NCBI RefSeq assembly: GCF_011065895.1 | Contig: NZ_JAALCR010000022.1 | Coordinates: 1 to 64,000 of the forward strand | Direction: 5' to 3' | Length of the DNA stretch: 64,000 nucleotides | Source of the DNA: Paludisphaera rhizosphaerae | GTDB lineage: Bacteria > Planctomycetota > Planctomycetia > Isosphaerales > Isosphaeraceae | Shown: piece after piece, positions 1 to 64,000 of the stretch | Layout of the letters: each line of letters begins with the position of its first letter | Numbering within the stretch: position 1 is the stretch's first letter | Position numbers and translations under genes: made by a program | Notes under the pieces: generated by a model | Seen by the model: the letters and a program-made list of their open reading frames with translations, nothing else | Databases searched by the model: none | Told to the model about the DNA's origin: nothing

Positions 1-408
1 CTCGCGGGGGAAGGTGGCCGCGAAGCGGCCGGATGAGGGGGGATCGGCTCCGCGTTCAGGTCGGCCGGACGGATGCGTGTCCGACGTCGGTCGTCCCCCT
101 CATCTGACCGCTGCGCGGTCTGTCTACCCCCGCGAGGGGGGAAGACCGTGCTCCAGAAATCCGACCACGACGGCCTTCCCCCCTCGCGGGGGAAGGTGGC
201 CCGAAGCGGCCGGATGAGGGGGGATCGGCGTGGCGTACGGGCGATCGTCGGATTCACATGCGACGGCGGTCGACCCCCTCGTCTGACGCCTTCGGCGTCT
301 GTCCTCCCCCGCGAGGGGGGGGGAAGACCGTCGGGCGCCTCGCTCGTTTCGAAGTCCGACGACCCTCACCCGGCCCTTCGGGCCACCCACTCCCGGGAGG
401 AGAGGGGA
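1..408. repeat. Cluster of alternating palindromic (REP-like) repeats
   Basis: Five related units of about 45-52 bases lie at 1-47, 94-142, 178-229, 271-323 and 362-408. Units one and three run in one orientation (GGGGGAAGGTGGCC, then a GC hairpin, then GGATGAGGGGG); units two, four and five are the inverse (CCCCCTCATCTG, hairpin, then CCCCCGCGAGGGGG). Each has a small central hairpin such as GCCGCTTCGCGGC or GACGCCTTCGGCGTC, and the hairpin varies in a compensated way between copies. ORFs through this block are products of the repeats. No gene is seen in 1-464. The cluster lies just downstream of the helicase/nuclease gene that ends at 465 on the minus strand. Confidence 0.8.
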
Positions 409-464
409 CTTCGGCTCGGCCGGCTGCTGGGATGGTGGAACGTCCATCTTGCCTGGTCTCCACG

Positions 465-3400
465 TCAACGAGTTGCGGCCGTCTCGACGAGCAACTTCCG
501 GATCTCCTGCTTGGTCTTGTGGAGGTTGGAGCCGTCGATTTCGAGGAACGCCCAGCGGCCGAACGTGCCCTGGTTGTTGACGGCGGGAATCCACATCGAT
601 TTCGTCGTGTTGACCTTGGACTCCTTCTCCTTCTTGCGCTGGCCCGAGACCTCCAGGACGAGGTTGAGCAAGTCGCCGGGCCCGCGGCCGTCATCGAGCT
701 TGACGATGAGGTCGGGGAAGTAGTTGCCGGGCCGGCCCTCGCAGGTGTAGGGGATGCGGAAGCCCATCCCCTGGTTCTTGGCGTAGGCGCGGACCTCGTC
801 CATCTCTTCGAGCTTCTGGCAGACGATCGTCTCCCAATCGCTGTCCTGGGGGACGAGGTTAAGGTGGCACCTGGCCGGGTCGGTGGTCCAGCAGGTCTTC
901 ACCGTGTCGAACGAGACCCCCGCCGTGGTGCCGATGGGATCGTCCCGTTGCAATTCCGCCCGCATCCGCTGGGCGCCGCCGGAGGAGTTCCGGATCGCCC
1001 CCATGATCTTCTCGCAGACCGCGTGCTTCTTCTCGCCGAGCAGGAGCAGCCCGGGGAAGGTGTCGTCGCCGTAGTCGACGTTCGGCGAGTCCTCCTCGGG
1101 ATCGCCCAGCCATTCGCGGACTATGCCGAACAACTGCGGGAAGAGCCAGGCCTTCTCCGGGAAGAAGCGCTGCTGAAGGTGGGTGGCCAGCCGGAAGGCG
1201 ACCGCCTGGGGCCGCATCTCGCGGGCGTCGTCCAGCGTCAACTCGGCCTGCTCGCCCACGATCGGCGCGTTCAGGGTGCTGGTCGGGACGTCCTGGGTGG
1301 TCAGGACGATCCGGTGCGTTTCGTCGAACCGCGCTGAGAGGTGCTCGGCGGGGACGTCGAAGCGATAGCCGGTGACGCGAGGGAAGGTGACTTCCAGCCA
1401 GGGGGCGTCCAGCAGCCGTTCGGCGACGGCGCGCACGGCCTTGCCGGGCTTCGGCGTGGGCGGGGTCCGCGTCTCGGGGAGGCCGGCGACGGGGAAGCCG
1501 GTGAAGGGGACGCCGAAGATGTCGGCGTATTCGGGGGTCATCATGCCGTCGTCCCCCAGCGCGTAGCTGCGGCGGCGGAGCCCGCGGCCCATCACCTGCT
1601 CGCAGAGCAGGCGGGTGCCGAACGCTCGGACCCCCAGGATGTGGGTGACGGTGTTGCAGTCCCAGCCCTCGGTGAGCATCGAGACGGAGACGACGCAGCG
1701 GATGTTCTCCCCGAGCTTGCCCGGCTTGCCGACCGTGTTCAGGACCTCGCGCATCAGGTCCTCGTCGGTCAGGTTCTCAACGTCTCGGCCGGGGAAGCGT
1801 TTGCGGTACTCGGCCTTGAAGTCCTCGATTTGGTGCTTCGCCAGCTTCTTGAAGTCGTCGGACATGCTTTCGCCCGAGTCGAGCTGGCGGCTGTCGACGA
1901 GGATGGTGTTGGGTCGGTGCAGCCAGCGGTCGTTTTTTACGTTGCTGAACAGCGCCAGCTCCCCGCCGCCGGCGACGACCGGCTCGCCGTCGGGATGCTT
2001 GTGGCCGTTCTCATACCCCGAGATGTAATCGAACACGGCCTTGCTGACGTTGGTGTTGTTGCAGACGACGATGAAGACCGGGGGCGTGCTGCCATTCGCT
2101 CGGGCCTCCTCGTCGGCTTCCCAGGCGGCGAAGGTCTCGGCGTAATGGCCGTACAGGCTCTTGAGGGCTCCTTCGAGCAGGCCGGGGATCGAGGGGGGGA
2201 GATTCGCGTCCTCCGGCCCTCGGCGGAGGTCCTTCAACCCTTCGCGGACGTGGACCCAGAGGTCGCGGTACTTGGGGTAGTCGCCAGTCATCGCGTTATC
2301 GGCCACCGGCACGCGCGGGATCTTGACGATGCCGGATTCGATCGCGTCCATCAGCGAGAAGTCGCTGACGACCCAGGGGAAGAGCGTCCCTTCGGGATAG
2401 CCTGAGCCCTTGAGGTAGAAGGGCGTTGCGGAGAGGTCGACGACGGACTTCACGCCGATCTTGCGATGCACGGCCTCCAGGCCGGTGATCCAGAGCCGGG
2501 CTTCCTCGGCCCGGTCGCGGGCCTCGCTGGCTTCCTCGCGGGTGAGCTTCTCCTTCTTTTCGACCGGCCGGCCGCGGTAACAGTGGTGGGCCTCGTCGTT
2601 GAGGACCATGATCTCCCTGCGCCGGCCCAGGTCCTTGCAGATCCGGTTGACCATCTCGTCGGCAGACTCGGTGAAGGCGCCCGGGGTGTTCACGGTGAGC
2701 AACCGTTTCGTCAGGCCGCCGGCGTCCCCCTTCTCGCGGAGCTTGAAGGCGTGGAAGTTGGTGACGACGATCTGCGCCGTGGCGAGGTCGGCGCGAGATT
2801 CGGGGGGGACGATATCGAGCTCCCGGTAGTAGCTGTTGGGGTCGGACGGGAGCAGGACGCGGAGCCGATCGCGGATGGTGATGCCGGGGGCGACGACGAG
2901 GAAGGCGTCGGTGAAGCGGTTGTCGCGTGGGTATCGGCGTTTGTTGAGGACCTGCCAGGCGATGATCATGGCCATGACCACCGTCTTGCCGCTGCCGGTC
3001 GCCATCTTGCAGGCGATGCGGAAAAGGTCGGTGCCGGCTTCCTCGGCCTTGTCCCGGAGGTACTTCTCAATCCACTCGTCGCCGTACTTGGTCTGTTTGG
3101 CGACTTCCGTGACGTAGACGAGCGTCTCCAGGGCCTCGATCTGGCAGAAGAAGAGGGCGCGCGAGCGGTCGTCGGCCTCCCAGTGCTCGAAGAGGGCCCG
3201 CGTCGCGGGCGTGATGTCGGGCCTCCCCATGCTGCGCCAGGTTCGGAGAAGCCCTCGGATGCGATTGACGTGTCCGCTCTCGGTCTTCTTCTCCTCCAGG
3301 GCGTCGAAGAGCGAAGGTGCGGCCTTCTTCTTGGGCGTGGCGATGGGGAGGAAGTAGCTGCTCTCCCTGCGGCCGGGGTCGACGGCGTCGGTGATCTGGT

Positions 3401-3485
3401 TGTTGGCGTCGAAGCGGAAGTGCTTGGAGGGCTCGGCGTAAGGCGAATTCAGGATCGGATTGTTGAGGGAAGCGACCTTCGACAT
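465..3485 (-). CDS. SF2 helicase/nuclease, BPTD_3080-type restriction endonuclease
   Basis: The product is 1006 residues long. Its N-terminus (NPILNSPYAEPSKHFRFD, with SSYFLPIATPKKK after it) is what I know from the BPTD_3080 family of restriction endonucleases, relatives of type III Res subunits. Superfamily 2 motifs are in order: Walker A ATGSGKT near 162-168, DEAH at 297-300, SATPF near 365 and the arginine-finger motif QVMGRGLRR near 655. The C-terminal 80 residues contain PDLIVKL followed by LEVSGQRKKEKE, a plausible PD-(D/E)xK nuclease core. The ATG at 3485 is preferred over an upstream extension because GGAG lies about 8 bases before it and family similarity begins there. No DNA methyltransferase partner is visible; one could lie left of the window beyond the repeats. 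Family call is confident; restriction activity is inferred. Confidence 0.85.
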   Translation of the reverse strand: MSKVASLNNPILNSPYAEPSKHFRFDANNQITDAVDPGRRESSYFLPIATPKKKAAPSLFDALEEKKTESGHVNRIRGLLRTWRSMGRPDITPATRALFEHWEADDRSRALFFCQIEALETLVYVTEVAKQTKYGDEWIEKYLRDKAEEAGTDLFRIACKMATGSGKTVVMAMIIAWQVLNKRRYPRDNRFTDAFLVVAPGITIRDRLRVLLPSDPNSYYRELDIVPPESRADLATAQIVVTNFHAFKLREKGDAGGLTKRLLTVNTPGAFTESADEMVNRICKDLGRRREIMVLNDEAHHCYRGRPVEKKEKLTREEASEARDRAEEARLWITGLEAVHRKIGVKSVVDLSATPFYLKGSGYPEGTLFPWVVSDFSLMDAIESGIVKIPRVPVADNAMTGDYPKYRDLWVHVREGLKDLRRGPEDANLPPSIPGLLEGALKSLYGHYAETFAAWEADEEARANGSTPPVFIVVCNNTNVSKAVFDYISGYENGHKHPDGEPVVAGGGELALFSNVKNDRWLHRPNTILVDSRQLDSGESMSDDFKKLAKHQIEDFKAEYRKRFPGRDVENLTDEDLMREVLNTVGKPGKLGENIRCVVSVSMLTEGWDCNTVTHILGVRAFGTRLLCEQVMGRGLRRRSYALGDDGMMTPEYADIFGVPFTGFPVAGLPETRTPPTPKPGKAVRAVAERLLDAPWLEVTFPRVTGYRFDVPAEHLSARFDETHRIVLTTQDVPTSTLNAPIVGEQAELTLDDAREMRPQAVAFRLATHLQQRFFPEKAWLFPQLFGIVREWLGDPEEDSPNVDYGDDTFPGLLLLGEKKHAVCEKIMGAIRNSSGGAQRMRAELQRDDPIGTTAGVSFDTVKTCWTTDPARCHLNLVPQDSDWETIVCQKLEEMDEVRAYAKNQGMGFRIPYTCEGRPGNYFPDLIVKLDDGRGPGDLLNLVLEVSGQRKKEKESKVNTTKSMWIPAVNNQGTFGRWAFLEIDGSNLHKTKQEIRKLLVETAATR

Positions 3486-4149
3486 CGAGCGACTCCGTCT
3501 AAACTTCGACCGATCGGATCGGCCCGGACGGAATTCATTGTAACCGACGATTCGAAGGACCACGCAAGCGTGGGCCCGACGTTCGGCCAATCCTTCGCGT
3601 CACCCGTTTTGCCGAAGATGTCGGGGGTTTCGTTTGACGCGGTTGCGCAGGGGCCTCTTTCGCCCTTTTCCGGGTCGGAATCCGCACCCCTGCGACAGGG
3701 TATTGAATGGAGAGCCGAGGTCTTTTCGCTGGCTCCCTGGGCGAAGTTCGGGGCGAAAGCGACGCAGGTTTCTCGACATCACCGGAGGAGGCATGCCATG
3801 GACCTGCGTGAAAGCTTCACCCGACCATCGCCGATCGCGTGGCCATGTAAGAGTGGCCATGGCACCCGAGAACGATTCTCTTCCTGGATACGAGGAGCGG
3901 CGTCATCGAGTCGAAAGCGTCTTGAAATTGGTCGAACCAACCCAATTTCGGGGGGCGGTTTGGGTGACCCAATTGATTTCATTTCAAGGACTTATCGTGT
4001 CGCATCTGCGTGGGAACCACGCACGGACGAACCCAATCGAAGCCGGCCGGCCGGTTCGATGGGTGAAGGCGGGACGGGAAACGAGAAACGCCCCGGACGC
4101 GGCGGGGCGTCGGGGGCGTTTGGTGGTTGGTTGGTCGATCGGGGAGGGC
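3486..4149. other. Intergenic region, no convincing gene
   Basis: This 664-base stretch separates two minus-strand genes. The short ORFs in it have no recognisable family, no good ribosome binding site and skewed composition. The right end carries the likely terminator of the GDP-fucose synthase gene (4088-4110). The promoter of the helicase/nuclease gene must lie near 3490-3650, but I cannot point to a clear -35/-10 pair. Confidence 0.5.
4088..4110 (-). terminator. Likely intrinsic terminator of GDP-fucose synthase gene
   Basis: A perfect 7-bp stem ACGCCCC/GGGGCGT with a 9-base loop lies 40 bases beyond the fcl stop. Reading on the minus strand it is followed by TTCTCGTTT, an imperfect T-tract. 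Confidence 0.5.
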
Positions 4150-5088
4150 TCAGTTGCGGGCGTCGGCTTCGGCCTTGTTGGCCATGTACCACTTGATGGT
4201 CTTGGCGAGGCCGGCTTCGAGGCTGGTGGGAGGACGCCAGTTGAGGACGGATTCCATCTTGGAGACGTCCAGCACCTTGCGCATGACGCCGTCGGGCTTG
4301 GTCTTGTCCCAGACGATCTCGCCTTCGAAGCGGGTCAGGCGGGCGACGATCTCGGAGAGCTCCTTGATCGTGGTGCCGACGCCGGTCCCCATGTTGAGGG
4401 GCTCGGTGTAGCCGCTGTCCAGCAGCCGGGCGGTCCCTTCGGCGGCGTCGCCCACGTAGATGAACTCGCGGACCGGAGCGCCGGTACCCCAGCAGACGAC
4501 TTCCTTCTTCTTCTCGATGACGGCGTCGGCGAACTTCTTGATGAGGGCGGCGGCGACGTGGGAACGGTACTCGCCGAAGACGTCGTGCTCGCCGTAGAGG
4601 TTGGTGACGATCGGCATCTGGCCGACCATCCCGCAGCCCTTCTGGTAGGCCCGCATGCCGACTTCCATCACCTTCTTGGTGAAGCCGTAGGGCTCGACCG
4701 AGGGGTGGAGGGCGCCCGACCAGGAGTCGGACTCTTTCATGTCGCCGTTGACGGCACCGGCGTAGGCGCAGGCGGAGCCGATGGTCATGAACTTCTTCAC
4801 GCCGACCTTGGAGGCGGCGTCGAGCAGGTTCACGCCCATCACGACGTTGCGCTGGAAGATCTGGATCGGCTCGGCGACGCAGATCCCCAGGCCGCCGTAG
4901 TACGCCGCGGAGTGGACGACGGTGGTCGGCTTGACCTGCTCCAGCGTGCGGAGCGTGGAGGCGGCGTCCATCAGGTTGAAGTCGGGCCGGCCGGGAGTGA
5001 CGACGGTGTGGCCTCGGCCGCGAAGGGCCTCGGCGATGCGGCGGCCGAAGAAGCCGGTTCCACCGGTCAGCAAGATGCGCTCAGACAT
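4150..5088 (-). CDS. fcl: GDP-L-fucose synthase
   Basis: This 312-residue short-chain dehydrogenase/reductase (extended type) should convert GDP-4-keto-6-deoxymannose to GDP-L-fucose with NADPH in the cytosol, the last step of GDP-fucose supply. Visible features are the nucleotide-binding GGTGFFG at 9-15 and the catalytic triad Ser105 (IGSACAY), Tyr134 and Lys138 (YGFTKK). Length matches the family. The ATG at 5088 has GAGGA about 7 bases upstream and places the Rossmann motif at the usual distance; a longer ORF start 76 residues upstream is not needed. The GDP-mannose 4,6-dehydratase that makes its substrate is not in the window. It fits with the glycosyltransferase region at 52-62 kb. Confidence 0.92.
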   Translation of the reverse strand: MSERILLTGGTGFFGRRIAEALRGRGHTVVTPGRPDFNLMDAASTLRTLEQVKPTTVVHSAAYYGGLGICVAEPIQIFQRNVVMGVNLLDAASKVGVKKFMTIGSACAYAGAVNGDMKESDSWSGALHPSVEPYGFTKKVMEVGMRAYQKGCGMVGQMPIVTNLYGEHDVFGEYRSHVAAALIKKFADAVIEKKKEVVCWGTGAPVREFIYVGDAAEGTARLLDSGYTEPLNMGTGVGTTIKELSEIVARLTRFEGEIVWDKTKPDGVMRKVLDVSKMESVLNWRPPTSLEAGLAKTIKWYMANKAEADARN

Positions 5089-5301
5089 GGCGATCCTCGC
5101 AGGCGTTCCGGCGCGGGGAGCGTCGTCGAAGGTGCGGACGGCGCGTTCGGCACGCGAGGGAACGAGGGGGTGTTGCTCTTGATCCAAATCCATCCCTGTG
5201 GGGCCCGATGCGGAACCGAGCCCGTTCTCTGGACGGGGCGGAGTATAATCGAGTCTCCCTCGCGCGCCGAGACGAATCGCTTTCCGATGGAGCCCGCACG
5301 C

Positions 5302-6267
5302 ATGGACCGGCAACAAACCAACCTCGATCTCTCGAGGCGGCAGTGGCTCTATCAGGCGTCCGCGGCGTTAGTTCTCGCCTCATCGGGCCTTTCGACCTCG
5401 TCCCAGGCCGCCGACCCACCGGCCGCGCCCGGGGAGGACGAGCGGATCGGCAAGATCGTGGAGAAGGCGAAGGATGCGGGGATCGCCCCATTCGGGGTTT
5501 CGCGGTCGACGCATTTTCTGGGCGTCGGCAACGCCCCGGACGACTTCCGGGCCGAAGCGCTCGAGGTCTGCGAGGGGATCGGCCGCGTCTTCCTCAAGCA
5601 GTTGCGCGATCGCGGGTTCAAGATCGACTATCCAACCGAGCGGATGATGGTCGTGATCCTGAAGGATGCGACCTCCTACGGCGCGTTCGTCGGCGGCGTG
5701 CCGATGCTGAACGTCGGCGGCCACTTCGACATGGACTCCGACCGGCTCGTGGTCTTCGACTTCCGGGCCGACGCCGCGCCGGGGGCGGCTCGCACGAACA
5801 CGTTCGCACTCGTCCACGAGACGACTCACATGCTGAGCTATCACACGGGGCTTCTGACGCTCGCCCGGGATCCCGGCAAGTGCGTGAGCGAGGGGATCGC
5901 CGCGTACTTTGAGATGTGGCGGCCGACCGGCAATGCGCCCGTGGGCCGGATCAACCAACCCCGTCTGGAATCGATCCGCCGGGCCTCGCGTCAGGATGCG
6001 GTCGAGTGGATCGACACCGCCAAGCTGCTGACCACCGACGCTCTCTTCGACGAGGAGAAGACGGCCGAGCAGGCGTACGGTCAGGCCTGGTTGATGATGT
6101 ACCACCTGCTGTCGTCGCGGTCGCTCTGGCCGAAGGTCGTCGACTGGTTCGGCGACCTCCGCGCGGGGAGCAGCGACCGGATCGCGACCCTGGAGAAGCA
6201 CCTCGGGCCGATCGCGAAGCTCGACGACAGCCTGCGACGGCTGGGCCGGGAACTGGTTCGGGGCTGA
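5302..6267 (+). CDS. Tat-exported DUF1570 metallopeptidase-like protein
   Basis: The 321-residue product begins with a twin-arginine signal (SRRQWL at 11-16, then a short hydrophobic stretch, cleavage likely near SQAA at 34-37), so it is expected outside the cytoplasmic membrane. The mature part has HETTH at 172-176 and SEGIAAYFE with Glu197, the pattern of a gluzincin-type zinc site. This matches the DUF1570 family that is common in planctomycetes; substrate is unknown. The ATG at 5302 has GGAG nine bases upstream; an in-frame ATG at 5287 would add five residues. The gene is divergent from fcl and its stop lies five bases from the end of the convergent secA-like gene. Confidence 0.8.
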   Translation: MDRQQTNLDLSRRQWLYQASAALVLASSGLSTSSQAADPPAAPGEDERIGKIVEKAKDAGIAPFGVSRSTHFLGVGNAPDDFRAEALEVCEGIGRVFLKQLRDRGFKIDYPTERMMVVILKDATSYGAFVGGVPMLNVGGHFDMDSDRLVVFDFRADAAPGAARTNTFALVHETTHMLSYHTGLLTLARDPGKCVSEGIAAYFEMWRPTGNAPVGRINQPRLESIRRASRQDAVEWIDTAKLLTTDALFDEEKTAEQAYGQAWLMMYHLLSSRSLWPKVVDWFGDLRAGSSDRIATLEKHLGPIAKLDDSLRRLGRELVRG

Positions 6268-6272
6268 GGCGA

Positions 6273-8222
6273 TCAGCCCAGGACCGGATTGAGCCCCATG
6301 TTGGTGCGCATCTCGGCCCGCTGCTTCTCATAGTGCATGAGGAGCTTGCGGTCCTTGAAGTGCTGCCGCTCCTTGCGACGTTGGGCCTGGACGAAGTAGC
6401 GGCGCCAGGCGGCGCTGGTGAGTTCGCCCCGGCCGTCGTTGCGGAGCCGGACGCGGTTGGCGGGCTTCTCGCCGAAGGAGTCGACGATCTCGTCTCCCAG
6501 ACAGACGAAGAACTGGCAGATGCCGGGGTCGCCCTGACGGGCGGAACGGCCGGCGAGCTGGCGGTCGATCCGGAGCGACTCGTTGCGCTCGGTGCCGATG
6601 ACGTGGAGCCCGCCCAGATCGGCGACGCCCTCGCCCAGCTTGATGTCGGTGCCGCGGCCGGCCATGTTGGTGGCGACCGTGACCTTCCCCTTCTGACCGG
6701 CCTGAGCGACGATCTGGGCCTCGATCTCGTGGTTCTTGGCGTTGAGCACCTGGTGCTCGATGCCCGCCTCGGCCAGCAGGGCGCTGAGGTGCTCGGACTT
6801 CTCGATCGACCGCGTGCCGACGAGGACCGGAGCGCCCTTGCGGTTCCACTCGACGATCTGGTCGGCGACGGCCTGGAACTTCTCAAGCTCGTTGGAGAAG
6901 ACCCGATCCGGCAGCCAGACGCGGGCGTTGCGGCGGTTGGTCGGGATCTGCATCACGCCGACCTTGTAGATCCGGCGAAGTTCGGCGGCGTCCGAGGTGA
7001 TCGTGCCCGTCATGCCAGCGAGCTTCTTGAACCGCTTGAAGAAGTCCTGGACGGTCACGCGGGCGGCGGTGATCGTCTCCAGGGTGATCTCCAGCTTTTC
7101 CTTGGCCTGGATCGCCTGGTGGAGGCCGTCCTGCCACTGGCGGCCGGGCATCATACGGCCGGTGAACTCGTCGACAATGACGACCTCGCCGTCGTGGATG
7201 ACGTAGTCGCGATCGCGGAGGTAGGCGATCTGAGCCCGCAAGGCGCGCTCGACGTACTCATACAGGCTGTCGACCGTCAGCATGACGAACGACGGATGCG
7301 CCGCCCGGGCCTGAACCTTGCGGCGGCCGGCGGCGGTGAGTTCGGCCTTCTTCTCGACCGGATCGTACTTGTAGTCCTTGATCCGGACGAGGGTCAGGGC
7401 GAGTTGGTCGGCGCCGTAGTAAGCGGAGGCCTCTTCCTGAGTCGGCTGGTTGTTGGCGCCGATGATGAGCGGGGTTCGGGCCTCGTCGATGAGGATGCTG
7501 TCGGCCTCGTCGACCATCGCGAAGTTGTGGCTGCGCTGGACGGGCTGTTCCCCCTCGCCGTGGTTCCCCTGGCCGAGGAACGCCTGCTCGAAGGACTTCC
7601 GCGTGGTGTCCCCCAACTGGAGCCGCTTCAACTCGTCCCGGAGGAAGTCGAAGCCCATCTCCTTGCTGGTGCCATAGGTGATGTCGCAGTTGTAGGCCCG
7701 GCGGCGCTCGTAGTCGGACATCCCGGTCTGGATGCAGCCGACGGTCAGGCCCAGATGGCGGTAGATCTGGCCCATCCACTCGGCGTCGCGGCGGGCGAGG
7801 TAGTCGTTGACGGTGACGACGTAAACGCCCTTGGCCGGCAGGGCGTTGAGCACGGCCGGCATGGTGGCGACCAGCGTCTTGCCTTCACCCGTTTCAAGCT
7901 CGGCGATGCAACTGTTGTGGATCGCGATGCCGCCGAGAACCTGGACGTCGAACTGGCGCTGGCCGATCGTCCGCTTGGCGGCCTCTCGGGTCAGGGCGAA
8001 GGCCTCGGGGAGAAGCCCGTTCAGCGAATCCCCCTGGCGAGCCCGAAGGCGAAGGGCGAGGGCCTTCTCTCGCAGCTCGGCGTCGGTCATCGGCTCGAAC
8101 GTCGGCTCCAGAGCGTTGACGCGCTGGACTTGCACGGCGAACGAGGCGAAGCGTCCCGCCGACGTCGGCCCCGCGAGTCGGCCCACCTGGTTGATCCATC
8201 CGACGCCGAGTCGGTTTGCCAT
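6273..8222 (-). CDS. SecA-family preprotein translocase ATPase, short paralogue
   Basis: This 649-residue protein has the SecA motor: ETGEGKT near 110-116, VDEADSILIDEART with DEAD at 238-241, the preprotein cross-linking region (EFTGRMMPGRQWQDG), GTITSDAAEL, NMAGRGTDIKLG and DRQLAGRSARQGDPG. Housekeeping SecA proteins are usually 800-1000 residues and end in a zinc-binding tail; here the protein stops soon after the second motor domain (MHYEKQRAEMRTNMGLNPVLG), with no Cys-rich tail and little helical-scaffold/wing sequence. It is therefore likely an accessory SecA, not the main one. The ATG at 8222 is chosen because the SecA N-terminal pattern (LEPTFEPMTDAELREK) follows directly. Sec-type ATPase is sure; its specific cargo is unknown. 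Confidence 0.9.
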   Translation of the reverse strand: MANRLGVGWINQVGRLAGPTSAGRFASFAVQVQRVNALEPTFEPMTDAELREKALALRLRARQGDSLNGLLPEAFALTREAAKRTIGQRQFDVQVLGGIAIHNSCIAELETGEGKTLVATMPAVLNALPAKGVYVVTVNDYLARRDAEWMGQIYRHLGLTVGCIQTGMSDYERRRAYNCDITYGTSKEMGFDFLRDELKRLQLGDTTRKSFEQAFLGQGNHGEGEQPVQRSHNFAMVDEADSILIDEARTPLIIGANNQPTQEEASAYYGADQLALTLVRIKDYKYDPVEKKAELTAAGRRKVQARAAHPSFVMLTVDSLYEYVERALRAQIAYLRDRDYVIHDGEVVIVDEFTGRMMPGRQWQDGLHQAIQAKEKLEITLETITAARVTVQDFFKRFKKLAGMTGTITSDAAELRRIYKVGVMQIPTNRRNARVWLPDRVFSNELEKFQAVADQIVEWNRKGAPVLVGTRSIEKSEHLSALLAEAGIEHQVLNAKNHEIEAQIVAQAGQKGKVTVATNMAGRGTDIKLGEGVADLGGLHVIGTERNESLRIDRQLAGRSARQGDPGICQFFVCLGDEIVDSFGEKPANRVRLRNDGRGELTSAAWRRYFVQAQRRKERQHFKDRKLLMHYEKQRAEMRTNMGLNPVLG

Positions 8223-8380
8223 GGGTGCTTCCTCTGACTGGCCCAAGAGTCCCGATCGACGGTTCCGAAACGCCGCCGCAGGCGCAGAACGGATCCCGCC
8301 GTAGAGAATGGGACGTCGAGGAACGACGCCTTCCCGGGAATTCCGAAAGGAGGCCGTCTCTGGGGAATGGAGACGCTGGC

Positions 8381-9370
8381 TCAGGGGGGGGCGACCCGCG
8401 TGTAGATCATCCCGGTTCGGTTGAACGACCAGTAGTCCCCTGGTCGTTCCAACTTGACTTCGCCCTCCTTGGCTTGCTTCGCCAGCATGCCCCATTTCTC
8501 ATCGGCCGAGGGCTCGCCGGACTTCTCATCGCCGGGTCCGTGGCCCCAGAGAATCAGGGCTCGCGTGGCCGTCTGGACGAACAGTCCGCGGTTGTTCGGG
8601 GGATTATCCGGGAGGATGGCGGTGATCCGAAGCGAAGGGTCAGTCTTGGCTTCGGACTCGCGGGAGGGGTCCAGAAGAAACCCGGCGAGCCGGGCGGCCT
8701 GAATCACCATCCGGTCGACGTCGGGGTCGGCGGTCTTCCAGATCAGGCCGACGCGGTCAGCGGCCGGGGCGACGAGGCTGCGGCCCGAGACGGCGATCAA
8801 CCGTCCGATCTTCTCCGTATCGATGTCCTCCATCGGCAGGATGCAGCCCTCGCGGTCGAGGACTTGCTGAACGGCCCCCGCCGCCTGCACCCGGACGACC
8901 GGCTTGCGGTACGCCAGGCGGACGACCAGCGAGTGGGGAGGGAACTCAACCGACTCCACCCGCTCGACCCAGGGGAATTGCTTGAACGCTCCGGCCAGGC
9001 TTTCGGCGTCGACGTCCAGGACGGGGAGGACTTCCGGCTCCCGGGCGTTCTTGCGGACCCGTTCCAGGAACCCGGCCGCGCCGCCTCGAAAGCACTCGGG
9101 CGGCGGTACGGGGAGTTCGATGCGATCGAACGGAAGCTGGTACTGGGGCTGACGATGCAGCCAGGCGACGGCCGACTGGAGGGCGTGCCCGCCGGCATAG
9201 AAGAGGACGACCAGCAACGCGACGACGATCCCCGACGCGGCGGCGACCTTGCGGAGGTCCAGTCGGCTGGCGGCACGGGCGAGTTCAAATCGGCGAGGGG
9301 GGGGCGGGAAGTCCTCGCCGTCGTCGTCGCCGTCAGGGGCGACGATTCGGGTCCGGTTGCGGTACTCCAT
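8381..9370 (-). CDS. ftsQ: FtsQ-like cell division protein (POTRA)
   Basis: The product is 329 residues: a charged cytoplasmic N-terminus, one membrane segment near 41-61 (VAAASGIVVALLVVLFYAGG), then an extracytoplasmic part with an FtsQ/DivIB-like pattern (FPWVERVESVEFPPHSLVVRLAYRKPV, in two pieces typical of the POTRA-FtsQ domain, followed by LDREGCILPM). It follows murB directly, the usual murB-ftsQ order of dcw clusters, which supports the call. The ATG at 9370 has GGAGGAG nine bases before it; the longer GTG start at 9469 lacks this. Planctomycetes are known to lack FtsZ, so its role here is uncertain; assignment rests on position, topology and weak sequence pattern. Confidence 0.72.
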   Translation of the reverse strand: MEYRNRTRIVAPDGDDDGEDFPPPPRRFELARAASRLDLRKVAAASGIVVALLVVLFYAGGHALQSAVAWLHRQPQYQLPFDRIELPVPPPECFRGGAAGFLERVRKNAREPEVLPVLDVDAESLAGAFKQFPWVERVESVEFPPHSLVVRLAYRKPVVRVQAAGAVQQVLDREGCILPMEDIDTEKIGRLIAVSGRSLVAPAADRVGLIWKTADPDVDRMVIQAARLAGFLLDPSRESEAKTDPSLRITAILPDNPPNNRGLFVQTATRALILWGHGPGDEKSGEPSADEKWGMLAKQAKEGEVKLERPGDYWSFNRTGMIYTRVAPP

Positions 9371-9470
9371 GTCCCCGGCTCCTCCCTGATCGCCCGGCGC
9401 GCAACGGCCCGGGCGCGATGGAACGCCGGCGGATCCCGCGTCGCGACGCCTCGCTCCGGACGTGTTCACC

Positions 9471-10418
9471 CTACCAGACCTGGAGCTGGAGTTCCAACTC
9501 GTAGCCGAACTGCTGCCAGACCCGCTGCTGGATCTGGTCGATCAGGTGGAGGACGTCTTCCGCCTTCGCGCCGGGGTGGGCGATGACGAAATTGGCGTGG
9601 CGGTCCGAAACCTCGGCCCCGCCGTGCCTCGTCCCCTTCAGGCCGGCCTGGTCGATCAGGGCGCCGGCGGAGATGTCCGGCGAGGGGTTCTTGAACATGA
9701 GGCCCGACGACTGATGGCCGTAGGGCTGGTTCTCCTTCTTGACGATCCAGATCTTCCGCATTCGACGGACGACGGCCTCGGGTTCCTCCCGGGTCAATTC
9801 GAACCGGGCGGAGAGGATGACGGGCTCGTCCAGGTTCGATTCCCGGTCGACGAAGCTGAGGTCGTCGCGCTCGCGCTGCTGGACCTCGAAGGAGGAGTCA
9901 AGCACGTCGACGCCGCCGACGAAGGGGCCGATCGCACCCTGGCGGCTGCCGGCGTTGCCGCGAAGGGCGCCGCCGACGGTGCCGGGGATGCCGGTGAGAA
10001 CTTCCAACCCAGCCAGGCCCGCCCGCGCCGCCTGGGAAATCAGGGCGGTCAGCGGCACCGCGGCACCGGCGGTGATCGTTTCACCTTCGATGGCGACGTC
10101 GGAGAAGAAGGGGCTGTCCATGTGGACGACCAGGGCGTCAGTCCCCTGGTCGCGGACGAGGACGTTGGTCCCCCCTCCGAGCATCTTGACGGGGATGTTG
10201 GCCTCGGCGGCTCGACGCAAGACGGCGCGAAGGTTCTCGACCGTGTGGGGCTTGGCGAAGTAGGCAGCCGGCCCCCCGATGCGAAACCAAGTCAGCGGCG
10301 CCAGCGGGTAGTCCTCGGCGACGAACTCCTGGAATTCCTGAAAGGGATGCTGCAAGCGACGAACCCCAAACTGGCGACCATACGGACCTTGAGCCGGACG
10401 GGCGCATGGTAGCCGCAA
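9471..10418 (-). CDS. murB: UDP-N-acetylenolpyruvoylglucosamine reductase
   Basis: MurB reduces UDP-GlcNAc-enolpyruvate to UDP-MurNAc with NADPH and FAD, the second committed step of peptidoglycan precursor synthesis in the cytosol. The FAD-binding and catalytic signatures are clear: TWFRIGGPA, LGGGTNVLVRD, GIPGTVGGALRGNAG, the catalytic Ser region SSGLMFKNP, and a C-terminal Glu in ELELQLQVW. Length 315 residues is normal for the short (type IIb-like) form. The start is uncertain: no ATG fits, TTG at 10418 gives the full length, and TTG at 10355 (GGGG eight bases upstream) would remove 21 residues of no family character. It lies 12 bases after the zinc-ribbon gene and just before ftsQ, forming one transcript. 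Confidence 0.93.
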   Translation of the reverse strand: MRLPCARPAQGPYGRQFGVRRLQHPFQEFQEFVAEDYPLAPLTWFRIGGPAAYFAKPHTVENLRAVLRRAAEANIPVKMLGGGTNVLVRDQGTDALVVHMDSPFFSDVAIEGETITAGAAVPLTALISQAARAGLAGLEVLTGIPGTVGGALRGNAGSRQGAIGPFVGGVDVLDSSFEVQQRERDDLSFVDRESNLDEPVILSARFELTREEPEAVVRRMRKIWIVKKENQPYGHQSSGLMFKNPSPDISAGALIDQAGLKGTRHGGAEVSDRHANFVIAHPGAKAEDVLHLIDQIQQRVWQQFGYELELQLQVW

Positions 10419-10430
10419 CCCGAAGGACCG

Positions 10431-11294
10431 TCAAGCGCGCGGAGCGCCTCCGGGGCGAGCCGTCGACGTCGGCGGGGCGTTGGTAGACGGCGAACCGCGG
10501 CGAGCCGTCGCGCCGGCCTTCGCACCCTTGGCCGCGTCGGCCTTGGAGATCGCCGTCGTCGGCGGTTCTGCCGGCGTCTTCGCCTTACGATATGCTGCCA
10601 GGGACCGACCCGCGTCGAGCCGCCATCCCGAGCCGTCGTCCCCCGTGAGGACCAGGGTGATGTCCACCGAGCCTCCCATCCGAGGGTCGATTGAGACGTC
10701 GTGCACGGAGATCCCGGTACGTCCCCCCGCGCTCTCCGGCTTGATCGAGGCGATCACCTCCGCGAGCCCTGGACCCGGGGATTCCGTCTTCCGCGCGACT
10801 TCGACCATCGGCGAGGTCGATCCCACGATGTCCGTCCGCCCCTGGAATTCGGGCTGCACCGCTTCCGAAAGTTCCTTCGCCGCGGCGGGGTCGACGGTGA
10901 GATCCTTCAACGCGTTGGGATCATTGTGGGCCAGGGCGCGAGCGACGGCCGTCGTCTGGTCGGTGAGCCCGACCGGTCCGCGTCCCCGAATGAACGGCCA
11001 GGCGATGACAGCCGCCACGAGCAACCCCAGGGCGATTGCAACCTTCGGCAGCGTGTCGTGGATCTTCTTCATGACGAGGTCGATTTCCTCGTCGACATGA
11101 TCGAACTCGTGCCCCGGCGTTTCGTGATGGACGGGTTCTTCGTCCTCGTCGTGGGGCGGTGGTCCAGGCAAAACCCTCTCATCCATCGTCAGATGGAAGG
11201 TCTTGAGGCACTTTTTGCAGATGAGGCGCTGGTTGATTTTCTCTTTCGGGATTCGACCTTCCGCGCCGCAGGAGGGGCAGTGCATGGCAATCAC
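10431..11294 (-). CDS. Zinc-ribbon membrane protein of unknown function
   Basis: This 287-residue protein starts with a four-Cys zinc ribbon (HCPSCGAEGRIP, then ICKKCLKTF), followed by an acidic/His-rich linker, one membrane segment (VAIALGLLVAAVIAWPFI, about 90-107), a soluble domain of unknown family and a low-complexity Ala/Thr/Pro tail. The ribbon resembles the MJ0042-type found at the N-terminus of many planctomycete proteins. The start is set at GTG 11294 because GGAGGA lies eight bases upstream; the ATG at 11285, three codons later, would be 17 bases from it. It is first in the zinc-ribbon-murB-ftsQ transcript, so a cell-envelope role is possible but only inferred from position. Confidence 0.75.
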   Translation of the reverse strand: MIAMHCPSCGAEGRIPKEKINQRLICKKCLKTFHLTMDERVLPGPPPHDEDEEPVHHETPGHEFDHVDEEIDLVMKKIHDTLPKVAIALGLLVAAVIAWPFIRGRGPVGLTDQTTAVARALAHNDPNALKDLTVDPAAAKELSEAVQPEFQGRTDIVGSTSPMVEVARKTESPGPGLAEVIASIKPESAGGRTGISVHDVSIDPRMGGSVDITLVLTGDDGSGWRLDAGRSLAAYRKAKTPAEPPTTAISKADAAKGAKAGATARRGSPSTNAPPTSTARPGGAPRA

Positions 11295-11482
11295 GGCGAG
11301 ATTCCTCCTATCCTGGATTCGCGGGCGTTTCTCCTCAGTTGCTTCGGGGAATTCGCGCACGATCCCCCTGATATACATACGGGCGATCGGTCGGACTGTG
11401 TCGACCTCGGATGAATAAATCTGCGGATTTGCGTTTTAAAGATATCGGCCTTCGTCCCCTGTTCGGAAACCTTGGATCGAAC

Positions 11483-13828
11483 ATGAAGAGTATCGGACTC
11501 GCCGCATGCAACTCCGCCGCGCTCTGGACCTTGGCTCTCGCGGCGGCGGTTCTCTCAGGCTTGCTGATCGGCGTCGAGCCGGTCGGCGGCGACCCCGATC
11601 GGATGTACCGACCGATCAAGGCTGAGCTGGCGAAAAATCTTGCCGAGGGCCGCATCCCGTACTGGTCGGACAACGTCGGCCTGGGCTTCCCGCTGGTCGC
11701 CGAGAGCCATGCGGCAGCGTTCTATCCACCCAATCAGATCTTCTATCGCGTGCTCTCCGTCCCGGTCGCCTATCGCCTTTCCATGTTCCTGCATTATTTG
11801 ATGATGGCGGGGGCGACGTTCGCCTATGGTCGTCGACTGGGGCTGACTCCTTATGGAGCGGGTCTGGCCGCGATCAGCTTCACCTTCTGCGGGTTCCAGT
11901 CGATCCACTCCAGCCACGAGTGGTCCTACCACGCACTCGCCTATCTACCGCTCGTGTTGCTGCTGGCTGACCTGGTTATGGCGGAGGGCCGGTGGATCTG
12001 GGTCGCCGGATTGGCGGCGGCTTATGGGATGCAGTTGACGGTGGGGCACTTCCAGGTGCAGTCCTGGACGGGAGGACTCGCAGCGGCGACGGCGCTCTGG
12101 CGGTGGCTTGGCTCGCCTCGCCAGATTGGGCGAGTGGGCATGGTGTTCCTCGGTCTGGTCTGGGGAGCGGCGATCGCCGCCGTTCAGCTTTCGCCAAGCT
12201 GGGAGCTGACGCGGTTCGTCGGGTTTGACGAGAGGCCGTTCCGCGAGCTGGCGTTCTTCGGCTTCCCGTTCGCTCATTGGGCCGAACTGATCGCGCCCTG
12301 TTGGCTGCGCGGGATCCCGGGAGGGCCGGAGGCTGGTTACTGGTACTCGCTGGGGACGACGGGCTATGAAGCCTGTCTCTATGTCGGGACCATCCCGCTG
12401 ATCTTCGCGGTCGTGGGGCTCTTCGCGAAGGGCGATTCGGCAACGCGGTTCTGGACGCTCGTCGTCGCGATCACCTTCGCCCTGGCGATCATGCCGACGA
12501 CCTGGCTGACCGGATATCAGTGGGTCGCTTCGATCCCCGGGATGGGACTGTTTCGTGCCCCCGGGCGATTCCTGGCGCTGACGAGCCTGGGGCTGGCCCT
12601 TCTCGCCGGCAAGGGGCTCGATTCGGCGAGTCGCCGCGGCCGGGCCTGGATCGGTCTGGGAGTCGCGGTTGGGCTTGCAGCGGTCGGAGCCTGGTGGATC
12701 GTCTCGTGGTCGATGCGGCCCGACCATGTCCGCGAGCTAGGCGGCGATCGACTCCTGATCCGGCTGGCGACGGCCGGCGGGGTCTGGCTCGTCGCGGCGA
12801 TCCTGGCGGCGGTCTGGATCCGGGGAAGACTCGCGCCGCAGATTTTGCTGATCGCGACGGCGCTGGAACTGGGCGTCCTCTACTACACGTCGACGACCGA
12901 CTGGGGATGGGCGGTGCCCGTGCCCGAATCAAGCCCCATCATGACACGCCTGGCCCAGGAGGAGGGCGTCGGCAAGGTGGCCGGGTTGCTGACCGACATG
13001 CCGATGCGGATCGGACTGGCTCCCCTCTACCCATACACGGGCTTCGCCGCGCCCGCGCCGCACCCGAGGCTGGAGGCTTTCGCCCAGCGCAAACCGCCGA
13101 TCGGCAGCCGGCTCGACGAGCTTCGTTTCTTCGGCGCGACGCACGGCGTCTGGGACGGGCCGATCGACCCGTTCAACCTCGTCCCGAACACCTTCGAGAC
13201 TATCCTGGAATCGCCCGACGAGGCGCTCGACCGCCTCGTTCACAAGGACCCAGGAATGCCTGCGCATGCGCTGTGGCGGCTGGTTCGGTTCAAGAATCCG
13301 ATCCCCCCGGCGCGAGCTGCGCGGAAGGCTCGCTACGGCTGGAGCGAGGGGATGGGCTTCGCGAATGATCCTTCGGTCGTCACTTACGCCCGAGAGGATC
13401 AGTCGCCCCCCGGTCGTGAGCCGACCGCCAACGTGGCCGAGGTGGATTCATGGGACGGCCGAACCGCGAGCGTACGCCACGACGGTCCCTTCGACCTCGT
13501 CGTCAACCGGATGTTCTACCCCGGCTGGTTCTACTCGATCGACGGCGGTCCAGCCGAGCCCGTCGCGCGGGCAGTCTTCGGCATTCAGGCCGCACACGTT
13601 CCCGGCGCTGGGACGCATCAGGTGACGTTCAGCTATCAACCGACGCGCGTGTTCCCGGCTGTGGTCGTCAGTGGGACTTCCGTCGTGCTCGCGCTCGTCG
13701 TGCTCGGCCTGGGCGCCTTGCGGCGATCATCGCCGCCCGAAAACGACTCCCAGGGCCAGCAGGACGACGCCCAGAAGCATGGCCTGGGTGGCCGGGGCGA
13801 AGGTTCCGGCGAGGCTCTGGCTGGTTAG
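11483..13828 (+). CDS. YfhO-like multi-pass membrane protein
   Basis: The 781-residue product has about a dozen hydrophobic segments over the first 500 residues, then a soluble extracytoplasmic part and a last membrane segment near the C-terminus (VVVSGTSVVLALVVLGLGAL). The early region (MYRPIKAELAKNLAEGRIPYW, split here, and FPLVAESHAAAFYPPN) is the pattern of the YfhO/GT-C family, whose members are thought to use polyprenyl-linked sugars to decorate surface polymers. A loop of that kind near the start of the first periplasmic segment carries the catalytic acid in GT-C enzymes. ATG 11483 has a weak GGA before it; ATG 11411 would add 24 residues. Its last 102 bases overlap the convergent kinase gene. 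Confidence 0.75.
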   Translation: MKSIGLAACNSAALWTLALAAAVLSGLLIGVEPVGGDPDRMYRPIKAELAKNLAEGRIPYWSDNVGLGFPLVAESHAAAFYPPNQIFYRVLSVPVAYRLSMFLHYLMMAGATFAYGRRLGLTPYGAGLAAISFTFCGFQSIHSSHEWSYHALAYLPLVLLLADLVMAEGRWIWVAGLAAAYGMQLTVGHFQVQSWTGGLAAATALWRWLGSPRQIGRVGMVFLGLVWGAAIAAVQLSPSWELTRFVGFDERPFRELAFFGFPFAHWAELIAPCWLRGIPGGPEAGYWYSLGTTGYEACLYVGTIPLIFAVVGLFAKGDSATRFWTLVVAITFALAIMPTTWLTGYQWVASIPGMGLFRAPGRFLALTSLGLALLAGKGLDSASRRGRAWIGLGVAVGLAAVGAWWIVSWSMRPDHVRELGGDRLLIRLATAGGVWLVAAILAAVWIRGRLAPQILLIATALELGVLYYTSTTDWGWAVPVPESSPIMTRLAQEEGVGKVAGLLTDMPMRIGLAPLYPYTGFAAPAPHPRLEAFAQRKPPIGSRLDELRFFGATHGVWDGPIDPFNLVPNTFETILESPDEALDRLVHKDPGMPAHALWRLVRFKNPIPPARAARKARYGWSEGMGFANDPSVVTYAREDQSPPGREPTANVAEVDSWDGRTASVRHDGPFDLVVNRMFYPGWFYSIDGGPAEPVARAVFGIQAAHVPGAGTHQVTFSYQPTRVFPAVVVSGTSVVLALVVLGLGALRRSSPPENDSQGQQDDAQKHGLGGRGEGSGEALAG

Positions 13829-16375
13829 GCCGATCACCGGGGCGAAGAGCACGGCTGCCGCGGCGAGGTACGCGGCGAGCCCCACGCCTCGCGAGCGATA
13901 CACGGCCGAGAGCAGCAGCAAAAGTCCGGCGACTCCCAGGTTGGCGGCGAAGATCGAACGGAACGGACCTGGGACCCAGTCGTCGCCGAGCGGCTTCGCA
14001 ACCTGCGAGGCGTCGACGTTGGGGACGTCCACGTGGGTCTCGGCCAGGGCGTTCGGGTCGGCGTTCTCGGCCGACTTCTTGACGGCCTGCCCGATCTGGC
14101 TCGCCGCCTGCCCGACCTGTTCCAGGGTCACGACCTTATGCGTGTGCATCCAGTAGGCGAACGCCGCCAGCAGGACCGCGCCCAGCACCAGGCGTGGGAG
14201 GCGACCGAAGATGCGGTCGCTGAGTGAATCCAGCCGTTGCGCCAGCGGACCGGGGCCATCCTCGCGTCCGGCGAGGACCCGCTCGGGCTCCTCGATCGCG
14301 TCGCGGAGGTGCTGGGAGATCGTCGGTCCGGTCGCACCTGGAGCCAGGCTGCCGGCGCGGAGCGCGACCTGCTCGTCGCGCCACTCGGCGGCTGCGGCGA
14401 TCAGGGCTCGCGAGACTCGCCACGAGTGCCGGCGGGCCGTCATGAGGTTCACGCCCTCGGCCTCGAACCTGGCCTCCTCGACGTCCTGGAAGAGTCGCCG
14501 GAGCCGGGCGTCGCGACGCATCTCGACGACGGCCGTCAGCAGCCGTTCGAGCCTCCCCGACCACCATCGCCGGCCCTCGCCGCTGGGGGCGGTCGGATCG
14601 TGCAGAGCGCGGAGGCGTTCGGCGGACAGGGCTCGCTCGCCGAAGACGCCCGCGAAGAGGGGCTCCCAGCCTCGACCTGCCGTTGCGATCAGAGCGTCGC
14701 GCAGACGCTGTTCGTCGGCGCCGGCGTCGCGGAGTCGCTTCAGAGGCTCTTTCACTCGGGCGACCGCCTCGTCTCGGTCGGCCAGGTAGGGCTTCTCGAC
14801 GAAATGGCGGAAGCCCGCGATGAGCGCCCCAACGCAGATCCCCAGGAAGATCAAGGAGCCAAGGAACCCCCCGTAGATCGTCATCCCCAGCAGCAGAACG
14901 GCGACGACTCCCGAGGCGATCCACGATCGAAGCCCGTTCCCCAGGAAGACGTGGCGAAGGGTGTCGACGAGGCCCGAGGGCCGTAGCGATCTCAGGGCGA
15001 ACGCCAGCGCTCCGGTGGTGAGCAGGCCGAAGCCGCCGACGACGATCAGGGGACGGAACGCTCGCATCGCGAGCAGGAGCAGCAGGAACGCCAGCCAGGC
15101 GCCGCCGGCGGCCATCAGAATCCGGCTTCGCAGTTTCGCCGAGGGAGAGTCGATCGTCTGCGCGGCGGCTTCGCGAACGGCCTGGCGATACTCTTCCTCG
15201 ACGGCCGCCGTCTTCCCCTGGGGAAGCCCCAAGGCATTCTCCAGCACGTCGACGACGACGTTCATGCTCGGGTAGCGTTCCTCGGGCGTCTTGCGGACCA
15301 TAGTCAGGATGACGTCGGAGATCCTGGGAGGAATTCCGGGGGCGAACTCCTGCGGCGGGATGACCTCGTCCGCCTGGTGGCTGGCGATCAACTCCGTCGC
15401 CGAAGGCCGGACGAACGGCGGCCGGCCAGCCACAAGCTGGTAGAACGTGCAGCCCAGCGAGTAGACGTCCGCGCGGCCGTCGATGATGAGGGCGTGGCGA
15501 GCCTGCTCCGGAGCCATGTAAACGGGCGACCCGGCCGTGACCCGCGCGACGCTCCGCGTGGTCGGAGCGTCCTCGGCGACGGTCCTTCCCTTGCCGCGTG
15601 GGCCCTTCGAGCCGGCGGCGTCGCGGGCGCTCTCGGCCGCGGCGAGCGACGGCGTCGTCTCCAGCCCAAGGTCGTCCACAACGACTAGGCCGTCGGGGGT
15701 GACTCGGAGGTTCTCGGGCTTGATGTCGCGGTGCCAGATCCCCTGTTCGTGGGCGACGGAAAGCCCTCGCGCCGCCTGGAGGATCCACGCGGCGGCCAGA
15801 CGAGGCTCGATCTTGCCGCGCCGGGCCAACTCCTCGGCGAGCGAGGCGCCGGGGACGTACTCCATTGCGGTGAACGTCGAGGAGCCGTCGCGGCCGATGT
15901 CGACGATCGGGATCAGGTGGGGGCTCGAAAGCTGGGCCGTCGCCAGGGCCTCGCGCAGGAAGCGTTCGACGAAGATCGCGTCGCGGCCTCGATCGGCGGC
16001 GATCACCTTCAGCACGACCCTCCCCGCGAGCGACAGCGGCCGGGCGAGCAACGATTTGCCTCTCGGCCCGTGCCCCAGGAGCTTCAGCACCAGGCAATTG
16101 GCGAGAAACCGCGGCGTCCCGCGCGGCAGACGGCTGTAGCCGGGTTCGAGCGTGGCGGCGTCCAGGTTGGTCGGGATCGCCTCCAGCGAGGGCTCAGAGG
16201 CTTCCGCGGGCGGCGGCGACGCCTTGAGCATCTCGACGCTCGGAGCGTTCCCTTCCGCCTCCGGGATCGTCAGCGCGAACGCCTGGTGACAGCTTGGGCA
16301 CTTCGGCGTGAACCGGCCGGGGAGGACGTCCACGATCCGGATAGGATGCCGGCACGACGGGCAGTGGATCACCAA
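13727..16375 (-). CDS. Zinc-ribbon Ser/Thr protein kinase with membrane C-terminus
   Basis: The 882-residue protein opens with a zinc ribbon (HCPSC at 4-8, KCPSC at 25-29), followed by a Hanks-type kinase domain at about 90-385: Lys123 (VLK), HRDIKPEN at 216-222 and APE at 288-290. Two departures stand out: the glycine loop is degenerate (LGHGPRGKS) and the DFG motif reads DLG at 235-237. The C-terminal 480 residues hold at least seven hydrophobic segments interleaved with soluble helical regions. Start is TTG 16375 (GGAGGG eight bases upstream) or GTG 16372. Cytosolic zinc ribbon and kinase followed by membrane anchoring suggests a signalling receptor-like protein; substrates are unknown. 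The gene overlaps the convergent YfhO-like gene by 102 bases. Confidence 0.88.
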   Translation of the reverse strand: MVIHCPSCRHPIRIVDVLPGRFTPKCPSCHQAFALTIPEAEGNAPSVEMLKASPPPAEASEPSLEAIPTNLDAATLEPGYSRLPRGTPRFLANCLVLKLLGHGPRGKSLLARPLSLAGRVVLKVIAADRGRDAIFVERFLREALATAQLSSPHLIPIVDIGRDGSSTFTAMEYVPGASLAEELARRGKIEPRLAAAWILQAARGLSVAHEQGIWHRDIKPENLRVTPDGLVVVDDLGLETTPSLAAAESARDAAGSKGPRGKGRTVAEDAPTTRSVARVTAGSPVYMAPEQARHALIIDGRADVYSLGCTFYQLVAGRPPFVRPSATELIASHQADEVIPPQEFAPGIPPRISDVILTMVRKTPEERYPSMNVVVDVLENALGLPQGKTAAVEEEYRQAVREAAAQTIDSPSAKLRSRILMAAGGAWLAFLLLLLAMRAFRPLIVVGGFGLLTTGALAFALRSLRPSGLVDTLRHVFLGNGLRSWIASGVVAVLLLGMTIYGGFLGSLIFLGICVGALIAGFRHFVEKPYLADRDEAVARVKEPLKRLRDAGADEQRLRDALIATAGRGWEPLFAGVFGERALSAERLRALHDPTAPSGEGRRWWSGRLERLLTAVVEMRRDARLRRLFQDVEEARFEAEGVNLMTARRHSWRVSRALIAAAAEWRDEQVALRAGSLAPGATGPTISQHLRDAIEEPERVLAGREDGPGPLAQRLDSLSDRIFGRLPRLVLGAVLLAAFAYWMHTHKVVTLEQVGQAASQIGQAVKKSAENADPNALAETHVDVPNVDASQVAKPLGDDWVPGPFRSIFAANLGVAGLLLLLSAVYRSRGVGLAAYLAAAAVLFAPVIGLTSQSLAGTFAPATQAMLLGVVLLALGVVFGRR

Positions 16376-16409
16376 CGCTCAAACCCTCCGACGCTCGCCC
16401 TGAGTCGCG

Positions 16410-17468
16410 TCACGAACCCCAGGGGTCTTCGATGCTCTTGTGCTGGCGCGAGGATGCGAGCGCCGCTTCCAGGATACGCACGACGTCGCGAGCCTGTTCG
16501 GCTGTCACCGCCAGAGGCTCGCCTTCGAGCAGGTGCGCCGCCACATTGGAATAATAGCCGTCCCAGTGCGATCGAACCGAGGGGAGTCGGCGACGGACCG
16601 TCTCGGGATCTCGGGTGGCTGGGTCGGCGTCGGCCGCCGTGCTCAGGAGCCCTTGCTGACTCTCGGTTTCGTCCGCGCGGTCGATGTCGCCGGCGCGGAG
16701 GGCGTCCTCCTGCGGGTCGACGCCGTATTTGACGTAGCCGCCCGTTGTCCCGACGACCCACCACCTGGGGCGGTCGATCCGGCAGATCCGGCTGGTCTCG
16801 GCCTGGAAGACGGCGTGGTCGAACTCCAGGATCATCCGGCCGTGGCCGCCGATGTCCACGCCTTCCCACGGGCTCTCGAAGAGCCAGGACGTCACCCGCC
16901 GGCAGGGGCCCAGGCCCAGTTGCAGGGCGTGGTCCACCATGTGCGCCCCCCAGTCGTGGAGGATCGTCCCCGACGCCCCCACTTCGCCGCGCCAGCCTTG
17001 CGGCGCCTTGAACCGGCAGACGGCGCTCTCGATCAGCAGCGGCCGGCCGATCGTCCCGTCTTCGAAGAGCTTGCGGATGGTCGAAAAATCCCAGTCCCAC
17101 CGCCGGTTGTGGAAGACCGAGAGCATCCGGCCTGAACGGTCGCGGGCCTCGATCATCCGGTCGGCCTCGGCTGTCGTCAGCGCCATGACCTTGTCGACGA
17201 CGCAGTGTCGACCGGCTTCCAGCGTCTGGATCGTCTGCTCGGCGTGGACGTCGTGCGGAGTCGCCAGGACGACCAACTCGACGGCCGGATCCGCCAGGGC
17301 GTCATCGAGGCTTTCGAACGTTCGCACGCCATGCTCGGCCTCGGCGCGGGCGCGGACCTCGGGCTTACGCGCGACGACGCCGTAGAGCCTCAGCGCCGGC
17401 TGTCGTCGAATCAAAGGGGAGTGCAACTCCCGCCCCGCCATGCCGTAGCCCACCACCACCGTATTCAT
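16410..17468 (-). CDS. Gfo/Idh/MocA family oxidoreductase
   Basis: This 352-residue protein has the N-terminal NAD(P)-binding Rossmann pattern (VVVGYGMAGRELH at 4-16) and the family's substrate domain, with VVDKVMAL (the position of the usual EKP motif, here DKV) and the active-site region GTILHDWGAHMVDHAL. Members oxidise or reduce sugars and inositols; the specific substrate cannot be read here. The ATG at 17468 has GGGA about ten bases upstream; a GTG at 17483 would add five residues. The replacement of EKP by DKV keeps the Lys but is unusual. The gene lies 34 bases upstream of the kinase gene on the same strand and could share a transcript with it. Confidence 0.88.
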   Translation of the reverse strand: MNTVVVGYGMAGRELHSPLIRRQPALRLYGVVARKPEVRARAEAEHGVRTFESLDDALADPAVELVVLATPHDVHAEQTIQTLEAGRHCVVDKVMALTTAEADRMIEARDRSGRMLSVFHNRRWDWDFSTIRKLFEDGTIGRPLLIESAVCRFKAPQGWRGEVGASGTILHDWGAHMVDHALQLGLGPCRRVTSWLFESPWEGVDIGGHGRMILEFDHAVFQAETSRICRIDRPRWWVVGTTGGYVKYGVDPQEDALRAGDIDRADETESQQGLLSTAADADPATRDPETVRRRLPSVRSHWDGYYSNVAAHLLEGEPLAVTAEQARDVVRILEAALASSRQHKSIEDPWGS

Positions 17469-17842
17469 GAAAAGCGATCCCACGAGCGCAGTCGGACCCC
17501 GAGACGTGCCTCGTCCCTCACGCCGACATTACTAGTATTTCCGACCCGGCGCGACGACGCGAGACCACTCTCCGACAACTGGTTAGATCAACTAAGGAAT
17601 TAAACCTACATTTGCCTGACCCCTGACGCTGCAACAGGTTCCGTCTATTCAATCGGAGAAATTCGATTTGACCTCGGGGCTGAGGGGAACGATAATGGAA
17701 TGATCACGTGGAGGATGATGCAGGTCGGCCGAAGGCGCCCGAACCCTCCCATCGGGCTGCGCCTGTCCCCCTGCTGGAATCCCCGACGTGGATTTCAGAT
17801 TAGTACAAGCGAATGGTTCAAGAGACCGGAAAGGGAGACGCG
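17469..17842. other. Divergent intergenic region
   Basis: This 374-base region separates the oxidoreductase (minus) and the aminotransferase (plus). It is less GC-rich than its surroundings and holds a likely plus-strand promoter at 17668-17696. No small gene is convincing. Confidence 0.5.
17668..17696 (+). promoter_or_regulatory. Likely sigma70 promoter of aminotransferase operon
   Basis: TTGACC (17668-17673), a 17-base spacer and GATAAT (17691-17696) match the -35 and -10 consensus closely, which is notable in such GC-rich DNA. The start codon of the aminotransferase is about 146 bases downstream. Confidence 0.5.
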
Positions 17843-19144
17843 ATGGTCGCTTTGCATCGAGACGAGCCCCGGATCAATGGGCCTCTGCCCGGCCCCAAGA
17901 GCGAGGCCTGGCTTGAGCGCGACGACCGCGTGATGTCCCCGTCGTACACGCGCACTTACCCGCTGGTCGTGCGCCGGGCGAAGGGGGCGATGATCGAGGA
18001 CATGGACGGCAATCGGTTCCTCGACTTCACCGCGGGGATCGCGGTGACGAACGTCGGCCACTCGCACCCGAAGGTGGTGCAGGCGATCGTCCGCCAGAGC
18101 AAGCGGCTGATCCACATGTCGGGGACCGACTTCTATTACGCTCCGCAGATCAAGCTGGCGGAGAAGCTGGCGGCGATCGCGCCGGGGACGACCCCGAAGC
18201 GCGTCTTTTACACCAACAGTGGGGCCGAGTCGATCGAGGCGGCCCTGAAGCTCTCGCGCAAGCATACGAGGCGGCCGCGCGTCGTGGCGTTCCTGCGGGC
18301 TTTCCACGGGCGGACCTACGGCGCGATGTCGCTGTCGGCGTCGAAGCCGCTCCACCGCCAGGGATTCGCCCCGCTGGTGGCCGACATCCACCACGCCGTC
18401 TACAACGACCTGGAGAGCGTCGAGCGTCTGTTCAAGACGGTCTGCTCGCCCGAGGAGACGGCGGCGATCTTCGTCGAGCCGATCCAGGGTGAGGGGGGCT
18501 ACATCGTCCCTGACGCCAACTTCCTGCCGGGCCTGCGGAAAATCTGCGACCAGCACGGCATTTTGCTGGTGGTCGACGAGATCCAGGCTGGTTTCGGCCG
18601 CACCGGAAAGATGTTCGCCTGCGAGCACTGGGGCGTCGAGCCGGACATCCTTTGCCTGGCGAAGGGGATTGCCAACGGTCTGCCGCTGGGCGCAATCGTC
18701 GCCAAGGCGGACGTGATGGACTGGCCGCCGGGAAGCCATGCCTCCACCTTCGGCGGCAACCCTGTCGCCTGCGCGGCCGCGCTGGAGTCGATCAAGCTGC
18801 TTCAGGGGAAATACATTCGCAACGCCGTGACGCGTGGGGCGCAGTTGACCGAGGGGCTCAAGAGGCTGGCCGCGGCGAATCCGGGCCTCGTCCGCGAGGT
18901 TCGCGGCAAGGGGCTGATGATCGGCATGGAGGTTCAGAGCGAGGATGGCAAGCCCGCGCCGGGGCTTCGGGACCAGATCATCGACTCGGCATTCTACCGA
19001 GGACTGCTGCTGCTCCCCTGCGGCCCCAGCACCGTGCGGTTCTGCCCCCCCTTGTGCCTGACCTCGCGCCAGGTTGAAATCGGCCTGGACCTGTTGGCCG
19101 CCGCCGTGGCGGACGTGCAAACGGCCGACAAGGCGGGCGTCTAA
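17843..19144 (+). CDS. Class III PLP aminotransferase (GABA/acetylornithine type)
   Basis: The 433-residue protein is a fold-type I, class III aminotransferase. Signatures are YTNSGAESIEAALKLSR, the cofactor Asp in VVDEIQAGFGRTG, and the PLP lysine in CLAKGIANGLPLG (about residue 274). It transfers the amino group of an omega- or alpha-amino acid to a keto acid; relatives include 4-aminobutyrate and acetylornithine aminotransferases and broad-range racemases of this fold, and I cannot choose between these by eye. ATG 17843 is preferred over ATG 17813 because GGGAG lies six bases upstream. The next gene begins 28 bases after the stop, so the two are almost certainly co-transcribed and probably act in one pathway. 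Confidence 0.85.
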   Translation: MVALHRDEPRINGPLPGPKSEAWLERDDRVMSPSYTRTYPLVVRRAKGAMIEDMDGNRFLDFTAGIAVTNVGHSHPKVVQAIVRQSKRLIHMSGTDFYYAPQIKLAEKLAAIAPGTTPKRVFYTNSGAESIEAALKLSRKHTRRPRVVAFLRAFHGRTYGAMSLSASKPLHRQGFAPLVADIHHAVYNDLESVERLFKTVCSPEETAAIFVEPIQGEGGYIVPDANFLPGLRKICDQHGILLVVDEIQAGFGRTGKMFACEHWGVEPDILCLAKGIANGLPLGAIVAKADVMDWPPGSHASTFGGNPVACAAALESIKLLQGKYIRNAVTRGAQLTEGLKRLAAANPGLVREVRGKGLMIGMEVQSEDGKPAPGLRDQIIDSAFYRGLLLLPCGPSTVRFCPPLCLTSRQVEIGLDLLAAAVADVQTADKAGV

Positions 19145-19172
19145 CGCCCTCTCCCCGAGCAGGAGCATCGTG

Positions 19173-20588
19173 ATGGCGACCGCGACCGAGCACGAGAAGA
19201 CCGCCTCGTTCCAGTGGCGGCGCTGGCCTGAAACCGAGGCCCTGATCGACGAGTTGACGCAACAGGCCCTGTCCCGGAATGCGTTCGCCCAGGCCCTGGC
19301 CGAACGACTGATGCCCGAGACGGGGACCATCTTCCAGAACTGGCTCGACCATTTCGTCGTCGCGGGCCCGCCTTCGTTCGCCAACCGGCTGACGACGTTG
19401 GGCTACGAGCGCACCGCCGACACCCACGGCGTCGGCGTCCCGGTCTATGCACATCCGGGGGGCGTCTTCCCCCGGATCGCCGTTGGGCCGAGGCCCGGAG
19501 GCGGCGAGGCCGTGGTTAAGGACGTCGGGATCAAGGTCGAGTCCGTCGCCGCCTTCTCCGGGGCCCACGACCTGGGCCTGAAGATCCAGGGCTACCCCAT
19601 GGGCCCCTTGCGCACGGCTCGCGTGCCGGGAGAGGGGACCGACCTCGTGGTCGTGGAGCGTCGGGCTTATCTCGGCTTCGAGAACTTCCCTAGCGACGCC
19701 GCCCGCGAGGGCCGGATGAAGCCCCACGCGGCGCGAGAGGCGCTGGCCGCTCGTGACCTCTGGGTCGCGCGTCGCCGCCGGTTCGAAGACGACGCCGAGG
19801 GCTTCGCTGTCACCGAAGCATTGGTCGACAAAGTCATCGAAACGGCCGGGTCACGCGACCTGGCCTGCCATCTCATCTTCGAGGTCGAACGGGATTACTG
19901 GCAGTCGCGCAATCGTGCGGCGCAGGTTCAGAAGGCCCGTCAGGACAAGCTGGGGCTGGGGTGGGCGAACCACGACCACCACACCTTCCGAAGCTCGCGG
20001 CGGTTCTTCCCCAACCTGATCCGGATCTTCACGAAGCTCGGCTTCTTCCTCCGCGAGAGTTTCCACGCCGGTGAACACGCGGGCTGGGGCGCGCAGGTGC
20101 TGGAGCATCCCACGACCGGCATCGTCATCTTCGCGGATCTCGACTTGGCCCCCGAGGAGGCCACCCAGGACTTCTCCCACATGTCGCTCCCCGACCTGGC
20201 CAGGCCGGGGACGGTCGGCCTGTGGGTCGCGCTTCATGGCGAGTCGATCCTCGACTCCGGCATGCACCATCTGGAGGCTCAGTTCGAGTTCGACGCCCTC
20301 CGCGACGGCCTCAAGGCCCAGGCGGGCATCGAGACGATGAAGCCGTTCTCCGACTTCCCCTTCCTCCGTCAGGCCTTCACCGCCGGCGAGCGCTGGGCCG
20401 TCTCAGCCCGCCGGGCGGGCCGGGCCCTGGCCGAGGGCTGGATCACCCATGAGCAGCACGACAAGTTCCTCCGCGAGGGGACCATCGGCAGCCATCTGGA
20501 GAACCTCCAGCGCCGCGAGGGCTACAAGGGCTTCAACCAGCAGGCCGTCAGCGCGATCATCGCGGCGACGGATCCCCGGCTCCACTGA
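19173..20588 (+). CDS. Unrecognised 471-residue protein, possible metalloenzyme
   Basis: I do not recognise the family. The sequence is well conserved in style (no low complexity, no signal peptide, no membrane segment), so a cytosolic enzyme is likely. The C-terminal half has several His/Glu-rich motifs: NHDHHTFRSSRRFF, ESFHAGEHAGWG, LEHPTTGIVIFADLDL and DSGMHHLEAQFEF. These could form a metal site; the spacing is faintly reminiscent of the VOC fold, but this is a guess. ATG 19173 has AGGAG seven bases upstream. It directly follows the class III aminotransferase, so it may act on the keto acid or semialdehyde that enzyme makes. Confidence 0.7.
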   Translation: MATATEHEKTASFQWRRWPETEALIDELTQQALSRNAFAQALAERLMPETGTIFQNWLDHFVVAGPPSFANRLTTLGYERTADTHGVGVPVYAHPGGVFPRIAVGPRPGGGEAVVKDVGIKVESVAAFSGAHDLGLKIQGYPMGPLRTARVPGEGTDLVVVERRAYLGFENFPSDAAREGRMKPHAAREALAARDLWVARRRRFEDDAEGFAVTEALVDKVIETAGSRDLACHLIFEVERDYWQSRNRAAQVQKARQDKLGLGWANHDHHTFRSSRRFFPNLIRIFTKLGFFLRESFHAGEHAGWGAQVLEHPTTGIVIFADLDLAPEEATQDFSHMSLPDLARPGTVGLWVALHGESILDSGMHHLEAQFEFDALRDGLKAQAGIETMKPFSDFPFLRQAFTAGERWAVSARRAGRALAEGWITHEQHDKFLREGTIGSHLENLQRREGYKGFNQQAVSAIIAATDPRLH

Positions 20589-20643
20589 GTGAGCCGTCGC
20601 AGGTCGTTACCGGCCCATGCTTTGAATGAGAGGCTGACGGAAG

Positions 20644-20753
20644 CCACAGATAGATACAGATGAACGCGGATAAAACTCATGGGGAGAAGCAGGAGAGGCG
20701 AACACTCAATGGCGTCCTTCTCCTCATCGGTCTCCATCCGTGTTCATCTGTGG
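20644..20753. repeat. Intergenic inverted repeat (CCACAGATGAACACGGAT type)
   Basis: The left arm starts with CCACAGATA and contains CAGATGAACGCGGAT (to 20672); the right arm ATCCGTGTTCATCTGTGG (20736-20753) is its near-perfect inverse. The intervening 60 bases are less GC-rich and end in CTTCTCCTCATC. This resembles a dispersed intergenic element seen in many bacterial genomes with consensus CCACAGATGAACACGGATG. It lies between convergent genes and could also act as a transcription terminator. Confidence 0.6.
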
Positions 20754-20829
20754 CCGCTCTCCTCATGGAGGGTAGGAGCGTTCCCCAGGATAACGGTCGA
20801 CTGACGGTGGCTTAAGGACTGGCCGACCG

Positions 20830-23181
20830 TCAGGGCGTGACGACAGCCAGACCCGGCTTGCCCTGCGGGGCCCGGTCTTTCTCGGCCGAGAGGAGTTCGA
20901 TCTCCGCCTTCAGGGCCTGGGCGCGGGCCTGGGCGGCGGCGACGGCCTGGGTCTTGTCGGCGACCGCCTTGTCGGCGGCGTTTTTGGCGGCGGTCGCGGC
21001 GTCGACCTTGGTCTTGAGGGCGGCGACGTTCGCGACGGCGGACTGGGCGGCGGTGCGGGCTTCGGCCAGCACCTTGTCGGCCTCGGCCTTCTCCGCTTCG
21101 AACCGCTTGACGATGTCGGTCGCGGCGGTCAGGCCGAGGGTCGCAGCCTTCGTTCGGACCACGGTTGCCGGCAGCCCCTGGGGCGCGGCGGCCTTGGCGG
21201 CGGCGGCCTGCTTGACGCTCGCGGTGGCCGTCGAGCGGGTCGAGCCGGCGGCGGCGAGGGCCTGGATCAACTCGTTCGACCGCTGGGCGCAACGGGCCAA
21301 CTCCTCGGCGGCCTTGGCGGCGGCGTCGGGATCGGCGGCGTTCTTGACGGCCTCGACGGCTGCGGCGAGGGCGGCGTCGTTGCCGGCCTTGTCGGCGAGC
21401 GCCTTGTCGAGGGCTGCCTTGGTCGCCTCCAGCGCGGCGATCGCGGCCTTCTCGGCGGCGTCGGCGTCGGCCACAACCTTCTCGGCGGCGGCCTGGGCGG
21501 CGCGGGCTTGTTCGGCGATCTGGCCGGCGGCCTGCGCGGTCTGAGAGGCGTCGGCGACGGCGTCAGTCTTCAGCTTGACGGCGCCTTCGCGCTCGGCGAC
21601 CACCGCAGCCTGCTTGGCTGAGGCTTGTTCGCCTGCGGCGAGTTCGGCCTGGGCCGTTTTCAGAGCCTCCGTTGGAGGACCGACGGCGGCCTGGAGTGCG
21701 GGGACTTCCTTGGTCAACGCCTCGGCCTCGGCGGATGCGGCGACTTGCGCGGCGCGGGCCTGGTCGATGCGGACGACGACCGGCGCTGGGTTGGGGGCGA
21801 GCGTGGCGAGCCGCGAGCCGCTCTTGGCGTCCCACATTCGGATTTCGCCCGACCACTGCGAGCCGGCGACGACTCCCGCGTCATGCGTCAGGGCCACGGC
21901 GAGCGCCAGGTCGCTGAAGGGCTCGAATTCCTTCTGCTTGCCGCCGTTGGCGTCCCAGAGTCGGACGATGTGGTCGCGACCGGCGGAAACGAGTCGGCCG
22001 TCCTTGGCGAACTGGACGGCGGCGACGCCCCCCTTGTTCGCCGAGATGTTCTTGATCGCCTTGCCTTCGTTCATCTCCCAGAGCCGGACGGTGCCGTCCT
22101 CGCTGGACGAGGCCAGGACGTTCGAGTCGAGCCGCCAGGAGACGCCCGTAATGGCCAGGGTGTGCCCGCGAAGCTCCTGGTATTCCCGCCCGGTCGCGGC
22201 TTCCCAGACCAGGAGGCCGTTGTTGCGGTCGCCGCTGGCGAGCAGAACGCCGTCGGGGCTGAACTCCAGGGCGGTGACCCAGTCGGTGTGCTTTTTGATC
22301 TCGTAGAGCGACGATCCGTCGGCCGTGCTGTAGACGCGGACGATCCGTCCCGGGCCGCCCAGGGCGACCATCGACTGGTCCGGGCTGACGTCGGCGGCGA
22401 GGACCGCGTCGTATTCCTTGCCGACCTCGAACACCCGCTCGCCCGTCTTGACGTTGAAGCCGACCGCGATGCCCGACTGGCCTCCGCGCCCGCCGCCGAC
22501 CAGCAGCACGTCGCCGTTGCGGCTGAACTTGAGGACGTGGATCGTCCCTTCGGGGAAGGGGAGAACGCCCATCAGGTGAGCGTCGGTCGTGCGGTAGAGC
22601 AGAACCTGTTTGTGCCCGCCGACGGCCAGCAGCGGGGACCAGGGGCTGGCGGCCAGCGCGACGACCGCGCCGGGGTGGGCGTCGGGCGTGAAGGGCTCGA
22701 CGACCAGGTTCTGCGGCATGGCCGGCTCGCCGGCCGGCTTGCCCATGGCGGCGGGGTCGAGCTTCATCTCGTTCTTCGGCTTGGCCTTGGCGGCGACCTT
22801 GCTTCCGGACGACTCCAACGCACCGCCTTCGATCCACTTCCGGATCATCTCGATCTCAGCGTCGGGGATCTTGCCGGCGTTGGGGGGCATCTTGGGTTCT
22901 TCGGTCTGGAGCACGACCTGGAGGAGCGTGCTGCCGTCGGCGTCGCCGGCCTGGATCACCTGGCCTGACCCGCCTCCTTGCATCGCGCCGCCGAAGGTCT
23001 CCAGATTGAGGCCCCCCTTGGCCTTGTCCGGGTTGTGACACGACCCGCAGCGGTTGCGGAAGATCTGCGAGACGTGGTCGGTGAAATTGACCTTCGCTCC
23101 CTCCTCGGCGCGGACGACGGCGGGGACGAGGGCGAGGATCAGGGAGGCCGAAAGCAGGGTCGTCGCGTTTCGGTGTCGCAT
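20830..23181 (-). CDS. Planctomycete cytochrome c (PSCyt1), WD40 and coiled-coil protein
   Basis: The 783-residue product has a signal peptide (residues 1-25), a PSCyt1-type haem domain with CGSCH at 45-49 and an MPPNAGKIP distal region that supplies the likely Met ligand, then WD40 repeats (about 170-480, e.g. HTDWVTALEFSPDGVLLASG and SSSEDGTVRLWE), and an Ala-rich coiled coil to the C-terminus (about 510-780). It should be exported and may be a scaffold at the envelope; electron transfer is inferred from the CXXCH only. ATG 23181 has GAGAGG about nine bases upstream. It is the last gene of the four-gene minus-strand operon starting at 29687, 56 bases after the DUF1549/DUF1553 gene. Confidence 0.88.
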   Translation of the reverse strand: MRHRNATTLLSASLILALVPAVVRAEEGAKVNFTDHVSQIFRNRCGSCHNPDKAKGGLNLETFGGAMQGGGSGQVIQAGDADGSTLLQVVLQTEEPKMPPNAGKIPDAEIEMIRKWIEGGALESSGSKVAAKAKPKNEMKLDPAAMGKPAGEPAMPQNLVVEPFTPDAHPGAVVALAASPWSPLLAVGGHKQVLLYRTTDAHLMGVLPFPEGTIHVLKFSRNGDVLLVGGGRGGQSGIAVGFNVKTGERVFEVGKEYDAVLAADVSPDQSMVALGGPGRIVRVYSTADGSSLYEIKKHTDWVTALEFSPDGVLLASGDRNNGLLVWEAATGREYQELRGHTLAITGVSWRLDSNVLASSSEDGTVRLWEMNEGKAIKNISANKGGVAAVQFAKDGRLVSAGRDHIVRLWDANGGKQKEFEPFSDLALAVALTHDAGVVAGSQWSGEIRMWDAKSGSRLATLAPNPAPVVVRIDQARAAQVAASAEAEALTKEVPALQAAVGPPTEALKTAQAELAAGEQASAKQAAVVAEREGAVKLKTDAVADASQTAQAAGQIAEQARAAQAAAEKVVADADAAEKAAIAALEATKAALDKALADKAGNDAALAAAVEAVKNAADPDAAAKAAEELARCAQRSNELIQALAAAGSTRSTATASVKQAAAAKAAAPQGLPATVVRTKAATLGLTAATDIVKRFEAEKAEADKVLAEARTAAQSAVANVAALKTKVDAATAAKNAADKAVADKTQAVAAAQARAQALKAEIELLSAEKDRAPQGKPGLAVVTP

Positions 23182-23237
23182 GGCGGCGGACCTCTCGGGG
23201 CGGCGGGCTTCAGTCGGGGCGGCGTCGCGTCGGCGGA

Positions 23238-25742
<2,505 letters not shown>

Positions 25743-25813
25743 CACGAGGTCGTCCTCAATCTGGGGCCGTTGCGGTTCGTCGTCTTCGTCGTCGTCGTGT
25801 TCTTGAGGCGGCG

Positions 25814-28273
25814 TCAGGGATTCGCGCCGGCCTTTTGTTTGGCTTCCAGCCGAAGCTTCTCCAGGCGGCTCAGCGGCTTGGCCGGGGCTTCCGCGGGTTT
25901 GGCGGCCTGAGCCGGGGCCGGCGCTGCCGCGGGGGCGGCCGCGGCCGGCTTGGGGGGCAGGGGAGCGTCGATCTGGAGCGTCCCGGTGCCGATGTTGTGG
26001 GTGATCGGCTCGCCGTCCTGGGTGACGACCACCTGGCAGAACAGGTTGGCGTGCTTGCCCACGGGCGAGGCCGGGTCGGTCTTGATATGGAACGTCAGGT
26101 CGGTCGAATCCTTGGTGATCTTCTTGGCGTCGGTCGTCGCCTTGTTCGGCAGGCCGATCAGCGTGACGGACGCTTCCCCGGGGAAGTCGACGTTCTTGGA
26201 GACGGTGACGGCCATGTCCGTCTCCTTCCCCTGTTCGACGCTGGCGTTCTGGAAGGCCAGACCGACGTAGGGGGCGGCGATCGTCAGGTCGGCAAGCTGC
26301 GAGGAGACCATCACCGGGCCGCCGGGGCCGGTCCCCGTGCCGTTGACGACGATCTTCCAGGTCCGCAACTCGGCGTTGCCGTCGGCGTTGATCGGGATCA
26401 CGGCCTCATCCTGGCCCTCGGGGATTGCTATGCCGCCGCCGGAGCCGACGCCGGGAGGGTTCCACGGGAGGGAGACGGCGATGGCCGCCTTGAAGTCGGG
26501 CTTGCGGATCGCCCGGACCTTCAGCCCCATCTGCCCGCTGCGGACGAGCGGGGCCTTGGGCTGGACGATCTCCAGGGCGAAGGGAGATTCCTCGGTCGCA
26601 GCGACGGCCAGGCGGTCGACCGACCGGGACCACATGATGATCCCGTTGTTGTTCGGCGCCAGCACGAAGGCCGAAAGGGTGTCGAAGTGGGACTTCACCT
26701 TCACGTTCGGGTCGACCGACTTGCCGACGACCTCGACGAGCGCGCCAGCGGGGGCGGCGTCGGGCTTCGCCTTGAACAGGATCGGCACGAGCGCCTGGCT
26801 GGCGGCGAGAGGCGGGATCTCCACCTCGACTCCCGGCGGCAGGCCGTCGATGCTGAACTGAACTTCGCCGCCGAAGTCGGTCCGGCTCCCCTGGATGAGG
26901 ATCGCCTGCCGTCCCCCCTTGGGGACGCTCACCGCCATGACGCCGGTTCCGAGCATGATCTGCTCGGCCGGGGTGGAGACGGTCAGGCTGGGCTCGGGCG
27001 TGGTGACCTCGATCCGGTAGATGTAGTCGGGGCCCCCCTTCTTGAGCTGGTCGACGATCGAGACGACGTATTCGCCGTCGTCGGGGAGGGTCTGCCGGAT
27101 ATAGCTGTCGGGACCGTTGGAATCGTCGCTGCCGGCGATCGCCCCGCCCCCCTTCTTGGCGATGTAGAGGACCGAGTCAATCGGCGAACGGAGCTTGCGG
27201 CCGAGGACGCGGAGGTCGAAGACCTGGCCCTTCTTGCCCGTGAAGACGAAGTGGTCGGCGTCGCCCGCCTTCCCGAGGACGCCGTTGAGGGCGGCCGGGG
27301 CGGTGAAGGGGGTGGCGGTCGCCTGGTCGTCGTTGGGCTCAACCTCCAGCACGTTGTCGAGTTCGGCCAGCCGGAAGGCGTTCGGGGTGGGAGAGAACCC
27401 CTTGTCGTCCTGGCGTTGAACGCCCCACCCCGCGCGGGTCTCGGCCGGAAGGGCGACCTCGGAAGACGCCTCGCCGGCGGGGTCGCCGATCCATTTGACG
27501 GCGAGCTTCTGGTTGGGTCGGCCGCCGGGAGGGTAAACGCCCGTGGACCTGGGGAAGTTCCCGACGTGCAGGCGGTAGAGACAATTGGCGTTGCCGGCGT
27601 AAGCGCTTTCGCGGACCTGGACGATGTACTTGCCGTCCTCTGGGGCGACGATCGAAGCGAAGGCGTCCTGCCAGAGCAGGGCGGCGTCGTCGCTGGAGGC
27701 CAACTCGAACCGCTTGGCGTTGAGGATGGCGACGTAGGGGTCGAACAGCGTGATCCCCAGCCGCATCCCCTCGACCTCGGCGGAGATCCGTTCCCCCTTC
27801 TTGGCCTCCACGACGAAGTAATCGACGTCCTCATTCTCGGCGACGCCGTTGACCACCACGTTCATCGGGATCGACTGGGGCGCTTCGAAGTCGTTGTTGG
27901 GCTCTTTCTCGGACACCTCGGGCATCGCGCCGACGCTGAAGCCCCTCAGTTCGCTGACGCCGGTCGCGGTGCGGACCCGCAGGTCGCGGAAGCCCAACGG
28001 AGCGTCGGCAGAGATCTTGACCTTCGCCTTGAAGCTGTTGTCGTCGATCTTGGTGATGCCGGTCGCCGTGACTCCCGGCTGATAGAACATCACCTCCTGG
28101 GCGTCGCCGAGCCGGGCGCCGGAGAAGACGACCTCGACTTCCGCGCCCCGCTGACCTCCCATCGGGCGGACGGCGGTCAGGCTGGGGGAGGATGCGATGG
28201 CGGTGGTCGCAAGGGCGAGGACCGTCGCCGTCGCGGCGAGCAGCGGGAACGATCGCGGGCGGGGCTGACGCAT
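25814..28273 (-). CDS. Exported PPC-domain (pre-peptidase C-terminal) protein
   Basis: The 819-residue protein has a signal peptide (cleavage near AIAS at about 28), an IPT/TIG-like first domain (SPSLTAVRPMGGQRGAEVEV), and two PPC-type beta-sandwich units marked by EKEPNNDFEAPQSI (about 125) and LEVEPNDDQATATPF (about 310), each followed by DVDYFVVEAKKGERI or DADHFVFTGKKGQVF. The remainder is beta-rich without catalytic motifs. It ends in an Ala/Pro-rich segment and basic tail. No peptidase domain is present, so it is likely a structural or adhesive surface protein. It is the second gene of the four-gene operon, 106 bases after DUF1501 and 71 bases before DUF1549/DUF1553. Confidence 0.87.
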   Translation of the reverse strand: MRQPRPRSFPLLAATATVLALATTAIASSPSLTAVRPMGGQRGAEVEVVFSGARLGDAQEVMFYQPGVTATGITKIDDNSFKAKVKISADAPLGFRDLRVRTATGVSELRGFSVGAMPEVSEKEPNNDFEAPQSIPMNVVVNGVAENEDVDYFVVEAKKGERISAEVEGMRLGITLFDPYVAILNAKRFELASSDDAALLWQDAFASIVAPEDGKYIVQVRESAYAGNANCLYRLHVGNFPRSTGVYPPGGRPNQKLAVKWIGDPAGEASSEVALPAETRAGWGVQRQDDKGFSPTPNAFRLAELDNVLEVEPNDDQATATPFTAPAALNGVLGKAGDADHFVFTGKKGQVFDLRVLGRKLRSPIDSVLYIAKKGGGAIAGSDDSNGPDSYIRQTLPDDGEYVVSIVDQLKKGGPDYIYRIEVTTPEPSLTVSTPAEQIMLGTGVMAVSVPKGGRQAILIQGSRTDFGGEVQFSIDGLPPGVEVEIPPLAASQALVPILFKAKPDAAPAGALVEVVGKSVDPNVKVKSHFDTLSAFVLAPNNNGIIMWSRSVDRLAVAATEESPFALEIVQPKAPLVRSGQMGLKVRAIRKPDFKAAIAVSLPWNPPGVGSGGGIAIPEGQDEAVIPINADGNAELRTWKIVVNGTGTGPGGPVMVSSQLADLTIAAPYVGLAFQNASVEQGKETDMAVTVSKNVDFPGEASVTLIGLPNKATTDAKKITKDSTDLTFHIKTDPASPVGKHANLFCQVVVTQDGEPITHNIGTGTLQIDAPLPPKPAAAAPAAAPAPAQAAKPAEAPAKPLSRLEKLRLEAKQKAGANP

Positions 28274-28379
28274 GATCGAGGCTCTCGGGGGGGCTGTCGG
28301 GGGGCCGATCAGGGCGGGAGTGGGAGAGTCCCGGGCGGGCGTCGGCGTCGACGCCCGCCGCCTCGGACGAACAATCAGG

Positions 28380-29687
28380 TCAGGCGAGCAGTTCCTTCAC
28401 GACCTTGCCGCCGTCGACGATCTCGATGGGGCGATCGCCGGGGGCCATCAGCTCCTTATCGGCGACGATCCCCATCATGTGGTAGACCGTGGTCGCCAGG
28501 TCTTCGGGCCCGAGCGGGTCGTTTTCGGGCTCGGTCGCGGTCGCGTTGGACGACCCGTAGATCAAGCCCTTCTTGGCGCCGCCGCCGGCGAGAACCACGT
28601 TGAAGACCTTCGGCCAGTGGTCGCGGCCGCCGTCGCGGTTGATCTTGGGGGTCCGGCCGAACTCGCTGGAGACCATGACGAGCGTGCGGTCCAGCAAACC
28701 CTGACGGTCCAGGTCGCGGATCAGGGCGGCGAAGGCCTGGTCGAAGGCCGGCATCTGCCGCTTCATCCCGGAAACGATCTGGTTGTGGAGGTCCCAGCTG
28801 CCGTATTCGAGCGTCACCATCCGGACGCCGGCGGCGACCAGACGACGGGCCATCAGCATGCGCTGGCCGGCCGGGTTGCGGCCGTACTCGTCGCGAATCG
28901 CGTCGGGTTCGGCCGAGATGTCGAACGCCTCGCGAGCCTTCTGCGAGCTGATCAGGCTGTACGCCCGGTCGTAGAAGGTGTCCATCGCGTTGATGTTGTC
29001 GCTTTTTTCACGCTCGCGGAAGTACTCGTTGACGGTGTCGAGCACCTTTCGACGCGAGCCGAAGCGGGCGTCGTCGATGCCGTTGGGGAGGTTCAGGTCC
29101 TGGACCCGGAACCGCTTCGAGGCCGGGTCGCTCCCCAGACTGAACGGCGAGAAGGCGGAACTGAGGTAGCCGGTCCCCGCATAGATGTTCGGCATCCTGG
29201 GGATGCAGACGTAGGGCGGCAAGTTGTTGCGGGGGCCGTACTCATGCGAGACGACGCTCCCCAGGCTGGGATACTGGAGCGCCGGGCTGGGGCGGTAGCC
29301 CGTGAACATGTTGTGCGTGCCCCGCTCGTGGGCGGCCTCGCCGTGGGTCATCGACCGGATCACGGTGAGCTTGTCGGCGATCTGCGCGGTCTGGGCGAGC
29401 GTCTCGCTGAACTTCTCGCCTTCGATCTTGGTCGCGATCGAGCCCATGTCGCCGCGGTACTCGACCGGGGCGAACGGCTTGGGGTCGAAGGTTTCCTGGT
29501 GGGAGATGCCGCCGGGCAGGAAGATGTGGATGACCGAGTCCGCCGTGGGCTTGATCGCCTCGTAGGTCTTCAGGTCGGCTCGAGCCTGACCGCGAAGCAG
29601 GTCCGGGAGCGTCAACCCTCCGAACCCCAGGGCGCCCACGGTGAGGAAACCTCGACGGCTCAACGGCCCGGGACAAGGGATCGCCAT
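28380..29687 (-). CDS. Tat-exported DUF1501 protein
   Basis: The 435-residue protein begins with a Tat signal (LSRRGFLTVGALGFGGLTLP from residue 9) and matches DUF1501, a family related to the sulfatase/alkaline phosphatase fold: SVIHIFLPGGISHQETFDPK, SMTHGEAAHERGTHNMFTGY, VSSEFGRTPKINRDGGRDHW and the late YHMMGI. Conserved His/Asp residues in these motifs could bind metal. The enzymatic role is unknown. ATG 29687 has AGGAG eight bases upstream. It heads the four-gene operon and has a plausible promoter at 29851-29878. Confidence 0.92.
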   Translation of the reverse strand: MAIPCPGPLSRRGFLTVGALGFGGLTLPDLLRGQARADLKTYEAIKPTADSVIHIFLPGGISHQETFDPKPFAPVEYRGDMGSIATKIEGEKFSETLAQTAQIADKLTVIRSMTHGEAAHERGTHNMFTGYRPSPALQYPSLGSVVSHEYGPRNNLPPYVCIPRMPNIYAGTGYLSSAFSPFSLGSDPASKRFRVQDLNLPNGIDDARFGSRRKVLDTVNEYFREREKSDNINAMDTFYDRAYSLISSQKAREAFDISAEPDAIRDEYGRNPAGQRMLMARRLVAAGVRMVTLEYGSWDLHNQIVSGMKRQMPAFDQAFAALIRDLDRQGLLDRTLVMVSSEFGRTPKINRDGGRDHWPKVFNVVLAGGGAKKGLIYGSSNATATEPENDPLGPEDLATTVYHMMGIVADKELMAPGDRPIEIVDGGKVVKELLA

Positions 29688-29850
29688 TTGGGGGGCTCCT
29701 TCGGCGAAATTCGGGAGGGATCAAGTAGTCGCGGCAGGCGCGGAAGCGGAGGGATGGTTGTTGCCACCACGCTGGCGAGCGACTTGATGCACCCTCGGAC
29801 TGGCCATCGGGACCAAATGAGGGCGATCATGCCTCGACGCGGGTAGAATT

Positions 29851-29878
29851 ATTATCAAACACCTTGGTCGTTCTGCAA
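29851..29878 (-). promoter_or_regulatory. Likely sigma70 promoter of DUF1501-PSCyt operon
   Basis: On the minus strand TTGCAG (29878-29873), a 16-base spacer and GATAAT (29856-29851) form a good promoter in an AT-richer patch. It leaves a leader of about 160 bases before the DUF1501 start. Confidence 0.5.
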
Positions 29879-29969
29879 GATGTTACGCCGCCGAAAAAGT
29901 CGACGTTGGCGCGTTTCTCGAAATCAACGATCCAAACGGAACCGGCGACGCCACGTTCGTGGAGGGAAA

Positions 29970-31526
29970 TCAGCGCTTGGCGTCGGGCGTGCCGCGGGTG
30001 AGCCGGGTGAGCTGAGGCTCGAAGTGGTGGGCGGCCGGATAGCGGCCAGGAGCGCCGGCGGTGAACTCTTCGGGCGCGATGAGCGGGCGGATGATTTTCT
30101 CGACGGGACCGGCGGTGAACGCCTTCTGCATGTAGCCGTCAGCCAGCTCGTTGGCGATGGCGGCCATGATCATGCCCTGGTCCAGGGCCAGCACGTAACC
30201 CGAAACCATCCCCGTGCTAACGTCGACGGAGTCCTGGAAACCCAGGGGACCGTAGACGGGGAATCGCTCCTTCATCGCCTTGAGGTTGTCCATCGCCTCA
30301 CGAGGCGCGAAGGCAAGTGCAAGGAACGAGGCGTGGGGCGTCACGACCCCATGAATGGTGTTGCTCGTCAGCGTGGTCATATGGGGAGGAAGCCCCCAGG
30401 CCACGTCGAACGAGAGGTAGCCGTCGGGGTTGGTGCCCAGTCCCTTGACGCCGTAAACCTCGTAGCCGCCGGTGGGACGGAAGGCCGGGGAGAATCCCCA
30501 GTAGCCGTATTTCATCTCCTTGAGGCCGTGATCGATCTGCCCGCGCACATAAAGAGGATGGTTCACGCCCCAACTCTTGGGCGCCCAGGCGGCTTCAGGG
30601 ATGAAAAGAGTCACCATCAGGGCTTCGAACATACTGCCGCCCCAGCTTGGGACGACGCGCATGTTCATGTAGTCGTAGGCCCCCTCGAAGACGCGCAGGC
30701 CGTGGTAGTCGCGAGGCTCCCCGGTGGGGGTTTGGGTCTGCGGCGCAACCTCGGTCGGGAGCGTCCGATACATCCGATAGTAGTGTTCAGGCGGAAGCTG
30801 GCCGCGGGCGATTGCGATATAGCTGGCGATCCTCGCCTCGGTGTTGAGCATCCCGTAGTGGCCGTAGAACGAGTTCTCGTCCACCCAGTAGCCGACCCGG
30901 AGCAACCCCGGCTGGTGAATGGGGTCTTGCTGGTCGTAGAAGGAGAAGAGGAAGCCGAAATCCATCGCCTCCAACAGCCGCTCGGCGTTGGGCGCCAGTT
31001 CGGGGCGGGTGTTGGAGACCATCATCAACGCCATCGCCATCCAGGCGTTGTCGACGGTCGAGATCAGAGGGCGGCGCGGGGCTGAATCCACGGGCGACGT
31101 CGCCAGCCGCTTGCCGTTGCGCGGATCGATGTCGTTGACGAAGAACCCGTGGGGCCGGTTCATCGCATCGAGCGTCTGAATCGTCCGCGTCAGCCTCCCC
31201 TGGGCTTCCTCGTGCGAGATGATTTCCAGCCGCTCCGCGGCCATCACGCTCCAGATGTACGACGCGATGTTCGTCGGCGTGGTCTCGGCCACTGGCTCGC
31301 GCCAGCCGTCGCCGTCGCGGTGAATCCGGTCCGACGGCAAGCCGCTGGGATAGGCGAGCTTCTCCATCGACTTCCAGGTGTCGACAGCGTAACGCCGAAG
31401 GGTCAGGCGGTCTTCCGCCGTGAGACTCGACGTCCGCGCCTCCGCAAAGGCCGTCGGCGTCGTCGGCGCGGCGACGAGCCAGGCGAGCAGGAGCCAGACG
31501 GACGACGAAACAGGCGATCGAGTCAT
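29970..31526 (-). CDS. Exported glucoamylase-like/DUF3131 protein
   Basis: This 518-residue protein has a signal peptide (cleavage near AFAEA at about 29) and then an alpha-helical barrel-like sequence. Motifs GHYGMLNTEARIASYIAIAR (about 225), SWGGSMFEALM (about 305), YWGFSPAF (about 345) and VVTPHASFLAL (about 405) match the glycoamylase-like domain (PF10091) and DUF3131 families, relatives of which are beta-1,2-glucan-active enzymes (GH144 group). The likely role is hydrolysis of an oligo- or polysaccharide outside the cytoplasm; the linkage cannot be told here. It has its own strong promoter and appears to be monocistronic. Confidence 0.8.
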   Translation of the reverse strand: MTRSPVSSSVWLLLAWLVAAPTTPTAFAEARTSSLTAEDRLTLRRYAVDTWKSMEKLAYPSGLPSDRIHRDGDGWREPVAETTPTNIASYIWSVMAAERLEIISHEEAQGRLTRTIQTLDAMNRPHGFFVNDIDPRNGKRLATSPVDSAPRRPLISTVDNAWMAMALMMVSNTRPELAPNAERLLEAMDFGFLFSFYDQQDPIHQPGLLRVGYWVDENSFYGHYGMLNTEARIASYIAIARGQLPPEHYYRMYRTLPTEVAPQTQTPTGEPRDYHGLRVFEGAYDYMNMRVVPSWGGSMFEALMVTLFIPEAAWAPKSWGVNHPLYVRGQIDHGLKEMKYGYWGFSPAFRPTGGYEVYGVKGLGTNPDGYLSFDVAWGLPPHMTTLTSNTIHGVVTPHASFLALAFAPREAMDNLKAMKERFPVYGPLGFQDSVDVSTGMVSGYVLALDQGMIMAAIANELADGYMQKAFTAGPVEKIIRPLIAPEEFTAGAPGRYPAAHHFEPQLTRLTRGTPDAKR

Positions 31527-31939
31527 CGCACCACCTCGGGGAGAGGGTTCTCGGTCGGTGCGGGGAATCCGCGGCGATCCCCCACGAACTCGCTCTCTCT
31601 CAGAGCCTCCGAGGGGTTATGCCTCTATCAATCAGTATACTCAAATTTACTAATCGTGACAAATCCTCGTGAGGATTCATGCAAGCAATGCAGTTTGGGT
31701 GCAACGTCGACCGATGGCTGCCGCCGGCGTCTGGCGTCGCTGGGACAGCACCGTTAGATTCAACGGTTGGTTGTGCACGATATTACGGATCGGTCGCGGC
31801 GTAAAGACGCGTCTAGGTCGGCCCTCGTTCGGGCCGTGGGAAGAGTCGATCCGTCCGAAGTCTTCCGCTCGCGGGCTCGCACCCCCGCTTACCCCTCTCA
31901 TCGTCCGTCCCAGGACGGGACTTGAAGAAAGGATGAGGG
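31527..31939. other. Divergent intergenic region, AT-rich core
   Basis: This 413-base region separates the minus-strand DUF3131 gene from the plus-strand MetE-like gene. Its AT-rich core at about 31620-31680 carries the minus-strand promoter; a plus-strand promoter is expected near 31740-31800 but I see no clear one. No small gene is supported. Confidence 0.5.
31634..31662 (-). promoter_or_regulatory. Likely strong sigma70 promoter of DUF3131 gene
   Basis: On the minus strand TTGTCA (31662-31657), a 17-base spacer and TATACT (31639-31634) match consensus at 5 of 6 positions each, in an AT-rich patch. It is about 110 bases upstream of the start at 31526. Confidence 0.6.
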
Positions 31940-32968
31940 ATGTCGGCTCCATGGATTCCCGCCACGGTCATCGGCAGTTGGTCGTTCCCGGGCTGGTACG
32001 AGAAATTCGTGCTTGATGTGAAGCAGCATCCCGATTTCTACGGGCCCGTGGATCGGGAAGAGGCCGTCCGCGACGCCGTCCGCCTGGCCGTCGACGACCA
32101 GCTCCGCGCAGGGTTGGACCGGATCACCGACGGCGAGGTGCAAAGGGTTGACTTCAATCTGGGCTTCTACGAGTATCTGGGCGGCTTGCAGCCTTTGCGG
32201 CGGGCTCGGCATTGGGGGGCTCCGGCCCACGACCAGCGTGATCGCTATCGATGCGTCGCTCCGCTCTCCGCACCAGAGGGTCTGGGGACCGTCGTGGAGT
32301 ACCACCGGCTCCGCGAGTATACGGACGCGCCGGTGAAGGTGCCGGTTCCGGGACCGTTCACCCTGGCGGGATGTATCGAGGGGGGCGAGGTTTATCGCGA
32401 CCGGCAGGCTGTGGCCGAAGACCTGATCCCAATCGTCTCCGCCGAGTTGAAGGCTCTGGCGGCGGCCGGGGTCGATTTCATCCAGTTGGACGAGCCGAGC
32501 TTCGCCTGTCACCCCGACGCACCGGACTACTTTCTCGACGTGATCGCCCGAACCGTCGAGGGTGTCGACGCTTACGTCAGCATGCACATGTGCTTCGGGA
32601 ACTATCGGGCGCGGGCGGTGGGGAGGAGATCGTATCGATCGCTCTTCCCCCACATCGGCCGGGCGAAGGTGAATCAACTGGCCTTGGAGTTCGCGAGCCG
32701 TGAAATGGCCGAAATCGAGATTCTCCGGGAGCTTCCGGAGACGATGGATGTGGCCGTGGGTCTCGTCGATGTGAAGAATACATGGGTGGAGCCGGCCGAG
32801 TTGGTCGCGGAACGGCTTCGCGAGGTGCTCCGACACATGGCGCCGGAGCGAGTTTCGGTGACGCCTGACTGCGGGTTCTCGCAGACGGCGCGGCACGTCG
32901 CCGTGGCGAAGGCGCGGTCGCTGGCCCAGGGGGCGGCGATCGTTCGCCGCGAACACGGGCGTTCTTGA
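31940..32968 (+). CDS. Cobalamin-independent methionine synthase II-like protein
   Basis: The 342-residue product covers only the C-terminal catalytic barrel of MetE, as in archaeal and short bacterial forms. It has ATVIGSWSFP at the start, TDGEVQR near 64-70, QLDEPSFA near 178, and the zinc ligands His/Cys in MHMCFGN (about 216-218) and Cys in TPDCGF (about 310). It may transfer a methyl group to a thiol, but short MetE-like proteins often do not use methyltetrahydrofolate, and the exact reaction is unclear. ATG 31940 lies just after GAAAGGATGAGGG. It is followed 33 bases later by an MBL-fold gene and then a xylulokinase gene, suggesting a catabolic transcript. Confidence 0.82.
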   Translation: MSAPWIPATVIGSWSFPGWYEKFVLDVKQHPDFYGPVDREEAVRDAVRLAVDDQLRAGLDRITDGEVQRVDFNLGFYEYLGGLQPLRRARHWGAPAHDQRDRYRCVAPLSAPEGLGTVVEYHRLREYTDAPVKVPVPGPFTLAGCIEGGEVYRDRQAVAEDLIPIVSAELKALAAAGVDFIQLDEPSFACHPDAPDYFLDVIARTVEGVDAYVSMHMCFGNYRARAVGRRSYRSLFPHIGRAKVNQLALEFASREMAEIEILRELPETMDVAVGLVDVKNTWVEPAELVAERLREVLRHMAPERVSVTPDCGFSQTARHVAVAKARSLAQGAAIVRREHGRS

Positions 32969-33001
32969 ATCGGTCGGTTCAGACCGAATGAGGTTTTCGT
33001 C

Positions 33002-33847
33002 ATGATCGAACCCGTGCGGAGCGGGGCCGAGTTGGTCCATGAGATCGAGGAACCGGTCGCGCCGACGTCGGGGCTGGTCGTCTGGTGGACGGGGCAGAGC
33101 GGGTTTCTGATCCGATCCGCCCAGGGCTTGCTGGCCGTCGACCTCTATCTATCCGAGCACCTGACGAAGAAGTATCAGGCGTCCTCGCGACCTCACGTCC
33201 GAATGACGCGGGCGCCGCTTCGAGGCGTGGACCTTCAGACGGTCGACCTCCTGCTGGCGAGTCACAAGCATTCGGATCATCTCGATCCGGGGACGGTCCC
33301 AGCGCTGCTGGCCGCCTCGCCTTCGGCGATGCTGGTTCTGCCGGAGGCGATCCGCGAGTACGCTCTCGATCTGGATCTCCCGGAAGACCGCCTGATCGGC
33401 GTGGATTCGGGCTCGGACGTGCGAGGCGCGGGCTTCCGGATTCGGGCGATCCCCTCGGCCCACGAGGAGTTCGATCGCGACTCGGCCGGTCGGCACCCTT
33501 ATCTCGGCTTCATCATTGAGGCCGCCGGTCTGCGGATCTACCACAGCGGCGACACCGTCGCCTACGAGGGGTTGGCGGAGGTTCTCGGGGAGGAGCGTTT
33601 CGATGTTCTCTTCCTGCCGATCAACGGCCGAGACCCCTCGCGTGGGGTCTCCGGCAACATGACCGCGGGCGAGGCCGTCGATCTGGCCGCGCGAGTTCGA
33701 CCGCGGTACGTGGTTCCTCACCACTATGACATGTTCACCTTCAATACGGTTCCTGTCGGCGATTTCGAGGCCCAGGCGCGTCGCCTGCCCGCCGGCGTCG
33801 AGGCGAAGATTCTGAAGTGCGGCGAGCGGTGGGAGATCAAGCCGTGA
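33002..33847 (+). CDS. MBL-fold metallohydrolase, UlaG-like
   Basis: The 281-residue protein is a metallo-beta-lactamase fold hydrolase. The metal-binding motif SHKHSDHLD (about 86-94), the further His in IPSAHEEF, Asp in YHSGDTVAYEG, and the terminal His of VPHHYDMF are all present. The arrangement matches the UlaG/L-ascorbate-6-phosphate lactonase group (COG2220). The substrate is unknown; a sugar lactone is plausible given the downstream kinase. Its stop TGA overlaps the GTG start of the xylulokinase gene (GTGA), so translation is probably coupled. Confidence 0.83.
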   Translation: MIEPVRSGAELVHEIEEPVAPTSGLVVWWTGQSGFLIRSAQGLLAVDLYLSEHLTKKYQASSRPHVRMTRAPLRGVDLQTVDLLLASHKHSDHLDPGTVPALLAASPSAMLVLPEAIREYALDLDLPEDRLIGVDSGSDVRGAGFRIRAIPSAHEEFDRDSAGRHPYLGFIIEAAGLRIYHSGDTVAYEGLAEVLGEERFDVLFLPINGRDPSRGVSGNMTAGEAVDLAARVRPRYVVPHHYDMFTFNTVPVGDFEAQARRLPAGVEAKILKCGERWEIKP

Positions 33848-35385
33848 GCGTGACCATCGGCATCGACATCGGGACGTCCGGAACCAAGACGCTGGCGATC
33901 GACGAGTCGGGGAAGATCCTGGCGTCGGCCTCGTCCGAATATCCTTGCTCTCATCCCAGGCCCGGCTGGTCGGAGCAGGACCCCGAGCTATGGTGGACCG
34001 CGACCTGCGAGACCGTGAAGTCGGTGCTTTCCTCGGGAGCGTTCTCCCCGTCCGACGTCGCCGGTTTGGGACTGAGCGGCCAGATGCACGGCTCGGTGTT
34101 TCTCGACGCCGACGGCCAGGTCGTTCGACCGGCCTTGCTCTGGAACGACCAGCGCACGGCCGCCGAATGCGCCGAGATCGAGGAGCGAGCCGGCGGTCGC
34201 GAGGAACTCATCCGGATGGTCGCGAACCGGGCTCTGACCGGTTTCACGGCCCCGAAACTCCTCTGGGTTCGTCGCCACGAGCCCGCCGCCTGGGACCGCG
34301 TCCGTCAGGTGCTCCTGCCGAAAGACTACATTCGATACCGGCTCACCGGCGCGTACGCGACCGAGGTCAGCGACGCCTCCGGCACGTTGATGCTGGACGT
34401 CGCCAACCGCTGCTGGAGTCGGGAACTGCTCGGGAAGCTGGATCTCGACCCCGCGCTCCTGCCGGCCTGCTATGAGAGCCCCGAGGTCTCGGCGACGGTC
34501 AGCAAGATCGGCTCGGAGGCGACAGGGCTTCCCGTTGGCGCGAAGGTCGTCGGCGGCGGCGGCGATCAGCCGGCCGGGGCGGTCGGCAACGGGATCGTTC
34601 GGCAGGGAGTGGTCTCGGCCACGATGGGGACCTCGGGCGTCGTCTTCGCCCATTCCGACCACCTCGGCTTCGACCCCCAGGGACGCCTTCAACGCGGTTG
34701 CCATGCCGTGCCGGGCGCGTACCACGTGATGGGGGTGGTCCTCTCCGCTGGAGGGAGCCTCCAGTGGTTCCGCAACGAACTGGGCAAGGCGGAGGTCGCC
34801 CTGGCGAAGCAGCAGAAGATCGACCCCTATCAACTCCTCACCTCGGAGGCCGCTCTGGCGGGGCCGGGGGCGGAGGGACTGTTTTTCCTGCCGTACCTGA
34901 CGGGCGAACGCTCGCCCTACTTCGACCCCGACGCCAAGGGAGGCTGGGTCGGCCTGACCGTCCGCCACGGCCGCCCGCACATGATCCGGGCGGTGATGGA
35001 AGGGGCGACGTTCGCGATGCGCGACAGCCTGGAGCTGATCCGCGACATGAACGTGGCGATCGAGCAGATCCGCGTCTCCGGCGGCGGGGCTCGCAACGCG
35101 CTCTGGCGGCAGATCCAGGCCGACGTCTACGGCGCCGACGTCCACACGATCAACGCCAGCGAGGGGCCGGCCTTCGGGGTGGCGTTGCTGGCGCAGGTCG
35201 GCGTGGGAGGATTCTCCTCCGTTCCCGAGGCCTGCGACGCCACGATCATGACCGTCGAGAGCACCGGCGTTGATCGCCGGGCCAAGGCGTACTACGATCG
35301 AGCCTACAAGGTCTACCGCGGCCTGTACGCCCACTTGAAGGGGACCTTCCGGGAGATCAGCGAACTGGTCGCCCAGGGCCTCTGA
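33844..35385 (+). CDS. xylB: Xylulokinase
   Basis: The 513-residue product is a FGGY carbohydrate kinase that phosphorylates D-xylulose with ATP. GIDIGTSGTKTLAID (5-19) is the phosphate loop, GLSGQMHGSVFLD is the signature of xylulokinases, the catalytic Asp lies in GGGGDQPAGAVG (about 241), and VSGGGARNALWRQ is the C-terminal ATP-binding motif. The start is GTG 33844, overlapping the stop of the MBL gene, with GGGAG about eight bases upstream. Full length. No xylose isomerase gene is nearby. Other pentuloses or polyols are possible substrates. Confidence 0.92.
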   Translation: MSVTIGIDIGTSGTKTLAIDESGKILASASSEYPCSHPRPGWSEQDPELWWTATCETVKSVLSSGAFSPSDVAGLGLSGQMHGSVFLDADGQVVRPALLWNDQRTAAECAEIEERAGGREELIRMVANRALTGFTAPKLLWVRRHEPAAWDRVRQVLLPKDYIRYRLTGAYATEVSDASGTLMLDVANRCWSRELLGKLDLDPALLPACYESPEVSATVSKIGSEATGLPVGAKVVGGGGDQPAGAVGNGIVRQGVVSATMGTSGVVFAHSDHLGFDPQGRLQRGCHAVPGAYHVMGVVLSAGGSLQWFRNELGKAEVALAKQQKIDPYQLLTSEAALAGPGAEGLFFLPYLTGERSPYFDPDAKGGWVGLTVRHGRPHMIRAVMEGATFAMRDSLELIRDMNVAIEQIRVSGGGARNALWRQIQADVYGADVHTINASEGPAFGVALLAQVGVGGFSSVPEACDATIMTVESTGVDRRAKAYYDRAYKVYRGLYAHLKGTFREISELVAQGL

Positions 35386-35440
35386 TCGATCGACCGGCGC
35401 CTCTCGGTCGAGGCCCGCACCATTCGCCAGGAGCCTTCGT

Positions 35441-37585
35441 TTGGCCCGCAAGTCCCGTGCGCCTCGACCGCAGCCGGCGCTCTCGCAGCAACCGTCCGAG
35501 ACGCCCTCCGCTCCCGCCGAGCCCATCGTCGTCGCCGACGATCCATCGCCGACCGCCCCGCCGCGCGACCTCCGCCGATCCCTTTGGATCGGTCTGGCGG
35601 TCGTCGCGCTTCTGGGCGTCCACCTGGCGCTCGCCGAGCGGAGCCTGCTCTCGGAGAACGCCACGGTCGACGAGGTCGTGCACATGCCGGCCGGTCTGAC
35701 GTACTGGGACAAGCACACCTTCCGGCTGTACCACCACAACCCGCCCCTGGTGAAGATGGTCGCGGCCCTTCCGGTCTGGCTTGCGAAGCCCGAACTGGAA
35801 GAGCTTTACAAGCAACGCTCCTGGAGCCAGCGCGACCCCGCGCAGTTGAACTTCGCCCAGAACTTCGCCTACTACAACATCGACCGCTATTTCGAGCTGT
35901 TCGACCTGGCTCGGATGGTCATGCCGCTGTTTTCGGTCCTCGGCGGCGTCGTCGTCTTCGCCTGGTCGGCCCGCCTTTACGGTCCTACGGCCGGCCTGTT
36001 GAGCCTGGTCCTGTGGTGCTTCTGCCCGAACATCCTGGCGCACGGCCGGCTCATCACATCGGACGTCGGCTCAACGGCTATCGGCGCCGGCGCGACGTTC
36101 CTGTTCTGGCTGTATCTGCGAAGTCCTCGTTGGGGACTCGCCGCGGCTTCCGGGGTGGCGCTCGGGCTGGCGCAACTCACCAAGTTCAGCATGCTCTTGC
36201 TGTACTTCGTCTGGCCCTTCCTTTGGCTCGTCCGGCTTGTTTTGGTCCCGTCGGCCGAGGGCTGGCCGCGACGGATCGGCCGTGGGCTTGCTCATGGTTT
36301 GCTGGTGGTCGTGCTGAGCATCCTGACGATCGACGTGGGGTATTTTTTCGAGGGCGTCGGCCGGCCGCTGGGGAGTTTTGAGTTCGCCAGCAGCCCTCTG
36401 ACGCGACCCGTGCCCGGAGGAGTCAGGACGCCGCCGGCCTCGGAGAATCCGCTCTTCGCCATGCACTGGCCGTTCGTGCAGAACCGGTTTCGGGGGACCT
36501 TTCTGGAGAAGTTCCCCTCGCCGTTACCCGAGCATTACCTGCTGGGCTTCGACGAGCAGAAGCTGGAAGCCGACGGCATCCCGGTGCGCTTCCAGAAGGC
36601 CTATGAGGCCCTGGGAGCGGGCGACGTGAAGGGAGCGATCGCCGAGGCGTCATCCTCCAACCGCGCGGTTTCCGGATACGGCGTCTACCTGAACGGCGAG
36701 CTTCGCGCGACCGGGTGGTGGTATTACTACCTGGCGACGCTGGCTTACAAAGTCCCGGAAGGAACCTGGCTCCTGATGCTCGGTTCGATCGCGGTCCTGG
36801 CCGCCGCGAAGCGATCGAGGGAGGCGTGGGCCGATGAGGTCGCGCTCTGGACGGTGCCGTCGGTCATCCTCTTCGCGATGAGCTTCCTGACTGACATCAA
36901 CCTCGGGCTGCGGTACATCCTGGCGATCGTCCCCTATCTCTTCATCCAGGCGGGCAAACTGGTTCCCTGGGTCGAGTCGTTGACGGGGCAGGGGAGAAGG
37001 TTGGGGCGGTCGGCGCTGCTGGGCGGACTGGCACTGACGATCACGGCGACGGCGATGATCCATCCCAGCTACCTGGCGTACTTCAATGTGGTCTCGGGCG
37101 GTCCTGACAGGACGCCGGCTCGCCTGATCGACAGCAACCTGGACTGGGGCCAGGACCTCGTCAAGCTCCGCGCCTGGTGTCGAGAAACGATTCCCAACGA
37201 GCCGATCGGCCTGGCGTACTTCGGCCAGATCAACCCGACGATCTTCACGCTCCGGGGCGATCGTTTCGATTGGTTCCTGCCCCCCGCGAGGCCGAACACC
37301 TTCGTGTCGCTGGCCCCCCCTGGCGTTCGACTCATCGGGCCGGCGCAGGAGTTGAAGCCCGGTTGGTACGCCGTCAGCGCGACGCTCGTCTACGGTCTCA
37401 AGTGGCGGTTCTACGACCCGACTCCGCTCGTCAACCAGGCGTGGGCTCCGACCTGGAGATCGAAGGATGACGCCTTCGGATACTTCCGGCTCTTCGAACC
37501 CACGCATCGCATCGGCCACTCGATCTATCTCTATCACCTGACAGCCGAGGACGTGGCCCGCGCCGCGCCGATGCTCAAGCCGTAG
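35441..37585 (+). CDS. GT39-like membrane glycosyltransferase
   Basis: The 714-residue protein has a Pro-rich cytosolic N-terminus, about ten membrane segments and a soluble C-terminal part. The first extracytoplasmic loop, with TVDEVVHMPAGLTYW and HHNPPLVKMVAALP, is the GT-C fold signature of protein O-mannosyltransferase/ArnT-like (GT39/GT83) enzymes; the Asp-Glu pair is the likely catalytic acid site. It probably moves a sugar from a polyprenyl-phosphate donor to a protein or lipid outside the membrane. The start is TTG 35441, supported by AGGAG eight bases upstream; no ATG fits. It ends with an 11-base overlap with the convergent methyltransferase gene. Confidence 0.83.
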   Translation: MARKSRAPRPQPALSQQPSETPSAPAEPIVVADDPSPTAPPRDLRRSLWIGLAVVALLGVHLALAERSLLSENATVDEVVHMPAGLTYWDKHTFRLYHHNPPLVKMVAALPVWLAKPELEELYKQRSWSQRDPAQLNFAQNFAYYNIDRYFELFDLARMVMPLFSVLGGVVVFAWSARLYGPTAGLLSLVLWCFCPNILAHGRLITSDVGSTAIGAGATFLFWLYLRSPRWGLAAASGVALGLAQLTKFSMLLLYFVWPFLWLVRLVLVPSAEGWPRRIGRGLAHGLLVVVLSILTIDVGYFFEGVGRPLGSFEFASSPLTRPVPGGVRTPPASENPLFAMHWPFVQNRFRGTFLEKFPSPLPEHYLLGFDEQKLEADGIPVRFQKAYEALGAGDVKGAIAEASSSNRAVSGYGVYLNGELRATGWWYYYLATLAYKVPEGTWLLMLGSIAVLAAAKRSREAWADEVALWTVPSVILFAMSFLTDINLGLRYILAIVPYLFIQAGKLVPWVESLTGQGRRLGRSALLGGLALTITATAMIHPSYLAYFNVVSGGPDRTPARLIDSNLDWGQDLVKLRAWCRETIPNEPIGLAYFGQINPTIFTLRGDRFDWFLPPARPNTFVSLAPPGVRLIGPAQELKPGWYAVSATLVYGLKWRFYDPTPLVNQAWAPTWRSKDDAFGYFRLFEPTHRIGHSIYLYHLTAEDVARAAPMLKP

Positions 37586-38471
37586 GCTTGCGACAGACGT
37601 AGACCTGAGCGAGGTCGTCGTCGGAGACGGGGCCGAAACGGACTTCGGTCTCGAACCCCGCCCGTTTCAGGATCTCGGGGAAATCGAGGCCCAACTCCGT
37701 GAAGACGGGATAGCCGACGTCGCCTCCAGGGTGACGGATCTCCTGGGTGAGTCCCTCGAACGAGCCGTCGTGCCGGAGCCGCGCCCGGGGGAACGTCTTG
37801 GCCTCGTTGGGCGAGACCGGGACCGTGAAAACGTGGAGCCCGCCGGGGACCAGGACCCGTCGGATCTCGGCTAGCGCTCGATTGAGTTCTGGAACGTGTT
37901 CCAGAGTCTCGGAGGTTAGAACCAGGTCGAACCGGGCGTTCTCGTAGGTCAGTCCCATGAGCGACTCATTGCGGATGCCCGAGACATAGGCGCCCGGCCG
38001 GACGTTGGGAACGTATTCCGAGGAGTGGAATCGCGCCAGGTTCGAGAGGACCTCGTGGATGCCGTCGATCCGGTTGATCTCGGCGATCCGCAACTCGCCG
38101 GCTTCGTGGCTACCAGCCCAGGTGCGTAGGTCGGCGAGACGAGTTCCCGCGACGGGGAAGAGGTCGAGGAGGACCTCGGCCATCCTGCGGGCGCGGAGCT
38201 TCGCGCCGCAGCCGGCGCAGTCGTTCGATTCCTTCCTGGCAAGCGCCTCCGCTTGCCGTTCGGTGAGTCCCCACAACTCGACCAGCCGGGGAGGGATCAC
38301 CCGGCGACGATAGAGCATCCGGCACCGGCGTCCGCAGACCGAGCAGGGCTCGACGCGGCCGTGCAGGATGGCGTCGGCGTGGTCGCGGAGCAGCCAGCCG
38401 ACGCGATGGGCTTCGTTCCACGCAGTCACCAGCGGTCGCTTGACGACCGGGGGGAGAGGGATCTTGCTCAT
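37575..38471 (-). CDS. Class I SAM-dependent methyltransferase with Cys clusters
   Basis: This 298-residue protein carries the second half of a class I methyltransferase clearly: FDLVLTSETLEHVPEL (motif IV region), LAEIRRVLVPGGLHVFTVP (motif V-VI) and a final strand pair. The N-terminal 95 residues have two Cys groups, CSVCGRRC (43-50) and CAGCG (85-89), which look like a zinc-binding region. Motif I is poorly conserved, so the substrate and even the activity are uncertain. Such proteins often sit in glycan gene sets. ATG 38471. Its 3' end overlaps the GT39-like gene; upstream it is divergent from ispG. Confidence 0.78.
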   Translation of the reverse strand: MSKIPLPPVVKRPLVTAWNEAHRVGWLLRDHADAILHGRVEPCSVCGRRCRMLYRRRVIPPRLVELWGLTERQAEALARKESNDCAGCGAKLRARRMAEVLLDLFPVAGTRLADLRTWAGSHEAGELRIAEINRIDGIHEVLSNLARFHSSEYVPNVRPGAYVSGIRNESLMGLTYENARFDLVLTSETLEHVPELNRALAEIRRVLVPGGLHVFTVPVSPNEAKTFPRARLRHDGSFEGLTQEIRHPGGDVGYPVFTELGLDFPEILKRAGFETEVRFGPVSDDDLAQVYVCRKPTA

Positions 38472-38602
38472 GTTGGGAGAGGTGTTCAGAGGCCCGCGCA
38501 GGCTTGACCGCCGGCCGGGCGTCGTTTACGATCGATTCATGCGTCCACGAGGAGCGGGCACGCGCTAAAGTCGGATTTGACCGCAAATTAGGGCGAGGAT
38601 CA

Positions 38603-39772
38603 ATGGCCTACGCGACGACCGTCCCGCGGCACAAGACGAAGGAAATCGGCATTGGCGACCACGTGGTCGGGGGGGATTCCCCGATCCTGGTGCAGTCGAT
38701 GACCACGACCAACACCTTCGACGCCCAGGCCACCCTGGAGCAGATCCGCCGGCTCGAAGAGGCCGGTTGCGAGGTCGTCCGCGTCACCGTCCCCAAAAAG
38801 GAGGACGTTGAGGGCGTCAAGGCGATCCGCGACCACATCAAGATCCCCCTGATCGCCGACATCCACTTCGACTACCGCATGGCCCTGGCCTGCCTGGAGG
38901 CAAGGACCCCCTCCGGCCGCCGCGCCGTCGACAAGATCCGGATCAACCCGGGCAACATCGGCGGCGAGGAGCGGTTCAAGGAGGTCGTCCGCAAGGCCCG
39001 CGACGCCGGCGTCCCGATGCGGATCGGCGTCAACTCCGGCAGCCTTGAGAAGGACCTCATCGAAAAATACGGCTTCCCCTGCCCCGAGGCCATGGTCGAG
39101 AGCGCCCTGCGGCACATCGAGACGGCCGAGTCGCTGGGCTACAAGCTGATGATCGTCAGCCTGAAGGCCAGCCACGTTCCGACGGCCGTCGCCTGCTACA
39201 CCGAGTACGCCGCCAAGGCCGACTACCCCACGCACGTCGGCATCACCGAGGCCGGCTCCCGCGAGTACGGCACCCTCAAGAGCGCCGCGGGCATCGGCGC
39301 GATCCTGCTGCGTGGCATCGGCGACACGATCCGGGTCTCGCTGCTGGGCGATCCGGTCCCGGAGATCGAGGCCGGCTTCGACATCCTCCGCGCCTGCGAC
39401 CGCCGCGTCACCAAGCCTGAGGTCGTCGCCTGCCCGACCTGCGGCCGACTCGACATCGACCTGGAGCGGATCGTCGCCGAGGTCGAGGAGAAGATGAAGC
39501 ACCTCTCCAACCCGCTGCGGATCAGCATCCTGGGATGCCTGGTCAACGGCTTCGGCGAGGCCAAGGAAGCCGACCTCGGCATCGCCGCCGGCTCCGGCAA
39601 GGGGATCATCTTCAAGCGAGGCGTCCCCATCCGCCAGGTCAAAGAGGCGGAGATGGTGCAGGCCCTCCTGGAAGAGGTCGCCCGCTTCGAGGAGTATGTG
39701 CCGCCGCTTCCCTCCTTCGTCGAGAAGGAGAAGAAGAAGCAGGCCAAGGCCGGGCTGCCGGTCCTGAACTGA
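38603..39772 (+). CDS. ispG: 4-hydroxy-3-methylbut-2-en-1-yl diphosphate synthase
   Basis: IspG (GcpE) makes HMBPP from methylerythritol cyclodiphosphate in the MEP isoprenoid pathway, using a 4Fe-4S cluster. The 389-residue product has the barrel start (LVQSMTTTNTFD), DIHFDYRMAL, IRINPGNIGGEERF, and cluster ligands Cys277, Cys280 (CPTCGR) and Cys312 (LGCLVNG) with Glu319 nearby. It is the short bacterial form, with no plant-type insertion domain. ATG 38603 follows GAGGA at 5 bases; a longer ORF start at 38504 lacks family character. A 9-bp inverted repeat spans its stop. Confidence 0.96.
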   Translation: MAYATTVPRHKTKEIGIGDHVVGGDSPILVQSMTTTNTFDAQATLEQIRRLEEAGCEVVRVTVPKKEDVEGVKAIRDHIKIPLIADIHFDYRMALACLEARTPSGRRAVDKIRINPGNIGGEERFKEVVRKARDAGVPMRIGVNSGSLEKDLIEKYGFPCPEAMVESALRHIETAESLGYKLMIVSLKASHVPTAVACYTEYAAKADYPTHVGITEAGSREYGTLKSAAGIGAILLRGIGDTIRVSLLGDPVPEIEAGFDILRACDRRVTKPEVVACPTCGRLDIDLERIVAEVEEKMKHLSNPLRISILGCLVNGFGEAKEADLGIAAGSGKGIIFKRGVPIRQVKEAEMVQALLEEVARFEEYVPPLPSFVEKEKKKQAKAGLPVLN

Positions 39773-39783
39773 TCCAGGACCGG
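39758..39783. terminator. Inverted repeat at end of ispG, possible terminator
   Basis: CCGGTCCTG (39758-39766) and CAGGACCGG (39775-39783) form a perfect 9-bp stem with an 8-base loop spanning the ispG stop codon, between convergent ispG and aldehyde dehydrogenase genes. No T-tract follows, so termination is only likely. Confidence 0.45.
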
Positions 39784-39796
39784 CCCCCGAGTCGGG

Positions 39797-41266
39797 TCAG
39801 GACTGCCGCAGGCCGACCGAGACGTACTTGGTCTCGAAATAGGCCTCGAGTCCCTCGACGCTCATCTCGCGGCCCAACCCCGACTCCTTCATCCCGCCGA
39901 ACGGGCATTGAGGAGTCGCGGGGACGGGGTCGTTGATGCCGATGATGCCGGCTTCCAGCCCTTCGGCCATCCGGGTGGCGACGGTCAGGTCGTTGGTGAA
40001 GACGTAGGCGGCCAGCCCGTAGGGCGTCGCGTTGGCCGCGGCGATCACGTCGTCGAGCTTGCTGAAGTCGAGGATCGGCATCACGGGCGCGAAGGGCTCC
40101 TCGGTCAGCAACCGCATCGAGCCGTCGACGTGGTTGAGGATGGTGGGCTCGAACCAGTAGCCCTTCTCGAACCGCTTCGAGCGGCCGCCTCCGGTCAGGA
40201 TGTGGGCGCCCTTGCCGTGGGCGTCGTCGATCAGCCTCTCGGCCTTCTCCAGACCCTGAGGCGCGAACATCGGGCCGACCTGGACGCCTTCCTCCAGGCC
40301 GTTGCCGAGCTTGAGCTTCTTCGTCAGCTCGACGGCCGCCTCGGTGAAGTCCTTGACGATCTTGTCATGGATGTAGAACCGCGACGGCGAGACACACACC
40401 TGGCCGTTGTTCCGGAACTTGCCGATCACCGCCGCCTGGGCGACCTGCTCGACGTTCGCGTCCGGGAAGACGATCAGCGGGGCGTGGCCGCCTAGCTCCA
40501 GGCTGAGCCGCTTGACGTGGTCCGCCGAGCGCCTGATCAACTCCTTGCCGACGTTCGTTGAGCCCGTGAAGCTGATCTTCCGGACGGCCGGGTGGGCGAA
40601 CAGGGCGTCGGCGAACGGGCGGGGGGGGCCGATCACGAGGTTGGCGACCCCCTTCGGCACGCCGGCCTCCACGAGGCACTCGAACTGAAGAATCAGGGTG
40701 ATCGGCGTCTGCTCGGCCGGGCGGCTGACGACCGTGCATCCGGCCGCGAGCGCCGCGGCGATCTTCCGGCTGGCGAGGGCGGCGGGGAAGTTCCACGGGG
40801 TGATCGTCCCGACCACGCCGACGGGATGCTTGATCGCGTAGTGGCGACGGGTTCCGGTCGTTGCCGGAATGGTCCGGCCGTAGGCCCGCTTGGCCTCCTC
40901 GGCGAACCACTCATACGTGTCGGCGGTGGCGAGCGTCTCGGCCTTGGCCTCGGGGAGCGGCTTGCCCTGCTCCATGGTCATCGCGCGGGCGAGGTGGTCG
41001 GCCCGCTCGCGAATCAGCTCGGCCGTCTTCTTGAGGATTTTCGCCCGCTCGTAGGCGGACGTGTTCTTCCACGTCGCGAAAGCCTTGGCCGCCGCCTCGA
41101 TCGCCTGATTGGGCTCGTCTCCCTCGGCCCAGGCGACGTCGGCGACGACCGATTCGTCGGCCGGGTTGATCACAGGCAGGGTTTTGCCGCCGGTCCCCTC
41201 GCGCCAGGCGCCGTCGATGTACATGCGGGTAGGGAAGTCGAGCTTGCTCGGCGCACTGACGGACAT
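39797..41266 (-). CDS. Aldehyde dehydrogenase, succinate-semialdehyde type
   Basis: The 489-residue product oxidises an aldehyde to an acid with NAD(P)+. Key residues are Asn159 in PWNF, Glu257 in LELGG, and the catalytic Cys291 in NNGQVCVSP, with SFTGSTNVGK for cofactor binding. The overall pattern (PFGGMKESGLGREMS near the C-terminus) is that of the GabD-like succinate-semialdehyde dehydrogenases. One departure: the usual KPAEQTP reads RPAEQTP (Arg182), altering a cofactor-contact Lys. ATG 41266 has GGGGAGA eight bases upstream; the longer 33-residue extension is not needed. It could pair functionally with the class III aminotransferase at 17843, but the two are far apart. Confidence 0.9.
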   Translation of the reverse strand: MSVSAPSKLDFPTRMYIDGAWREGTGGKTLPVINPADESVVADVAWAEGDEPNQAIEAAAKAFATWKNTSAYERAKILKKTAELIRERADHLARAMTMEQGKPLPEAKAETLATADTYEWFAEEAKRAYGRTIPATTGTRRHYAIKHPVGVVGTITPWNFPAALASRKIAAALAAGCTVVSRPAEQTPITLILQFECLVEAGVPKGVANLVIGPPRPFADALFAHPAVRKISFTGSTNVGKELIRRSADHVKRLSLELGGHAPLIVFPDANVEQVAQAAVIGKFRNNGQVCVSPSRFYIHDKIVKDFTEAAVELTKKLKLGNGLEEGVQVGPMFAPQGLEKAERLIDDAHGKGAHILTGGGRSKRFEKGYWFEPTILNHVDGSMRLLTEEPFAPVMPILDFSKLDDVIAAANATPYGLAAYVFTNDLTVATRMAEGLEAGIIGINDPVPATPQCPFGGMKESGLGREMSVEGLEAYFETKYVSVGLRQS

Positions 41267-41547
41267 GGTTTGGTCTCCCCGGATTTCATCCCGGCTTCGG
41301 CCGAGAACGAGTCGCGCGCTAGCGCAACCTGGCTCCACGATACGTTCAGCGACGACGTGGCACAACGAAGCCCGATTCGGTCATCCCCTTGCAGGCGATA
41401 CGACCCGCAATCTCATCGCTGTAATCCTTCGGTTCGCGTCAATGGTTGGAGTCGTTTCGACCGATTCATTTCCTATCGCGTGACTTCTCGGAAAGCGCGC
41501 CCCGGTCACGGACGACCGGGTCCCATCGACGACAAGGCGGGTGATGC

Positions 41548-42165
41548 ATGGACGCGAGCATGGGGAGACTTCAGGGAGCGACGCGGCGAGGGGTTCGCAC
41601 GGCGGCGATCCTCGTTGCACTGGCAGGCTTGACCGCCACCGCTTCAGCGACGCCTCTCCGCGTGACCCACATGCGCGACCGGTTGAACGCGAACGTCGCG
41701 ACGCCGGCTGTGGCATTGCAGGTCTCACCGTCTGCCGCGACCTCACTCTCCGGAGCCTGGGCAAGGTTCCTGGCCGGCGGCGAGTCCACCTGGGCCTCGC
41801 GGCCTTCGCCTCGTTACACGGCGGGCGTTCGAAACGCGGTTCTCCAACTTCTCAACGGCGATCCGACGGTGGCCGCATCGAGCCCGCTGATCGAATACTT
41901 CGTCTGGCGGCGCAATCTGGACCCCACCCGGTTCGACGCTTATCACCCGTACCTGGGGCCTCGACTTCCCCAGGAATTCACGCCCCCGACGCCCCAGGTT
42001 GTTGTTCCGCCCACGCCCCCGAACGATAACCCGCTGATCCCGCCGGTTCCCAACGTGGCCCCCCCCCACGTGCCGGAACCGTCGACCCTGGTGGTCATGA
42101 TCTTCGGTGCGGCCGGCGCGCTGCTCGTCCAACGCACACGCCACGACCGGAAGAGCCGGAATTGA
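41548..42165 (+). CDS. PEP-CTERM sorting-domain protein
   Basis: This 205-residue protein has an N-terminal signal peptide (hydrophobic 17-33, cleavage near TASA) and a C-terminal tripartite sorting signal: VPEPST at 175-180, a membrane segment (LVVMIFGAAGALLV) and a basic tail (RTRHDRKSRN). This is the exosortase substrate type, so the mature protein is expected to be processed and sent to the surface or an extracellular matrix. The middle is of no known family, with a Pro-rich stretch (TPPTPQVVVPPTPPND) before the signal. The start ATG 41548 has no strong Shine-Dalgarno sequence; ATG 41560 is also possible. Confidence 0.8.
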   Translation: MDASMGRLQGATRRGVRTAAILVALAGLTATASATPLRVTHMRDRLNANVATPAVALQVSPSAATSLSGAWARFLAGGESTWASRPSPRYTAGVRNAVLQLLNGDPTVAASSPLIEYFVWRRNLDPTRFDAYHPYLGPRLPQEFTPPTPQVVVPPTPPNDNPLIPPVPNVAPPHVPEPSTLVVMIFGAAGALLVQRTRHDRKSRN

Positions 42166-42310
42166 ACCGCTGACCGCGCCGGCTCGGCCGTGGGATGCTC
42201 GGAAGTTCTGGCTCGGTGCGGGGGAGTGGGGTACGATCGCCCGTTATGGCGGTCGGACAACCGCCGTGGCCCGTGCCGTCATCCTTCGGGAGACGGCGAG
42301 GAGGGACGCG

Positions 42311-43780
42311 ATGACTTGCCCCCGCACGGCACCGACCGACGCGACGATCCGGCATCCGGCCTTCACCCGGCGGTTCGCCATCCAGGCCGGGGCGGTGGGC
42401 CTGCTCGGGCTTGGCCTCGACCACCTGGCGGCCCTCCGAGCCGCCGGGTCGCCTGCCGGCCTCACGGGGGGCACGGCTCGGTCGGTCATCTTCATCTTCC
42501 TTTCCGGCGGCCTGGCCCAGCACGAGAGCTTTGACCCCAAGCCCGACGCCCCCGAGGACATCCGGGGGGAGTTTCGCCCGATCGCCACCCGCACGCCGGG
42601 TGTGCACATTTGCGAGCACCTGCCGATGCTGGCTGCTCGCAGCGATCTTTGGTCGATGGTCCGCTCGCTGACGCACCCGCACAACGACCACTCGGCCGGC
42701 CACCACGTCATGCTCACGGGGCGGTCTGAACTCCCTCCCGGCTTCAGCGTCAACCGGCCGAACCCGACCGACTGGCCCTCCATCGCCTCCGTGGTTGGGG
42801 CGGTGTCGGGGCCGAGGGGCAACCTGCCCCCGGCGGTCGTTCTGCCCGAGCGCCTGGTTCACAACACGGGGAGGGTCATCCCCGGCCAGTTCGGGGGGGC
42901 GATGGGGCCTCGCCGAGACCCCTGGTTCGTCGAGGCCTCCGCGTTCGACCCGCGAGCCTACGGGGCGTTCCCGGAGTATGAATTCGACCACCAGGACCGC
43001 CCCAGAACGGCGCTGCGTCAGCGGTTCCAGGTGCCCGACCTGACGCTCCCCGAGGGGCTCGGCGGCGGGCGGTTCGAGGGCCGCCTGGGTCTGCTCGCCC
43101 AGCTTGACCGTCAGCGCGTCGGGCTGGACGGTTCGTCCTCAGCCGGGGAGTTTGACGCCCGCCGTCAGGCGGCGGTCTCGCTGCTGACCGACGCCAAGAT
43201 CCGGCGGGCCTTCGACGTTTCGGAGTCCGACCCGAAGCTGCTCGACAGCTACGGCAGGAACTCCTTCGGCTGGTCGCTGCTGATGGCCCGGCGGCTGGTC
43301 GAAGCGGGTGTCGCCCTGGTGCAGGTGAACCTCGGCAATAACGAGACGTGGGACACGCACGGCAACGCCTTCCCGCACCTGAAGGACAAACTCCTGCCGC
43401 CGACGGATCGGGCCGTCTCGGCCCTGCTGGAGGACCTGCAAAGCTGCGGCCTGCTCGACTCCACGCTGATCGTCATGGCCGGCGAGTTCGGGCGCACGCC
43501 GAGGATCTCGACGCTCCCCTCGGCGTACAAGCTGCCTGGGCGAGACCACTGGGGCCGGATCCAGACGGTCTTTCTGGCCGGGGGCGGCGTGGTCGGTGGT
43601 CGTGTGGTCGGCTCGTCGGACCGGATCGGCGGGCACCCAGCGTCGGAACCGCAGACGCCTGAAGACTTGGCGGCGACGATCTACCACGCGCTGGGCATTT
43701 CGGCCACCGCCGAATGGCACGACGGCCTGGGACGCCCCCATCAGGTCTATCACGGCAAGCCGATTGCCGGGCTCTCCTGA
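42311..43780 (+). CDS. Tat-exported DUF1501 protein (second copy)
   Basis: The 489-residue product begins with a Tat-like signal (FTRRFAIQAGAVGLLGLGL from residue 18) and contains the DUF1501 pattern: SVIFIFLSGGLAQHESFDPK, RSLTHPHNDHSAGHHVMLTG, IVMAGEFGRTPRIS and YHALGI. It is a different subgroup from the DUF1501 protein at 28380: longer, with PGRDHWGRIQTVFLAGGGVVGG near the end. The function is unknown. ATG 42311 has GGAGG seven bases upstream. It lies 145 bases after the PEP-CTERM gene; they may form one transcript. No DUF1549/1553 partner is adjacent here. Confidence 0.9.
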   Translation: MTCPRTAPTDATIRHPAFTRRFAIQAGAVGLLGLGLDHLAALRAAGSPAGLTGGTARSVIFIFLSGGLAQHESFDPKPDAPEDIRGEFRPIATRTPGVHICEHLPMLAARSDLWSMVRSLTHPHNDHSAGHHVMLTGRSELPPGFSVNRPNPTDWPSIASVVGAVSGPRGNLPPAVVLPERLVHNTGRVIPGQFGGAMGPRRDPWFVEASAFDPRAYGAFPEYEFDHQDRPRTALRQRFQVPDLTLPEGLGGGRFEGRLGLLAQLDRQRVGLDGSSSAGEFDARRQAAVSLLTDAKIRRAFDVSESDPKLLDSYGRNSFGWSLLMARRLVEAGVALVQVNLGNNETWDTHGNAFPHLKDKLLPPTDRAVSALLEDLQSCGLLDSTLIVMAGEFGRTPRISTLPSAYKLPGRDHWGRIQTVFLAGGGVVGGRVVGSSDRIGGHPASEPQTPEDLAATIYHALGISATAEWHDGLGRPHQVYHGKPIAGLS

Positions 43781-43978
43781 AGATACGGCATGGAGCGAGA
43801 GTCGCCATTCCGTCGACCAGCCGTGCCTTCGGCGCCTGGCCAGGATCCGTGCGGCCAGTTTCGGTACAATCACTGAGACGAGCATCTTCTTCAAACGGGC
43901 TTCACGGACCGAGATTCATCAAGGGTTTCTAACCCTGGATCGAGCCTCGGTCACCAGAGATATGAAGGCAGAATTCGC

Positions 43979-44716
43979 ATGGGACGGATCTTCGAGAAGC
44001 GCAAGGCTTCGATCTTCAAGACCGCCGCTCAGAAATCAAAGCTCTTCTCCAAATATGGACGGCAGTTGTATATGGCCGCCAAGAACGGCGTGCCTGACCC
44101 GGAAGCCAATCCGGCGCTGCGCGCTCTGGTCGAGAAGGCCAAACGCGACAACGTAGCCAACCATATTATTGAGAAGGCGATTCAGAAGGCGGCCGGCGCC
44201 GGGGGCGAGGACTTCCAGGCCGCCCGTTACGAGGGGTTTGGCCCCGGCGGCTCGTTGCTCATCGTCGATTGCTTGACTGACAACAATACGCGGACCATCT
44301 CCGACGTCCGCAATTGCTTCAGCAAGACGGGGTCTAAACTCTCAGCCAATGGTTCCGTGGTCATGTCTTTCGACCACGTGGCGGTCCTTTCCTTCAGCGG
44401 CGACGACGAGGAGAAAGTGATTGAGGCCCTGTTCGCCGCCGACGTCGCCGTCGAAGACGTGGAATGCAAGGACGGCTCCATCACCATCTTCGCCCCTCCT
44501 ACTGAGTTCTACAAAGCGAAGATGGCCCTGCTCGAAGCGTTCCCCGGTCTCGAACTGGAAGTTCAGGAAATCACCTTCCTCCCGCAGTCGAGCAAGACTC
44601 TCAGCGGGGACGAACTCGTTGTGTTCGAGAAATTGCTCGGGATGCTCAACGATTGCGACGACGTGCAGGAGGTCTACCACAACGTCGCCCTTCCCGGCGA
44701 ATCAGGATCCGAATAA
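43979..44716 (+). CDS. YebC/PmpR-family protein (YebC2/YeeN-like)
   Basis: The 245-residue protein is of the YebC family: MGRIFEKRKASIFK at the start, KLFSKYGRQLYMAAKNGVPD, NHIIEKAIQKAAGAGGEDF, YEGFGPGGSLLIVDCLTDN and RTISDVRNCFSKTGSKL. The MGRIFEKRK and KYGRQLYMAAKNG wording is closer to the YeeN/YebC2 subgroup than to classical YebC. Family members were long called transcription regulators; more recent work links the family to translation of proline-rich stretches. ATG 43979 is at the fixed family N-terminus. It appears to be a single gene. Confidence 0.9.
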   Translation: MGRIFEKRKASIFKTAAQKSKLFSKYGRQLYMAAKNGVPDPEANPALRALVEKAKRDNVANHIIEKAIQKAAGAGGEDFQAARYEGFGPGGSLLIVDCLTDNNTRTISDVRNCFSKTGSKLSANGSVVMSFDHVAVLSFSGDDEEKVIEALFAADVAVEDVECKDGSITIFAPPTEFYKAKMALLEAFPGLELEVQEITFLPQSSKTLSGDELVVFEKLLGMLNDCDDVQEVYHNVALPGESGSE

Positions 44717-44912
44717 TAGACACGAGTCTGATTACGAATTCACCCCGGTCCAGCTCGGGGACGAACGACCGCCACTCTTCTGCGTGCGCCACCGAGTCGT
44801 ACTGAGAGGACTGAATTCGGCAGAATTAGGTTTGCAACGATCCGGCCCACTTGCCGCTTTGGCAAAATGCGGCCTCCATGGCAGCATGGGAAGCATGTGG
44901 GAGACGAAGGGT

Positions 44913-45215
44913 ATGGCGATCAACCTACCGCCGGAAATTGAGGAATCGATCCAGGCCGCCGTGCGCGACGGGCGGTTTCGCTCGGTTGATGAGGCGGTCG
45001 CCGCCGCTTGGCGCTCATATCGACGCCGTCAAGTGAAACGAACGAAGCGTGAAGCCAAGGCCTCCATCACTCCCGAAGAGCTGAATCAGCGGCTTCTCGC
45101 CGAAGGACTCATTTCGCGTCTGCCCGATCCCGCTGCGGACGTTGACGATGATGACGACCCCATCGTCGTCGAAGGTGAGCCGCTCTCGGAGACCATCCTT
45201 CGAGAGCGCCGCTGA
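44913..45215 (+). CDS. CopG/ParD-like antitoxin
   Basis: This 100-residue protein has a short helical N-terminus of ribbon-helix-helix antitoxin type (AINLPPEIEESIQAAVRDG and SVDEAVAAAWRSY), a basic stretch (KRTKREAK), and an acidic C-terminal part (DVDDDDDPIVVEGEPLSE) likely to wrap the toxin. The start is set at ATG 44913, with GGGAG nine bases upstream; ATG 44895 or 44886 would add six or nine residues. Its stop codon TGA is immediately followed by the ATG of the PIN gene, as expected for a toxin-antitoxin operon. Autoregulation of the promoter is likely by family habit. Confidence 0.72.
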   Translation: MAINLPPEIEESIQAAVRDGRFRSVDEAVAAAWRSYRRRQVKRTKREAKASITPEELNQRLLAEGLISRLPDPAADVDDDDDPIVVEGEPLSETILRERR

Positions 45216-45680
45216 ATGGCGGGATATTTCCTCGACTCGAGCGCTCTGGTGAAACGGTATGTCCAGGAGGCAGGAACCGCCTGGATTCGAGGCGTGACGC
45301 GCCGTGGCACGGCCCACCAGATCTATGTGTCCCGAATCACCGCCGTCGAAGTGACAGCAGCCGTGGCCCGGCGTCGCAAAGGCGGCTCGATTCCTTCCCG
45401 GCAAGCCTCGTCGGTGCTTTCACGCTTCCGTAAGCACCTGGCAGGCCGTTACACCATCCTGGAAGTCACACCGTCCATCCTTGCCGAAGCCATGAAGCTG
45501 GCGAACACACAATCACTGCGGGCGTATGACGCGGTGCAGTTGACGACGGCGATCGAATTGAACAACCGATGGGTTGGGGTCGGCCTTGGCGGCATCGTCC
45601 TCGTTTCGGCCGACCGTGAGTTGAACGCGGCTGCCTCGGCCAAGGGGCTGGCGGTGGAGGATCCAACTGCGTATCCGTAA
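45216..45680 (+). CDS. PIN-domain toxin (VapC-like)
   Basis: The 154-residue product is a PIN-domain ribonuclease. Acidic residues of the active site are in place: Asp in FLDSSALVKRY (residue 7), Glu in AVEVTAAVA (about 49), Asp in LRAYDAVQL (about 106), and Asp in SADREL (about 130). VapC-type toxins cleave tRNA or rRNA with Mg2+; the target here is unknown. Zero spacing to the preceding antitoxin implies translational coupling. The type II toxin-antitoxin call rests on both proteins and the gene order. Confidence 0.85.
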   Translation: MAGYFLDSSALVKRYVQEAGTAWIRGVTRRGTAHQIYVSRITAVEVTAAVARRRKGGSIPSRQASSVLSRFRKHLAGRYTILEVTPSILAEAMKLANTQSLRAYDAVQLTTAIELNNRWVGVGLGGIVLVSADRELNAAASAKGLAVEDPTAYP

Positions 45681-45917
45681 GTTCGACTTGTGCGATTTTG
45701 CCTCCAACGACGCGCCTGACGCGAGAGCGATGTAGAGGACTACGCGGATGGGGAGTCGAAGCGTCTGAACGAACTGGTCCGCAGGGGCGGTGGAAAACCG
45801 GAGCGACATCGAGTTTTCTCTGCTCGCATAAAGCTGGGCCGTGCGTGCAGCACGTCCCGCGTGGAACGCAAGTCTGGCCGAAGTCACGCCTGATGCGCAA
45901 GAGAGCTTCGCACCTGC

Positions 45918-46700
45918 ATGAGCATCTTCGATCGATTCCGATTGACGGGAAAGCGCCTCTTCATCACGGGCGGCAGTCGCGGGTTGGGGCGGGAGATGGC
46001 CCTTGCGATTGCGGACGCAGGTGCGGACGTCATCCTCGTCGGCCGCGATCAAACCAGTCTGGAAAAGACGGCTGAGGACATTCGCCTCCTTGGCCGGGAA
46101 GCCTGGACCATCGCCGCCGACGTCGGCAAGCCCGAAGAATGCGAAATGGCGTGCCGGTCGGCTCTGGAACGACACGCGCCGATTGACATCCTCATCAACA
46201 ACGTGGGCGGGCGACGCGAGAACATCCCCACGGAGACGATGCCCCTCGACAAGTGGCGCGAGCTCATCGACCTGAATCTCACCAGTTGCATGCTCTGCAC
46301 GAGATGGCTTGGCGAGGCGATGATCGAGCGGGGCCAGGGCGGGCGAATCATCAATATCGCATCAATCAACGCCCTGGTCGCCGGGCGAGGCATCGCGGGG
46401 AGGCACTACGAAACGGCGAAGGGGGCGATCCTCCAATTCACCCGCGCCGTGGCGGCCGACTGGGCGCCTCACAAGATCACGGTCAACGCCATCCTGCCGG
46501 GAGGCTTCATGACGGAGCCGAACCGTCGATGGTCCGAGTCCCATCCGGAAGTGATCGAACTCCTCCGCGCCAATATCCCGGCCGGCGACCTGGGGAAACC
46601 CGAGGATCTCGGGCCTCTCGCGGTCTACCTGGCCAGCGATGCCTCACGCTACATGACCGGCGCGGCTTTGGTGATCGACGGCGGATACACGCTGTGGTGA
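45918..46700 (+). CDS. SDR-family oxidoreductase
   Basis: The 260-residue short-chain dehydrogenase/reductase has TGGSRGLG (17-24) for cofactor, NNVGG, the catalytic Ser in NIASINAL, and YETAK (Tyr163, Lys167). It ends with GAALVIDGGYTLW. The wording is closest to gluconate 5-dehydrogenase-like and 3-oxoacyl-ACP reductase-like SDRs; the substrate is not determined. ATG 45918. It is alone between the toxin-antitoxin pair and the repeat array. Confidence 0.88.
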   Translation: MSIFDRFRLTGKRLFITGGSRGLGREMALAIADAGADVILVGRDQTSLEKTAEDIRLLGREAWTIAADVGKPEECEMACRSALERHAPIDILINNVGGRRENIPTETMPLDKWRELIDLNLTSCMLCTRWLGEAMIERGQGGRIINIASINALVAGRGIAGRHYETAKGAILQFTRAVAADWAPHKITVNAILPGGFMTEPNRRWSESHPEVIELLRANIPAGDLGKPEDLGPLAVYLASDASRYMTGAALVIDGGYTLW

Positions 46701-47106
46701 GAGAGCAAGTCGACTCCGACGTCTGATCTATTCATGCCTGCATGCTCATGGGGCAGAGATGTGGCGGAAGAGCGGAGGCATGGACAGATTAGGAGGGCCT
46801 CGGGCATCGCTAGTTTGCCTGGATTGCCTGTCTTTGATGCGTGGCCAGGATCTCTGGATCTTTGATGCGTGGCCAGGATCTCTGGATCTCGCGGAGGGAG
46901 GATCTCCGTGGCCAGGATCTCGCGGAGGATCTCGCGGATCTCGGCCAGGATCTCACGTGGCCAGGACCTCGGCCAGGATCTCAATGTCCCTGGATTGCCT
47001 GTCTTTGATGCGTGGCCAGGATCTCAAGGATTCAGGATCTCAAGGATCTCGCAGGATCTCGTGCGCGTGTTCAGGATCTCGGTTTCTTTCCCCGTCTGGC
47101 CGACGA
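46701..47106. repeat. GGATCTC repeat array
   Basis: Within 46848-47086 I count 14 exact copies of GGATCTC plus one GGACCTC variant, most in AGGATCTC context and all in one orientation, with uneven spacing of 8-40 bases. Larger units overlie it: a 28-bp tandem duplication at 46832-46859 and 46860-46887, and an identical 37-bp direct repeat at 46818-46854 and 46989-47025. On the minus strand part of the array reads as a short ORF of EIL/REIL units, but this looks like a by-product. It lies directly beyond the 3' end of the TcmP gene. No gene is supported in 46701-47106. Confidence 0.85.
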
Positions 47107-48375
47107 TCATCCCCCCATTCCATAGAACAACAGCTTCTGGGGGGGGATCAGCACGAGGTCGTCGTTCCGTTGCACTCCGGCCTTCCTCTCGGTATGCCCC
47201 GAGGAATCCTTCACACGGAGGAGCCCTTCCTTGTTCAAGATGCGGATCGACTTGCGGATCATGTCGCTGGTCGCCGGAGTCTCGTTGGTGATGCGGGCGA
47301 AGATGCTCCCGAAATCGAGCCCGGCCGGAAGCTCGTAGATGCGACGCGGGAGATCTTCCAGCAAGGAGTCTTCCGTCCTCGCCTCGGCCTTGTCGTCGAA
47401 ATGGAACTCCGGGAAATAGGGCTGCCCCGTCGCGAGGACGTCCAACTCCGGATCGTACCCGAGCATCTTAAGGCCCGCGCCGCCGAAGTGGGCGACCGAG
47501 TTGTGTCGCTCCCAGTGGACAGAGGTCATCACGTCCCTCGCCCGAGGATGGCCGGAGAGGTGGAGGAGCCACAAGTCCCTGTGGGCGTCCTTGGACCGGA
47601 TGAAGAAGGGGGTGAAGAAGGCCGCGCCCGAAGCCCTGAGGACTTCCTGATGGAGTTCCAGCTGGATCAACCGGCGCCACATGGGGTCCGATTTATCGAC
47701 GGAGGAGGCCATCGCGTCCACGTCGAGGTTGGGCATGCACTTCAGCCTGCGATTCGGCCTCCCCTCGCGGAGGTAGTCGATCAGGAAGTCCGCCGCGAAG
47801 GTCAGGATGACCTCGGCGTTGGGCAATTCCCGGAAGATCGCGCGGATACGCTCGAAAGGGACTTCGTCGTACCCGCATTGATCGAGGTTGAAGATGACGC
47901 GGCCCGACCGGCTCTTTTCCTTCACGAACTTTATGATGGCGTCCGCGTGACCGGAGAAGTCCCCCTGCATGACGCGGATCCTGTCCTGGGCGATCCGGGC
48001 GTTCGGCGAGTCCGCCAGCGTCCGCCGCAACGACTCGCACGCGGACTTCTTCCGTTCGATGAAGAAGTAATCGTCCACTATTTGGAAGGGCTTCGTCCTC
48101 TCCGCATTGACAGTCACCTCGGCGTCGCGGATCGTGTCGAGCATCAGGGAAGGAGAGCCGGTCCGCAGATCTTCCCCGCCCCACCGCCTGTAAATGTTGC
48201 CCCCGGCGAAGCCGTCCACGAGGGTGAGTCGCAGCCGGTCCTGCGCCTTCCGCCGGGTCAACGTCCAGACGTACTGAAAAAGATAGGTCTGTAGGAGCCT
48301 GTGCTTCTCCAGGCTATGGGGTCGGATAACAGGGGGGCTGTTCTTGTCCTTCCAGGAATGAGACTTGCGACCCAT
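47107..48375 (-). CDS. tcmP: Three-Cys-motif partner protein TcmP-like methyltransferase
   Basis: The 422-residue protein fits the TcmP family by its N-terminal HSLEKHRLLQTYLFQY and by a methyltransferase-like core: motif I LVDGFAGGN (52-60), motif II Glu107 (FFIERKK), Asp139 (MQGDF), and a motif IV-like NLDQCGYDE (163-171). The C-terminus (about 350-420) is a winged-helix-like segment (DMIRKSIRILNKEGLLRV). SAM binding is inferred. ATG 48375 has GAGGGG five bases upstream; the longer ORF to 48600 has no family character. It is divergent from the Gp37/Gp68-like gene, its named partner family, with a 213-base shared control region. Confidence 0.83.
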   Translation of the reverse strand: MGRKSHSWKDKNSPPVIRPHSLEKHRLLQTYLFQYVWTLTRRKAQDRLRLTLVDGFAGGNIYRRWGGEDLRTGSPSLMLDTIRDAEVTVNAERTKPFQIVDDYFFIERKKSACESLRRTLADSPNARIAQDRIRVMQGDFSGHADAIIKFVKEKSRSGRVIFNLDQCGYDEVPFERIRAIFRELPNAEVILTFAADFLIDYLREGRPNRRLKCMPNLDVDAMASSVDKSDPMWRRLIQLELHQEVLRASGAAFFTPFFIRSKDAHRDLWLLHLSGHPRARDVMTSVHWERHNSVAHFGGAGLKMLGYDPELDVLATGQPYFPEFHFDDKAEARTEDSLLEDLPRRIYELPAGLDFGSIFARITNETPATSDMIRKSIRILNKEGLLRVKDSSGHTERKAGVQRNDDLVLIPPQKLLFYGMGG

Positions 48376-48588
48376 GTTGCCCCTCTTGCCCAAAATAGAC
48401 GAAGCGACTAGGCTGTCAGCGCCCTTTGTTCCAGCACACATCAAATTACCATACCCACCCTCCAGGCGAGAACATTTGCGATCGAACGTCGCGGGATGCG
48501 ATGCGGCCCTAAGGCCCTGGAACTCCGACCTTGAGCTGCATGCAGGCGATCTGCACGCCTGTTTAGAATCGTCGGAAGGGGAGATTTC

Positions 48589-49440
48589 ATGAGTGTGCAT
48601 TCAGACATAGAGTGGACGGACGCGACCTGGAATCCCGTCCGCGGCTGCACCAAGATCAGCCCCGGCTGCAAGCACTGCTACGCCGAGACGTTCGCAGAGC
48701 GGTTCCGTGGGGTCCCCAGTCATCCCTACGAGCATGGCTTCGACCTGAAACTCGTCCCCCACAAATTGGTCGAGCCTCTGACATGGCCGTCGGCGAAGAC
48801 GGTTTTCGTGAACTCGATGAGCGACCTGTTCCAGCGAAAGGTGCCGCTCCCCTACGTGGAACGAGTTTGCAAGGTCATGGAGGTCGCCGACTGGCACACA
48901 TATCAAGTGCTCACGAAGCGAGCTGAGGAGATGCGGGACGCGCTCGCCGGTCCGCTGACATTCGCAGGGCGTTTTCCGCACGTCTGGTGGGGGGTGAGCG
49001 TCGAGGATCGCAAGTACGGTCTGCCTCGGATCGACATTTTGCGAGAAACGCATGCGGCGGTCCGCTTCCTCTCCGTCGAACCGCTCCTGCAGGACTTGGG
49101 GGAGATCGACCTTCGAGAGATCGACTGGGTGATCGTCGGGGGGGAAAGCGGCCGTGGGGCTAGGCCGATGGAGGAGGGCTGGGTCCGAAGCCTACGCGAT
49201 CAATGCGAGGCTGCGGGGGTCCCGTTTTTCTTCAAGCAATGGGGAGGCGAGCGAAAGTCGAAATTGGGGAGGGAGCTTGATGGACGAACGCACGACGCGA
49301 TGCCTGAACGACTGGTGAAGCCGGCTCCAAGCCCCTCCTCCCGGGCGAGGTCGATCGAGATCGTACGCGAGTGGTCGCGAGAGTTCGTCGCCAAGGCGAG
49401 CGACAAGCTGGATCCTGCCCTTCAAACCTTGCTGTTCTGA
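48589..49440 (+). CDS. Phage Gp37/Gp68-like protein (DUF5131) with three-Cys motif
   Basis: The 283-residue protein begins with IEWTDATWNPVRGCTKISPG, giving Cys20, Cys27 and Cys30 in a CX6CX2C arrangement followed by YAE. This is the DUF5131 family, found in phages and bacteria and thought to be related to radical SAM proteins by the Cys cluster. Other conserved pieces are VFVNSMSDLFQ, QVLTKRAEEM, WWGVSVED, FLSVEPLL, WVIVGGESG and FFFKQWGG. An iron-sulfur cluster is likely, though not the canonical CX3CX2C. ATG 48589 has GGGGAG six bases upstream. Divergence from TcmP is the usual pairing of the two families. Confidence 0.86.
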   Translation: MSVHSDIEWTDATWNPVRGCTKISPGCKHCYAETFAERFRGVPSHPYEHGFDLKLVPHKLVEPLTWPSAKTVFVNSMSDLFQRKVPLPYVERVCKVMEVADWHTYQVLTKRAEEMRDALAGPLTFAGRFPHVWWGVSVEDRKYGLPRIDILRETHAAVRFLSVEPLLQDLGEIDLREIDWVIVGGESGRGARPMEEGWVRSLRDQCEAAGVPFFFKQWGGERKSKLGRELDGRTHDAMPERLVKPAPSPSSRARSIEIVREWSREFVAKASDKLDPALQTLLF

Positions 49441-50460
49441 AGGACTTTGCTTTCCCCATTTTTCCTGAGCCCCACGAGGCTCCTCAGCAGGAACACCCTG
49501 GTGCATGGACAGAAGGGACAGAAGAAAGACAGAAGTGGCCATGCATCTCAGAGCGACTACCTGGTGAAACCGGGCGATTTCGGGGTCGGCGGGATAGCCG
49601 TCTGCCAGAAGATCCCCGAGTTCGACTCTGCCGGGTACTTTAGAGACTTCGAATCCAGGCACGGCCGCCTATCGCGAGCGGGCGAATCGGGACTGGAAAT
49701 CCAATCATGCTGATTGGGCCGAAGCGATGGGTCAGGAGAGCTGCTTTTCGCCGCCAGATCTAGATGCCCGGGACCATCCTTAAATAGAGGCATGAGGATG
49801 GCACGCGCGGCAATCGGCCGGAGTGCGGGTCGCTCGGGATGAAGACGGGTCGAGAGAGAGGCGGCGGAAAATGGCCGAACAAAGCCGACTTCGGGAGCAC
49901 CGGGGTTCTGTAAAGATCAACTGGGAAACGGCTTGCATCGCCACGGCGGCTTTGGTGAGGCGCGCGAACGAAGCCGTTCGAAGCCATTGCGTCAGCCATC
50001 GCGGGACGAGGCGAAGTCCGCTTGTCTCGACCCGGCTGGATTAGGCCGGGGATCGCGATTCGACCGGGACAGTGGGGGATGTCGACTAGCGAAAACGGAC
50101 GATCAAAGCCAAAACCGCCGGACGATTGATCGTTGTAAAAATCGATGCACGAATAACTTGCGTTTGTTTCGCGTTGATGTCGCGGGGACGATCGAAGCCA
50201 AAACGGAGCCGCCCGAGGTGGAGCAGCGGGAAGGGGATCGTCTGGTAAGAGATGGCGGGCGGGGACCGAGTTGCCTCGTTGGCGAGGGGCAGAGCCGACG
50301 CGCTGAGGTCGGGTCTGAGCGACGGCGTGAGTACGGGTGGTTTCTGTTACACTCGGCGGGTTGGACGTTCGGCGGAAGGCGGTGAACCCTCGCCTTGACG
50401 GCCGGATCTATCCTTTTTACAAGAGGCCCCGCGATCGAGCGTTCTGGCAAGGACCGGGAA
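49441..50460. other. About 1 kb with no convincing gene
   Basis: The stretch between the Gp37/Gp68-like gene and metG contains only short, unconvincing ORFs. It holds a run of GACAGAAG-type units at about 49508-49536 framed by TGCATGG and CCATGCA, and a 19-base direct repeat GGACGATC(A/G)AAGCCAAAAC at 50097-50115 and 50186-50204 with one mismatch. The AT-richer block at 50120-50175 is a possible regulatory region of metG. The mixed composition suggests decayed or non-coding DNA. Confidence 0.5.
50097..50204. repeat. Short direct repeat upstream of metG
   Basis: GGACGATCAAAGCCAAAAC (50097-50115) recurs as GGACGATCGAAGCCAAAAC (50186-50204), 89 bases apart, with one mismatch. It lies in the non-coding region upstream of metG. 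Confidence 0.6.
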
Positions 50461-52047
50461 ATGGACGAGCAGCAGCGATTTTATATCACGACGGCCATCG
50501 ACTACCCCAACAGCCGCCCCCACATCGGCACCGCCTTCGAGAAGATCGGGGCCGACGTCCAGGCGCGGTTTCGTCGCATGGAAGGGGCCGCCGTCCATTT
50601 CCTGATGGGCAACGATGAGAACACCATCAAGGTCACCCAGCGCGCCCGCGAGTTGAACGTCGAGCCCAAGGCTTACGTCGACGATATGGCTCGCCAGTTC
50701 CAGGACGTCTGGCGGGCGCTCGAAATCTCGAACGACGACTTCATCCAGACCAGCGAGGATCGTCACCACGTCGGCTGCCGGAAGTTCATCCAGGCCGTCT
50801 ACGACGCGGGAGACATCTACAAAGGCACCTACGCCGGCCATTACTGCACGGGATGCGAGTCGTTCAAGACCGAGAAAGAGGTCGCCGAGGGAGGCGGGCG
50901 CTGCCCCAACCATCCCAACACGCCCCTGTCCTGGGTCGAGGAAGATAACTACTACTTCCGCCTCTCCGCGTTCGGCGATCGCCTGCTGGCCCACTACGCC
51001 GCCAATCCCGACTTCATCCAGCCGGAGAGCCGTCGCAACGAGATCATCAGCCTCGTCGAAGGGGGGCTGACGGACATCTCGATCACCCGCAAAGGCTTTA
51101 CCTGGGGTATCCCCGTCCCATTCGACCCCAATCAGACGATCTACGTCTGGTTCGACGCCCTGCTCAACTACGTCACGGCTGCCGGTTACGGCACGGATGA
51201 GGAGCGGTTCGCGCGGACCTGGCCGGCGGACGTGCACGTCATCGGCAAGGACATCACGCGGTTCCACTGCGCCCTCTGGCCGGCGATGCTGATGTCGGCC
51301 GGGCTGCCGCTGCCGAAGAAGGTCTTCGGCCACGGTTTCGTCTATCGCAAGAACGAGATGACCGGCGAGGCCGAGAAGCTGAGCAAGAGCCTGGGCAACG
51401 TCGTCGAGCCGATGGAGTTGATCGAGAAGTTCTCGGCCGAGGCCTTCCGCTACTACTTCATGAGCCAGTGCCCGTTCGGCGGCGACGGCGAGTTCTCGTT
51501 CGAGCGCTTCGCCGACGCCTATAACAGCGGCCTGGCCAACACGCTCGGCAACAACTACAGCCGCATCATCACGATGTGCCTGAAGTACTTCGAGGGGGAC
51601 CTGGGGTCGGTCGAGGGGCTCGACCTGACCGCCTGGCGGCGCGGGCTCGACCTGTCGGCGCTCGTGGCGGACCTCCGCGAGAAGGTCGGCGCGTTCGACT
51701 ACAACACGGCCCTCCAGCGGATCTGGCTCGAAGTGATCGACGCGGCCAACAAGTACCTCCAGGAAACGGCCCCCTTCAAGCTGTTCAAGACCGATCCCGA
51801 GGCGACTCGTGTGATCCTGGCGAACCTCGCGGACTCGATGCGGGTGACGGCCGTCCTCATCAAGCCGTTCCTGCCGAGAGTCGCGGAGACGTTCTACACG
51901 GCCTTCAACTTCGGCGACCATCAGCCCTGGGACGAGGTGTCGTACGCGACGGCTCCGAAGCCGTTCGCGGGCGACCGCCTCCAGGTGACGGCCCCGATCG
52001 TTGAAGGGAAGCCCGCTCCTCTGTTTCCGAAGATCGATTCCAAGTAA
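50461..52047 (+). CDS. metG: Methionyl-tRNA synthetase
   Basis: The class I aminoacyl-tRNA synthetase charges tRNA-Met in the cytosol. The 528-residue product has YITTAIDYPNSRPHIGTAF with HIGT at 21-24, the zinc region CTGCESFKTEKEV with CPNHPNTPL, the KMSKS loop as KLSKS (about 304-308), and WFDALLNY. It ends after the anticodon-binding helical domain and lacks the C-terminal dimerisation domain that longer MetRS proteins carry. ATG 50461 has AAGGA seven bases upstream; the upstream extension to 50395 has no family character. Confidence 0.96.
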   Translation: MDEQQRFYITTAIDYPNSRPHIGTAFEKIGADVQARFRRMEGAAVHFLMGNDENTIKVTQRARELNVEPKAYVDDMARQFQDVWRALEISNDDFIQTSEDRHHVGCRKFIQAVYDAGDIYKGTYAGHYCTGCESFKTEKEVAEGGGRCPNHPNTPLSWVEEDNYYFRLSAFGDRLLAHYAANPDFIQPESRRNEIISLVEGGLTDISITRKGFTWGIPVPFDPNQTIYVWFDALLNYVTAAGYGTDEERFARTWPADVHVIGKDITRFHCALWPAMLMSAGLPLPKKVFGHGFVYRKNEMTGEAEKLSKSLGNVVEPMELIEKFSAEAFRYYFMSQCPFGGDGEFSFERFADAYNSGLANTLGNNYSRIITMCLKYFEGDLGSVEGLDLTAWRRGLDLSALVADLREKVGAFDYNTALQRIWLEVIDAANKYLQETAPFKLFKTDPEATRVILANLADSMRVTAVLIKPFLPRVAETFYTAFNFGDHQPWDEVSYATAPKPFAGDRLQVTAPIVEGKPAPLFPKIDSK

Positions 52048-52184
52048 GAGAATTCGCGAAATCGGTATGGTTGAAAGAATCGTCATGATCGGCGATGGAC
52101 TCCGCCGGTCATGATGATTAGATTGCGGCTCGATGCGTCGGCAAGCCTTTGCACAGCACTCAAGGATGGGTCGAGGTAGACGCC

Positions 52185-53708
52185 ATGGATGGACCGAATC
52201 GCAAGCTCGTCGTCGCCCTGTGTATGCATCGCAGCGGGTCGAGTCTGACGACCAATATCCTGGAGAAGCTGGGGATGGCGCTGGGGCCGTTCCCCCTGGT
52301 CGACGCGGCTCCGAGCAACCCCTATGGCCACTTTGAGTCCATCCCCTTTCACTCCCTCTGCCGAAGGGTCCAGGAATGGGCCTTCGGCTTCGCCGACGAC
52401 GTCCCCGACGATCCCGCCATCCTCGCCCGTTTCGTGGAGACCAACGGAGCGTGGCCCACGGATCTCGAACTCCCCCAGGAGTGGCTGGACGAGGGTGAGG
52501 AGATCACCCGGCAGCTCATCGCGAGCGGGCCGATCGCGGGGTTCAAGGATCCTCGGGCCGTGTTGGTCTGGCCGTTCTGGCGGCAAGTCTTCGCTCGGAT
52601 CGAGGACGTGGAGATCGTCGCGGCCTCGCTGCTTCGTTCCCCCCACGAGATCGCGATGAGCCTGTGCACGCGCAGCCGGGGCGACATCCCCTACTGGGCG
52701 GCCCTCGACGCTGTGGGCGTCCATCTGCAGCATATGCAAGCCGCCCATGACGAGCTGGGAACGGCGTCGCACGTCGTGCGATTCGGGACGGGCCACTTCT
52801 GGGACGACATGAAGCGTCTCGCCCAGGCCTGCGGATTGGACTGGGACGACGAGAAGGTGCGGCGGGTCTACGACCCGACGTGCGTCCATCACAAGTCGGC
52901 GGTCGTGGCCCATCGTTCTCAGACGATCCTGAACGAGCTGGGCGACGATGCCTGGACTGAGTACGAGCCGGGCCCGAACGCCGAGCGACTGGCTGCCGAT
53001 TCCCGGAAGTACGAGGCCACCATGCACTCCCAGCTATCGGCGGCTCGCCGGGAGCTTGGCAAGGCGATCGTCGCCTGCAAGGAGGCCCCGAAGTCGGCGG
53101 AGGCCGCCGGAACCAGGTCGCATGAGGACAGTGCGAAGGCCATCGAGGTCCGCCGCGAGCTGATCGTGACGAAGGCCGCACTGGCCGAGGCTGAGAAGGC
53201 CTTCAGCATCTCCATGACCAGCCTCAAGGAGTCGGAGAAGCACCTGTACCGGGTGTCGGAGAGCCTCGTCACGACTCGCGCCCGGCTCGTCCAGTCGGAG
53301 CAAGCGGTCGCCGAGGCCCATCAGCGGCTCGCCGAAGCCCACGATCGGGAGATTCGTCTGCTCGCCCAGGTCGAACAGGCTCAACAAGGGTCGAAGGCCG
53401 ACGTGGAGGCCGAACGCAAACGCACCGGCGCTGAGAGGTCGCGGGCCGAGGCGGTTCAGCTCAGGCTCGACTCCATGGAAGAGGCCGCCGCACGTCGGGA
53501 ACGCCAACTCGCCCGGTCTCTGGAGCGCGAGGAGAAGCGCTGGCTGGAGAACCTCGCGCTACGGCGACGGCTCGAGAAGTTCGAGTCGAACTCGATCATC
53601 GGCGCGGCGGTGAAGGGACGGCAGCAGATCAAGCAGATCTGGCTCAAGCTCCGCCACATCGGACCGAACGGCGAGCCTCGCTCCGCCCGCGTGGACCGCC
53701 CCCTCTGA
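52185..53708 (+). CDS. Sulfotransferase-like protein with coiled-coil tail
   Basis: The 507-residue protein starts with a PAPS-binding type loop, LCMHRSGSSLTTNILEKLG (12-30), and FKDPRAVLVWPFW and LLRSPHEIAMSL (the 3'-phosphate region) follow, so the first 260 residues form a sulfotransferase domain. Residues about 270-480 are a long heptad-like coiled coil (AEAEKAFSISMTSLKESEKH and similar). It probably sulfates a carbohydrate; the tail may tether it in a complex. ATG 52185 has GAGG eight bases upstream. It is the first gene of the glycan-related region and is convergent with the epimerase gene. Confidence 0.8.
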   Translation: MDGPNRKLVVALCMHRSGSSLTTNILEKLGMALGPFPLVDAAPSNPYGHFESIPFHSLCRRVQEWAFGFADDVPDDPAILARFVETNGAWPTDLELPQEWLDEGEEITRQLIASGPIAGFKDPRAVLVWPFWRQVFARIEDVEIVAASLLRSPHEIAMSLCTRSRGDIPYWAALDAVGVHLQHMQAAHDELGTASHVVRFGTGHFWDDMKRLAQACGLDWDDEKVRRVYDPTCVHHKSAVVAHRSQTILNELGDDAWTEYEPGPNAERLAADSRKYEATMHSQLSAARRELGKAIVACKEAPKSAEAAGTRSHEDSAKAIEVRRELIVTKAALAEAEKAFSISMTSLKESEKHLYRVSESLVTTRARLVQSEQAVAEAHQRLAEAHDREIRLLAQVEQAQQGSKADVEAERKRTGAERSRAEAVQLRLDSMEEAAARRERQLARSLEREEKRWLENLALRRRLEKFESNSIIGAAVKGRQQIKQIWLKLRHIGPNGEPRSARVDRPL

Positions 53709-53711
53709 GCA

Positions 53712-54854
53712 TCAGGCGACGTCGGCTGTCGGGCGGCTCTCGACGACCAGGCGACGGTGAAGGACCGAGACGATCCGGTCGGACGCACGTCCGTCCCCGA
53801 AAGGGGAAGCGGCGAGGCCCGAGCGGCGGATCTCACGGCGCTCCCGCAACAGCCGGGCGCCTTCGCAATGGATGGCCTCAGGATCGTCGCCGACGAGCCA
53901 GGCCGCACCACAGCGGATCGCCTCGGGCCGTTCGCTGACGTCCCGGAGGACCAGGACCGGCGTGCCGAGCGAAGGGGCTTCCTCTTGCACGCCCCCGCTG
54001 TCGCTGAGGATCAGCGAGGCCCTCTTCATGGCGGTCACGAACGGACCGTAGTCAAGAGGGCGGACGAATCGGATCCGCTCCAAGCCACCGAGCGACGCGC
54101 GGACGACCGGCTCGACGGCAGGGTTGGGATGCAGCGGCCAGAGGAACTCCACGTCCTGGCAATCGTCGTGGAGTCTTCGAATGCCCTCGCAGATCCGCAG
54201 GAGGGGCTCTCCGAAGTTCTCGCGACGGTGGACCGTGACCAGCACGAACGGCCCGCTCGGAGCGTCCTCGCCGATCGGCGTCTGGCGTTCCGCGGCCAGC
54301 AGCAAGGCGTCGATCCCCGTGTTGCCCGTCATGTGCACGGCCTCTTGTGCGATCCCTTCGCGGAGAAGATTGGCCCGTGCTTCCGGGGTCGGAGCGAAGT
54401 GGAGAGAGGCCAGATGGCTCGCCGCGACGCGGTTGGCTTCCTCCGGGAAGGGGGCGTCGAGCCGATAGGTCCGCAGGCCGGCCTCAAGGTGGGCGAACGG
54501 GACGTCGAGCATGTAGCTCGCCATGGCGGCGGCCAGCACGGTCGTCGTATCGCCCTGAGCGATGACGCAGTCGGGCTCTTCGAGACGGAGCGTCTCGTGC
54601 AGCGCCACGACCAGGCGATTGCTCAGGTCGGCCAGCGACTGTCCGGGCCGCATGACATCGAGGTCGACGTCCGGCTGGATGCCGAAGAACTCGAAGATCG
54701 ACGAGGCCAGGTCGCGATGCTGAGCCGTAAAGACCAGACGGCACTGAGCCCACGGCTGGTCCCGGAGCGCCCGGACGACCGGCGCCGTCTTGATCACCTC
54801 CGGCCGCGTCCCCGCCACCACGACGACCTTCCTTCGCGGCTCGTCCGATAGCAT
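53712..54854 (-). CDS. wecB: UDP-N-acetylglucosamine 2-epimerase (non-hydrolysing)
   Basis: The 380-residue protein interconverts UDP-GlcNAc and UDP-ManNAc in the cytosol to feed surface polysaccharide synthesis. GTRPEVIKTAPVVRALRD (15-32), QGDTTTVLAAAMAS, HLEAGLRTYRLDAPFPEE, VTVHRRENFG and SDSGGVQEEAPSLG are all family signatures, including the active-site Asp/Glu/His groups. Length is normal. ATG 54854 is preceded by AAGGAGG eight bases upstream, an ideal ribosome binding site. It lies 61 bases after the GT8-like gene on the same strand, so the two are likely co-transcribed. Confidence 0.94.
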   Translation of the reverse strand: MLSDEPRRKVVVVAGTRPEVIKTAPVVRALRDQPWAQCRLVFTAQHRDLASSIFEFFGIQPDVDLDVMRPGQSLADLSNRLVVALHETLRLEEPDCVIAQGDTTTVLAAAMASYMLDVPFAHLEAGLRTYRLDAPFPEEANRVAASHLASLHFAPTPEARANLLREGIAQEAVHMTGNTGIDALLLAAERQTPIGEDAPSGPFVLVTVHRRENFGEPLLRICEGIRRLHDDCQDVEFLWPLHPNPAVEPVVRASLGGLERIRFVRPLDYGPFVTAMKRASLILSDSGGVQEEAPSLGTPVLVLRDVSERPEAIRCGAAWLVGDDPEAIHCEGARLLRERREIRRSGLAASPFGDGRASDRIVSVLHRRLVVESRPTADVA

Positions 54855-54914
54855 GTCTGATCCTCCTTGATGCCGACTCGTTGATGTAAGGGCGGGGCTG
54901 AAGGGCTTTCGGGT

Positions 54915-56147
54915 TCACTCGACCTTCGAGAGGCGTCGCAACGCTGCGCGGACGGAGTGATAGGCTTTCACCGCCGGTTCCGGAGCATGGCTACGGATGA
55001 GTTTTCGCAGGTTCGGCGAGGCTTCCGCCGGGGCGGTGATCTCGACGGGAGCTTCGATGACAGAGGCCGGCGTCGGCTCGACGATTTCAGCCGCCGGCTG
55101 AGTCGTGGCCTGGCCTGTCTCGCCCTTTCCGTGGACCTCGTACCAGTGCGGGAACGAGGTCTCCGGCTTGGCGTCGTCGAACGGGTCGGCGAAGTACCGC
55201 ATGAGATCTTCGCGTTCGCGGTAGATGGTCCGGTGGACGTCCGGGATCTTCGCGCCGCTCTTGTATCGCGTGTAGATGCAGGGGATCTTGCCGATCGTCT
55301 CCTGACCGAATCGGCGGCATTCTTCGAGGTACCACTCGCGGAACTCGTACAGCACGGGGCTGTGCGAACCGTAGCGGTCGAGCATCATGCGCTGGGCGCC
55401 GCTGTCGAAGCCGGAGAAGTGATAGAAAACCAGCGGCCGGCCGTTGATCGCGATGTCATACGGGGCCTGGCCGGTCGCGCGGCGGTGGGTCAGATTCCAG
55501 GTGGAGACGTTGTACTGGGGGTCGCGGAGGATCTTCACGCCGTCGAAGAGGGCAGGACCCAGATCGACCCAGCGCTGGTCGGTGAAGAGGCCGGCGGCCG
55601 TCTCGTCGTAGCACCAGCGAAGCAGCCGATCGGCCCACCAGTCGATGAACTTCCGACCGTTCTCGTCCATCTTCACGGCCAGGAATCCCAGGTTGTAAAC
55701 GCCGTTGCGAAGGCAGCAACGCTCGTTGTCGATCATGGCCTGGGGATCGGTCTCGGGCGCGATCGAGTGCGGCGTGAGCAGGATGCTCGACTCGTCGAGG
55801 GCGCGCTCAAGATCGTCGAGCCGGTTCGTGACGATGATGTCCGGGTCGAAGTAGTAGATTCGCTCCGCCCCGTGGACGTCGGCGATGTGCTGGAAGGCCG
55901 TCCCTTTCACGGCCGTGCACAACTCGACGATCCGATGCCGGAACAGGAACCGGGGAAGCTCGGGGATCGGCAGGTCGCGGACGTTGATGATCGAGTCGAA
56001 GGCTTCGACGACGGCCGGCGGGCACTCCGGCATGTCATCGGAGATGACGAGGTGGAAGGTCGCCTCGGGGTGGACGCGCTTGACGGAGTGAGCCAGCGCA
56101 GCGGCCTTGGGGATGTAGTTGGCCGTGATGCTCGTGAAGACGTGCAT
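54915..56147 (-). CDS. GT8-like glycosyltransferase
   Basis: The 410-residue product has a GT-A fold start (HVFTSITANYIPKAAALAHS), the metal-binding DXD as YYFDPDIIV (101-103), and VYNLGFLAVK and WVDLGPALFDGVKIL. These are typical of a family 8-like group that acts on nucleotide-sugar donors; the donor is unknown. Residues about 345-410 are a Pro/Ala/Glu-rich linker and a basic C-terminal helix (AVKAYHSVRAALRRLSKVE), maybe for membrane contact. ATG 56147 has AAAGGA seven bases upstream; 15 extra residues upstream are not needed. Confidence 0.82.
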   Translation of the reverse strand: MHVFTSITANYIPKAAALAHSVKRVHPEATFHLVISDDMPECPPAVVEAFDSIINVRDLPIPELPRFLFRHRIVELCTAVKGTAFQHIADVHGAERIYYFDPDIIVTNRLDDLERALDESSILLTPHSIAPETDPQAMIDNERCCLRNGVYNLGFLAVKMDENGRKFIDWWADRLLRWCYDETAAGLFTDQRWVDLGPALFDGVKILRDPQYNVSTWNLTHRRATGQAPYDIAINGRPLVFYHFSGFDSGAQRMMLDRYGSHSPVLYEFREWYLEECRRFGQETIGKIPCIYTRYKSGAKIPDVHRTIYREREDLMRYFADPFDDAKPETSFPHWYEVHGKGETGQATTQPAAEIVEPTPASVIEAPVEITAPAEASPNLRKLIRSHAPEPAVKAYHSVRAALRRLSKVE

Positions 56148-56724
56148 GGGCAATCCTTTGCGCCGGTATGGAAGTCTCTCGCCGACGATCACCGGAAGGG
56201 AGACGGATGACGGGGCCCTTCCTGGGACCTCTCGTCGCCGGCCGATCGAGGAGACGGATTCGCGGAGTCTCGCGGCCGCGTGAATCTAAACCGATACGAC
56301 GCATCTGTCAATCGCCGCCGCGATCGACCCGATGCGTCCCGCCGGGCGATGAAATTGCTGGGAATCCTTCGGAGGCGGTTTGATGAAATCGGTTTAAGGT
56401 TTCAGGGGCTCCTCCAAGAGGCCGAAACTAATAGAGACGTCAAGGAAGGCGAATGCCCAATCCTGACAGACCTCGAAAGCGATTTCGACGTAACGGCTTG
56501 CTGAATCATGAAGATTCGCTAATCGCCGTCGTCTCCTGCCTGGCGACGTCGGAGATTAAAGCCGTTGCTGCCGTGGGGACCGACCTTTGCATTGACAAGG
56601 GCCGGTGGGCCTGTCATTTAGGGCGAAACGACTCGGAGGCGGGATGCCTCCGGAAGACGTGGTTTCGCGCGCGGCGACGCTCACCAAAGCGTTGCGTGCG
56701 AGGCGGGACCGAGGAGTGAAGGAC
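56148..56724. other. Divergent intergenic region
   Basis: This 577-base region separates the minus-strand GT8-like gene from the plus-strand giant glycosyltransferase gene. It is AT-richer around 56280-56530. Short ORFs here lack family character; the giant ORF could extend 40 residues upstream (to 56605) but without a Shine-Dalgarno sequence. Promoters for both genes must lie here; I see no clear pair. Confidence 0.5.
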
Positions 56725-59700
56725 ATGGACGTCGCGCTCTACTTATCGGAAGCCTCGTTTTGGACGTCGGAGCGGTCCTCTGAGCCGTTCGGTCGCACGC
56801 CCTTTACGCCGGTCGCCTCCTGGCTGGTCGATGCTGCACGGCCGCGTTGGCTCGTTCAGTTGGGGCTTCGAGAACCTGGCGTCTACTTTGCCCTCTGCGA
56901 CGCCGTGCGGCGATTGGGGCTCGATGCTCGTTGCGCAGTCGTGGACATCGTCCCCGACGACGAAGGCCAGTCGTTCGCTCAGGCTTCGCTCAAGCGGATA
57001 CGCGGGGCGCATGACCGCAACTACTCCGCCGTTTCGCGACGCCTTCAGCTTCAGACGGACGAGTGCGTCGACGCCTTCGACGACGCTACGATCGACGTGC
57101 TTCATCTGGCGACCTCCGAGGACGCCGAAGCCTTCCTGTCGGCCTTCGACGCCTGGCGGCCGAAGCTCTCCGATCGCGCTGTCCTGATTCTGCCCCGGAC
57201 GTGCGTCTCGGGTCGCTCCGGAGGCGCGGATGCGTTTCGGAAGCTTGCGGCGCGGCATCCTTCGTTCGAGTTCACCCACGGCGAGGGGTTGGGCTTGATC
57301 GCTGTGGGCTCGATGATCCCCCGACGGCTTCAGGCTCTCTTTGACGCCGATGCGATTCCGGCCCGTCGCAACATCATTCGGTCGATCTACGCCCGTCTGG
57401 GGGCCGCAGCCGCCCCGAGGGACGAGGCCGACTCGATCCTGGCGATCCGTGATTCCGAAACCGAGGCGATGACCGGCGGCGACGCCGCAGCGGTCGTGGC
57501 GCTCCGTGAGCAGCTTTACATGCTTCGGGACGAGTTGGCCGCTGTCGACGACCGCCGCCAGACCGTCGCCCTGGAACGAGACGCCCTGGCGCGCATGGAG
57601 CCCGAACTGCGTCGCGACCTGGACTTTCACAAGGACCGGCACGAGGCCTATCGGACGCTTCTGACGGAAACCCAAAGGCGACTGAATGAACTCCAGGCGA
57701 GCCCGGTCCTGGCGACCGTCGATCGGCTTCGGCAGGCTCGCCGACGATACTTCCCCGAAACTCGCTTGCATGGCCGTTGTCTGAGACTTACGCTCCGTTT
57801 CGTTCGAACGGCGGCGACCGATGGACTACGCCCGGCCCTTGGTCGGGTGTCTCGGCGTTTCCAGAGCAAGGCCCGGAAGTCGCTGGGACTGACGCCTCCG
57901 CCTGCGCCACCGGTCGAGACCGCCCCGATCTCCGAGGACGCGCAGCCGCTTGCGACCACGCCCTTCGAGAGCCTCCCCTGGCGATGGACCGGCGAGGAGT
58001 CGCGCGACGGGACAGCACGAGCGCGGGCCTCTTTCAAGATCCTCTTGGTGTCACACTCGGCCTGCCGCACGGGGGCTCCGCTCTGCTTGCTGAGGCTGTG
58101 TGAGGAACTCTCGAAACTCCCCGACTTCGAGTGCTGGATGGTTCTCAAGACCGGCGGCGAGTTGGAGGACGAGTTTGCGAAGGTCGCCCCGACGCTCCAC
58201 GTAGGTGACCTGGTCCATGCGGGCCTCTGCCCCTGGAGCGACACCCCGTGGGCGGTGGCGTCACGGTTTCGAGAGTACGCGCCGGACGGGATCGCCGTTT
58301 GCAATACGATGGCCGTGAGCCATTTTCACGAAGCCCTGGCCGCCGCCGGCGTTCCGGTTTTCTCCTGGATTCACGAGCTGCCGACGTTCATCGACATCCT
58401 CGGAGGCGACGAGGCCATCGCCCGAATCAAGGCGGCCAGTCGACGAACGATCGTCCCGGCCGACGTGGTTCGGGACTCGCTCGTCTCGGGATTCGGGATC
58501 GATCGTGAGCGGGTCCAGACGGTCCGTTACGGTCTCGACGCCCGGACGCCGGACGTCTCACGCGAGGAAGCGCGCCGAGCCGTGCGCGCTGAACTCGGAC
58601 TCCCCGACGACGCCCGGATCGTCCTCGGCTGCGGAACGATCGACCTCCGCAAGGGCGCGGATGTCTTCGTGCAGGTCGGCGTGAAGTATCTCGCGGAGGC
58701 TGAGCCGGGAGAGAATACCTGGTTCGTGTGGTTCGGGAAGGTGGTCGACAAGAACTTCGCCCGCTGGATCCAGCACGACGCCGAAATCGTCGGGGTGGCG
58801 GATCGGGTCGTCTTCGCCGGCGTCCGCGAGGACCTCACGCCGTACCTCTGCGCGGCCGACCTCTTCCTGCTGACCTCGCGCGAAGACCCCTGTCCCTTCG
58901 CCAACCTCGAAGCGATGGAGGCGGCGCTCCCGGTCGTTGCGTTCGAGAATTCCGGCGGCGCGCCCGAGGTGCTCGGCGGCGGCGGCGTGGTCGTCCCGTA
59001 CGTTGACGTGATCGCCATGGCTCAGGCGGTCCGCAAGCTCCTTTCCGATCCGAACGGCCTTCTGGAGATGGGGCGTCAGGGACGCGACCTCATCCGTGGG
59101 CAGTTCACCTGGCCTCGGTTCATGGGCGAGTTCCTGGGGATTCTTCAGTCCCACTTCGGCTATCGTCCGAGACCCGAACTCAAGGTGTCGGTGATCGTCC
59201 CGAACTACCGCCACGCCCCGTTCCTGGAGGAGCGACTCCGCAGCGTCTTCGATCAGACCGTACGGCCTCACGAGATCATCTTCCTGGACGACGCCTCACC
59301 CGACGACAGCGTCGAGGTGGCTCGTCGGCTCGCGCCCTTGGCGCCTGTCCCGATGCGGATCGTCGTGAATGAGAAGAACAGCGGCAGCACCTTCCGCCAG
59401 TGGCTCAAGGGAATGGAACTGGCGACCGGCGATCTAATCTGGTTCGCCGAATCCGACGACTCCGCGCATCCCCGGTTTCTCGAGAAGCTGATTCCAGAGT
59501 TCCACGACCCCGAGGTCGTGCTGGCCTATTCTCAGTCCGCGCTGATCGGCCCTCGGGGAGAGCGTTGGGCGTCTGATTTCCTGGGCCATACCGACGACCT
59601 CAACCCCGGCCGCTGGCGCTCCCGCTACAAGGCGAGCGGCGCTGAGGAGGCTGAAGTCGGGCTGAGTCAGAAGAACACGATTCCCAACGCCAGCGCCGTC

Positions 59701-61287
59701 CTCTTCCGCAAGCCCGCTCAGATCGATTTCGCCGAGGAACTCTCGGGGATGCGGTTCGCGGGCGACTGGTTGTTCTACGGCCTGATTCTCCGAGGCGGTA
59801 AGATCGCGTTCGTCCCGGAATCACTCAACCGCTATCGAAGACACGACCAGACGGTCTCGTTCGAGTCGCTCAAGGCGGACACCCACGCGGAAGAGACGCT
59901 CTACGCCAAGTTCCGCATTTTCGAGACGTTCGACGTCTCGTTGAATGCGATGACTCGCAGCCTCGGACAGACCCTATTCGAATACGACTTCCTGACCGAG
60001 AACTTCGGTCTCAAGCGTCCGCCGCTCTCCGCCAACGTTCGGGCTGCTGGTCCGCTGGCGAAGATCGTCGCCCGGATGCGTGGGAAGCTCGGCTCGCCCG
60101 AGGGCCAGAGAGTCCTGCTGGTGGCCGACGGCCGCGAGACGGGGACGGCCGCCGCCACGACCGCCGATCTGGCGAATGCCCTGGCCGTCGATCATCAGGT
60201 CTTCGTCTGCTGCGCCTGGCCGTCGCCTGCGAACGCCGCACTCGCATCGCTGCTGGACGACGGGGTAGCCCTCCTTGAGGGAACTCTGGGCGTTACTCCC
60301 TGGTCAGCCGCCCCCGAAGATCCTGTCGCGTCGGCCAGCCGCCTCCGCGAGACGATCCTTCAGGAACTCATCCGCATTCACCAGATCGAGGTGATCCACT
60401 CGCGCAGCGATTCGGCCGATCGGCTCGTCGCGCAGGTGGCCGCTGGTTTGAACGTCCCCTGGTTCGTTCATATGAATCCCGGTCGAGACGGCTGGATGAA
60501 CGATTGGCCGGTCGCCGACCGGATCTCGGGCGTCTTCTACGAAGATCCGTCGGCCCTGTCGGTGTCTGAGACTCGGCCCGAGCTGGCCTCCAAACGTTGG
60601 ATCCGCCTCCATCCAGCATTTGGAATGGAGACCTCGGCGTTCCCAGCTTCGCCGAAGATCATCCGCCGCGACGGCGAGTTTCTCGTCTATCTGATCGCCG
60701 ACGACCCCGCGGAAGCCATGGCCGCTGTACGCATCGTCAATCGACTCGGTGCGGCCGAGCTCGGCGGGCGCCGCGTGCGACTCGTCATGACGGGGCCTCC
60801 GATCGAGGAGGCGGATCGTGCGACGGCCGTCGCGGTGCCGCATGGCGATCCTCGGGGGCTGATGAGCCAGTGCGATGCGGCTCTCGCGCCCCAGGCGAAC
60901 CCTGGTCCTGAGGCCCTGGGGCTGGCCGCGCTGGCGTTCTCGTGCCGCTTGCCGATCATCGCTCCCGAAGGAGGGGTGATCCACGAGCTTGCCACGTTGG
61001 ACGGGCTTACCGCTGGGATCGCCGCGAAATTGGACGGTCGTGCGAGCCTCGACGCCCACCGTATGGCCGCGGCCATCCTCCGGTATCTCGGAGACGCCGA
61101 CCTGTACGATGCCCATTGCGACCTGGCCGGGGCCGTGTCCGACGCAAACTTCCGAATCGAGCGTGCGGCCGCCGTCTGCTCCGAGGCTTACGCGCACGCT
61201 CGCGATTTCGTGGTCTTCCGCCGCGATGGTCGACCGACGATCGCACCGCCCGAGCAGGCGCGAGGGGCCTCGCGAGGAACCGCCTGA
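56725..61287 (+). CDS. Giant multi-domain glycosyltransferase (GT4-GT2-GT-B)
   Basis: The 1520-residue protein joins several domains: an N-terminal methyltransferase-like region (about 30-200, WLVQLGLREPGVYFALC then DATIDVLHLATSEDAEAF), a coiled-coil and basic linker (about 250-420), a GT4-type GT-B domain (about 437-810: KILLVSHSACRTGAPLCLL and LTSREDPCPFANLEAMEAAL), a GT2 domain (about 818-1050: VSVIVPNYRHAPFLEE, FLDDASPDDS and FAESDDS), and a C-terminal GT-B-like region (about 1128-1500, LLVADGRETGTAAATTADLA). It should build an oligosaccharide from several activated sugars in the cytosol. ATG 56725 has GAGGAG eight bases upstream. Domain limits are approximate. Confidence 0.86.
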   Translation: MDVALYLSEASFWTSERSSEPFGRTPFTPVASWLVDAARPRWLVQLGLREPGVYFALCDAVRRLGLDARCAVVDIVPDDEGQSFAQASLKRIRGAHDRNYSAVSRRLQLQTDECVDAFDDATIDVLHLATSEDAEAFLSAFDAWRPKLSDRAVLILPRTCVSGRSGGADAFRKLAARHPSFEFTHGEGLGLIAVGSMIPRRLQALFDADAIPARRNIIRSIYARLGAAAAPRDEADSILAIRDSETEAMTGGDAAAVVALREQLYMLRDELAAVDDRRQTVALERDALARMEPELRRDLDFHKDRHEAYRTLLTETQRRLNELQASPVLATVDRLRQARRRYFPETRLHGRCLRLTLRFVRTAATDGLRPALGRVSRRFQSKARKSLGLTPPPAPPVETAPISEDAQPLATTPFESLPWRWTGEESRDGTARARASFKILLVSHSACRTGAPLCLLRLCEELSKLPDFECWMVLKTGGELEDEFAKVAPTLHVGDLVHAGLCPWSDTPWAVASRFREYAPDGIAVCNTMAVSHFHEALAAAGVPVFSWIHELPTFIDILGGDEAIARIKAASRRTIVPADVVRDSLVSGFGIDRERVQTVRYGLDARTPDVSREEARRAVRAELGLPDDARIVLGCGTIDLRKGADVFVQVGVKYLAEAEPGENTWFVWFGKVVDKNFARWIQHDAEIVGVADRVVFAGVREDLTPYLCAADLFLLTSREDPCPFANLEAMEAALPVVAFENSGGAPEVLGGGGVVVPYVDVIAMAQAVRKLLSDPNGLLEMGRQGRDLIRGQFTWPRFMGEFLGILQSHFGYRPRPELKVSVIVPNYRHAPFLEERLRSVFDQTVRPHEIIFLDDASPDDSVEVARRLAPLAPVPMRIVVNEKNSGSTFRQWLKGMELATGDLIWFAESDDSAHPRFLEKLIPEFHDPEVVLAYSQSALIGPRGERWASDFLGHTDDLNPGRWRSRYKASGAEEAEVGLSQKNTIPNASAVLFRKPAQIDFAEELSGMRFAGDWLFYGLILRGGKIAFVPESLNRYRRHDQTVSFESLKADTHAEETLYAKFRIFETFDVSLNAMTRSLGQTLFEYDFLTENFGLKRPPLSANVRAAGPLAKIVARMRGKLGSPEGQRVLLVADGRETGTAAATTADLANALAVDHQVFVCCAWPSPANAALASLLDDGVALLEGTLGVTPWSAAPEDPVASASRLRETILQELIRIHQIEVIHSRSDSADRLVAQVAAGLNVPWFVHMNPGRDGWMNDWPVADRISGVFYEDPSALSVSETRPELASKRWIRLHPAFGMETSAFPASPKIIRRDGEFLVYLIADDPAEAMAAVRIVNRLGAAELGGRRVRLVMTGPPIEEADRATAVAVPHGDPRGLMSQCDAALAPQANPGPEALGLAALAFSCRLPIIAPEGGVIHELATLDGLTAGIAAKLDGRASLDAHRMAAAILRYLGDADLYDAHCDLAGAVSDANFRIERAAAVCSEAYAHARDFVVFRRDGRPTIAPPEQARGASRGTA

Positions 61288-61374
61288 CAGGGGGGCCACG
61301 AAGTCGCCGCTGGCTCTCGAACGCTCGCTCTCGTAGTTTGAAAGACCGGGAGAGCGAGCGTTGGGGAACCGTCG

Positions 61375-62058
61375 ATGCCTCGAATTCGATTCCGGTTGTG
61401 GTATCTGGCGATCGCCGTCGGTCTGGCGGCGATGGTCGCCGCCTTGATCCGGAACGAGCTTGACCACGACCGGAACGCCGTTCGGGATCCCGCCTGCCGC
61501 TCCCGTGCCCTTTCACTGTATTGCCAGTTGCTCGTGTACGTTAGGTCGCATGGTCGACCTCCGCCGCTGGTTGCGTTGGACGTTGAGGGAACCCCGGCCC
61601 ATAGCTGGCGAGCACTCGTTTGGGCTGAGGGCCACCCGGAGTTTCTCGTCCATTACGACTTCCGCCTCCCCTGGAGGAGCGAGTCGAACCTTGGCGCGGC
61701 GACCTCGGCGGTCAGCGATTTCGCTTGCGAGAACTCGCAGGCGGTGCCGTTTCGGTACACCAACTTCGTCGCCCTCGTCGACGGTGGTCTTTCCTCGCTG
61801 GATTTCGTTGGCGCGGGGACGCCTGATGGCGAGGCTCGGATCGTCTTGATCGAGGCGCCTGATTCGAAGATTCGATGGACTGAGCCTCGGGACGTCAGTC
61901 CGGCGGATATCGCAAAGTTCTCGGACGTCGCCGAACCGGGCGGCTATGCCGTAGCGCTCTCCGACGGGACTGTGAAGCGATTCACTCGCGAAGAGATCCT
62001 GCAACGCTGGGCGCGGGCGAAGAGGGCGGCGGGCGCAACAAAAAACCCCAGCCGATGA
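61375..62058 (+). CDS. Small membrane-anchored DUF1559-like protein
   Basis: The 227-residue protein has one N-terminal membrane segment (about 8-26). The exposed part has a pattern reminiscent of planctomycete DUF1559 proteins: ALSLYCQLLVYVRSHGRPPP, HSWRALVW, FLVHYDFRLPWRSESN, and RYTNFVALVDGG. DUF1559 proteins usually begin with a type IV pilin-like leader, but none is clear here. Function is unknown. ATG 61375 has only a weak upstream GGGGAA. It lies 87 bases after the giant glycosyltransferase and ends at a strong hairpin. Confidence 0.68.
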   Translation: MPRIRFRLWYLAIAVGLAAMVAALIRNELDHDRNAVRDPACRSRALSLYCQLLVYVRSHGRPPPLVALDVEGTPAHSWRALVWAEGHPEFLVHYDFRLPWRSESNLGAATSAVSDFACENSQAVPFRYTNFVALVDGGLSSLDFVGAGTPDGEARIVLIEAPDSKIRWTEPRDVSPADIAKFSDVAEPGGYAVALSDGTVKRFTREEILQRWARAKRAAGATKNPSR

Positions 62059-62075
62059 TCGGCCGGGGTTCGTTT
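62043..62075. terminator. Bidirectional intrinsic terminator
   Basis: AACCCCAGCCGA and TCGGCCGGGGTT form a 12-bp stem with one mismatch and a three-base loop, followed by CGTTTGAGCTTG on the plus strand and preceded by a run of A residues (a T-tract for the minus strand). It lies between convergent genes ending at 62058 and 62100. Confidence 0.7.
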
Positions 62076-62099
62076 GAGCTTGTCAAGAAGTGATTGGAA

Positions 62100-63842
62100 T
62101 CAAGCTTCTTTCTTGACGACCCAGAGGTCCTGGTGATACCACCACTCGGCCTGGCGGTAGTCGACGATCGGAGCGCCGACGTTCTTGTAGACCGTGGGGA
62201 TCACGTAGCTCGGCAGGCTGAGGGTCAGGCCGTACTCCGCCACGTCCAGGTCGTGCTGTTCGCTGCGAGCCTGGAACCAGAAGCCCTCCTCGTCGGCGTC
62301 GTCGACGGTGATCTGGAGGCCCTGGCAGCTCTTCACGCCGTGGGTGGTGAAGAGCAGGCATCCGCCGGGATTCAAAGCGCCGTAGAGGGCCTTGATCCAT
62401 CGGCCGAAGGTCGTCTTCGGCATGTGCGAGAAGAATGAGAGCGCGAAGATCGCGTCGTACTTCTCGGGCGTCGTGAAGTCCTCGGGCGTGTGGGCTGACT
62501 GCAGCGCCTTGACGCCGATCTTGTTCGTGAGGAACTCGATCGCCTCGGGGTGGATGTCGCAGCTCGTCAGGTCGATCCGCGGGTTCTTCTTGAGGTGCCG
62601 CGAGACGCAGCCGTAGCCGGAGGCGAACTCCAGCAGCTTGACCTGCTTGTCGGCGCCGAAGTGCCGCGTGAAGTGGCCGTCGAGCTTCGAAGCCGAGCGG
62701 GCGCCGTCCTCGAAGTAGTACTTGGTGGCGTCCTCAAGGGACATCTCTGGGTGGGTGGCCACGAACCAGAAGATGTAGTCCTTGGGATGAACGGCGTCCG
62801 TCACCTGCTCCTTGTCGGCCCACTGCTTGTTGAAGCGGAGGGTCTCCTCAGAGAGGGCGCCGCCGTTGGGAGGCACCGGGACGCCGGGAGGCTTCGGCTT
62901 GGCCGCTTCGGCGAGCTGGGCCTCGCTCTTCACGCCGCCCACGTTCACGACGGTCGAGACCGCCTCGCCCTGCTTGGGGCGGAAGAGCATCGTGTACTGG
63001 CCCAGCGCGTTGCCGAGGCGGACCAGGCATTCCATCCCAGCGTCGTCGCACATCTCAACGAAGTAGTCCGGATCGATGTCGATGCGGACCTCGTCGCCCG
63101 AGTAACGGGTGCCCGGCGCGGGGTTGATGTGGATCGACGGAAGGAACATGCCGGCGGGGCTGAGGGCTCGCCGCACCTCGCGGAGGTAATGCCGCGCGTC
63201 ATGCTCGAAGAGGTGGGTGAACAGCGAGATCCCGAACGCCAGGTCGACCGAACCGGTCGAGACCGGGAAGACCACCTCGCTCGGCTTGATCTTCCCCTCG
63301 GGGTTGTAGCAGGAGAGGAGGTCGAAGTGGTGGAATTCAAACTTCGGCCCGATCCGCGGCGAGAGCATCTGCTTGCAGAACTCGATGCTCTCTGGGATGA
63401 CGTCGAACCCGACGTACTTCTTGAGGTGGGGGTGGTGGGCGAAGCAGCGGGCCATCTTGCCCGTTCCGCAGCCGATGTCCAGCATCACGGAGTTGGGCCG
63501 GAGCCAGCGGCTCAGCAGGATCTGCCAGGCGTCGCTGCTGAGGAGATAACCCGCCATCGTCGGGCTGCCCACCGACGCACGCCCGACCGAACCGGGGATC
63601 GGCGGGACGAAGTTCGCGACGTGCTCGCTCCCCAGGAAGAACGGCTCCGCCGATTCGAACATCGCCTGTTCCTTCTGGAACTGGGCGATCTGCATGTTCA
63701 GCCAGGAGATCTCCATCTCCAGGGCCTGGACTTTCGCGGAGGCCCCTGAGCCTTCGCCGGCAAGGCCGACGGGAGTCGTCTTGGGGAAGAACATGCTCAG
63801 GATGTTCCGGCGGGGCGGGGCGGTCGCATCGGGGGTCGCCAT
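62100..63842 (-). CDS. Tandem class I SAM-dependent methyltransferases
   Basis: This 580-residue protein contains two methyltransferase domains. The first (about 105-310) has DIGCGTGKMARCF (122-134), FDVIPESIEFC and LREVRRALSPAGMFLPS. The second (about 395-540) has LLEFASGYGCVSRHL (about 400), CDIHPEAIEFL and FALSFFSHMP. A short helical coiled region (about 35-65) leads the protein and a Pro-rich linker (about 330-345) precedes the second half. Acceptors are unknown; the position next to glycosyltransferases suggests a glycan or O-antigen-like substrate. ATG 63842 has GAGAG upstream. The region from 63843 to 64000 holds no gene that I can support. Confidence 0.86.
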   Translation of the reverse strand: MATPDATAPPRRNILSMFFPKTTPVGLAGEGSGASAKVQALEMEISWLNMQIAQFQKEQAMFESAEPFFLGSEHVANFVPPIPGSVGRASVGSPTMAGYLLSSDAWQILLSRWLRPNSVMLDIGCGTGKMARCFAHHPHLKKYVGFDVIPESIEFCKQMLSPRIGPKFEFHHFDLLSCYNPEGKIKPSEVVFPVSTGSVDLAFGISLFTHLFEHDARHYLREVRRALSPAGMFLPSIHINPAPGTRYSGDEVRIDIDPDYFVEMCDDAGMECLVRLGNALGQYTMLFRPKQGEAVSTVVNVGGVKSEAQLAEAAKPKPPGVPVPPNGGALSEETLRFNKQWADKEQVTDAVHPKDYIFWFVATHPEMSLEDATKYYFEDGARSASKLDGHFTRHFGADKQVKLLEFASGYGCVSRHLKKNPRIDLTSCDIHPEAIEFLTNKIGVKALQSAHTPEDFTTPEKYDAIFALSFFSHMPKTTFGRWIKALYGALNPGGCLLFTTHGVKSCQGLQITVDDADEEGFWFQARSEQHDLDVAEYGLTLSLPSYVIPTVYKNVGAPIVDYRQAEWWYHQDLWVVKKEA

Positions 63843-64000
63843 ATGGGCTCTCTGCCTTTCTTGCTCGGGACCGGATGGGGCGGATGAGCGCCGCCCTGTC
63901 CCGATGTGCCGCGAAGTGGGAGGGCGGAATGGCGCGGGATTATAGTCTTGGGTCGGTATCCGGCAAGACGGGAATCGGCCCTGGCGAAGCCTCGCCGACC

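Follow-up and report, generated by a model that had tools for sequence, protein, structure and literature searches.

A dense, irregular array of one short word, GGATCTC, occupies positions 46818-47086 (plus strand) of the window, that is, of the whole 64,000-nucleotide stretch of Paludisphaera rhizosphaerae DNA analyzed here. The array is non-coding, runs in one orientation with 14 exact cores and two one-mismatch cores, and probably represents a mosaic of close direct repeats, degenerate and minisatellite-like, situated in the non-coding gap between two convergent genes. We infer that replication slippage or template switching built it, and most likely it serves no dedicated function.

Anatomy of the array and comparison with known repeat classes

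The 14 exact GGATCTC cores were all located on the plus strand within 46848-47080, starting at 46848, 46876, 46884, 46900, 46915, 46927, 46936, 46948, 46976, 47019, 47035, 47044, 47054, and 47074, and the reverse strand of the array region contained none; two near-copies of the core, GGATCTT and GGACCTC, were found at 46856 and 46964, respectively. Core-to-core spacings were 28, 8, 16, 15, 12, 9, 12, 28, 43, 16, 9, 10, and 20 bases. The core often appeared in the extended form CCAGGATCTC, with a frequently common left flank (GGCCA) and a variable right flank (T, G, C, or A), and AGGATCTC occurred 12 times in the array, at spacings of 28, 24, 15, 12, 21, 28, 43, 16, 9, 10, and 20.

Longer self-copies are superimposed on the cores. 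A perfect tandem duplication of 28 bp (46831-46889, plus strand; 2.1 copies, 100% identical) looks recent, and a 37-bp direct repeat (CCTGGATTGCCTGTCTTTGATGCGTGGCCAGGATCTC) is present as two identical plus-strand copies at 46818-46854 and 46989-47025, offset by 171 bases; the last base of each copy is also the last base of a GGATCTC core. These elements, namely the 14 same-orientation cores, the 28-bp duplication, and the 37-bp repeat 171 bases apart, had been pointed out in an earlier sequence-only reading of the window, and all were recovered. Tandem Repeats Finder (TRF) broke the array into periods of 28, 15, 21, 12, 16, and 9, of which only two pairs, of 28 and 16 bp, were clean tandems. 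When the array was parsed from left to right, 180 of its 269 bases fell into blocks of at least 8 bp that exactly repeat sequence already encountered in the array; in 300 shuffles, the copied bases averaged 11 and never exceeded 50. The copied blocks measured 28, 8, 15, 10, 8, 11, 11, 16, 37, 15, 10, and 11 bp, and blocks of 37, 15, 11, 11, 10, and 8 bp finished flush with the 3′ end of a core.

Close direct repeats have been defined as an 8-mer occurring at least four times (8n4g24) or a 6-mer occurring at least six times (6n6g24), separated by gaps no larger than 24 nt (PMC4060949). The array falls within this definition, with AGGATCTC present 12 times in runs of seven and five copies at gaps up to 24, and is a dense new example of this known repeat type: a short word is repeated at short, variable gaps, most of them ≤24 nt, although the array exceeds the minimum definition in length and density, contains internal copies of 28-37 bp, and has one gap >24 nt. 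It also resembles bacterial minisatellites and VNTR loci in its local head-to-tail copies, non-coding position, and perfect 28-bp tandem pair with degenerate neighbors; unlike those loci, however, it has no single running period, and only the 7-base core is common to its units. It was therefore not classed as a regular minisatellite or tandem repeat, given that TRF found no consistent period of one unit.

A CRISPR array, already discounted in the sequence-only reading, shares with this array the arrangement of direct repeats with intervening sequence. CRISPR repeats are constant, at ~23-40 bp, and are separated by unique, near-constant spacers, whereas here the core is 7 bp, the spacing varies irregularly from 8 to 43 bases, and the spacers are copies of each other, so that the earlier judgment stands. 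The same genome does carry a genuine CRISPR array on contig C9 (L269:13411-16700, repeat GTCGCCCCCCATGCGGGGGCGTGGATTGAAAC), which is quite unlike the GGATCTC array.

Excess over chance, uniqueness, and genomic setting

A genome-wide count of GGATCTC, proposed earlier as a check on enrichment, yielded 2,752 copies (1,394 forward and 1,358 reverse) in this GC-rich, 8.05-Mb genome, with comparable clustering at no other site. Because only about 0.05 copies were expected (0.047 per strand in 269 bp) and 14 were observed, chance is excluded as the origin of the cluster; the Poisson probability of at least 14 copies in 269 bp is about 2e-30, and dinucleotide shuffles of the array contained at most four. 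A cluster pattern of three GGATCTC words with gaps up to 30 had no second match anywhere in the genome, and a 24-bp inner unit had no other genomic occurrence, even at three mismatches. The word is thus common genome-wide, yet the array is the sole cluster of its sequence in the genome, and a genome-wide repeated element was rejected on the same uniqueness of the unit. Beyond this genome, the array unit had no match among plasmids, the exact inner unit was absent from the GTDB species genomes searched, and a search of 392 planctomycete genomes for a homologous array gave nothing but short matches at chance level. The DNA search of the phylum gave matches of only ~20-77 bp in 114 genomes, mostly to the GCGAGGATCTCGCGG stretch and with a best E of 2e-7, which chance could explain in GC-rich DNA.

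The array takes up most of a ~400-bp gap between the 3′ ends of two convergent genes, an SDR-family oxidoreductase gene (45918-46700, plus strand; stop at 46700) and tcmP, encoding a three-Cys-motif partner protein (47107-48375, minus strand; stop at 47107-47109). The TcmP assignment rests on a TIGR04474 match of 194 bits against a cut-off of 53 (NCBIfam), and the protein includes a GMT-like wHTH domain. Beyond tcmP, and divergent from it, lies its partner, a DUF5131 (Gp37/Gp68-type) gene (48589-49440, plus strand). The array had been described as lying just past the TcmP stop, and it does lie downstream of that gene; it is, however, equally downstream of the SDR gene, hence its position between two convergent genes. 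As the DUF5131 gene is on the opposite side of tcmP, the array sits at the far 3′ end of tcmP and outside the pair, and no array was found between the two partners. The tcmP/DUF5131 pair (47107-49440) matches the PADLOC candidate defence models PDC-M30 and PDC-M41, and a below-cut-off match to TIGR04471 points to a distant resemblance of the DUF5131 protein to radical SAM mobile pair protein A. The genome has another DUF5131 gene (G000:C2:311458-312216, L046), 67% identical to the one in the window, and each of the five congeners has one at a similar identity.

A region of ~8.4 kb around the array (~42.0-50.4 kb), bounded by conserved flanks, had no DNA-level match in congeners, and the same interval in two of them (L077 and L078) is only ~0.3 kb; the array therefore sits in DNA that those congeners do not share. 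The region contains DUF1501-like, YebC-like, PIN-domain, and SDR genes, the array, tcmP, and the DUF5131 gene. The congeners had no close SDR match, and their best TcmP was 26% identical; a search for an ortholog of the intergenic region found none to show copy-number variation or an ancestral short state.

No coding or RNA-level role was recovered for the array. Reading frames cross it, but a coding repeat was rejected because the spacings do not keep to multiples of three and because none of the frames gave a recognizable conserved protein. A structured RNA or riboswitch was likewise rejected, as RNA fold stability was at the level of shuffles (z-scores of -0.09 and -1.02) and Rfam offered no credible family, its one hit (mir-4436) being sub-threshold and located outside the array. 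The terminator scan found one weak terminator-like site, and on the fold, Rfam, and terminator results together an RNA or terminator function was set aside. No promoter-like site was found at the array, which faces two gene 3′ ends.

Origin of the array and alternative explanations

Of the three origins offered by the sequence-only reading, namely a slippage product, a target of the neighboring gene pair, and an insertion or recombination scar, slippage is the best supported, and the other two are improbable. The nested self-copies with a common core argue for slippage. The array would have grown as replication slippage or template switching repeatedly duplicated or removed local stretches, with the 7-base GGATCTC word acting as the microhomology where strands re-paired; a re-pairing point of this kind would have kept the core unchanged and left the intervening segments to differ in length and sequence.

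Slippage is further supported by irregular arrays elsewhere in the genome that are built on unrelated motifs. A scan for irregular arrays, covering 1.72 Mb (~21%) of this genome and 0.83 Mb of two congeners, recovered three more one-orientation arrays here, each with a different motif, all outside recognized genes and none beside TcmP: CCTTTTCG / CCCCTTTTCGCCGGCC at L055:18842-18942, GGGGCCAA / GGGGGGCCAAAAGGTGTCGCTCTTAA at L239:5322-5461, and GGGCCGTCGGTGTC / CGGGCCGTCGGTGTC at L255:9524-9716. A stretch of similar irregular repeats was also seen in another genus of the family (L018). The motifs being unrelated, this anatomy is tied to neither GGATCTC nor TcmP. No irregular array was found in the 0.83 Mb of the two congeners. 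The contrast of four arrays here with none there might indicate a strain-specific cause, namely a mutational process peculiar to the strain, or an unrecognized element, that turns arbitrary short cores into irregular arrays of one orientation; however, ~1.9 arrays would be expected in the congeners at the same rate, so that the difference is not significant, and such a cause is considered unlikely.

Slightly less probable still is a role in binding a transcription factor or chromosome-organizing protein at clustered sites (an operator, parS-like, or GATC-methylation cluster). The many exact, same-orientation copies with a GATC center in a non-coding gap suit such a cluster, and the exactness of the 14 cores beside variable spacers could reflect binding-site selection. 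Nevertheless, the array lies between two gene 3′ ends and has a promoter on neither side, the spacing is irregular, no second cluster exists in 8.05 Mb, and the 37-bp and 28-bp copies span non-core sequence, a feature explained by duplication and not by site selection. Built by slippage, the array would exemplify a short core that keeps perfect identity within a scrambled repeat cluster, with no binding-site selection needed.

The remnant of a transposon end, at which a transposase binds several direct repeats in the style of IS21, Tn7, or Mu, or a recombination scar, is a poor candidate. The ends of IS21 bear multiple direct repeats (PMC10122671), and the array, with its several same-orientation copies of a short motif, finds in them its nearest functional resemblance. 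In addition, the ~8.4-kb region lacks a DNA match in congeners, and the L055 array abuts a reading frame that, from its translation only, appears to be a truncated transposase-like one. Against this, the 14 cores far exceed the roughly two repeats of each IS21 end, and the array has neither an inverted partner end nor a second element, even though an active element would leave a second genomic copy of the unit. No transposase was found among the proteins scanned around the array, nor any terminal inverted repeat at it, and the IstB-domain hits of the genome were only marginal, at most 25 bits; an IS21-type end was rejected on these hits and on the uniqueness of the unit, and the insertion or recombination scar suggested earlier is likewise improbable.

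A yet weaker case can be made for a role of the array in the TcmP/DUF5131 pair as a candidate defence module, either as a self/non-self mark or as a site that the pair binds, cuts, or modifies. Its position directly past the tcmP stop, the winged-helix domain of TcmP, and the fit of the pair to the PADLOC candidate models speak for it. An unrelated SDR gene is equally near, however, and 2,738 GGATCTC copies lie outside the array, so the word cannot be a rare private target. A TcmP model search of the 392 planctomycete genomes gave matches in 50 genomes, and 29 other planctomycete tcmP loci were examined together with flanks of ~1.5 kb on both sides, as far as the contigs reached. None of the 29 had a clustered word beside it; the best count of any 7-mer per 270 bp was four, versus 14 here, and GGATCTC itself reached at most two per 270 bp. 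The sequence past the stop was ordinary, with no array, in both of the clearest relatives, a TcmP from Aquisphaera insulae that is 76% identical (L079 = L278) and one that is 43% identical (L080); no viral relative of TcmP was found. The array is thus absent beside related tcmP genes, an outcome that the sequence-only reading had itself named as counting against its proposal. It was accordingly not classed as a TcmP-associated element, most likely has no link to TcmP, and should be kept apart from the candidate defence module, which removes a false lead.

An assembly artefact is hardly credible: the genome is a draft of 110 contigs, but the array is well within a 121-kb contig, is shorter than a typical paired-end insert, and consists of many non-identical units, which is not the usual outcome of collapsed or chimeric assembly.

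Short-word repeats were also seen in other genera of the family. In one genome (G043), perfect head-to-tail (GGATCTC)n occurs at several contigs (e.g., L019:1-102 and L017:1498-1521); the shared word is probably a coincidence, because the sequence context differs. In another (G016), GGAGATCCCCAAAAAGGACA and AAGGTCATCGAAAGGAC repeats form an irregular cluster in non-coding DNA at L018:1490-1740.
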